Positions 1-36,471 of a DNA stretch of 36,471 bases are shown here, one piece after another. This stretch comes from a bacterium. Lineage in GTDB: Bacteria > Patescibacteriota > Patescibacteriia > JACQRZ01. A program made the translations under genes and the position numbers. The DNA lies in contig JAHFJA010000011.1 in the NCBI GenBank assembly GCA_023246095.1, positions 1-36,471 on the forward strand, read 5' to 3'. The first letter of the stretch is position 1, and every line of letters begins with the position of its first letter. The notes beneath the pieces are model-generated. The model was not told the origin of the DNA, ran no database searches, and saw nothing but the letters and a program-made list of their open reading frames with translations.

Positions 1-35
1 TGTCTGTTTGTTAGTAGTTATATTCTAGCAGATAC

Positions 36-65
36 AAAAAGAGGACACTTGCGTGTCCACTTTTT
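36..65 (-). terminator. intrinsic terminator-like hairpin
   Basis: GGACAC-TTGC-GTGTCC stem flanked by A-rich and T-rich tracts, downstream of the minus-strand ORF 110-652. Confidence 0.6.
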
Positions 66-109
66 GGGGTACAGATCAGTTTATTGGTTTTTTGATAATC
101 ATTGATCGA

Positions 110-652
110 TTACAATCCCACAAAAAAAGAAACAACAAAGGTAACTAAACTCAATGTTATCCCTATAAACAAAATATCTTTCGCTAGATTAAATAAACGT
201 CGTTTAGGTTGATAATAGCGCGTCGATAGATTGTATGTTTCTAATCCGAATTGACGGATGGTTTCGTCTCGCGATACAAGTGTTCGTGAAAGAGTCTTTA
301 TATACGCTGCTGCATTTTTTTGGCGTGCAATTTCTTTGATGAACAATATACTGTTTTCAGCATCTCCTTGACGCATGAACTTTGGAGGATGCATGACAAG
401 AATTCCAACCATTGCAGAAACACCAGCAAAAACAGAAAGGATTAAGGAGTATATTTCGATATCTCCTCCTTGTAGACTCGCGCTGGCAAATACAAAGATT
501 GCAAGGCTTAATCCAATTAAAATATTTGACTGTGCGTCTATTTGTTGAGAAAAGTTATTTATTTTTTCCAATACCTGAGCGAGAATTGCAACTTCGGCCT
601 CAGTGATGGGTAACTCATGTCTTTTAGAGGATTTTTTTACCAGCATATACAA
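110..652 (-). CDS. membrane protein resembling the Pycsar effector TM domain (PycTM/DUF5706-like), tentative
   Basis: 180 aa ORF; LEKINNFSQQIDAQSNILIGLSLAIFVFASAS TM segment, second TM with MHPPKF, C-terminal TM after an RRLFNLAKDILFIG segment. TGATATAAT extended -10 on the minus strand (655-660) makes the mRNA nearly leaderless. Confidence 0.5.
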   Translation of the reverse strand: MYMLVKKSSKRHELPITEAEVAILAQVLEKINNFSQQIDAQSNILIGLSLAIFVFASASLQGGDIEIYSLILSVFAGVSAMVGILVMHPPKFMRQGDAENSILFIKEIARQKNAAAYIKTLSRTLVSRDETIRQFGLETYNLSTRYYQPKRRLFNLAKDILFIGITLSLVTFVVSFFVGL

Positions 653-671
653 CCATTATATCACGGGAGAA

Positions 672-700
672 TAAAAAGACCGTGAGTTTGCACTCAACGG
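672..700 (-). terminator. intrinsic terminator for small ORF 707-865
   Basis: minus strand CCGTTGAGTGCAAACTCACGGTCTTTTT. Confidence 0.6.
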
Positions 701-706
701 CGTGTT

Positions 707-865
707 TTACTTTTTGGATGTCCATTTTTGATAACCCAGCAAAATACATCCAACGAGACCGACTGTTCCTCCTATTTTTGCTATCAAGATTGCAGCCTCG
801 TGATTTTCTGTGATCATAGACAGAATGAGCATTCCTCCAGCAAATTCGATCATTTTTATTGCCAC
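707..865 (-). CDS. small (52 aa) putative single-TM protein, GTG start, not in supplied ORF track
   Basis: V/MAIKMIEFAGGMLILSMITENHEAAILIAKIGGTVGLVGCILLGYQKWTSKK; GGGAGGAG SD 6 nt upstream of GTG; minus promoter TTGACA-N16-TAGAAT at 902-929; terminator downstream. Confidence 0.6.
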   Translation of the reverse strand: MAIKMIEFAGGMLILSMITENHEAAILIAKIGGTVGLVGCILLGYQKWTSKK

Positions 866-901
866 AACTTACTCCTCCCATTACTAGCAATAACCAGTCC
901 T

Positions 902-929
902 ATTCTAGCAGAAATAGGGCTTTTGTCAA
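902..929 (-). promoter_or_regulatory. sigma70-type promoter
   Basis: minus strand TTGACA-N16-TAGAAT (TGCTAGAAT extended -10). Confidence 0.6.
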
Positions 930-1030
930 CCCTCCCCTCTTTCCTCTTGCATTGTTGGTGATTTCATGATAGACTAAAGACTAATCGGTACTCATGCATC
1001 AATAGTATATAACAATAAATCTTCAGGAAT

Positions 1031-1282
1031 ATGGGACTTCCCGGTAAAAAACTTTCAAAATCGTCAAAACGTCGCCGCGCGGCTCACTTTGCGTTGGATC
1101 CAGTACAGTTGGTTTCGTGTAAAAAGTGTGCAAAATCTATTTTGCCACACCGAGCCTGTTCTTATTGTGGAACCTACAAGAGCCGACAGACTACTGCTTC
1201 CAAGGCTGATGTATTGATCAAAGAAGTATCAAAAGAAGAAGTGAAGAAGGAACTCGCAAAGAAACCTACTTCCAAAAAATAA
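1031..1282 (+). CDS. rpmF: 50S ribosomal protein L32
   Basis: KRRRAAHFALDP...CKKC...HRACSYCGTY: L32 motif with CxxC...CxxC zinc ribbon. Confidence 0.92.
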   Translation: MGLPGKKLSKSSKRRRAAHFALDPVQLVSCKKCAKSILPHRACSYCGTYKSRQTTASKADVLIKEVSKEEVKKELAKKPTSKK

Positions 1283-1303
1283 GCCACTTGTGGCACTAAC
1301 TCC

Positions 1304-1888
1304 ATGGCAAATCGTTATCTCTCGCGTACCTTAGCTCTTCAAACACTATATCAATGGGACTTCAACGGCACTCACGATGAGATGGTCGATGATATTTTAG
1401 TATACAATTTTGAAGAATTTGCACCTGAGTTTGATGACGAGCATTTTGCACAGAAACTGGTGATGGGGGTTCTCGAACACCATCAAGAAATTGATCCTCT
1501 GATCATAAAGTACGCGCCAGAATGGCCGCTTGAACAAATTACCGTTATTGATCGGAATATTTTGCGTTTAGGAATATATGAAATGCTCCACGATCAAGAA
1601 ATCCCTGCTCGTGTTGCAATTAATGAAGCCATCGAACTAGCAAAGGCATACGGTGGCCCTTCATCTTCTAAGTTTGTGAATGGTGTTCTTGGTTCTATTT
1701 ATAAAGATTGCGCCGATAGTTTAGCAGAAAAGGAAGAGCGGCTCGAAAAGGCGTATCAAGAAAAAAAGTTGGCGCGTGAAGCTGAACTTGCTGATAAGGA
1801 ACACGAAACATTACAGGTGGAGGCGCATTTGCCTGAAGAATCGACAGTGGATGCCGTGGAAGATCAATCAGAGAACACTGTCTCCTAA
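1304..1888 (+). CDS. nusB: transcription antitermination protein NusB
   Basis: NusB fold motifs: [61 protein letters not shown]. Confidence 0.92.
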
Positions 1889-1912
1889 AGAAAATTTTCG
1901 ATCTACTTTTAT

Positions 1913-2617
1913 ATGATTGATGAAAAAGCATTTACCTCCTTCCAAAAACGTCTTGGTATTACATTTATAAACATTGACCTTTTGCGACAAGCGTTTGTCC
2001 ATCGATCTTATTTAAATGAAAATCCTTCCTTTCATCTTGAACATAATGAACGATTAGAATTTTTAGGTGATGCGGTACTTGAATTGATTGTAACTGATCA
2101 TTTGTATCTTAAATATACTAAAGCGACAGAAGGTGAAATGACTAACTGGCGTGCAAGTATCGTCAACAGTAAAATGCTCGCACAAATTGCCGGCGACATA
2201 AAGTTGAACGATTTACTTTACCTAAGTCGCGGTGAAGCAAAAGACGCATCAGGAAAAGCGCGTCAGTATATTCTGGCAAATGCATTTGAAGCATTGATCG
2301 GTGCAATCTATCTCGATCAAGGTTATAAGGTGGCTGAAACATTTTTAAATACGTACCTCATTCCGCGCCTGCCGGAAATTATAGAAAAGCGTCTCGATAT
2401 TGATCCTAAAAGTCGTTTTCAAGAAATTGCACAGGAGAAAGTGAAAACTACACCTCACTATGAAGTATTAGAAGAGTCTGGTCCTGATCATGCTAAATGG
2501 TTTAAAATGGGATTGTATATTGGTAAAGAATTGGTTGTAACGGGTGAGGGAGAAAGTAAGCAGGAGGCTCAGGTTGATGCGGCACAAAAAGGATTACAAA
2601 TAAAAAATTGGGAATAA
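1913..2617 (+). CDS. rnc: ribonuclease III
   Basis: NERLEFLGDAVLEL catalytic motif, dsRBD at the C-terminus. Confidence 0.95.
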   Translation: MIDEKAFTSFQKRLGITFINIDLLRQAFVHRSYLNENPSFHLEHNERLEFLGDAVLELIVTDHLYLKYTKATEGEMTNWRASIVNSKMLAQIAGDIKLNDLLYLSRGEAKDASGKARQYILANAFEALIGAIYLDQGYKVAETFLNTYLIPRLPEIIEKRLDIDPKSRFQEIAQEKVKTTPHYEVLEESGPDHAKWFKMGLYIGKELVVTGEGESKQEAQVDAAQKGLQIKNWE

Positions 2618-2633
2618 TATCGTGGTGAATTAA

Positions 2634-2663
2634 AAAAGAAGACCTTATCCGAGGTCTTCTTTT
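2634..2663. terminator. bidirectional intrinsic terminator
   Basis: AAAAGAAGACCT-TATCCG-AGGTCTTCTTTT between convergent rnc and 2645-3184. Confidence 0.75.
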
Positions 2664-3184
2664 GGCGTATTGATTTCAAGTTCTTCTAGAAGGTGAGAAA
2701 GAATTTTTACTACATTTTTAGGGTCATGGACTTGTTTGAAAATGAATCGTTCTTTTTCTCCTGCTGTCTGGATGTAGACGTTGCCATAATTAAACAAAGT
2801 CGGAAGGATACCATTGATCTCTGCAGTCATATCTTGAATACGATGGATTTCTTGTTCTGAAAGTGCGATTGAAAATAGCCCTTTTTGTTCCATATCGACA
2901 ATACGCTCATTGGTGATGATCCATATATCAAGTACATAGTCCATGAGGCTATGAAGGGTGAACATCCAGATATATAAATAGTAAATGCTTGTAGCGAGAA
3001 TAATGAACGTATATACAAGTACATTCTCGCTCAGTGCAATGTTTGCAAGATAAATAAATGCATACAGCATGATCGGGATGATCATCAGGAATCCAAATAA
3101 AAGTAAATCAAGAAATACTACGAGTGGGTGACGTCGAAGCTCTGCAATGACGTGTTCATCGGGCAACAAATTAAGGTGTGACAT
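2645..3184 (-). CDS. PH-domain (bPH/YdbS-like) membrane protein
   Basis: two TM helices then DIWIITNERIVDMEQKGLFSIALSEQEIHRIQDMTAEINGILPTLFNYGNVYIQTAGEKERFIF, typical bacterial PH domain. Confidence 0.75.
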   Translation of the reverse strand: MSHLNLLPDEHVIAELRRHPLVVFLDLLLFGFLMIIPIMLYAFIYLANIALSENVLVYTFIILATSIYYLYIWMFTLHSLMDYVLDIWIITNERIVDMEQKGLFSIALSEQEIHRIQDMTAEINGILPTLFNYGNVYIQTAGEKERFIFKQVHDPKNVVKILSHLLEELEINTPKEDLG

Positions 3185-3185
3185 A

Positions 3186-3404
3186 TTAGAAAAATGTTAG
3201 AGGTGTCCCCCATTCGATCCCAGAAATAAAATACCAGGTCACACCAAGGATGAGCCCACAGCCAAGGATGTAGACGAGCAATAATAGTGCCGCTGCGGGA
3301 CTGTCTTTCACAATTGCTAATAATTTCCCCATGATGAGCAAACTAAACACAATCCAAACTATGAGGAGTAAAACATAAGGAATAAGGAGAATAGCGAGTG
3401 TCAT
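3186..3404 (-). CDS. small two-TM membrane protein
   Basis: 72 aa, two hydrophobic helices, tightly packed between argS and the PH protein. Confidence 0.6.
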   Translation of the reverse strand: MTLAILLIPYVLLLIVWIVFSLLIMGKLLAIVKDSPAAALLLLVYILGCGLILGVTWYFISGIEWGTPLTFF

Positions 3405-3407
3405 ATA

Positions 3408-5192
3408 TTACATTTGTTCAAGGGTTGTGATACCCAAAAGTTTCAGAGCTTGTTGCATGGTGCGTAAAGTAGCATCGATAACTATCATACGTGGTGTGCG
3501 TTCTTCGTCATGCGCTTTTAATATTGGTACTGTATGGTAATACTCGTTTAGGCATTTTGCGAGGGAATATGCATATCGAGCTATTATAGCGGGGTTGTAT
3601 TCTTGCGCCGCTTTTGATACTTCTTGAGGGAATACGGCTAGTTGTGTGAGAAGATTTTTTTCTTCAGTAAATATATAATCTGTCTCCCATTTTTTTTGTG
3701 CGTGATACTTACCTTTTGTAAGAATACTATGGAATCGTGCATAGGTATATAAAAGATAGGGGCCCGTGTCGCCTTCAAAACGGAGAGCTTCTTCCTTTAT
3801 AAACACAATCGGTCGCGGTGCGTCTTGCTTTAACATCGAATATTTTAGTGCGGCAATAGAGATAGTCAAAGCACGATGATCAAGTTCTTTTTCAGAGAGA
3901 TCAGAATATCGCTTCTTTAATTCATCTTTCATGTGTGACGTCAGTTCTTTTTTGAAGTCAGAATAAAGAATATTATCGCCGGTTCGTGATGACATTTTTC
4001 CTGTTGGGAGTCTCACTTCGTATACGGGAACATGATGACAATTCTTTGCCTGTTTAAATTTCATCAACGACAACGTTTTAAATAACTGTTGCAAGTGAAG
4101 TGATTGCTCACTTCCTACCACATAAATTGCTGTATCTATTTTATGTTTTTTGAATTTTGTTTCCGCGAGTGCAAGGTCCTTTGTTGAATATAATACGGTT
4201 CCATCACTACGCAACAAGACCCATACACCAAGATTGTATTTTTCTAGATCCATGATCGTCGCTCCATTACTAATTTTTGCGATTTTCATCCCAACAAGTT
4301 TTTTTACTAGTTGTTTTCCTTGTTTCTCAAGATGGGATTCAAAAAAATATTCGTCAAAATGTGTGCTGAGATCTTTGTAAATCGGCTCAAATGCGTCCAA
4401 AGAATTTTGTCGAGTGACTTGCCAGAGCTTATTTAATTTTGCGTCAGAACCTTCATCAAGTTTTAGATTGATTTCCTCAACTTCTTTTTGAAAATCGGGT
4501 GTCTCAGCGAGTTTTTTTACGGCGTCGACATAAATACTCGCAATCCAGCTCTCTTCTTTCCTCAATGGTTCACTTGAATGATATTTTTGATAGCACCAGA
4601 TCCATTTTGCGACATGCATTCCGCTGTCACCCTGGTAGTTTGCACGAACAACCGAATTTCCTGTTGTTTCTAAAATGCGTGCGATACTTTCGCCGAGCAC
4701 CGTACCGCGAACATGGCCGATGTGAAATGCTTTATGAGTGTTTGCTTGTGAAAATTCAACCATTATATGTTTTTTATTTTTTGAAGTCGTGTTTATTCCA
4801 TTGCTTTGTGAAAGAATTTCTGGAAGAAGCGTTTTTGCAAGTGCATCGGATTTCAAAACGATATTTATGTAGGGGCCTTCTGCGGTAATACTTTCGATAG
4901 GAAGCTTTGCAAGAGTTTTTGATGTCTTTATTTGTGCAGCGAGTTCAGTAGCAATGACATTGGGAGATTTTTTAGCGATTGCGGCGAGAGGAAAGCAAAC
5001 AAATGCAAGATCCCCCATCTCAGTCTGAGGAGGTTTGACGAACAATGATGGAACGACGGGAAACGATGCCGAGAAGCAGGTCTGTATACCTGCTTTGAAA
5101 ACACGTGAAAGAGATACAAGAAGCACGTCCCACGTATCTACCATGGCGACGCTACGCGACGGAGATTTTTTGCGCGATGTATTCGCTTTCAT
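3408..5192 (-). CDS. argS: arginyl-tRNA synthetase
   Basis: FSQANTHKAFHIGHVRGT, DALRFEGDTGPYLLYTYAR-type C-terminal region, DALR anticodon-binding domain. Confidence 0.95.
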   Translation of the reverse strand: MKANTSRKKSPSRSVAMVDTWDVLLVSLSRVFKAGIQTCFSASFPVVPSLFVKPPQTEMGDLAFVCFPLAAIAKKSPNVIATELAAQIKTSKTLAKLPIESITAEGPYINIVLKSDALAKTLLPEILSQSNGINTTSKNKKHIMVEFSQANTHKAFHIGHVRGTVLGESIARILETTGNSVVRANYQGDSGMHVAKWIWCYQKYHSSEPLRKEESWIASIYVDAVKKLAETPDFQKEVEEINLKLDEGSDAKLNKLWQVTRQNSLDAFEPIYKDLSTHFDEYFFESHLEKQGKQLVKKLVGMKIAKISNGATIMDLEKYNLGVWVLLRSDGTVLYSTKDLALAETKFKKHKIDTAIYVVGSEQSLHLQQLFKTLSLMKFKQAKNCHHVPVYEVRLPTGKMSSRTGDNILYSDFKKELTSHMKDELKKRYSDLSEKELDHRALTISIAALKYSMLKQDAPRPIVFIKEEALRFEGDTGPYLLYTYARFHSILTKGKYHAQKKWETDYIFTEEKNLLTQLAVFPQEVSKAAQEYNPAIIARYAYSLAKCLNEYYHTVPILKAHDEERTPRMIVIDATLRTMQQALKLLGITTLEQM

Positions 5193-5452
5193 AAAATTTC
5201 AAGTACCTTTATTTTATAACGAAATTTTAATTTTTGCAATACCGAAATGTCATAATTCAGGGTGACAGGGTTTTGGGGTATTGCGCAGTGTTTCCGATGT
5301 ATTGTGTCTCCTTGTATGTTTGTTGATGTGGAGGTAGGATGAGAACGAAAAGTTGTTTAATTATATTTTAATTTAAGTTGCCGGTTTCGGTAGTTGAGGG
5401 AATATTGAATCATGTGTTGAAGGTGAACGATATGAAATTTTTAAATTGAGGT

Positions 5453-5497
5453 AAAAGAAAACCGATGTCGGTGCGTTAAATTGCACCTTAATCGGTT
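5453..5497 (-). terminator. intrinsic terminator
   Basis: ACCGAT..GGTGC..GCACC..ATCGGT hairpin, T-rich on the minus strand. Confidence 0.65.
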
Positions 5498-5717
5498 ATT
5501 TTATTCCAGTCATCTTCTTCGCTGCGAAGATGATAATTCCAAAAAAGAGTACTGGTCCAACAATAAAGTTGGATAGGGTGAGGAGCGTACTCCCTATTAG
5601 GTGCCCGACCATTGCGGGCGCGAACACTACAGCTATAATCCCGATTGTCCATAGGACAATCTTTGGATTATTGGCAGCTGACTGCCAAGTCAAGGGTGTT
5701 TTCTTTTTCTTTGCCAT
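5496..5717 (-). CDS. small two-TM membrane protein
   Basis: 73 aa; AAAGGAGG SD on the minus strand; promoter at 5774-5802. Confidence 0.7.
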   Translation of the reverse strand: MAKKKKTPLTWQSAANNPKIVLWTIGIIAVVFAPAMVGHLIGSTLLTLSNFIVGPVLFFGIIIFAAKKMTGIK

Positions 5718-5773
5718 TATCTATACCTCCTTTGGCAATGTTGGCTTTTCTTCTTGAAAAGATCCAACAATCA

Positions 5774-5802
5774 AGTATACTATATTTATTCACTTTTGTC
5801 AA
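5774..5802 (-). promoter_or_regulatory. sigma70-type promoter
   Basis: minus strand TTGACA-N17-TATACT. Confidence 0.75.
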
Positions 5803-5806
5803 GTCT

Positions 5807-6487
5807 ATGCTTACCAAATCCCAAGAAAAGCTCATAATGTCGCTCCACACCAAGAAAGGTCGTGAAATGGCGGATTTATGTTTAGTAGAAGGGAAAAAGG
5901 TCATTGAAACGGCGGGAAAGGCGGTAGAATTTACGTTTTCACAGAGCGATACTCGGCAATTTACAAAATTGGTTACTACAGAAACACCACAGGCGATAGC
6001 GGGGGTAGCACGTATCCCAGAATGGGATATTAAGGATGTCGTAAAGTCCCCGACTATTGTCGTACTCGACGGTGTCCAAGATCCCGGAAATGTAGGAAGC
6101 ATACTTCGCCTTTGTTTAGGGTTCAATGCTTCGTTGGTATTGATTGAGTCCGCGGACATTACAAGTCCAAAGGTAGTTCGTTCTTCAGTTGGTGCAATGT
6201 TTTTTGTTCCATGGATTGAGTGCACTCGCAGTGAGGCCGATGATCTGATTCAAACGATTAAACGTCCGATATATCGTCTTGAGGCAAAAAAAGATGCGAC
6301 CAGTATTTCGGTCGCATCGGTAAAAAAACTTGAGAAAGATATTATTATAATTGCTGGGTCAGAAGGTTTAGGAATTAAACTTTCAACGAGCGGTGCTTCT
6401 CTGAAAATCCCTCACTCTTCTTCACTTGAGTCTCTCAATGTAGGACATTCACTCGCGATATTGCTCGCGATGCGATATGTCGTGTAA
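5807..6487 (+). CDS. RNA 2'-O-methyltransferase, SpoU/TrmH family
   Basis: VLDGVQDPGNVGSILRLCLGFNA, GSEGLGI, IPHSSSLESLNVGHSLAILL SPOUT motifs; ATG at 5807 preferred over the ORF-track start. Confidence 0.9.
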   Translation: MLTKSQEKLIMSLHTKKGREMADLCLVEGKKVIETAGKAVEFTFSQSDTRQFTKLVTTETPQAIAGVARIPEWDIKDVVKSPTIVVLDGVQDPGNVGSILRLCLGFNASLVLIESADITSPKVVRSSVGAMFFVPWIECTRSEADDLIQTIKRPIYRLEAKKDATSISVASVKKLEKDIIIIAGSEGLGIKLSTSGASLKIPHSSSLESLNVGHSLAILLAMRYVV

Positions 6488-6495
6488 AAAGATGA

Positions 6496-7320
6496 TTACA
6501 TTTTTTGACATACACAAGTGAGCCACCCCACTTCATTGCGATCAACCGCTTTTGCGCTTTCTTCATACGCAACAATGAGTTCTTTATAATGCTTATGATA
6601 TCCTTTTGATTCTCCTCGCTGTATTTTATCTTCCAAAATGCTTTTTAATTCTCTATACGTATTGGCCATATAATCAGAGTGATCGGCAACAGAAAGAATA
6701 CGAAATCCTACTGCTTTTAAAGCAACCTGATATCCAATGAATGAAAAATCAGTGTCAAATAAAAGACGATTATAAACGTATTCCTTTGCAGCCACACTGA
6801 TAGTGTTTTGGGGTTTAAACAGATCATCGAAAACAAAGAGTCCTTCATCGTCGAGTACTCGATATACTTCTTTTAAGGCTTTCATTTTATCGTGCACATG
6901 GTACATCATTGACTGTGATAGTATCCGTTGAAATGAGTCATTCTCAAAGTCGAGATTCTCAGCGTTCATTTCATAAAAATCTACCTTTGTATATATTCCT
7001 TTTGCTTTACTCAGATTATATTTTGCTCCTTCGATTCTTTTGGGGCTAAGGTCCATACCTGCGACATGGACGTAGTGTTCTCGTGCCATAAGGAGCGATA
7101 CTTCCCCATTTCCACACCCCACTTCAAGTACATTCATGTGTGGTTCGAGTTTCAAGGAAGTTAATGCTGACTGTATCATCAAGTAAATCCCCTTTTGAAG
7201 ATCTGTCTTCGAATCGCAAAATCCCCATTTTACACCCCACTTATCATTCCAGAAGCTTTTGTATAACTCCTCACTTTTGTCATAATACGCTTTCGTTTGT
7301 TCGGTTGTGAATTGCATCAC
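6496..7320 (-). CDS. class I SAM-dependent methyltransferase
   Basis: NVLEVGCGNGEVSLLMA motif I, SQSMMYHVHDKMKALKEVYRVLDDEGLFVFDD. Confidence 0.85.
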   Translation of the reverse strand: MMQFTTEQTKAYYDKSEELYKSFWNDKWGVKWGFCDSKTDLQKGIYLMIQSALTSLKLEPHMNVLEVGCGNGEVSLLMAREHYVHVAGMDLSPKRIEGAKYNLSKAKGIYTKVDFYEMNAENLDFENDSFQRILSQSMMYHVHDKMKALKEVYRVLDDEGLFVFDDLFKPQNTISVAAKEYVYNRLLFDTDFSFIGYQVALKAVGFRILSVADHSDYMANTYRELKSILEDKIQRGESKGYHKHYKELIVAYEESAKAVDRNEVGWLTCVCQKM

Positions 7321-7410
7321 TTTTTCCTTTCATGTATTCAATTATAAACGTTCATGTCGTCACTTTCACAAAAAGCGGCGGTTTTGTCAATGCTCCTTTT
7401 GGGCTTTCTC

Positions 7411-7447
7411 AAAAAGAAAAGCACTTCGAAAATGAAATGCTTTTCTC
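7411..7447 (-). terminator. intrinsic terminator after tyrS
   Basis: minus strand AGAAAAGCATTTCATTTTCGAAGTGCTTTTCTTTTT. Confidence 0.65.
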
Positions 7448-7464
7448 CGGCGATGAATATGACT

Positions 7465-8664
7465 CTATTTCTCCATAACCCTCACAAAATGCCGCTTACC
7501 TTTTTGAATCACAACCCCCTCTTTTGAAAGCGATACATCATACTCAAGATCGTCGACAACTTCATCATTGATCTTTACTGATTTTTGCTTGATGAGTGTG
7601 CGTGCTTCGGTTTTGCTTGTCGCGAGTTTTGTTTCTGTGAGCACATCCACCAACGGCATTGTTTTCTTTTTCAACTTCATAACGGGTATATCATCTGGGC
7701 GCTTTTGTTGTTGGAATACTTGAATGAATTGCAACTCGGAAGCTTCTGCTTCTTTTTTACTGTGATAGGTCGTCACGATCTCGCGTGCAAGATACATTTT
7801 TGCATCGCGGGGGTTTAGTGTTTCCGCTTTTATCTGTCGCGCCATCTCATTTATTTCTTTTTCTGGTACATTGGTGGCCATTTCAAAATATTTCCAAAGG
7901 ATCTTGTCGGGTATCGACATTACTTTGCCGTATATATCATTGGGCGCATCAGTGATATTGATGACATTACCAAGACTCTTTGACATCTTCTCTGCACCGT
8001 CTGTGCCGGGAATGTAGGGAAATAAAATTACATCTTGTTCAGGCATTCCATGTGCATGTTGAACTTCCCGCCCCATGAGCACATTGAACTTTTGGTCCAT
8101 TCCACCAAGTTCGACATCTGCTTTGATTGCGACAGAGTCATATCCTTGCATCATTGGATATAGAATTTCTTGTGAATGGAGAGGTAAATTATTTTTCAAA
8201 CGATTGCCAAATGTTTCATGGGCCAAAACGCGGTTGAGTGTTGTGCACGCCATCAATTCAATAACATCACGCAGAGTAAATTTCGAAAACCATTCAGAGT
8301 TGCGGTGTACTTCAGTTTTCTTTTTATCAAGAATCGTAAACACTTGAGTTAGATAGAGATCAGCGTTTCGTTTTGTTTCTTCTGGGCTGATAAGTTTGCG
8401 TGCTTCTGAGCGATCGGATGGATCACCGAGCTGTGCGGTGTAATCACCTAAAATAAGAACAGCGGTGTGTCCTGCATCCTGAAATTCACGAAGTTTGTGA
8501 AGGGGTACCGTGTGTCCAATATGGATCTCTGGTTTATTGGGATCAATACCAAACTTAATGCGCAATTTTTCACCCTTTTCGAGACGTGCTTCAAGGTGTT
8601 TACGATCTATAACCTCTGCTACACCACGAGAAAGCAATGAATGAGTGGAATCATGATGAGTCAT
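7465..8664 (-). CDS. tyrS: tyrosyl-tRNA synthetase
   Basis: PEIHIGHTVPL, GGMDQKFN, KMSKSLGNVI, C-terminal S4 domain. Confidence 0.95.
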   Translation of the reverse strand: MTHHDSTHSLLSRGVAEVIDRKHLEARLEKGEKLRIKFGIDPNKPEIHIGHTVPLHKLREFQDAGHTAVLILGDYTAQLGDPSDRSEARKLISPEETKRNADLYLTQVFTILDKKKTEVHRNSEWFSKFTLRDVIELMACTTLNRVLAHETFGNRLKNNLPLHSQEILYPMMQGYDSVAIKADVELGGMDQKFNVLMGREVQHAHGMPEQDVILFPYIPGTDGAEKMSKSLGNVINITDAPNDIYGKVMSIPDKILWKYFEMATNVPEKEINEMARQIKAETLNPRDAKMYLAREIVTTYHSKKEAEASELQFIQVFQQQKRPDDIPVMKLKKKTMPLVDVLTETKLATSKTEARTLIKQKSVKINDEVVDDLEYDVSLSKEGVVIQKGKRHFVRVMEK

Positions 8665-8700
8665 ATAATGTGAATTGTAGTAACCCTTTAGGTATCGTTA

Positions 8701-11427
8701 TTATACCAGTCTTTTTCGCTGTTGCTCCATGCGTACCAATTCATCTTGGTAATTTGCGATTTTGAGATTCATTTCTTGAACAATATTTTCAGGTGCTTTG
8801 GCGAGAAATTCCTGGTTTGATAATTGAGTGTTGGTACGGCCGATTAATGCTTCAATATTTGCAATCTCCTTATCAAGTCGGGTCTTCTCTTCTTCGATCT
8901 TCATTGAGCTCAATGGGATGAACATTTCTATATCCTCAACTTGCATAAATAAAGCACTGGATGGGCGCTCCCCAATTTCTTGAATGGTAACATTTTTTGC
9001 ATGAGTAAGGCGAGATATAGTATTGATGTGGGGCGCAATGAATGCACTTCGATGTGGGGTATAGAGAATGACTTCAATTTCTTCTCCTGCGGGAATGTGA
9101 TTCTCAGCACGTCCATTTCGTATCGTCTGGATGACTTGCTGAATTAATCCAAAATCTTTTTCTACCTGTTCGTTGATTGCTGTGGGATTTGCTTGTGGCC
9201 ATGCGCGTACCATCAAAAGGGATGGTCGTGATGGTTTTACATCAGGAAATGATGGCAGTGCAAGACGATAGATCTCTTCGGTGACAAACGGCACGATTGG
9301 GTGCCAGAGTACAAGAAGCACTTCAAGGATCGAAAGTAATAATGTACGTTTCGCTCCTTCAACTTTGCTGACCTCGATATACCAGTCTGCAAAAACATCC
9401 CATGTGAACACACGGAGAAGTTCAGCAGCTCGAGAAAATTCATATTGATCAATCGAAGCGGAGACTTCAATGATGAGTCGGTTGAGTTTACTGATGATCC
9501 ATAAGTCAGCAAGAGTATAATCCCCTTCTTTGTCATGGGAGTTGGCTGTGAACGTCAATACATACCTACTGATATTCCATAACTTGTTTACAAAATTTCG
9601 GTAGCTTTCAATTTTATCTTCAGAAAGACGAACATTGTTTCCTGGTGTCACGCCAATGAGAAGACTGAGGCGCAATGCATCAGTTCCGTATTTTGCAATC
9701 ATATCTAATGGATCAATCGCTGTTTCTTCGCGTGATTTACTCATCTTTCGCCCGTCCTTGTCTAGCACCATCCCATGGAGGTACACCACTTTAAAGGGTA
9801 CTTCACCAAGAGCGTATTCTGTCATTAAAATCATGCGTGCGACCCAGAAGAAGATAATATCCCACATGGTCTCTAAAACCGTAGTGGGGTGAAATGTGGC
9901 AAGGTCACCTTTTTTAATAATTTTTCCGTCCTTGTATTCGATATTGTCTGGCCACCCAAGAGTGCTAAACGTCCACATGCCGGAGGAAAACCATGTATCA
10001 AGGGTATCTTCCTCGTGGGTGAGATTGGTATTATTACACTTTGGACATTTCAATGGATTTTCGATACTCACAATAGTTTCACCACATCCGCCGTCTTTAG
10101 TGAGACAATACGATACAGGGATCTGATGGCCAAACCAAATTTGACGAGAGATGCACCAGTCGTGAAGATTTTCCATCCATTGAAAATATTGTTTGTCGAA
10201 TCGTTCAGGGATGATTTGGATTTCTTTTGACCTCACTGCTCGTAACGCCATTTCTTTGAGAGATTCATCTCTGCCGGCGACTTTTTTATTGACGTCAATA
10301 AACCATTGAAGTGAAGTGAGTGGTTCGATGATTGTGTCACAACGATAACATAGACCAACCGTTGAAGTGTGCGATTCTTGTTTTTCTAAAAATCCGGCTT
10401 GCTGGAGAGCAAGTCCGACTGCTTCACGCGCAGCAAATCTCTCCATGCCTTCAAATGACTGTATTGCGCCAACATCATATCCTTCTTTTCTTAGTGCATC
10501 AAAATTAAGATTTCCTTCGTCGTTGATAATGCGCAAAACACCGAGCCCGTATTTTTTTCCGATTTCAAAATCATTAGGATCATGTGCAGGGGTGATTTTA
10601 AGCGCACCTGTACCAAACGTCATGTCTACGTACTCATCGGCAATGATAGGAATCTCGCGATTGGAAAGAGGCAACACAATAGCTCCTCCAATATATTGTT
10701 TGTAACGATCATCATTTGGATTTACTGCGATAGCAACATCGCCAAACATTGTTTCTGGTCGAGTGGTTGCGACAGTGATAGATGTGTCACTATTTTTGAT
10801 GGGATATTTAATATAATAAAATGCGCCTTCGCGATCAGTGTGCTCAACTTCATCATCCGCCAGTGTAGACATACAACGAGGACACCAGTTCACGATGCGC
10901 GTTCCTCGGTAGATGAGCCCATCATCGTACATTTTTACAAACATCGTCCGTACTGCGCGCGTCATGGTGGGTTCGAGAGTGTATCTTTCTCTGCTCCAAT
11001 CACAACTTGCACCAAGGAGTCGTCCTTGTCTGCCAATATCACTGCGCGATTGTTCCACATAATCAGACACCCGTTCAAGAAATTTTTCGCGACCTAGATC
11101 ATGGCGCGTGATACCTTCTTTTGCAAGAATCTTTTCTACTTTATTGGTGCTGGCGATAGACGCATGATCGGTGCCAGGAAGCCATAATGTTTTATACCCT
11201 TTCATCCGATGATAGCGAATCATGAGATCCTGCAAAAAATATCCGAGTGCGTGACCTGTGTGCAGTTTTCCGGTCGCGTTGGGTGGTGGCATGATAATAC
11301 AATAAGGTTCGGTCGCATCAGGATACGCATCAGGATTGAAGAGACCCGAATCCATCCATGTTTTGTAGATGCGATCTTCGACTGTTTGTGGCTCGTACGC
11401 CTTGGGAAGGATGTCAGAATTATCCAT
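8701..11427 (-). CDS. valS: valyl-tRNA synthetase
   Basis: MPPPNATGKLHTGHALG (HIGH), GRKMSKS, editing domain, C-terminal coiled coil; start at MDNSDILPKAYEP preferred. Confidence 0.95.
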   Translation of the reverse strand: MDNSDILPKAYEPQTVEDRIYKTWMDSGLFNPDAYPDATEPYCIIMPPPNATGKLHTGHALGYFLQDLMIRYHRMKGYKTLWLPGTDHASIASTNKVEKILAKEGITRHDLGREKFLERVSDYVEQSRSDIGRQGRLLGASCDWSRERYTLEPTMTRAVRTMFVKMYDDGLIYRGTRIVNWCPRCMSTLADDEVEHTDREGAFYYIKYPIKNSDTSITVATTRPETMFGDVAIAVNPNDDRYKQYIGGAIVLPLSNREIPIIADEYVDMTFGTGALKITPAHDPNDFEIGKKYGLGVLRIINDEGNLNFDALRKEGYDVGAIQSFEGMERFAAREAVGLALQQAGFLEKQESHTSTVGLCYRCDTIIEPLTSLQWFIDVNKKVAGRDESLKEMALRAVRSKEIQIIPERFDKQYFQWMENLHDWCISRQIWFGHQIPVSYCLTKDGGCGETIVSIENPLKCPKCNNTNLTHEEDTLDTWFSSGMWTFSTLGWPDNIEYKDGKIIKKGDLATFHPTTVLETMWDIIFFWVARMILMTEYALGEVPFKVVYLHGMVLDKDGRKMSKSREETAIDPLDMIAKYGTDALRLSLLIGVTPGNNVRLSEDKIESYRNFVNKLWNISRYVLTFTANSHDKEGDYTLADLWIISKLNRLIIEVSASIDQYEFSRAAELLRVFTWDVFADWYIEVSKVEGAKRTLLLSILEVLLVLWHPIVPFVTEEIYRLALPSFPDVKPSRPSLLMVRAWPQANPTAINEQVEKDFGLIQQVIQTIRNGRAENHIPAGEEIEVILYTPHRSAFIAPHINTISRLTHAKNVTIQEIGERPSSALFMQVEDIEMFIPLSSMKIEEEKTRLDKEIANIEALIGRTNTQLSNQEFLAKAPENIVQEMNLKIANYQDELVRMEQQRKRLV

Positions 11428-11537
11428 AGAAAATAAAGTAAGAATATAGGTACATAGTACCAATTCGCTAGCAGACAAGCAAATTCCCTTTATATTATGA
11501 GAAAAACGACGTATTTATGGAAACTGACGTAATATTC

Positions 11538-11566
11538 TTGACATTTTTACGAAAACATGATATTCT
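11538..11566 (+). promoter_or_regulatory. sigma70-type promoter
   Basis: TTGACA-N17-TATTCT. Confidence 0.75.
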
Positions 11567-11646
11567 CTAAGTAAGTTGTATCCTTTACAACTGATTTCTG
11601 TGAGCAGCACGGTTGCAAACGATGATGCTCAGATAAGGAGACACAG

Positions 11647-11823
11647 ATGATAGCAGAAGACTTTTCGTCGTCACCCTATCAGGGTAATTACGCACCGGGT
11701 AGGGGGGCAGAAAAAAGTTTATGGGGGTACTCTAACATCCCAAAGTGTAGCACTAGTGTTCATTCCACAAAGAAACTTCTTCTAGGCCATCCGGCGAAGG
11801 AGGAGGACTATATGTGGAGATAA
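11647..11823 (+). CDS. small orphan protein (58 aa), not in supplied ORF track
   Basis: MIAEDFSSSPYQGNYAPGRGAEKSLWGYSNIPKCSTSVHSTKKLLLGHPAKEEDYMWR; AAGGAG SD, consensus promoter upstream, terminator downstream. Confidence 0.6.
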   Translation: MIAEDFSSSPYQGNYAPGRGAEKSLWGYSNIPKCSTSVHSTKKLLLGHPAKEEDYMWR

Positions 11824-11845
11824 CATGATTGCTAATTAGGCGAAT

Positions 11846-11889
11846 ATGGATCCGAAACAACTAATGTTGTCTAGGATCCTATTTATTTT
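11846..11889. terminator. intrinsic terminator
   Basis: GGATCC-gaa-ACAAC-TAAT-GTTGT-cta-GGATCC followed by TATTTATTTT. Confidence 0.7.
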
Positions 11890-12616
11890 GCAAATTTTTC
11901 TTGGCGAGTTCAAAGATGATTCCTAGTGTCTTTGCCAAAGTAGAGCTTTCAATAATAACGGAATTCATTTTTCCATCAAAGGTAACGAGGATAATTTTAT
12001 TATCGACGACCATTACTTCTGCGTGAAAATTAGAATATTCTGGTGGAAGTTTGAAAGAGTTTGTGATGATATCGCTGGGGTCAAGTTCACCTGATACAAT
12101 GTAGTCAAATACTGTTTTTGACTTCCTCAATGCTTCTTTAAGTGTTTTGGTGTCTTCGGTAGAAATAATTTGCTCTGCTGCAACAAGGTCGGAGATTGCT
12201 ATCATTTTTTTTGGCTTAGATAACTCGATTTCCTCCAAGATAGCCTTAATCCCCTCTTTTCCTTCAAACATCTTCACTACTGGTCGTTCTCCATGTGCTT
12301 TAAGTTTGAGTTCAGGCAAGACGCGGTTAAGATCGCTGATCTTTTCTTTCATTTCCTGTTGTTTGCGCTCAGCATAAGAAAGCAGTTTGTCGGGATCTTC
12401 AGATACATAGTATTTCTTTTTTCCTTTCATCAAGCTGGACATCAGCCCTCTGTTGGTGAGGGTCTCAATAGCAACGTATGTCGCTTGTCGAGAGAGCTTT
12501 GTCCGTTTCGTAAGGTCGATAACTGTACCGGGGCCCTGCTCTAAAGAAGCGATGTATGTTTTCGTTTCGCTTTCTACAAAACCCAGTGAGTGAAGGATGT
12601 GGGAGATGTGTTGCAT
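11879..12616 (-). CDS. TrmB-family transcriptional regulator
   Basis: N-terminal winged HTH (LGFVESETKTYIASLEQGPGTVIDLTKRTKLSRQATYVAIETLTNRGLM), C-terminal PLD-like effector domain. Confidence 0.8.
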   Translation of the reverse strand: MQHISHILHSLGFVESETKTYIASLEQGPGTVIDLTKRTKLSRQATYVAIETLTNRGLMSSLMKGKKKYYVSEDPDKLLSYAERKQQEMKEKISDLNRVLPELKLKAHGERPVVKMFEGKEGIKAILEEIELSKPKKMIAISDLVAAEQIISTEDTKTLKEALRKSKTVFDYIVSGELDPSDIITNSFKLPPEYSNFHAEVMVVDNKIILVTFDGKMNSVIIESSTLAKTLGIIFELAKKNLQNK

Positions 12617-12682
12617 ATGTCCAGCGTATAATGCTTATAATGTTGAGAATATTATAGCACATTCTGACAGAAAGCTTTGTTT

Positions 12683-12711
12683 TTGACAAGGGTGAGGGGT
12701 AACCGTATGAT
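12683..12711 (+). promoter_or_regulatory. tRNA promoter
   Basis: TTGACA-N17-TATGAT just upstream of the tRNA. Confidence 0.75.
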
Positions 12712-12721
12712 ACCTTGGTAT

Positions 12722-12798
12722 GCGCGTATAGCTCAGTCGGTTAGAGCAGTGATCTTATAAGTCACAGGTCGGTGGTTCAAGTCCACCTACGCGCACCA
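12722..12798 (+). tRNA. tRNA-Ile(UAU), CCA encoded
   Basis: GCGCGTA/TACGCGC acceptor, GCTC/GAGC D-stem, GTGAT-CTTATAA-GTCAC anticodon arm (anticodon TAT), GGTGG-TTCAAGT-CCACC T-arm, ACCA end. Confidence 0.93.
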
Positions 12799-12827
12799 AA
12801 AATGTCCTCACTGTGGAGGACATTTTT
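12798..12827 (+). terminator. intrinsic terminator after the tRNA
   Basis: AAAAATGTCCTC-ACTGT-GGAGGACATTTTT. Confidence 0.8.
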
Positions 12828-12829
12828 GT

Positions 12830-13600
12830 TTAGGAAATATAAGGAGATTGAGGCACTAAATTTGATTTAGTCGTATCAGGGATGTCGGAACACTCAATTT
12901 GAACATCTACCTGGTTGGAATTATTGGTATCAATTTTTTGTAATACCCCGTCTTTAAGCAAATATTTTTGTGTTGCGCAATTTGCAAGTTCAAGATTGTG
13001 TGTGGCAACAACGATGGTCATTCTTAGTTCCCTGTTCAATGATGAGAATAGCTCCATCATTTCTCGTGCTGTCATACTATCAAGGTCACCGGTCGGTTCA
13101 TCTGCAATAAGTAAATCGGGGTTTGTAACCAGTGCTCTTGCTATGGAAACGCGTTGACATTCGCCTGTCGAAAGTTGCGAGGGGAAACACGCATTTTTTT
13201 CCAAAAGATTGACTTGAGATAGCGCTGCGCATGCGCGCCGTATTCGCTCCTTTTTATTAACCCCCATAGCAAAAAGAGGAAGAGCTATATTTTCTTCTGC
13301 GGTAAGTGTTTTAATGAGATTATGTTCTTGAAACACGATAGCAATACGAGATGCAGAAAAGAGCATGTCTCCATCATGTTCTGTGTCGAGAAGTCCGATT
13401 ATATTTAACAAGGTAGTCTTTCCTACTCCTGACGCACCAGTAATACTAATATAATCTCCAGGATGTATATCGAGCGATATGTTTTTCAAAACAGGAACTA
13501 TTTGTTTTTCAGTATTAAAAGTCCTTGAGAGATTTGATGCCTGTATGATGGGACTTATCGATGTTGTGTTCATATGTTTAGTGTATTTGCCGTAGTGCAT
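12830..13600 (-). CDS. ABC transporter ATP-binding protein (MacB/LolD-like)
   Basis: Walker A GASGVGKTT, signature LSTGECQRVSIARAL, Walker B LLIADEPTGDLD; start may be 13573. Confidence 0.9.
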   Translation of the reverse strand: MHYGKYTKHMNTTSISPIIQASNLSRTFNTEKQIVPVLKNISLDIHPGDYISITGASGVGKTTLLNIIGLLDTEHDGDMLFSASRIAIVFQEHNLIKTLTAEENIALPLFAMGVNKKERIRRACAALSQVNLLEKNACFPSQLSTGECQRVSIARALVTNPDLLIADEPTGDLDSMTAREMMELFSSLNRELRMTIVVATHNLELANCATQKYLLKDGVLQKIDTNNSNQVDVQIECSDIPDTTKSNLVPQSPYIS

Positions 13601-14687
13601 TACTTATATTCATCTGTGAAATGCGCCACGCAAGATGAGCAGACGACATTAATGCTGCAATTATGATAGCAATGATTGTAACCCCGGATACTAAAGGAGA
13701 AACAACAAACACAATCCCCTTCCCAATCCAGGGTTGTATGTATGAAAAACCAAATATCGAAAAATATTGAGAGATACAATATCCAAGAAATATTCCGACA
13801 GTCCCCATTGTGAATGTCTCAATGATGAGTATTTGTACAATACTGAATTTTTTAAAACCCAATGCGCTCATAGTAACTAACTCCTTTCTTTGTCTGTTGA
13901 TCGTAGAATACAATATGAGTGCGTATACTATTGAGCCTAGTAAAATGGCGGTGATGGCGAGTGTTACTATCTCCGAACGGGTGAGATGTTGTGTAATTGC
14001 AGGATGAGCGGTGTTTTTTTCAATAGAAAGGTCAGGATACTCCTGTGAAATAATTGATTGCACTGTGTTCTTTTGTGCTTGATTGTTAATGTGTATAGTA
14101 ATACGATTGATGGTATTACCTTGTCCAAGAGCGTGTTGAAGATTAGGAAGAAAGGCATAAGTGATGTTGTCGTCGTCGGTATTCAAATGATTAAGCACGG
14201 CGATCACTCGAAATGGCTGTGATTGCAGCATTATTCTGTCTCCTAGCGAAACTTTTGCTGTGGAAGCGATTCCGTCTCCCATGATGAGAGAGGGTTCTTT
14301 AGTGAATGTCTCTATATTTCCCTGTTGAAGAGCGTCTGTTTTCCTTTCATTGCGAAGAAAATCAGATGTTACACCTAATATAGTGATTTCCCGTTGCTGG
14401 AAAATTGTTGTTGTTGCTAGTATGGGGTACGCGTGATCAATTTCGTGATGAGCGAGTAATTGTTCGGGGACATCTTCAGAAAAATACGCGTTTTGAGAAG
14501 GATTTTGGGAATAACTTGTTTTACCTACTGTAAGTAGTCCTCCCTCGGTAGGAAAAGGAATACTATTACTGGTTTGCGTCGTACCACCCAATATAAGTAT
14601 AGAGGAGGAGATGAGAGTGAGCCCAATAATACAGATTATTGTGCGACGGTGATTCCTCAAAAGAGTAGTAAAAGCGAGAGAAAACAT
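13578..14687 (-). CDS. ABC transporter permease, FtsX/MacB-like
   Basis: N-terminal TM, periplasmic MacB-PCD-like region, three C-terminal TMs with FtsX pattern (LVTMSALGFKKFSIVQILIIE). Confidence 0.85.
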   Translation of the reverse strand: MFSLAFTTLLRNHRRTIICIIGLTLISSSILILGGTTQTSNSIPFPTEGGLLTVGKTSYSQNPSQNAYFSEDVPEQLLAHHEIDHAYPILATTTIFQQREITILGVTSDFLRNERKTDALQQGNIETFTKEPSLIMGDGIASTAKVSLGDRIMLQSQPFRVIAVLNHLNTDDDNITYAFLPNLQHALGQGNTINRITIHINNQAQKNTVQSIISQEYPDLSIEKNTAHPAITQHLTRSEIVTLAITAILLGSIVYALILYSTINRQRKELVTMSALGFKKFSIVQILIIETFTMGTVGIFLGYCISQYFSIFGFSYIQPWIGKGIVFVVSPLVSGVTIIAIIIAALMSSAHLAWRISQMNISNALRQIH

Positions 14688-14866
14688 GATAGTTAAAAGC
14701 AAAGTTACCTTTTAGTGCCACCATTTTAGCACCTGAAAAGGGATAGGTCAATGGTCTAGTATCCGATTGCATATCGTCATTCATTACATAACATTCTATT
14801 TTAGTACAGATTATAGTTTGTTTTATTTATAACAAGATTTGCTACATTATTATGTCTTATTTCAAC

Positions 14867-14895
14867 TTGACAATATTGTAGAATTGTGCTATAGT
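14867..14895 (+). promoter_or_regulatory. sigma70-type promoter, extended -10
   Basis: TTGACA-N17-TATAGT with TGC before the -10. Confidence 0.8.
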
Positions 14896-14955
14896 ATAGT
14901 CATTGTTAGATATTTTAGTGTTGTGACCCAATGGGGTGGCAAAAGGAGTTTTATA

Positions 14956-15402
14956 ATGCTTAAATCAAAAAAAACTGTTGTTGTGATTTTAGTTGCAGCT
15001 TTCCTTTCTGGTCTTGGTGTTGTGGATGCAAAGGCTGAAGACATCATTGACAGTAAGGCTACAGTAGTGGTTGAAAAAATTGCAAGTTTGCCGGATAATC
15101 CGAAGGCCTTGAATAAAAGCATCAATAATCGATATAAAAAACAAATCGCACAATTAGTGATAAAGGATTATGTTTTTACAAAGTATGGATTCAGTACTAA
15201 TAAGGGGATCGAAGTTACTATAGAGAATTTTAAAAAGGCTCTTACGGAATTGATCTTAGTTGCGGCCGACATGAAATTTGGTAACAATGATGGGGTTGCA
15301 ACACCCGATGAAGTAGACTCAATGATTGCATCTTGCGGTGGAAACCCAGGATTTGAACAGTTAATAGATATTTCTAAGAATTATTCAGTTGAATTTAAAT
15401 AA
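14956..15402 (+). CDS. small secreted protein (148 aa), unknown function
   Basis: MLKSKKTVVVILVAAFLSGLGVVDAKAED signal peptide; AAAAGGAG SD; stop codon overlaps the first parS palindrome. Confidence 0.75.
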   Translation: MLKSKKTVVVILVAAFLSGLGVVDAKAEDIIDSKATVVVEKIASLPDNPKALNKSINNRYKKQIAQLVIKDYVFTKYGFSTNKGIEVTIENFKKALTELILVAADMKFGNNDGVATPDEVDSMIASCGGNPGFEQLIDISKNYSVEFK

Positions 15403-15424
15403 ATTGTTCCACGTGGAACAATTT
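15401..15424. promoter_or_regulatory. parS: parS site 1 (core 15405-15420)
   Basis: AAATTGTTCCACGTGGAACAATTT perfect palindrome; core equals the TGTTNCACGTGNAACA consensus. Confidence 0.93.
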
Positions 15425-15455
15425 GGAAAGTAAAATTATAAAATCGTCGTAAAAT

Positions 15456-15491
15456 AAAGGATATCTCAATCAGGTATCCTTTAATGTTTTC
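15456..15491 (+). terminator. intrinsic terminator of 14956-15402
   Basis: AAAGGATA-N11-TATCCTTT then AATGTTTT, between parS 1 and 2. Confidence 0.55.
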
Positions 15492-15523
15492 ATGATTTCC
15501 TAAATCTAAAGGCATTTTGATAC

Positions 15524-15549
15524 AAAATTGTTCCACGTGGAACAATTTT
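15524..15549. promoter_or_regulatory. parS: parS site 2 (core 15529-15544)
   Basis: AAAATTGTTCCACGTGGAACAATTTT perfect palindrome. Confidence 0.93.
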
Positions 15550-15639
15550 TGGCTCTGAATACGTACTAAGTCGAAGTCGAAAAATAGTAACATGCTGAAT
15601 TCCAATGATAAATATACAAACTCGGCAAATTAATTTCAC

Positions 15640-15667
15640 TCAAATTGTTCCACGTGGAACAATTTGA
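15640..15667. promoter_or_regulatory. parS: parS site 3 (core 15646-15661)
   Basis: TCAAATTGTTCCACGTGGAACAATTTGA 28-bp perfect palindrome. Confidence 0.93.
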
Positions 15668-15702
15668 ACATTTTGAGAAGTAAAAACCCTATAAAATAAC
15701 AA

Positions 15703-15729
15703 AAGCTTCCGAATATTTATCGGAAGCTT
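15703..15729 (-). terminator. intrinsic terminator of 15786-16364 (minus)
   Basis: AAGCTTCCGA-N7-TCGGAAGCTT, followed on the minus strand by TTGTTATTTT. Confidence 0.55.
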
Positions 15730-15754
15730 GGCGAGTATTTAAAATATTACGTGT

Positions 15755-15778
15755 AAATTGTTCCACGTGGAACAATTT
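15755..15778. promoter_or_regulatory. parS: parS site 4 (core 15759-15774)
   Basis: AAATTGTTCCACGTGGAACAATTT perfect palindrome. Confidence 0.93.
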
Positions 15779-15785
15779 GGAGCTC

Positions 15786-16364
15786 TTATTTAAAAAGAGA
15801 TCCATAATGATATAGTTCCATTAAACGTGCTGTCTCGTTTGCATTGATTTCTCTTGCCATCATAAGGTGGAATGTTCGCCATTGGGCGCAACTCTTTTTT
15901 TCGGTGGGGGTATACGCATATCTATAGATTACACCATAGTAACAAGCAAATTGTACATGGGCGGGCACAGATATAGGATTAAGCTCAAACACTTTATGGA
16001 GATGTGCTGGCACTAAACTGTATTGCCGTGTCATGAGACAGGTATGTGCCATCATCAAATAGTCGTTTTCTCCGTTAGCGCTAACTTTTGTGAAGTTTGC
16101 AACGTTTTGAAGTGAATGACTGATAAGACCTTTCTTTGAGAAGGCGATTACTTTCTGTTGAAGCGGACACAGTTTGGTTGGAAGTTTCTTGGAGGTGAGT
16201 CCATCGCACGCACGAGAAACAAGTACAGGGTTAATTTTTTCAATATTGTATTTTTTTCTCTTATAGCCTCTATTGATCTTAAAATCTGCAATACGGTCAA
16301 CTAGAGTAATGAATGTTTTAATGATTTCAATGAACAAAATAATAATTGGGTACATGAAACGCAT
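15786..16364 (-). CDS. hypothetical protein with N-terminal TM, flanked by parS sites
   Basis: AAAGGAGG SD before MRFMYPIIILFIEIIKTF; minus promoter TTGCAA-N17-TATATT at 16410-16438. Confidence 0.65.
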   Translation of the reverse strand: MRFMYPIIILFIEIIKTFITLVDRIADFKINRGYKRKKYNIEKINPVLVSRACDGLTSKKLPTKLCPLQQKVIAFSKKGLISHSLQNVANFTKVSANGENDYLMMAHTCLMTRQYSLVPAHLHKVFELNPISVPAHVQFACYYGVIYRYAYTPTEKKSCAQWRTFHLMMAREINANETARLMELYHYGSLFK

Positions 16365-16441
16365 CGTGAGCACCTCCTTTATATACTCTTAGATAAACTA
16401 CTTATTTCAAATATACAGTGAGATAGGCAAGATTGCAAAAA

Positions 16442-16457
16442 TGTTCCACGTGGAACA
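16442..16457. promoter_or_regulatory. parS: parS site 5 (core only)
   Basis: TGTTCCACGTGGAACA, 16-bp perfect palindrome, flanks not symmetric. Confidence 0.9.
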
Positions 16458-16589
16458 ATATGCGTCGCACAATATTCTGAGTATAAAGAAATTATTATAT
16501 TTGGGGGGATTTTGTGCGTTTCAGACACACTCAAGTTGTCTATGCTATACTATAGATACCATTTCGCTTTCTATTTTTTACACAATCGT

Positions 16590-17147
16590 ATGTCAGAACA
16601 AGCCCTTCGAGGGGGCACCGCACTCATTGATCCCCTCACGATCCTTTCTCATCTTGATATTCATGACGGAGACACTGTCGCCGATCTTGGGTGTGGCGGC
16701 GGCGGACATTTTGTGGGACCTCTTGCAAAGGCCGTGGGTGCGAAGGGAAAGGTTTATGCCGTAGATATACAGAAAAACGTGCTAAAACTTGTCGAGGGAA
16801 AGATGAGACAGGAACACATTTTGAATGTTATTCCGGTTTGGTCTGATTTAGAAAGGGGAGGGATTGCTGATATTCCATCGGGTTCGTGCGACTTGAGCGT
16901 CCTTATAAATATACTGTTTCAAAACACAAAACACGACCGCATTGTACAAGAGGCAAGTCGCATGATAAAGTCGATGGGTCGCGTCATGGTCATTGATTGG
17001 AAGACCTCCGGTTCTCCATTTGGACCCCCTTCAGATCGTCGCGTTTCAGCGCAACAAGTGAAAGATATTGCTCAGGTTTTGAACTTATCGCTTTTGGAAG
17101 AATTCGACGCAGGACCTTATCATTACGGACTTATTTTCAAGAAATAA
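16590..17147 (+). CDS. class I SAM-dependent methyltransferase (UbiE-like)
   Basis: DTVADLGCGGGGHFVGPLAKAVGAKGKVYAVDIQ; ATGCTATACT extended -10 at 16543-16551. Confidence 0.82.
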   Translation: MSEQALRGGTALIDPLTILSHLDIHDGDTVADLGCGGGGHFVGPLAKAVGAKGKVYAVDIQKNVLKLVEGKMRQEHILNVIPVWSDLERGGIADIPSGSCDLSVLINILFQNTKHDRIVQEASRMIKSMGRVMVIDWKTSGSPFGPPSDRRVSAQQVKDIAQVLNLSLLEEFDAGPYHYGLIFKK

Positions 17148-17159
17148 CAGTATACAAGT

Positions 17160-17570
17160 ATGATTGCACCCCATTTGTATGATTTTCATTATTGGTTTTC
17201 TTCTCGCCCGTTCCCTTTAAGTAACAGAGGGGTATATATTTTGCTCTTTATTTTTGTTGGAATGATTGTTGCGGATATTGTTCTGCGAATAATTGCACGG
17301 AAAAAGAGGAAAACGAGAGATGTACTCACTAAACGCATTGTTTCGCGCGTTTGCATCTGTCTTGAAACAATGTCAATTTTTGGGTTAATTCTCCTATTTT
17401 TTGCATTTGAGGGTATTCCTTTGCTTGGGGCGCGCTATTTCCTTCTTGTATGGGGGATAGGTTTGTTGGTGTGGGTATTATCAATCGCACATGAATCATA
17501 CGTTCGCAACCCCGCGAAGCGCGCTGCGGCAATCAAAAAAGGTGAGTTTTCCAAATACTTCAAAAAATAA
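17160..17570 (+). CDS. hypothetical integral membrane protein
   Basis: 136 aa, three hydrophobic segments. Confidence 0.65.
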   Translation: MIAPHLYDFHYWFSSRPFPLSNRGVYILLFIFVGMIVADIVLRIIARKKRKTRDVLTKRIVSRVCICLETMSIFGLILLFFAFEGIPLLGARYFLLVWGIGLLVWVLSIAHESYVRNPAKRAAAIKKGEFSKYFKK

Positions 17571-17937
17571 CGGTTCATCATTGCTTCGAAAGAAGGTTGG
17601 CGTATTTGGTGAACAGCTAGCGTGTGAATTTCTTGAGCGAAAAGGATACGATATTCTTATTCGCAATTTTTGTGTTCGAGGAGGGGAAATAGATATCATC
17701 GCGCGAAGGGAACAAGACTTGATTGTTGTCGAAGTGAAAACGCGAACTTCAACAGTATATGGGTTTGCCGAAGAGGCGGTCGACAGGAACAAAAGAAACA
17801 GTATGAATAAAGCGCTATCGGCCTATCATGCGCCATTTGCTTTTCGATATATTCGGTTTGACATTATAGCGATTGATATTGATACGCATAGTAGCTCCGC
17901 AAAAGTTAGGCATTTAAAAAATATTATCTTCGATTAG
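17491..17937 (+). CDS. yraN: UPF0102/YraN family endonuclease-like protein
   Basis: GEQLACEFLERKGYDILIRNFCVRGGEIDIIARREQDLIVVEVKTRT; true start may be GTG 17542. Confidence 0.9.
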   Translation: MNHTFATPRSALRQSKKVSFPNTSKNNGSSLLRKKVGVFGEQLACEFLERKGYDILIRNFCVRGGEIDIIARREQDLIVVEVKTRTSTVYGFAEEAVDRNKRNSMNKALSAYHAPFAFRYIRFDIIAIDIDTHSSSAKVRHLKNIIFD

Positions 17938-17963
17938 TTCGTGGGGATAATTATTTAAGGGAG

Positions 17964-18009
17964 ATATTCCATATATGGTATACTAAACAATAACCATCTC
18001 ATGGAATAT
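17964..18009 (+). promoter_or_regulatory. promoter with candidate operator palindromes
   Basis: ATATTCCAT...ATGGAATAT inverted repeat flanking TATACT (17979-17984); CCATATATGG palindrome at 17969-17978. Confidence 0.45.
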
Positions 18010-18014
18010 ATTTT

Positions 18015-19190
18015 ATGACATATAGTACTATTCGAAACTACGGATCCGGAGCCATCATTGCAAGTCTTGTGTTTGCTCTGGTATTAGGGTTTACCAACAT
18101 AGTAAATGCGGGAATATTAAGTGGAGTAAGCGACACTATGACGCGCTTGCGGTTGAATCAAAGCGCAGACCATTCTATTGTTTTCACTCTTCCTGGTGGA
18201 ATCAACTGGGACTCTACCGGTGGTAACGACGACATAATTTTTGATTTTCCAGAGGCTGCTACCGATTTTGCTGAAAGTGGAACATGGCAAACGTCTGACT
18301 TTACCGCCAATGACGGTAGTTTGTTAACAGTAAGTGATATTACGGTGAGTGCGGGTTCACTAACGTATCCCACATGTGGAACGGGTGTTGTTGTAGCTGT
18401 CGATACCACAAATTTAAAATTTGGATTTAGGCGGTGCACCGGCGCTAGCGCAGACGCTGCCGCGGTTACTATTGGTATACTGGGAGCATCGGGAGGAACA
18501 GGCACTCTTTCGAACGGTACAGCGACAGGATCAAAAGCAGTCGCTATCTCCATGACCGATGAGGGGGTGACTGATGCTCATACGGGTAATTTTGCTGTGT
18601 CACTCGTTGATGACGATAGCGCTTCTATAACGGCAAGCATCACACCAGCACTGAGTTTTGATATCGATACAGCAACTTCGCACATAGAAGTAAGTGGAAC
18701 TCCTACACCCTACTCTGTTGCAATGGGAACGTTAACTCCGGGCGTTGTAAAAACTTCTGACGATTCGACTATTAATTCAATCTTTCTTGATTTAGGGACT
18801 AACGCGTCAGTCGGAGCGGTGGTAACATTGATGGGTGCTAATGGGGGGCTTAAAAGTGTCGCCACAAATCACACTATTACTACTTCCTACGGTGGAAGTG
18901 CCGTCGATCTCAATGCGCAACCAGAAGGTTTTGGGGTTTGCGTAAAATCAGCTACTGCTTCGGAAGGTGCTCTGACTGCTGTTGCGCCGTATAATGGGAG
19001 TTGCAACGCAACTACGCACAATATTGGTGGAATTGATACTACTACTGCCCGCAGTATTATCACAACAACGAATGCCCCTGCTGTCGGTGGGGATGTTGAG
19101 ATAATGCTCAAAGCAAAGGCTCAAGCAATAACCCCTGCTGCTGTTGATTATTCTGAAACATTGACCTTTATTGCAACAGGTACATTCTAG
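18015..19190 (+). CDS. secreted surface protein, WxL-like/beta-sandwich paralog 1
   Basis: signal peptide; SDTMTRLRLNQSADHSIVFT module; C-terminus DYSETLTFIATGTF shared with 20224-21354. Confidence 0.75.
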   Translation: MTYSTIRNYGSGAIIASLVFALVLGFTNIVNAGILSGVSDTMTRLRLNQSADHSIVFTLPGGINWDSTGGNDDIIFDFPEAATDFAESGTWQTSDFTANDGSLLTVSDITVSAGSLTYPTCGTGVVVAVDTTNLKFGFRRCTGASADAAAVTIGILGASGGTGTLSNGTATGSKAVAISMTDEGVTDAHTGNFAVSLVDDDSASITASITPALSFDIDTATSHIEVSGTPTPYSVAMGTLTPGVVKTSDDSTINSIFLDLGTNASVGAVVTLMGANGGLKSVATNHTITTSYGGSAVDLNAQPEGFGVCVKSATASEGALTAVAPYNGSCNATTHNIGGIDTTTARSIITTTNAPAVGGDVEIMLKAKAQAITPAAVDYSETLTFIATGTF

Positions 19191-19205
19191 TACTCCGCAA
19201 TTTAA

Positions 19206-20153
19206 ATGATAACGACGCGTATTGTTATGAAAAAGTACGCTCTATTTGTTGGGGCTTTATTTATTCTCCCTTTGGTTTTTTTTGCACCCCGCGCTCATGC
19301 ATTGCAATTATCGCCAACTATTTTTGATATTTCTGCAAAACCAGGTCAAACGATTGTAAAATCAGTTCGTCTTGGAAATGAAACAAAAGAAGATTTAACA
19401 TTGACCTACCAAACAGGTATTTTCGAAGCAGCTCCGGAAGGTAATGGAGTACCAAGACTTCTACCGGCGCCTAAAGATATAAATTCGATTGCTAATTGGA
19501 TTTCAGTTACAACACCACAAATAACGTTGCGGCCTGGTGAAAAGGTAGATGCGCCGTTTACTATCACTATTCCAGAAAATGCAGAACCAGGAGGACATTA
19601 TGCATGGATTGCCTGGAATGAAGCTCCTGGAAAAACCGACGGTACTGGTGTTGCAATATCGTGCGGGATTGCAACACAAATTCTTTTACGAGTTGATGGT
19701 GATGCGAAAGAAGGATTAATCCTTCGGAGTTTTAGTACAAAAGATGGAAAAACAAATTTTGAAAAATTGCCAGTATCGTTTGTTGCCACTATTTATAACG
19801 ATGGGAACGTACATGAAAAACCGCGCGGTGAGGTGGTTATAAAAAATATGTTAGGCTCCACGGTTGGAAAGCTTCCTTTTAATGATGTAAAAGATACCGG
19901 TAACATATTACCAAAACAAGATCGTAGTTATAATGTTGAATGGAACAATGGAATTGCTTTTGGAAAATACACGGCACAGTTGAATGCACAGTATGCTGAT
20001 GGAAAAACTATATCCGGAGAGGTACATTTTTGGGTACTCCCAAAAGTCCTATTTGCGGTATGGTTATTAATTATTACTATTGTGTCTTTCATAATCATTA
20101 TGGCAGTAGTGCAAGCCATAAAGAAAAAAAATAAGAGGATTGTGACTAAGTAA
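19206..20153 (+). CDS. DUF916-like (WxLIP-type) anchored surface protein
   Basis: signal peptide, LQLSPTIFDISAKPGQTIVKSVRLGNETKEDLTL, C-terminal TM plus KKKNKR; ATG 19230 also possible. Confidence 0.65.
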   Translation: MITTRIVMKKYALFVGALFILPLVFFAPRAHALQLSPTIFDISAKPGQTIVKSVRLGNETKEDLTLTYQTGIFEAAPEGNGVPRLLPAPKDINSIANWISVTTPQITLRPGEKVDAPFTITIPENAEPGGHYAWIAWNEAPGKTDGTGVAISCGIATQILLRVDGDAKEGLILRSFSTKDGKTNFEKLPVSFVATIYNDGNVHEKPRGEVVIKNMLGSTVGKLPFNDVKDTGNILPKQDRSYNVEWNNGIAFGKYTAQLNAQYADGKTISGEVHFWVLPKVLFAVWLLIITIVSFIIIMAVVQAIKKKNKRIVTK

Positions 20154-20223
20154 TATATTTTTTACCAAGAGAGTAAATTTTGATTGTTTAGAGCTGGTAA
20201 AGGGTGCTATAATAATTTTAATT

Positions 20224-21354
20224 ATGCATCGATCAATTTTTCATCGTGGAGTATCCGCGTTTATATTTATTCTTCTGGTAATTTTTGCTTACGGAAATAT
20301 TTTGGATACACAAGCCTTGTCGGTAACACAAAGAAAAGATATTCTCTCTCGATTGAAAGTAGGCACCCTTTCAAATCATACCATTGAGTTTACCGCGATT
20401 AATGGGGTGGCAGTTGGAGAGACAGTAACAGTGTTATTTCCTATTGGTTTTTCCATTCCTGGTGCTCTTGATTATACTGACGTTGATGTGTCGTATGGTC
20501 CTTTTACTGGAACGGAAAATGAATTAGCTATTGCTGCGGCGGCTGGTGGGGGAGCGTGGGGTGCATCGTTTACCGGGCAGACACTGACTCTTACGGCAGG
20601 AACAGTCGCGATACCAGCAGGTTCAAGGATCGCAGTTGAAGTAGGAACGAACGCGACGATAGGTACTGTTGGAGATTTGCAGATTACAAATCCAGCCATA
20701 GCAGGTGAATACGTGTTAATAATTGGAGGTACATTTGGCGGTGATGGGGAAATCGCTGTCCCTATTATAAATGATGATCAGGCAGGTGCTGTTGCTGCGG
20801 TGAGCCCTATGATGGTGTTTGATCTCGATATAGGAACCGCGGTAGGAGAAAGTACGCCACCGTACACGTTTGATCTGGGAACTTTAACTGCGGGACAAGT
20901 GGTGAGCTCTGGTACTGGTATTCCTGAACGTCCACGTATAATGATGGAATTAAAAACAACAGCGGCAGGAGGTGCTATTGTTACCATCGAAGGTATAAAT
21001 GGTGGAATCAAAAGTGCATCGCAAAATCATATCATTACTACAACTGATAGTGGTAGCGCAGTAACATTGGATGGTAGTACTGAAGGTTTTGGTGCGTGTG
21101 TAGCTTCTGTATCTGCTATTTCGGGAACTATTGAAGGGGTAGCTCCCTATAATGGAGCATGTAGTATCTCAAGTCATGAAGTGGGAGGTATTACTACCGC
21201 GCCACGTACTATTGTTGATACCGCCAATGGCCCTGCGCTTGGAACCGATAACAACAGCGCTCAAATATTTTTGAAAACATCAATTACGCCGACTACTCCG
21301 GCGGCAAATGATTATTCAGAGATTATTTCATTTGTTGCGACCGGTACTTTTTAG
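20224..21354 (+). CDS. secreted surface protein, paralog 2
   Basis: RKDILSRLKVGTLSNHTIEFT module, C-terminus DYSEIISFVATGTF; GTGCTATAAT extended -10 at 20205-20213 makes it nearly leaderless. Confidence 0.75.
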   Translation: MHRSIFHRGVSAFIFILLVIFAYGNILDTQALSVTQRKDILSRLKVGTLSNHTIEFTAINGVAVGETVTVLFPIGFSIPGALDYTDVDVSYGPFTGTENELAIAAAAGGGAWGASFTGQTLTLTAGTVAIPAGSRIAVEVGTNATIGTVGDLQITNPAIAGEYVLIIGGTFGGDGEIAVPIINDDQAGAVAAVSPMMVFDLDIGTAVGESTPPYTFDLGTLTAGQVVSSGTGIPERPRIMMELKTTAAGGAIVTIEGINGGIKSASQNHIITTTDSGSAVTLDGSTEGFGACVASVSAISGTIEGVAPYNGACSISSHEVGGITTAPRTIVDTANGPALGTDNNSAQIFLKTSITPTTPAANDYSEIISFVATGTF

Positions 21355-21396
21355 TGCCAGAAATATATTAGTAGGAAACTAAATTGCTTTTTCAAT

Positions 21397-24300
21397 ATGA
21401 AATCAAAAAATTATTTCATTTCTGCATTTTTTTCAGGCGCATCGCTGGCAATTTTGTTGATACTATTTTTTCCACTCAATTTATTTGCGGCATCGTTAGC
21501 ATCAATGAGCGATACTCTGAGCTCACAAAAGGCGGGAGAACTTTCTAACCATCGTATCGCGTTTACGAGTCCAAGCGGAATGTCTTCGGGTACTATCGAG
21601 GTAGATCTCAGCTCGGTAGTTAGTACAACAGGAAGTGTGAACGAAACAGATATTGATTTATCGTATGGGTTGAGTGGTAGTGAAACTTCAGCCGCACTTA
21701 CACCGACGGCCTCAGCAGGTACGTGGGGTGCCGTGGTCAACTCGTTGACGAAAAAACTTACCTTAACATTTCCTCTTGTAACGTGTGGTGTCTCTCCTTG
21801 TGGTGTCCCTATCGTACCAGGAAATAAAGTAATCATTAAAATAGGTACGAACGCTACGGGGGGCGATGCACAAATGACAAATGCAGCAGTGGGAAATAGT
21901 AAGTTAGTGAGGATAGATGCGGGGACCGACAGTGGTACTCTTGCGGTCGTCTTGGTAGACAGCGGATCTATAGGGGTAACGAGTGATGCAACGAGTGGCG
22001 CAACAGGACCAGCTTCACCTACTGGGTTGGGTGCTACATTGTTCAATTCATCACAGGCGTCTCTTTCGTGGACTGACAATGCAACAAATGAATCTTCTTT
22101 TACTATTGAACGCAGCATCAATGGAGGTACATTTGCTGTACTGACTACCGTAGGGGCAAATGTGAATACTTTTTTAGATAGTAATGTAGGCGCGGGAAAC
22201 TCATATTCATACCGAGTACTTGCTTCCAATAGTACAGGAAATTCTGCGTATACCAATTCAGCAACTGTATCGATTCCTGCTGCCGGTGCAGTGGAGGTTG
22301 GGGGGAGCGGAACACTGTTGCCATCGGGAACTACAGGTAGTGGAAGCGGTGCGAGTACAGGAGGGTCAGCGCCGAGTGATGCCGGTTTTACATCGACTCC
22401 AACTCCTTGCACGGTAAGTTGTCAGCTTGGTTGTCCATGTAGTGGTACTACTACAGGAGGAGGATCAAGTTCACCGGCCCCCACGGATAGTGGAACAGGA
22501 ACGGCAGGTGGAACAACGACAGGCAGTGGAACAGGAACTTCTGGGGGTACGACAGGAACAGGTACAACTGGTGGGACTACTGGCAGCGGAGCAGGTACGT
22601 CAGGTGGCACAAGTACTACTTTGGGAGGAGATGCACTTGCGGGAGTACCCTCCATATGTGTGGTGTCAGGTTCTTTAGGTTGTACAAGTAATACTACTCG
22701 CCCACCTTCTCAATCATGTTTGGAAGCGCCTGTTATTGAAGCAGTAACAAAAGAGGCCCAAATTGATCTTGAGTGCCATGGGAGTTCTCCTGCAGAGTTA
22801 TTGTTTGTTATTGAGCGAAGTGTCTCCGGATCTCCCTTTGTTCAAATTGGGAGTACTCCAGCGAACCTTACAACTTTTAGTGATACGAGTGTAGATCCGA
22901 GTACTACGTATTCATATCGAGCTCGTGCAACCAATGCTGACTGTCAGTCTCCTTATAGTAATGTTTCAAGCGCCAGGACATTTGCTAGTGGAGAATCGGG
23001 TGGAGCAATTTCGGGCGATACAGGCGGCGGAGGTGGTGGCGCAGGCGGCGGAGGGGGAGGCGGTTCAGGTGGCGGCGGAGGTGGTGGCGCAGGCGGCGGA
23101 GGGGGAGGCGGTTCAGGTGGCGGAGGTGGTGGTGGTGGTGGTGGTTCAGGGACTCCATTGTATGGTACTGCTTTTTTTGGCGACCCATCATCGTGGGGTA
23201 TGACTGAAGTGAATGGAGCAAGTTCTCCCTATGCGAAGGGTCAATTTTGTGCGCGCAAATTGACTGCCATAACTCCGTGTGTTAAGACCGCAGGGTTGCC
23301 AGTGGCAGTATCCCAAATGAACATGAGTGTAGGTGGCACTGTATATCCATTATCGTTTGATACTGCTAAACAATGCTATACGGGTACCATACCTATCCCC
23401 CCTGCATTAGGTGTATATCCATTAACACTTAATGCCACCTATGTAGATGGAACGACGACGACCGTTAACTCAGTAATTTCAGTTCGTTCAACCTGCCGTT
23501 TTTTCATAGAGGCGACAGTAACAGAAGACGCCGTTAAAAAAGTTATTGAAAAAGTTCAAATTGCCGCAACTAATCTCAACGACTTAGCCGATTCGTTTGG
23601 TCGAGGCATGGGAGGCGGAGGATCAGGTGGTGGCTTGGGTAGTGGCCGAATAGGTGAGTTGATCGGACAGAGTCAAGGACTCCTGCAAACATTGTCGATA
23701 TTTGCAGCAGGGAGTCTCTTGCTGCTCGTACCTTCGTATTTGGGAAATGTATCGAGTGTCGTGAGATATGCTGCGCAGGGGTTCTCAAATCTTTTCTCAC
23801 TGTTTGGGTATAAGAAGAAGCGACGCAAGCGATGGGGTGTTGTGTATGACGCATTTAGCAAGGAACCTGAAGCGTTGGCAATTGTACGTTTGTACGATGT
23901 CACTACTAATAAGGTCATAGAAACACAAGTAACTGACCAAACAGGACGATTCAGCTTCTTCACGCAGCCTGGTACATATTCCCTCAGTGTAACTAAAGTA
24001 CCCTTTGTGTATCCTTCAGGAGTGGTAAGGGGACGAACTGATGGTAAATATGCAAATGTTTATCGAGGTGAAAATATTGTTATCCGCAATGATGATGATG
24101 AAATTTCCGTTAGTATCCCCATTGACCCCAAGAGGAGGGAGCGTATCAAAGAGGGTTCATTTATGGATGCATTCTTGGATGTACTTGAACGTGTTGGGCC
24201 ATTCGTGGCAGTGCTCAGTTTTGCAATCAGTATCACGTTAGTTCTCTATACACCAAGTGTACTCAACGTTGCGATCTTCATCATCAATACGATACTAATA

Positions 24301-24687
24301 CTACTACAATTCTTGGTAGTTCCTCATTTGAGGAAATCGTGGGGAATTGTATTTGATGATGCGACATTGATGCCTCTCTCATTAGCCACCATTTCTCTTT
24401 TTGATGCAAATAGTAATAAGTTATTACGATCTCGATTGTCAGATTATCAAGGACGATTTAATTTTCTTGCACCTCCGGGACACTATAAAATATTGGTGAC
24501 ACGCCCCAACTATCAGTTCCCTTCTGCAAATCACAAGATAAAACGATACAAATATTTGTATTATGGAACTGAGGTTGAAGTGAAAAAAGAAAATGAAATC
24601 GTGAGGGTAAATATTCCAATGCATAAACGCAATGTTACACCAGGAAGTGGAGAGGCTCAGGAGGTTGCCAATCCAGAAATCTCGTGA
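21397..24687 (+). CDS. large multidomain surface protein: SDTLS..SNH module, two Fn3 domains, Gly-rich stalk, TMs, two CarboxypepD_reg-like domains
   Basis: 1096 aa; SLSWTDNATNESSFTIERS...YSYRV and ELLFVIERS...YSYRA Fn3 signatures; KRWGVVYDAFSKEPEALAIVRLYD...TGRFSFFTQPGTYSLSV and SWGIVFDDATLMPLSLATISLFD...QGRFNFLAPPGHYKILV repeats. Confidence 0.8.
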   Translation: MKSKNYFISAFFSGASLAILLILFFPLNLFAASLASMSDTLSSQKAGELSNHRIAFTSPSGMSSGTIEVDLSSVVSTTGSVNETDIDLSYGLSGSETSAALTPTASAGTWGAVVNSLTKKLTLTFPLVTCGVSPCGVPIVPGNKVIIKIGTNATGGDAQMTNAAVGNSKLVRIDAGTDSGTLAVVLVDSGSIGVTSDATSGATGPASPTGLGATLFNSSQASLSWTDNATNESSFTIERSINGGTFAVLTTVGANVNTFLDSNVGAGNSYSYRVLASNSTGNSAYTNSATVSIPAAGAVEVGGSGTLLPSGTTGSGSGASTGGSAPSDAGFTSTPTPCTVSCQLGCPCSGTTTGGGSSSPAPTDSGTGTAGGTTTGSGTGTSGGTTGTGTTGGTTGSGAGTSGGTSTTLGGDALAGVPSICVVSGSLGCTSNTTRPPSQSCLEAPVIEAVTKEAQIDLECHGSSPAELLFVIERSVSGSPFVQIGSTPANLTTFSDTSVDPSTTYSYRARATNADCQSPYSNVSSARTFASGESGGAISGDTGGGGGGAGGGGGGGSGGGGGGGAGGGGGGGSGGGGGGGGGGSGTPLYGTAFFGDPSSWGMTEVNGASSPYAKGQFCARKLTAITPCVKTAGLPVAVSQMNMSVGGTVYPLSFDTAKQCYTGTIPIPPALGVYPLTLNATYVDGTTTTVNSVISVRSTCRFFIEATVTEDAVKKVIEKVQIAATNLNDLADSFGRGMGGGGSGGGLGSGRIGELIGQSQGLLQTLSIFAAGSLLLLVPSYLGNVSSVVRYAAQGFSNLFSLFGYKKKRRKRWGVVYDAFSKEPEALAIVRLYDVTTNKVIETQVTDQTGRFSFFTQPGTYSLSVTKVPFVYPSGVVRGRTDGKYANVYRGENIVIRNDDDEISVSIPIDPKRRERIKEGSFMDAFLDVLERVGPFVAVLSFAISITLVLYTPSVLNVAIFIINTILILLQFLVVPHLRKSWGIVFDDATLMPLSLATISLFDANSNKLLRSRLSDYQGRFNFLAPPGHYKILVTRPNYQFPSANHKIKRYKYLYYGTEVEVKKENEIVRVNIPMHKRNVTPGSGEAQEVANPEIS
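23023..23118 (+). repeat. two perfect 48-bp tandem copies in the Gly-rich stalk
   Basis: GGCGGCGGAGGTGGTGGCGCAGGCGGCGGAGGGGGAGGCGGTTCAGGT x2, then a degenerate GGT-rich third copy. Confidence 0.93.
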
Positions 24688-24720
24688 TAGCGTGAGGGAA
24701 GTGAAATAATAATATATTCT

Positions 24721-25269
24721 ATGGCAATAAACTTGTACAAAGATATTTCGTCGTTTGCTGATGAGGAAAAAGGAATTTTCCATGTAGTCGTTGATGTTCC
24801 AAAAGGTGGCAGTAATAAGTATGAGTATGATGAAGTGGCAGGCTACTTTGCGCTCGACCGTGTTCTTCATCACCAGATGTTCTATCCATTCGATTACGGA
24901 TTTATTCCACAGACACATGCCGGCGATGGTGATGCCGTGGATGTATGTTTGTTGGTAACGTATCCAACATTTCCTGGGTGTGTGATTAAAGCTCGCGCGA
25001 TTGGATATATCAAAACTGCTGATGAAAAAGGAGAAGACATGAAAATCATTGCAGTACCCGCTGACAAAGTTGATCCTCGTTTTAAGGAGATTCAAAGTAT
25101 TGGAGATCTTCCTTCACATTTTCAAGAAGAACTTCTGATTCACTTCAAAGAAATTAAAAAGCTTGAGAAAGAAAAATATGCAAAAGTAGAAATTGGTGGC
25201 TTTGGCACGAAAGAAGAAGCATACGAAATAATTAGAGAGGCTCAGAAAGTGTTTTCTGAAAAGCATTAA
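24721..25269 (+). CDS. ppa: inorganic pyrophosphatase
   Basis: FYPFDYGFIPQTHAGDGDAVDVCLLV active-site motif. Confidence 0.93.
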   Translation: MAINLYKDISSFADEEKGIFHVVVDVPKGGSNKYEYDEVAGYFALDRVLHHQMFYPFDYGFIPQTHAGDGDAVDVCLLVTYPTFPGCVIKARAIGYIKTADEKGEDMKIIAVPADKVDPRFKEIQSIGDLPSHFQEELLIHFKEIKKLEKEKYAKVEIGGFGTKEEAYEIIREAQKVFSEKH

Positions 25270-25272
25270 TTT

Positions 25273-25854
25273 GTGAGTGTTCCTACCAAAGAAGGCGCTG
25301 AACGGATTCTCTACAAAGGGCGAATGATTGAAATTGTTGAACAAGACATGCTTATTGGTGAGAAGACAAAGACATTTGAATTTGCGCGTCGCGCACCTGG
25401 TACTCGGCTGATCATCCCCAAAGGTGATCAGCTTTTGTTGACCCGAGAATATCGCACTGAGATCTCTGATTGGGATTATCGCCTCGCTGGTGGTAAAGTA
25501 TTTGATTCTCTTGATGAGTACAATGCATTTTTACAAACAGGTGAAGATGTCATGCCACAAGCAATGATCGCAGCAAAGAAGGAAGCGGTCGAAGAAATGG
25601 GCATTATCGTCGATTCACTTTCGCACATTGCGACATCCCACTGTGGTGCGACTATTGAATGGGATTTATTCTATTTTGTCGTCGATGGTTTTCATAATGA
25701 CAGCGACGGTCAGCATCTCGAATTGGGGGAGCACATCGAAGTAGTCGAGGTGCCTCTCGAACAAGTAAAAGCAATGTGCTTGGACGGGAGTATCAAAGAA
25801 GATCGTAGTGTGGCCGTATTATTACGATATTTGCACGGAAAAGGGGAAGTATAG
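25273..25854 (+). CDS. NUDIX hydrolase (ADP-ribose pyrophosphatase-like), GTG start
   Basis: DWDYRLAGGKVF...AAKKEAVEEMGI Nudix box with an insertion. Confidence 0.8.
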   Translation: MSVPTKEGAERILYKGRMIEIVEQDMLIGEKTKTFEFARRAPGTRLIIPKGDQLLLTREYRTEISDWDYRLAGGKVFDSLDEYNAFLQTGEDVMPQAMIAAKKEAVEEMGIIVDSLSHIATSHCGATIEWDLFYFVVDGFHNDSDGQHLELGEHIEVVEVPLEQVKAMCLDGSIKEDRSVAVLLRYLHGKGEV

Positions 25855-25896
25855 GTCTGTTTTCCTTATATCTACATGTAAATCAGGTATTTCTAT

Positions 25897-25923
25897 AAAA
25901 GCCTATATTTATAGGCTTTTTAT
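25897..25923 (+). terminator. intrinsic terminator
   Basis: AAAAGCCTATATTTATAGGCTTTTT. Confidence 0.65.
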
Positions 25924-25936
25924 GTCTATAATATTC

Positions 25937-25965
25937 TTGACAAAAGTAGGGTTTTGTGCTATACT
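25937..25965 (+). promoter_or_regulatory. sigma70-type promoter, extended -10
   Basis: TTGACA-N17-TATACT with GTGC before the -10. Confidence 0.85.
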
Positions 25966-26046
25966 TTAATCATAAAAGCTTATATTTAAGTCTTTTATAA
26001 ACAAATCAAAACATTATAATTTAAGGTTAAATAGGAGAATAGGAAG

Positions 26047-26709
26047 ATGAAGTTGAAAAGAGAAGAACTTATAGCCATTTTTACAAAGGCTATAGATGGC
26101 AATGTTATTGCCATTGATACTGCCACCGAATTTCTTGAAACACATTTATATATCGGAGATTATGATAATCTTCGTACTATAGATGCTGAAACGAGTCTTG
26201 AAGTTGAAAAACAGAAAGATTTCCTTAAAAAGGAATTTAACATGGATATTGTCGTGACCCCTAGTATGATTCCCGTAAAACCTGAAGGTACAACAAGACT
26301 CATTGTTGTACCAAAGGGATTCAAATCAAAAATTGTTTTGGATAAGCTGGCATCTAAGGATATAGTAATAACAAGTAAATACGAGGATCTTGATACTGCA
26401 TATCCTAGCGGAAGGAATCCAAACAATAAATCATACGCAATCTGGGTGAATGATGAAGATTCTGGGGAGATTCACAGTGTGTTGAGGTGTAGTATGACCG
26501 AGGAAACTTTGTTGGAACACCTCCTTCATGAATTAATTTATTTTTCAGAAAAAGCCACATTACTGAATATCGATTCTGTTTTCTGTAAAGGTTCGGAAGG
26601 TGCACAGGGCACCTCAACGCCGATTGTAACTTCGATTAATGGGGAAGTCAGAATCAAATCGTTTGCTACTGTACGTGACGTAACGGTGCGTGTCTCAAGA
26701 GCATATTAA
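26047..26709 (+). CDS. hypothetical protein (220 aa)
   Basis: AGGAGAATAGGAAG SD, consensus promoter, terminator at 26721-26761; C-terminal LLEHLLHELIYF...VFCKGSEG...VRVSRAY. Confidence 0.75.
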   Translation: MKLKREELIAIFTKAIDGNVIAIDTATEFLETHLYIGDYDNLRTIDAETSLEVEKQKDFLKKEFNMDIVVTPSMIPVKPEGTTRLIVVPKGFKSKIVLDKLASKDIVITSKYEDLDTAYPSGRNPNNKSYAIWVNDEDSGEIHSVLRCSMTEETLLEHLLHELIYFSEKATLLNIDSVFCKGSEGAQGTSTPIVTSINGEVRIKSFATVRDVTVRVSRAY

Positions 26710-26720
26710 TAATAAGAAAC

Positions 26721-26761
26721 TTTCTAAGGTGTATAGAATATACATTCTTAGATTCGTTTTT
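26721..26761 (+). terminator. intrinsic terminator
   Basis: TCTAAG-g-TGTAT-N5-ATACA-tt-CTTAGA ... TTTTT. Confidence 0.55.
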
Positions 26762-26912
26762 CATAGTATGAATAAAACTATTCGTATTCTGAAAGAGCGA
26801 ACTGAACCCTGAAGACACTTCTTCTTTTATAATTGCAATCATTGAGTATATATCACAACCATATGATGTGTTCTTGGTGATGGCAATTATTTTAAAAAAG
26901 GAGATTATAAAA

Positions 26913-27320
26913 ATGAGTGATGTATCTAAAGGGGCTACCACGGCAGGATTAAGGAAAAAAGATAATATTATTGGGTGGCTATCAATTTTTGGGCTACTTA
27001 TTACTACTATAGCTCTCTATCTTGCTTGTGCGTACGAACCAATAGGGGGATATGAAGCAGTTTTAGAGAAAAATCATGTTAATGTTGGACGATCTTTATT
27101 TTGGCAAAAAAGTATTTACATTCCGACCTCTGGTGAAGTTATAAGTTGCAATCTTGTTGATGAAAAATATAAGGTTGTTGTAGATAAAAAAGAAAAAGAA
27201 ATACGAATTTCGGGGTTAATTTTTTATTGTATTCGACCCAATATCCATCATGATGGAGAGGAAAATCGTGATTCAAGGGAGGGCGAAGTTGTACTTGGTG
27301 TCATAGGATCTCTACCATAG
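26913..27320 (+). CDS. hypothetical membrane-anchored protein (135 aa)
   Basis: AAAAAAGGAG SD before MSDVSKGATTAG; single TM WLSIFGLLITTIALYLACA. Confidence 0.65.
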   Translation: MSDVSKGATTAGLRKKDNIIGWLSIFGLLITTIALYLACAYEPIGGYEAVLEKNHVNVGRSLFWQKSIYIPTSGEVISCNLVDEKYKVVVDKKEKEIRISGLIFYCIRPNIHHDGEENRDSREGEVVLGVIGSLP

Positions 27321-27334
27321 AGATAATCAATCAT

Positions 27335-27368
27335 AAAAAGATCACAGTAATTATGCTGGGATCTTTTT
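27335..27368 (+). terminator. intrinsic terminator
   Basis: AAAAAGATCaCAG..CTGgGATCTTTTT. Confidence 0.7.
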
Positions 27369-27396
27369 AAATACAAATACAATCCCGTACCCCTTC

Positions 27397-27425
27397 TTGA
27401 CTTTTACTCAGGTAACCGATATACT
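27397..27425 (+). promoter_or_regulatory. nusA promoter
   Basis: TTGACT-N17-TATACT. Confidence 0.75.
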
Positions 27426-27434
27426 CGGTACAAC

Positions 27435-27465
27435 GATAGTTTATGATTGTAAACTATCTTTTTTT
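27435..27465 (+). terminator. candidate attenuator/terminator in the nusA leader
   Basis: GATAGTTTA-TGATTG-TAAACTATC (9-bp stem) followed by TTTTTTT, between the nusA promoter and ATG 27502. Confidence 0.7.
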
Positions 27466-27501
27466 ATTCAAAATCCCTCTAATTTAAGGTATTTATATAC
27501 T

Positions 27502-28743
27502 ATGAATAACCCAATCGCTTCTGCTATCAAGCAGGTCTGTGATGAGAAGAATATTCCTCAAGAGTACGTCATTGAGGCTCTTGAGTTTGCGTTGGCCGCC
27601 GCCTATCGTAAAGATTTCGGTGAGAAAAATCAGAACGTCAAAGCAGAGTTCGATTTGATGACCGGTGAGTCTCGAATTTTTGATGTGAAAACAGTTGTTC
27701 GTGATTATACAACCGAGGAACTTGAAGCACACATGGCAAAGTATACTGAAGGAAAAGATCATGAGATCGATCATGAAGATAAAGATGGCGAAAAACGCTT
27801 TAACCCAAAAACGGATATCATGATTTCCGAAGCAAAAGCATTGAAAGCCGATGCAGAAATCGGTGATGTGATAAAAACAGAAATGCCGGTAACTGAAGAG
27901 TACGGTCGTATGGCAGCGCAAACTGCAAAACAAGTTATCATTCAAAAACTTCGCGAAGCAGAACGTGATTTGGTATTCGAAGATTTTAAAGATAAACAAG
28001 ACACATTGATCATGGCAACGGTACAGCGCAAAGAAGCTTCACGTGTGTTATTGGACATCGGTCGAGGAACGGCAATCATGCCTAACGAAGAACTTTCTCC
28101 TCGTGAACGATATATGCCTGGCGATCGCATAAAAGTATATGTAGTGTCTGTTGCGAAAGGAACACGTGGTCCAGAAATCATTGTTTCTCGCGCACATGTA
28201 AATATGTTACGAAAAGTTTTTGAATCAGAAATCCCTGAAGTTGAAAGCGGAGCCATTGAAATCAAGGCAGTCGCCCGCGATGTCGGAGAACGTGCAAAAG
28301 TAGCTGTCATGGCACATCAAGAAAATATTGATCCGATTGGTTCCTGTATTGGTCAGAGAGGAAGTCGTATCCAGACGGTGATCGCAGAATTGGGTGGTGA
28401 AAAAGTAGACATCATCCAATATGACGAGGACATGTCGACGTTTATCATGAACGCCCTTTCTCCAGCAAAAGTATCTCGTATCGAGTTGGATGAGGCGACC
28501 CATCGCGCACGAGTGTTTGTCAAAGATGACCAGCTTTCACTTGCGATTGGTAAAGGCGGTCAAAACGTTCGTTTGGCCTCACAATTGACACATTGGAATA
28601 TTGAAGTAGTATCAGAACAAGGGGAAGTAGTTGCTACACCAGAAGAAGCAGAGACTCCAGAAGCATCAATCGAACCAGAAACAGAAGAAACTACCCCAGA
28701 AATCGTTACAGAATCGAAGGAATCTACCGAAGAGACCGCTTAA
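27502..28743 (+). CDS. nusA: transcription termination/antitermination factor NusA
   Basis: N-terminal NusA domain, S1, KH (DPIGSCIGQRGSRIQTVIAELGGEKVDII; LAIGKGGQNVRLASQLT). Confidence 0.95.
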   Translation: MNNPIASAIKQVCDEKNIPQEYVIEALEFALAAAYRKDFGEKNQNVKAEFDLMTGESRIFDVKTVVRDYTTEELEAHMAKYTEGKDHEIDHEDKDGEKRFNPKTDIMISEAKALKADAEIGDVIKTEMPVTEEYGRMAAQTAKQVIIQKLREAERDLVFEDFKDKQDTLIMATVQRKEASRVLLDIGRGTAIMPNEELSPRERYMPGDRIKVYVVSVAKGTRGPEIIVSRAHVNMLRKVFESEIPEVESGAIEIKAVARDVGERAKVAVMAHQENIDPIGSCIGQRGSRIQTVIAELGGEKVDIIQYDEDMSTFIMNALSPAKVSRIELDEATHRARVFVKDDQLSLAIGKGGQNVRLASQLTHWNIEVVSEQGEVVATPEEAETPEASIEPETEETTPEIVTESKESTEETA

Positions 28744-28784
28744 CCACATTAATTAACTAATTCATAATTTAAATCATAATCGGT

Positions 28785-30011
28785 ATGTCTACGAACGTAA
28801 TTCAAGAAAGCGCAACAGCTCCAGAACGTGAAGAATATAAGCAATTACTACAAGAATTTGGTGCTCAACTTCCTAAAATAGGAGACATGGTTGAGGGTAC
28901 GGTTATTGGCATGGGAAAAAATGAAGTTCAGGTTGATATTGATGGTATTGCCAGTGGTATTGTGCGTGGATATGAGCTTATTGACGAGTCTGAAGAATAT
29001 TCAACTCTTTCTATTGGTGACCATGTTGTGGCCACTGTTCTTGATTTGGAAAATGAGTCGGGTGCTATGGAACTTTCTTTCCGATCAGCAGGTCACAAGA
29101 AAGCTTGGGATCGGTTGTCTGGCCTTGTAAAAGCAGGTGATATTGTTCAAGTACAAATCACAGAAGCCAACAAAGGTGGTCTTATGGTGGTACTCGGAAA
29201 GACCAAAGGTTTCTTGCCTGTTTCACAATTGTGTCCGGAACACTATCCTCGTATTCAAGGAGGTGATAAGAATAAAATTCTTGAGCGTTTGAAGACCTAT
29301 GTTGGCCAAATGTTTGATGTCAAAGTGATCGACGTCAATGAACAAGATGAAAAACTCATTGTATCTGAAAAGTCAGTGTGGGAAGAACGTCAGAAAGATG
29401 TCATTGGAAGTTATAAGCTTGGTGATATTATTGAGGGGACCATTACGGTGATTACTGATTTCGGAGCATTTGTTGAATTTGGTGAAGGACTCGAGGGTCT
29501 CGTTCATATTTCAGAAATTGCATGGCAGAGAATTGATGACCCACGCGATGTAGTTGTTCGTGGCCAAAAGATCAAAGCGCAGATTATTAAAATTGATGGT
29601 TCAAAGATTTTCCTTTCAATGAAAAATTTGATTGCTGATCCTTGGAAGCACGTTGCCGAGAAATACGTTTTGGGCCAGAAAGTGACAGGAAAAGTTCTCA
29701 AGATTAATCCGTTCGGTTTGTTTGTCGAATTGGATCATGACATTCATGGATTGGCTCACGTCTCTGAACTTACCGCAAAACCCGATGCGAATCCATTTGA
29801 TGTCGCAAAAATCGGTGATGAATTAACTTTTCGTATTGTTTCGATCAAACCTGAAGAACACCGCCTTGGTTTGAGTCTCAAAGCCCTCAATGATCCTGAT
29901 TCAAAATATACAGAAGCAGCAGCAACTGAAAGTGAAAGCGCTCCCGTGTCTGAAGCGGTGGTTGCACCTGAGGCAACAACAGAAGAGTCTTCAACTCCTG
30001 TAGTCGAGTAA
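28785..30011 (+). CDS. rpsA: S1 RNA-binding domain protein / 30S ribosomal protein S1
   Basis: four S1 repeats (GDMVEGTVIGM, GDIVQVQITE, GDIIEGTITVITDFGAFVEF, GQKVTGKVLKINPFGLFVEL). Confidence 0.88.
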   Translation: MSTNVIQESATAPEREEYKQLLQEFGAQLPKIGDMVEGTVIGMGKNEVQVDIDGIASGIVRGYELIDESEEYSTLSIGDHVVATVLDLENESGAMELSFRSAGHKKAWDRLSGLVKAGDIVQVQITEANKGGLMVVLGKTKGFLPVSQLCPEHYPRIQGGDKNKILERLKTYVGQMFDVKVIDVNEQDEKLIVSEKSVWEERQKDVIGSYKLGDIIEGTITVITDFGAFVEFGEGLEGLVHISEIAWQRIDDPRDVVVRGQKIKAQIIKIDGSKIFLSMKNLIADPWKHVAEKYVLGQKVTGKVLKINPFGLFVELDHDIHGLAHVSELTAKPDANPFDVAKIGDELTFRIVSIKPEEHRLGLSLKALNDPDSKYTEAAATESESAPVSEAVVAPEATTEESSTPVVE

Positions 30012-30039
30012 ATTGCGACACAACAACTTGAATCTGCCT

Positions 30040-31854
30040 ATGAAACCAATTGTAAAAAACATCGTTATTTTTTTTGTGGTCGTCATTGTGGTAGGCGCTG
30101 CACTGAGTCTATATAATGCCGCCCCCATCAGCAAACCAAAAACAGCAGGGATGGAAACGTTGATTTCTCAGATTAATGAAGAAAAAGTAAAAGCAATAGA
30201 AATTCAGGGAGATAGCCTCCATATAACATTGAGTGATGATTCAAAAGAAGTCGTCCGCAAGGAACCGACTGAATCCTTTAGTGAGGTAGTGAAAAATTAC
30301 AATCTTGATCCGGTAAAAGTTGCGAAAGCCCACCCAGAAGTGAAAGGTGATGGCGCAGGTGCATGGGCAGTTGCAATTTTGCCGTTCGTTTTGCCTTTTC
30401 TACTGTTGATTGCTCTCGTATATATCATGAGCCGGCAGATTCAGGGTGCAAACTCACGTGCAATGATGTTTGGTTCATCTCGTGCACGCAAGCTTGAAGC
30501 GGATAATAAAAAAAATAAGATCACATTCAAGGATGTGGCAGGCGTTAAAGAATCAAAAGAAGAATTGAAAGAGATTGTTGAGTTCTTAAAAGATCATAAG
30601 AAATTTACTGACCTTGGAGCAAAAATTCCAAAAGGAGTGTTGTTAGTAGGACCTCCAGGAACAGGTAAAACTCTTCTTGCTAAAGCAGTAGCGGGCGAAG
30701 CTGACGTTCCTTTCTTTCACGTTTCAGGTTCAGAGTTTATCGAAATGTTTGTAGGGGTTGGTGCGAGTCGTGTTCGCGATCTGTTTGCACGAGCAAAAAA
30801 AAGTGCACCATGTATCGTTTTTATTGATGAAATTGATGCCGTGGGTCGTCAACGTGGAGCAGGTCTTGGTGGTTCCAACGACGAGCGAGAACAAACGCTC
30901 AACCAAATTCTCGTAGAGCTCGATGGTTTTGAGCCGAATGACAATGTGATCGTTATCGCAGCAACAAACCGTCCTGATGTGTTAGACCCTGCTCTTCTTC
31001 GTCCTGGTCGTTTTGACCGTCGTGTCTATCTTGATCCTCCGAGTATCAATGATCGTGATGAAATTTTGCAAGTTCATTCTCAAAAGAAGCCATTGGCGGC
31101 AGATGTATCATTGCGACGAATCGCTGAGCGCACCCCAGGGTTTACGGGTGCGGATCTTTCGAATCTTCTTAATGAAGCGGCTATTTGGACAGCGCGTCAT
31201 GATCGTAAAGAAATTACCCAGGATGATATTCTCGCGAGTATAGAAAAAGTCATGCTTGGTCCAGAACGAAAGAGTCACATCATCTCCGATGAAGAGAAAA
31301 AAGTCACTGCATACCATGAAGCGGGTCATGCATTGATTTCACATACATTGAAAAAAGCAGGATCGGTGCAAAAGGTCTCTATAATTTCTCGTGGCCGTGC
31401 AGCAGGGTATACCTTAAACATGCCTACCGAAGATAAATACTTTACACGAAAGAACGAATTCTTGGCCGATCTTGCTGTTATGATGGGAGGCTATGTTACC
31501 GAGGAGTTTATTTTCGGTGATGTGAGCACGGGTGCACACAATGATCTTTCAAAGGCTACCGATGTAGCACGCAGAATGGTGACTGATTATGGTATGAGTG
31601 CATTAGGTCCCCAGACATTTGGCCATGACGACGATGCAGTGTTCTTGGGTCGCGATATGGTTGCACGTCGAAATTATAGTGAAAAAACAGCAGAGCAAAT
31701 TGATGAACAGGTACATATTTTCACTACCGATGCATATAAGGCTGCAAAAGAGGTTATAACGACCCATCGCGCAAAACTTGAAGAGATTGTACAATTACTC
31801 TTAGAAAAGGAAACCATTGAGCAAGAAGAGTTCGCTCGCTTCTTTCCCGCATAA
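30040..31854 (+). CDS. ftsH: ATP-dependent zinc metalloprotease FtsH
   Basis: Walker [18 protein letters not shown] zinc motif. Confidence 0.95.
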
Positions 31855-31873
31855 GGTATTAAACACAACTTCC

Positions 31874-33559
31874 ATGCCGTCAACTCCATCGCCCCATGCA
31901 GGGCAAGCGTTTCAGGATGTTCAAGATAAGTTTGATGAGAAGATGCACAAAATGTCTCAAGAGAAACTTGAGCGTGATGCGCAACAATTCGCAAGTCAGT
32001 TAGGACTCGAATATATTTATCTTGTCGGTGTTGTTATTGCACCCGGATATTTGGAGATGATTCCTCTTGAAACATCAAAACAATATCAGTTGGTATGTTA
32101 TCAAGCGCAAGAGGGAGTTCATTTTCTGGCTGCCGTTGATCCGACAAAACAAGAAATCAAAGATTTTATAAAGGAGTTTGAAAACAAGACTCATGGAAGA
32201 ACAGAAATGCGGGTCATGTCTGAGGCGAGTTTTGAAGCAGCCATGAAGGTGTATGCAACTCTTCCTGCGTTTATCCCGGATGTAAAAGGGGTAGAGATAT
32301 CGCAAGAAGATTTGGATACATATAAAGCAGGTTTTAGTGATATTCGAAAAATTCAAGATCATATTCAAGATGTAAACCTTACCGAGGTAATTACATTGCT
32401 TGTTGCGGTGGCGCTTGCATCAAATGCATCTGATATCCACATCGAAGCGGAAGAAGAGGGGGTACATTTTCGCCTGCGTATCGACGGTGTGCTCCATGAT
32501 GTTGCAAAATTGCCTCCTGACGCGTGGCGCAAGATTATTTCACGTATCAAGCTTCTTGCGAAAGTGAAAATAAACGTGACTGATCGTCCTCAAGACGGGC
32601 GGTTTACTATATTCTTAAAAAATGACGAGGTAGACGTCCGTGTATCAACACTCCCCACTAGTTATGGTGAAAGCGTTGTTATGCGTTTGTTGCGATCGTC
32701 GGGGGCAGGACTTCAATTTTCTGATTTAGGGCTTACCGACTATACGTTTAAGATTTTAAAGAGAGAAGTAGAAAAGCCAAATGGCATGTTGATTACAACT
32801 GGACCGACGGGATCAGGTAAGACAACCACGTTGTATGCGATTTTGAATCATCTCAACTCGTCGGAGGTTAAGATTATTACCCTTGAAGATCCGATTGAAT
32901 ATAAAATGAAAGGGATTAACCAAAGTCAAGTCGATCCAACAAAGGATTATACTTTCGCGAGTGGACTTCGTTCTATCTTGCGCCAAGACCCTGATGTGGT
33001 GATGGTGGGAGAAATCCGTGATTTTGAAACCGCTGATATTGCAATCAATGCTGCACTGACAGGGCACATGGTTATTTCTACGATTCATACTAACAGTGCA
33101 GCGGGAGCTATTCCTCGCTTATTAGCACTCGGAGTGAAGTCGTTTTTGCTGGCACCGGCATTAACTGCGTTGATTGGACAGCGTTTGGTGCGCCGTCTTT
33201 GTCAGACGTGTAAAAAAGAAATCACCCTTGATGGCGAAACACTTGAAAAGGTGAAAGGGTATGTATCGGTAATTTCTCCTGTGAGCGGAATTGTGGTTGA
33301 TCTAAATACGATGAAGTTTTGGGGACCGGTTGGGTGTGACGATTGTTATGGGATTGGTTATAAAGGTCGCATTGGTATTTACGAAATCATGACGATGAAT
33401 AAAGACATAGAAACAGTCATGCTTTCTGCCGCTGTTTCCGAATACGCGATTCAGGAGATTGCGGTGAGGAACGGGATGATTACAATGGCCCAGGAAGGCC
33501 TCCTGCGTGCCCTGGAAGGTGTTACCTCGGTCGAAGAGGTGTTTAGCGTGGCTCAGTAG
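31874..33559 (+). CDS. pilB: type IV pilus/type II secretion assembly ATPase (PilB/GspE)
   Basis: GPTGSGKTTTLYAIL, EDPIEYKMKGINQSQVD, CxxC..CxxC zinc site; ATG 31874 preferred over TTG 31817. Confidence 0.9.
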   Translation: MPSTPSPHAGQAFQDVQDKFDEKMHKMSQEKLERDAQQFASQLGLEYIYLVGVVIAPGYLEMIPLETSKQYQLVCYQAQEGVHFLAAVDPTKQEIKDFIKEFENKTHGRTEMRVMSEASFEAAMKVYATLPAFIPDVKGVEISQEDLDTYKAGFSDIRKIQDHIQDVNLTEVITLLVAVALASNASDIHIEAEEEGVHFRLRIDGVLHDVAKLPPDAWRKIISRIKLLAKVKINVTDRPQDGRFTIFLKNDEVDVRVSTLPTSYGESVVMRLLRSSGAGLQFSDLGLTDYTFKILKREVEKPNGMLITTGPTGSGKTTTLYAILNHLNSSEVKIITLEDPIEYKMKGINQSQVDPTKDYTFASGLRSILRQDPDVVMVGEIRDFETADIAINAALTGHMVISTIHTNSAAGAIPRLLALGVKSFLLAPALTALIGQRLVRRLCQTCKKEITLDGETLEKVKGYVSVISPVSGIVVDLNTMKFWGPVGCDDCYGIGYKGRIGIYEIMTMNKDIETVMLSAAVSEYAIQEIAVRNGMITMAQEGLLRALEGVTSVEEVFSVAQ

Positions 33560-33566
33560 CGTTTTC

Positions 33567-33596
33567 TTGACGATATTTTGTTTGAAGGTATACAAT
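33567..33596 (+). promoter_or_regulatory. sigma70-type promoter
   Basis: TTGACG with TATACA/TACAAT 16-18 nt downstream. Confidence 0.5.
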
Positions 33597-33642
33597 GTCA
33601 GTACAATCGCGATCGCGAGAATAATTCATTAATAATACGATT

Positions 33643-33924
33643 ATGGGTTTTGAAAGTTGGTCAGTAGCACCTAAAACCGAGTCTGTAAGAGAAAAACAAG
33701 GAAGTAAGAGTCCTGATGAATTAAAAGAAGAACTTTATAAACTTAATACAGAGATACAAGAAACAAATAAAGCGTTAGCAAACATGACTTCTGATAGTAA
33801 CGACCTTACGAGACAAGGACTGGAAGCAGCATTATTTATCGCAACGGAAAGTCGTGATGCAATTGAAGCTAAGTTTAAGCAGATGGAATCCCCTGAAGCA
33901 GTTCAAGAAAAGAAGGCAGCGTAA
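33643..33924 (+). CDS. hypothetical coiled-coil protein (93 aa)
   Basis: own promoter and terminator; heptad-rich ELKEELYKLNTEIQETNKALAN. Confidence 0.65.
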   Translation: MGFESWSVAPKTESVREKQGSKSPDELKEELYKLNTEIQETNKALANMTSDSNDLTRQGLEAALFIATESRDAIEAKFKQMESPEAVQEKKAA

Positions 33925-33926
33925 TG

Positions 33927-33960
33927 AAAAATGACCGCCAAATTTGGTGGTCATTTTTTT
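33927..33960. terminator. bidirectional intrinsic terminator
   Basis: AAAAATGACCgCCAAATTTGGtGGTCATTTTTTT. Confidence 0.8.
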
Positions 33961-34109
33961 GTTGGCAATTTTTTTCTTATGCGTTCACATGCCTTCATGC
34001 ACAACTGCATTCTTTTTGTGTTTTCGAAACCGCCATTTCCATTGATTTCCTTGTTTATACATTCAAGAAGTATAAATGTCAGTTTCATCAATCTTTCGAT
34101 ATCGTCCAT
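33951..34109 (-). CDS. small orphan protein (52 aa)
   Basis: MDDIERLMKLTFILLECINKEINGNGGFENTKRMQLCMKACERIRKKLPTKK; AAAGGAG SD; minus promoter TTGACA-N17-TAGTGT at 34138-34166. Confidence 0.65.
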   Translation of the reverse strand: MDDIERLMKLTFILLECINKEINGNGGFENTKRMQLCMKACERIRKKLPTKK

Positions 34110-34137
34110 TTTTGTCTCCTTTCTATAATGCCCCACC

Positions 34138-34166
34138 ACACTAGCAGGTAAAATGGGTCTTGTCAA
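34138..34166 (-). promoter_or_regulatory. sigma70-type promoter
   Basis: minus strand TTGACA-N17-TAGTGT. Confidence 0.6.
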
Positions 34167-34192
34167 TAGTCATTTATCCGATTTTTGACCTC

Positions 34193-34221
34193 TTGACAGG
34201 GATAATGAAGGAAGGTAGTCT
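34193..34221 (+). promoter_or_regulatory. sigma70-type promoter
   Basis: TTGACA-N17-TAGTCT. Confidence 0.55.
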
Positions 34222-34295
34222 GCGAAGTGCCGAAGACGGCTTGCCCCGTAAGGGGTGAGTGTCTACGTTATTTTAAAAAAAGGAGAAAAATCCCC

Positions 34296-34739
34296 ATGGA
34301 GACTGTTCAGCTTCTCAACCCAAATTTCAAGCTTTTGCTTGCCTTACCTCTACTCTTCTCTATTAAAACACCAAAAACACCTTCTCACCCCCACCATCAC
34401 ACCTCCATTCTAACATCCTCCTCATCTTCTCTATCTCACTCAACACCTTCTCATTCTTTCCTTTCCTTCTTTTTTCGCCCTTCCTCTCAACCCCCATCTC
34501 CTCTCAACCCTTCTCTTTCGCACCTTCTTTCTCCTCCCCTCTCTACATTTAATACCATCCCCATTGACGCCCCTTCCTTCCTTCCTACTGTGCCAGAACA
34601 CACCCTTTCAGACCCAGACCCAGATTTGTCTTTATATGACACCTTTCCCCCACATGAGGTAACAGATATTGCCGATAAACCACCTGTTTCTGAGGAAAAG
34701 AAACAAGAGAGATTCGACTATATTGGAACTTTTTTTTAA
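34296..34739 (+). CDS. orphan low-complexity S/P/T/L/F-rich protein (147 aa)
   Basis: AAAGGAG SD before METVQLLNPNFKLLLALPLLFS; pyrimidine-rich coding strand. Confidence 0.55.
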   Translation: METVQLLNPNFKLLLALPLLFSIKTPKTPSHPHHHTSILTSSSSSLSHSTPSHSFLSFFFRPSSQPPSPLNPSLSHLLSPPLSTFNTIPIDAPSFLPTVPEHTLSDPDPDLSLYDTFPPHEVTDIADKPPVSEEKKQERFDYIGTFF

Positions 34740-34762
34740 AATGTTCCCCAACAAAAATCTTT

Positions 34763-34821
34763 AGAGATTGCAGAATATCGCTTGGTATATATAATAACCA
34801 AAGCACATATCTGTAATCTCT
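34763..34821. promoter_or_regulatory. imperfect 12-bp inverted repeat flanking a TATAAT element upstream of the GGDEF gene
   Basis: AGAGATTGCAGA ... TCTGTAATCTCT (11/12), TATAAT at 34790-34795, T6 tract abutting ATG 34829. Confidence 0.55.
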
Positions 34822-34828
34822 CTTTTTT

Positions 34829-35980
34829 ATGTCAGAAAATTTTACAATGGAAGCAAAGGTTACTAGTCCGGAGAACAGTTTTGACAATGACACCCAGGAG
34901 GATAAACGAGCGGTAAAACTGTTTAGTATGCTTGATAAGAAAAAAGAACAGGGCAGAAACTCTCTTAAGATGCACGAAGAAGTGATTGAGTCCAAGGTGG
35001 ATGAAAACAAAGAGAGGAATCGTCTTGAAGGTGTGAGAGAAGAATTTATTCCCCAACGAGAGGCAGAAGATAGACGAGAAATACAGAATCGTGATATGTC
35101 GTTGCGCTATCCGAACCAAGAGAAGGATAAGGAAGGGAAGCCAGTATATGAAGTATATAACAAAGATGGAATGAAGCATCTGATAAAAGATGCCTTTATT
35201 GAGGCATATGCCAAAAAAAATAAAGAAATACTCTCGCAATACGCGCGATTTGCAATTGATATCAACGGATTGAAGGCTGTCAATGATCTTGCTGGTCATG
35301 AAAACGGCAACAAATTTTTGGCACGTATTGTTGAACAGTTGAAAACAATCAAAAGTGAATTGATAGCTATGGGGTTTGAACATGTGGAAGTTTCTCACGA
35401 AGGAGGAGATGAATTTGGAGTCTTTGTGAAATCAGGTAAAGCGATCCTTCCGGAAACACTCAAAAAGACAAGAGATTTTATTTCGGATTCACTAAAGGTT
35501 AACTGCGACGAATTTCTTTCACTTAAGCAAATAATTGATGATGGTCATGTTGGTAAGCCGCCTCGTAACTATCGCTTTAAGTCATCTGCGGGCGTTGGCG
35601 CAGTTACTCTCGACGAGATTCTCAGCGATTCGGCGACAGAAGAGTTTGATAAGAAAATTGGTGCAATGGCACGTGGTCAAGGGATAACAGAAGAAGATCT
35701 TACGGGTGATGATATTAGGAATTTGCTTATGGGGATCGTTCTTGATAAGAGTGATAAGATGATGACCAAACATAAAAGGGAAGTAAAAGATGAACAGCTG
35801 AAACCTTTTGAACGGAAGTTGTTGTTACGCAATGAAGAAATGAGAAAAATGCACGATGATTTTGTATTTCTTGATGCATATGTGAAAAAACTAAATCTAG
35901 CGATTGTCGCACGTACAAAAGAGCGCGACGAATTAAGCGCCCGACTTACCTTGTGCCAAGAGGGGCAAAAGAGCGCGTAG
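34829..35980 (+). CDS. GGDEF-domain protein (putative diguanylate cyclase-like)
   Basis: FAIDINGLKAVNDLAGHENGNKFLARI ... VSHEGGDEFGVFV. Confidence 0.8.
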   Translation: MSENFTMEAKVTSPENSFDNDTQEDKRAVKLFSMLDKKKEQGRNSLKMHEEVIESKVDENKERNRLEGVREEFIPQREAEDRREIQNRDMSLRYPNQEKDKEGKPVYEVYNKDGMKHLIKDAFIEAYAKKNKEILSQYARFAIDINGLKAVNDLAGHENGNKFLARIVEQLKTIKSELIAMGFEHVEVSHEGGDEFGVFVKSGKAILPETLKKTRDFISDSLKVNCDEFLSLKQIIDDGHVGKPPRNYRFKSSAGVGAVTLDEILSDSATEEFDKKIGAMARGQGITEEDLTGDDIRNLLMGIVLDKSDKMMTKHKREVKDEQLKPFERKLLLRNEEMRKMHDDFVFLDAYVKKLNLAIVARTKERDELSARLTLCQEGQKSA

Positions 35981-36004
35981 ACTTGGTGTTCATGTAATTT
36001 TCAA

Positions 36005-36035
36005 GAAGGCTCCTGTGTTTAACAGGGTCTTTTTG
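36005..36035 (+). terminator. intrinsic terminator
   Basis: CTCCTGTgtttaACAGGGTCTTTTT. Confidence 0.65.
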
Positions 36036-36113
36036 TTTGTCTTATAATTACAATGAATCATTTAGTATATCAAAAAGTTCGTATTTATAAGGATTTAAAT
36101 GTCCGTAATACTC

Positions 36114-36142
36114 TTGACATATTTGGAGTTTTATGCTATACT
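36114..36142 (+). promoter_or_regulatory. sigma70-type promoter, extended -10
   Basis: TTGACA-N17-TATACT with ATGC before the -10. Confidence 0.85.
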
Positions 36143-36145
36143 ATT

Positions 36146-36201
36146 GGTATGAAGTAGCAGGGTTGTTACTTCTGGTATGAAGTAGCAGGGTTGTTACTTC
36201 G
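36146..36201 (+). repeat. tandem 28-nt repeat in 5' leader (27/28 identical)
   Basis: GGTATGAAGTAGCAGGGTTGTTACTTC(T/G) x2; each contains a GAAGTA...TACTTC hairpin. Confidence 0.9.
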
Positions 36202-36222
36202 CAAAAAAAGGAGATTTGAAAA

Positions 36223-36378
36223 ATGATCGCAATTAAAAAAAGGGTTAAAGAGATATTTGTTAACCCGAAAAGTAGATTAGTTGCAGTACTTCCTGGGCTA
36301 AGATTGCTCGCAGCAAACCTTAGAGAAGTAAAAAGTAATAAAAATCCACTTGTGGATATTGATCCGTACCCCGCTTAG
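36223..36378 (+). CDS. small basic orphan protein (51 aa), not in supplied ORF track
   Basis: MIAIKKRVKEIFVNPKSRLVAVLPGLRLLAANLREVKSNKNPLVDIDPYPA; AAAAGGAG SD, consensus promoter, downstream terminator. Confidence 0.65.
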   Translation: MIAIKKRVKEIFVNPKSRLVAVLPGLRLLAANLREVKSNKNPLVDIDPYPA

Positions 36379-36419
36379 CGGACACGTATTAAAAAACCTA
36401 GGTGGTGGCGGAGACTAAC

Positions 36420-36458
36420 AAAAGATGATTCCTGTATTGCACAGGTGTCATCTTTTTT
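36420..36458 (+). terminator. intrinsic terminator
   Basis: AAAAGATGA..CCTGT-attg-CACAGG..TCATCTTTTTT. Confidence 0.75.
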
Positions 36459-36471
36459 AATCCCCATTGAT

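Follow-up and report, generated by a model that had tools for sequence, protein, structure and literature searches.

A five-copy parS cluster, very probably the chromosomal centromere, in the draft genome of a Patescibacterium

Genes and parS sites of the locus

The analysed stretch of DNA (the window, 36,471 nucleotides) corresponds to contig C11 in a draft genome of 985,568 bp, which consists of 40 contigs and is 94.8% complete. Judged from its gene content, the cluster locus is chromosomal: it is surrounded by valS and by tyrS-, rnc-, nusA-, and ftsH-like genes, these names having been read off translations, and family scans covered the immediate neighbours of the cluster. The conserved left-hand neighbours are the gene for valyl-tRNA synthetase (valS; 8701-11478, minus strand), which served as the anchor for finding the syntenic region in relatives, and that for a TrmB-type regulator (11879-12616, minus strand; 68% in G001, a genome of the same genus, and 64% in G005, a genome of the same family). 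On the right lie conserved genes for a class I methyltransferase (16587-17147, plus strand; 63% in G001 and 39% in G005) and a YraN/UPF0102 family protein (17491-17937, plus strand). Two small convergent ORFs occupy the middle of the locus, one of 148 aa (14956-15402, plus strand) that begins like a signal peptide and has a good ribosome-binding site, and one of 195 aa (15786-16373, minus strand). Domain and family scans found no family match for either; at the syntenic loci neither G001 nor G005 has the 148-aa ORF, and tblastn with the 195-aa ORF gave no match in either locus. An Rfam scan of the window returned one tRNA and nothing else. This gene (12722-12798) encodes a tRNA-Ile with the anticodon TAT, which reads ATA directly; such an anticodon is less usual in bacteria, where a modified CAT anticodon is mostly used. 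Farther to the right, 18015-24687 encodes a series of proteins of secreted or surface type. Among them are two related proteins of about 380 aa (more paralogues are encoded near dnaA on contig C3, loci L084 and L085), one with a weak resemblance to WxL-interacting proteins, and a glycine/serine-rich membrane protein of 1096 aa.

An exact-match search of the window located five identical 16-mers, TGTTCCACGTGGAACA, at 15405, 15529, 15646, 15759, and 16442, as an earlier note on this DNA had described. The copy-to-copy spacings are 124, 117, 113, and 683 bp. Base composition leads one to expect approximately 6e-6 exact 16-mers per window and 2e-4 per genome. When up to three mismatches were allowed, the window contained 10 matches, compared with 2.0 in shuffled sequences (highest shuffle, 6). 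In the whole 985,568-bp genome, TGTTNCACGTGNAACA had five exact matches, all at the window cluster, and a reversed control pattern had none, so the confinement of the 16-mer to one locus was upheld.

Copies 1 to 4 fall within the gap between the convergent ORFs and, as the earlier note had observed, are embedded in longer perfect palindromes, while copy 5 consists of the core only. Copy 1 (15401-15424, core 15405-15420) was delimited by the exact match and the palindrome length; it forms a perfect palindrome of 24 bp, and the left arm of this palindrome overlaps the stop codon, TAA (15400-15402), of the small ORF for a secreted protein. Copies 2 (15524-15549, core 15529-15544; 26 bp) and 3 (15640-15667, core 15646-15661; 28 bp) are intergenic, copy 4 (15755-15778, core 15759-15774; 24 bp) lies immediately past the stop of the minus-strand ORF, which separates it from copy 5, and copy 5 (16442-16457; 16 bp) is situated in the divergent intergenic gap that precedes the methyltransferase gene. 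Outside the arms, the 36-bp flanks are just 22-44% identical among copies; because so little is shared beyond the arms, the five sites are not one large tandem duplication. Two terminator-like hairpins distinct from parS were also found, between copies 1 and 2 (15455-15483) and between copies 3 and 4 (15703-15729).

Partition proteins and position relative to the origin

The window contains neither parA nor parB; both genes are on contig C26. The genome-wide search for them, which had been set beforehand as a check capable of refuting the centromere reading, found a single ParB (PF02195, E 5e-33) adjoining a single ParA (PF13614, E 3e-62). The ParB scores above the TIGR00180 cut-off; the nucleoid-occlusion model TIGR04285 is top-scoring yet below its own cut-off. 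The closest solved structures are ParB and Spo0J chains, and the CTPase motifs GERRLRA and ENIQR are present. Residues were numbered with an alignment row for Caulobacter ParB that was used for numbering only and whose GKSR segment fits the numbering in PMC7383237. On this numbering the protein has R173, N178, T179, R184, and G201. The parS-reading positions of Caulobacter ParB have been established experimentally, and Noc carries Q173/K179/K184/R201 at these positions (PMC7383237); in the alignment against these residues, the protein has the parS-type R173/G201 and not the Q173/R201 of Noc. An SMC protein with Walker A, LSGGE signature, and Walker B is also encoded, and the ScpB gene lies beside ftsZ. 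Every ParABS-SMC part that was searched for (ParA, ParB, SMC, and ScpB) is encoded in the genome.

In this draft genome parS, parAB, and dnaA are on separate contigs (C11, C26, and C3, respectively), and proximity of the cluster to the origin is therefore taken from relatives. In the 14 class members whose dnaA and parS share a contig, the two are 3-107 kb apart (median 17 kb), and in 13 they are within 50 kb of each other. G016 is nearly closed, as a 928-kb contig; its parS sites are at 792-793 kb and its dnaA is at 810 kb, and the GC-skew minimum, where the skew changes sign, lies between the two at approximately 800 kb, with the opposite change near 300 kb. In G023, G071, and G020, the sign change also occurs no more than about 15 kb from parS. 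Within the window, GC skew shifts near the cluster without changing sign. In many bacteria parAB is found next to parS or dnaA, an arrangement that is usual and not required. The sites described here are neither near nor inside the parAB operon, which is on another contig, and parAB lies away from both parS and dnaA in the class relatives G016, G023, G043, G051, and G086. The parAB-dnaA distance is 169-314 kb in the last four of these; in G016, provided that its contig closes, it is approximately 180 kb along the circular chromosome. Taken together, the distances and the GC skew in the class point to a centromere at the origin and a parAB operon elsewhere.

Sites and arms in relatives

The syntenic locus, with valS and the TrmB-type regulator on one side and the methyltransferase and yraN on the other, was recovered in G001, where it holds 8 parS sites, and in G005, where it holds 8 exact sites and 3 with one central mismatch. 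The 11 parS-type sites of G005 occupy 0.7 kb of a divergent intergenic gap (contig C9, locus L086, 6025-6698), and the three one-mismatch sites have CATGTG or CACATG at the centre. Copy 5 and its right flank (16438-16483, 46 bp) are 93.5% conserved in G001, which identifies copy 5 as an orthologous site; no sequence orthologous to copies 1 to 4 was found at the G001 locus, the sites themselves apart. From these comparisons, copies 1 to 4 seem to come and go rapidly, whereas copy 5 is orthologous in the sister species, so that site number and placement turn over. Elsewhere, five parS sites in G188 (contig C3, 41545-41752) have an exact 48-bp period and form a tandem array, in contrast to the irregular clusters seen in other genomes.

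Among the ten other genomes of the family, exact parS was found in G001 and G005 only; the remaining eight (G002, G003, G004, and G006-G010) keep ParB and ScpB without a recognisable parS. A search allowing two mismatches gave counts at the control level in these eight genomes with the exception of G003, which had 5 matches versus 0 in the control and has two near-miss scattered sites. To look for a centromere that might have replaced parS, a near-complete scan of G006 was made de novo over 913 kb, and it did not find clustered repeated palindromes; one candidate, TAAACCGGTTTA, was rejected because its four occurrences are scattered. Repeated palindromes near dnaA or valS in other parS-less genomes included none that were parS-like. 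The residues with which ParB reads parS do not cleanly split parS-bearing from parS-less genomes. In the wider samples, exact parS was present in 49 of 95 genomes of the class, 92 of which have ParB, and the exact motif was present in 48 of 380 genomes of the phylum. Loss of recognisable parS with ParB retained makes centromere turnover testable inside one family.

The earlier note had also offered the extended arms as a possible lineage-specific specificity determinant, a suggestion that was not sustained. The 24-mer AAATTGTTCCACGTGGAACAATTT is spread over many phyla, with at least 119 stretches containing it, so the arm sequence is not specific to a lineage, and the arms at the sites of G005 reach 10 bp and vary in sequence from site to site, yet remain self-complementary (P<=2e-4 for its 11 sites alone). 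Most of the G005 sites have complementary arms of 6-10 bp. In the class, the first base flanking parS is A/T at 98% and the second at 94%, and the palindrome extends by a mean of 2.87 pairs, compared with 1.76 when right arms were swapped within genomes (54 sites, 11 loci, P<=2e-4). For the 173 sites of the genome_contigs set, from which the search 24-mers had been removed, the extension was 2.60 versus 1.78 pairs (P<=2e-4). The first position outside the core held an A/T or T/A pair in 178 cases and A/A or T/T in 51. Outside Patescibacteria the coupling is weaker (25 sites, P<=0.028), and 59 24-mers there extend by 1.05 versus 0.41 pairs. In patescibacterial regions, the extension of ordinary palindromes is close to what chance would give, and few of them are as long as parS. 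L020 (at 1501), L012 (at 2114), and L156 (at 7113) each have a lone parS site embedded in a palindrome of 42 bp or more, the longest reaching at least 48 bp.

Because arms co-vary within genomes despite differing in sequence, they are not simply a lineage-specific sequence determinant, and coupling between left and right arms is not predicted for a symmetric dimer that makes independent contacts. The arms may have a mutational origin (template switching at palindromes) or may play a structural part (as a cruciform or hairpin); since the window's four long arms have the same sequence, its own sites do not separate these explanations. Mirror-image arms are a general tendency of parS, and their effect is probably limited to local DNA structure or the maintenance of sites, if they have one. 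It is a speculative and rather unlikely extension of this that natural parS sits in longer palindromes whose arm sequence is free and whose flank self-complementarity is itself maintained, through a hairpin or cruciform or through a replication-linked template switch. Arm co-variation, if confirmed, would be a property of parS that recognition by protein alone does not predict. A literature search found no published report of parS arm symmetry; the search was small and is weak evidence of novelty.

Interpretation and comparison with known systems

The cluster is very probably the chromosomal centromere of this Patescibacterium, with five ParB loading sites close to the origin. The reading of the sites as a chromosomal parS cluster, made in the earlier note, is backed by the presence of ParAB, the uniqueness of the 16-mer in the genome, synteny in two relatives, and origin proximity in the class.

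It was considered whether the palindromes are instead bidirectional intrinsic terminators of the small convergent ORFs, with an incidental or secondary match to parS. Copies 1 and 4 do stand directly at the ends of the two ORFs, and hairpins resembling terminators were called by a scan at copies 1, 3, and 5, but such a call is the trivial outcome of a palindrome flanked by A/T. The exact 16-mer is, moreover, invariant and unique in the genome, and separate terminator-like hairpins are already available at 15455-15483 and 15703-15729. All 11 sites of G005 lie between divergent gene starts (5888, minus strand, and 6879, plus strand), where terminators are not expected, which argues against a terminator function; this explanation is accordingly very unlikely.

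A mobile, REP- or MITE-like palindromic repeat in which the parS motif occurs by chance would account for near-identical 24-bp units at short spacing and for site numbers that differ among relatives (5, 8, and 11). It is nevertheless improbable in the extreme, as there is a single locus per genome, near the origin, nothing is shared beyond the arms, and the arms of G005 vary between copies. The same slight probability is given to binding by a Noc-type nucleoid occlusion factor in place of ParB: the NCBIfam Noc model scores highest for the ParB protein, though below its cut-off, whereas the sole ParB/Noc-family protein of the genome adjoins ParA, it has R173/G201 rather than the Q173/R201 of Noc (PMC7383237), and the sites are parS and not dispersed NBS.

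For a centromere of this kind, established ParB biology suggests that the single, CTP-dependent ParB would load at parS as a clamp and then slide into the neighbouring DNA. By the ParABS mechanism, the ParA ATPase would move ParB apart, and ParB would be expected to recruit SMC-ScpB and so start alignment of the chromosome arms. Having several sites in a cluster probably increases loading or provides redundancy. The genome would then represent a reduced Patescibacterium with a complete, apparently canonical ParABS-SMC system whose centromere lies at the origin, apart from parAB; no paper joining parS, ParB, and Patescibacteria was found in the paper library searched.

The window cluster belongs to the already known chromosomal parS type. 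Its 16-bp palindrome, TGTTNCACGTGNAACA, is identical to that of Bacillus subtilis Spo0J/parS, Caulobacter crescentus ParB/parS, and Pseudomonas aeruginosa parS1-4. As in known chromosomal ParABS systems, the sites are clustered near the origin (here by way of relatives) and are accompanied by a single ParA and ParB and by SMC-ScpB, and the ParB has CTPase motifs and parS-reading residues. The system differs from these in that parAB is unlinked from parS and dnaA in contiguous relatives, in the mirror-symmetric arms, and in the patchy occurrence or loss of parS in close relatives that keep ParB. With Noc/NBS it shares the protein superfamily and a similar 16-bp palindrome, whereas its site and protein residues are those of ParB-parS and only one member of the family is encoded. 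Other Patescibacteria (Moraniibacteriota and Parcubacteria; L148, L161, L163, L172, L202, and L229) likewise have many exact parS sites packed into 1-2 kb and frequently flanked by A/T palindromic arms; the number of parS-type sites there reaches 14, in L229, compared with 5 in the window.
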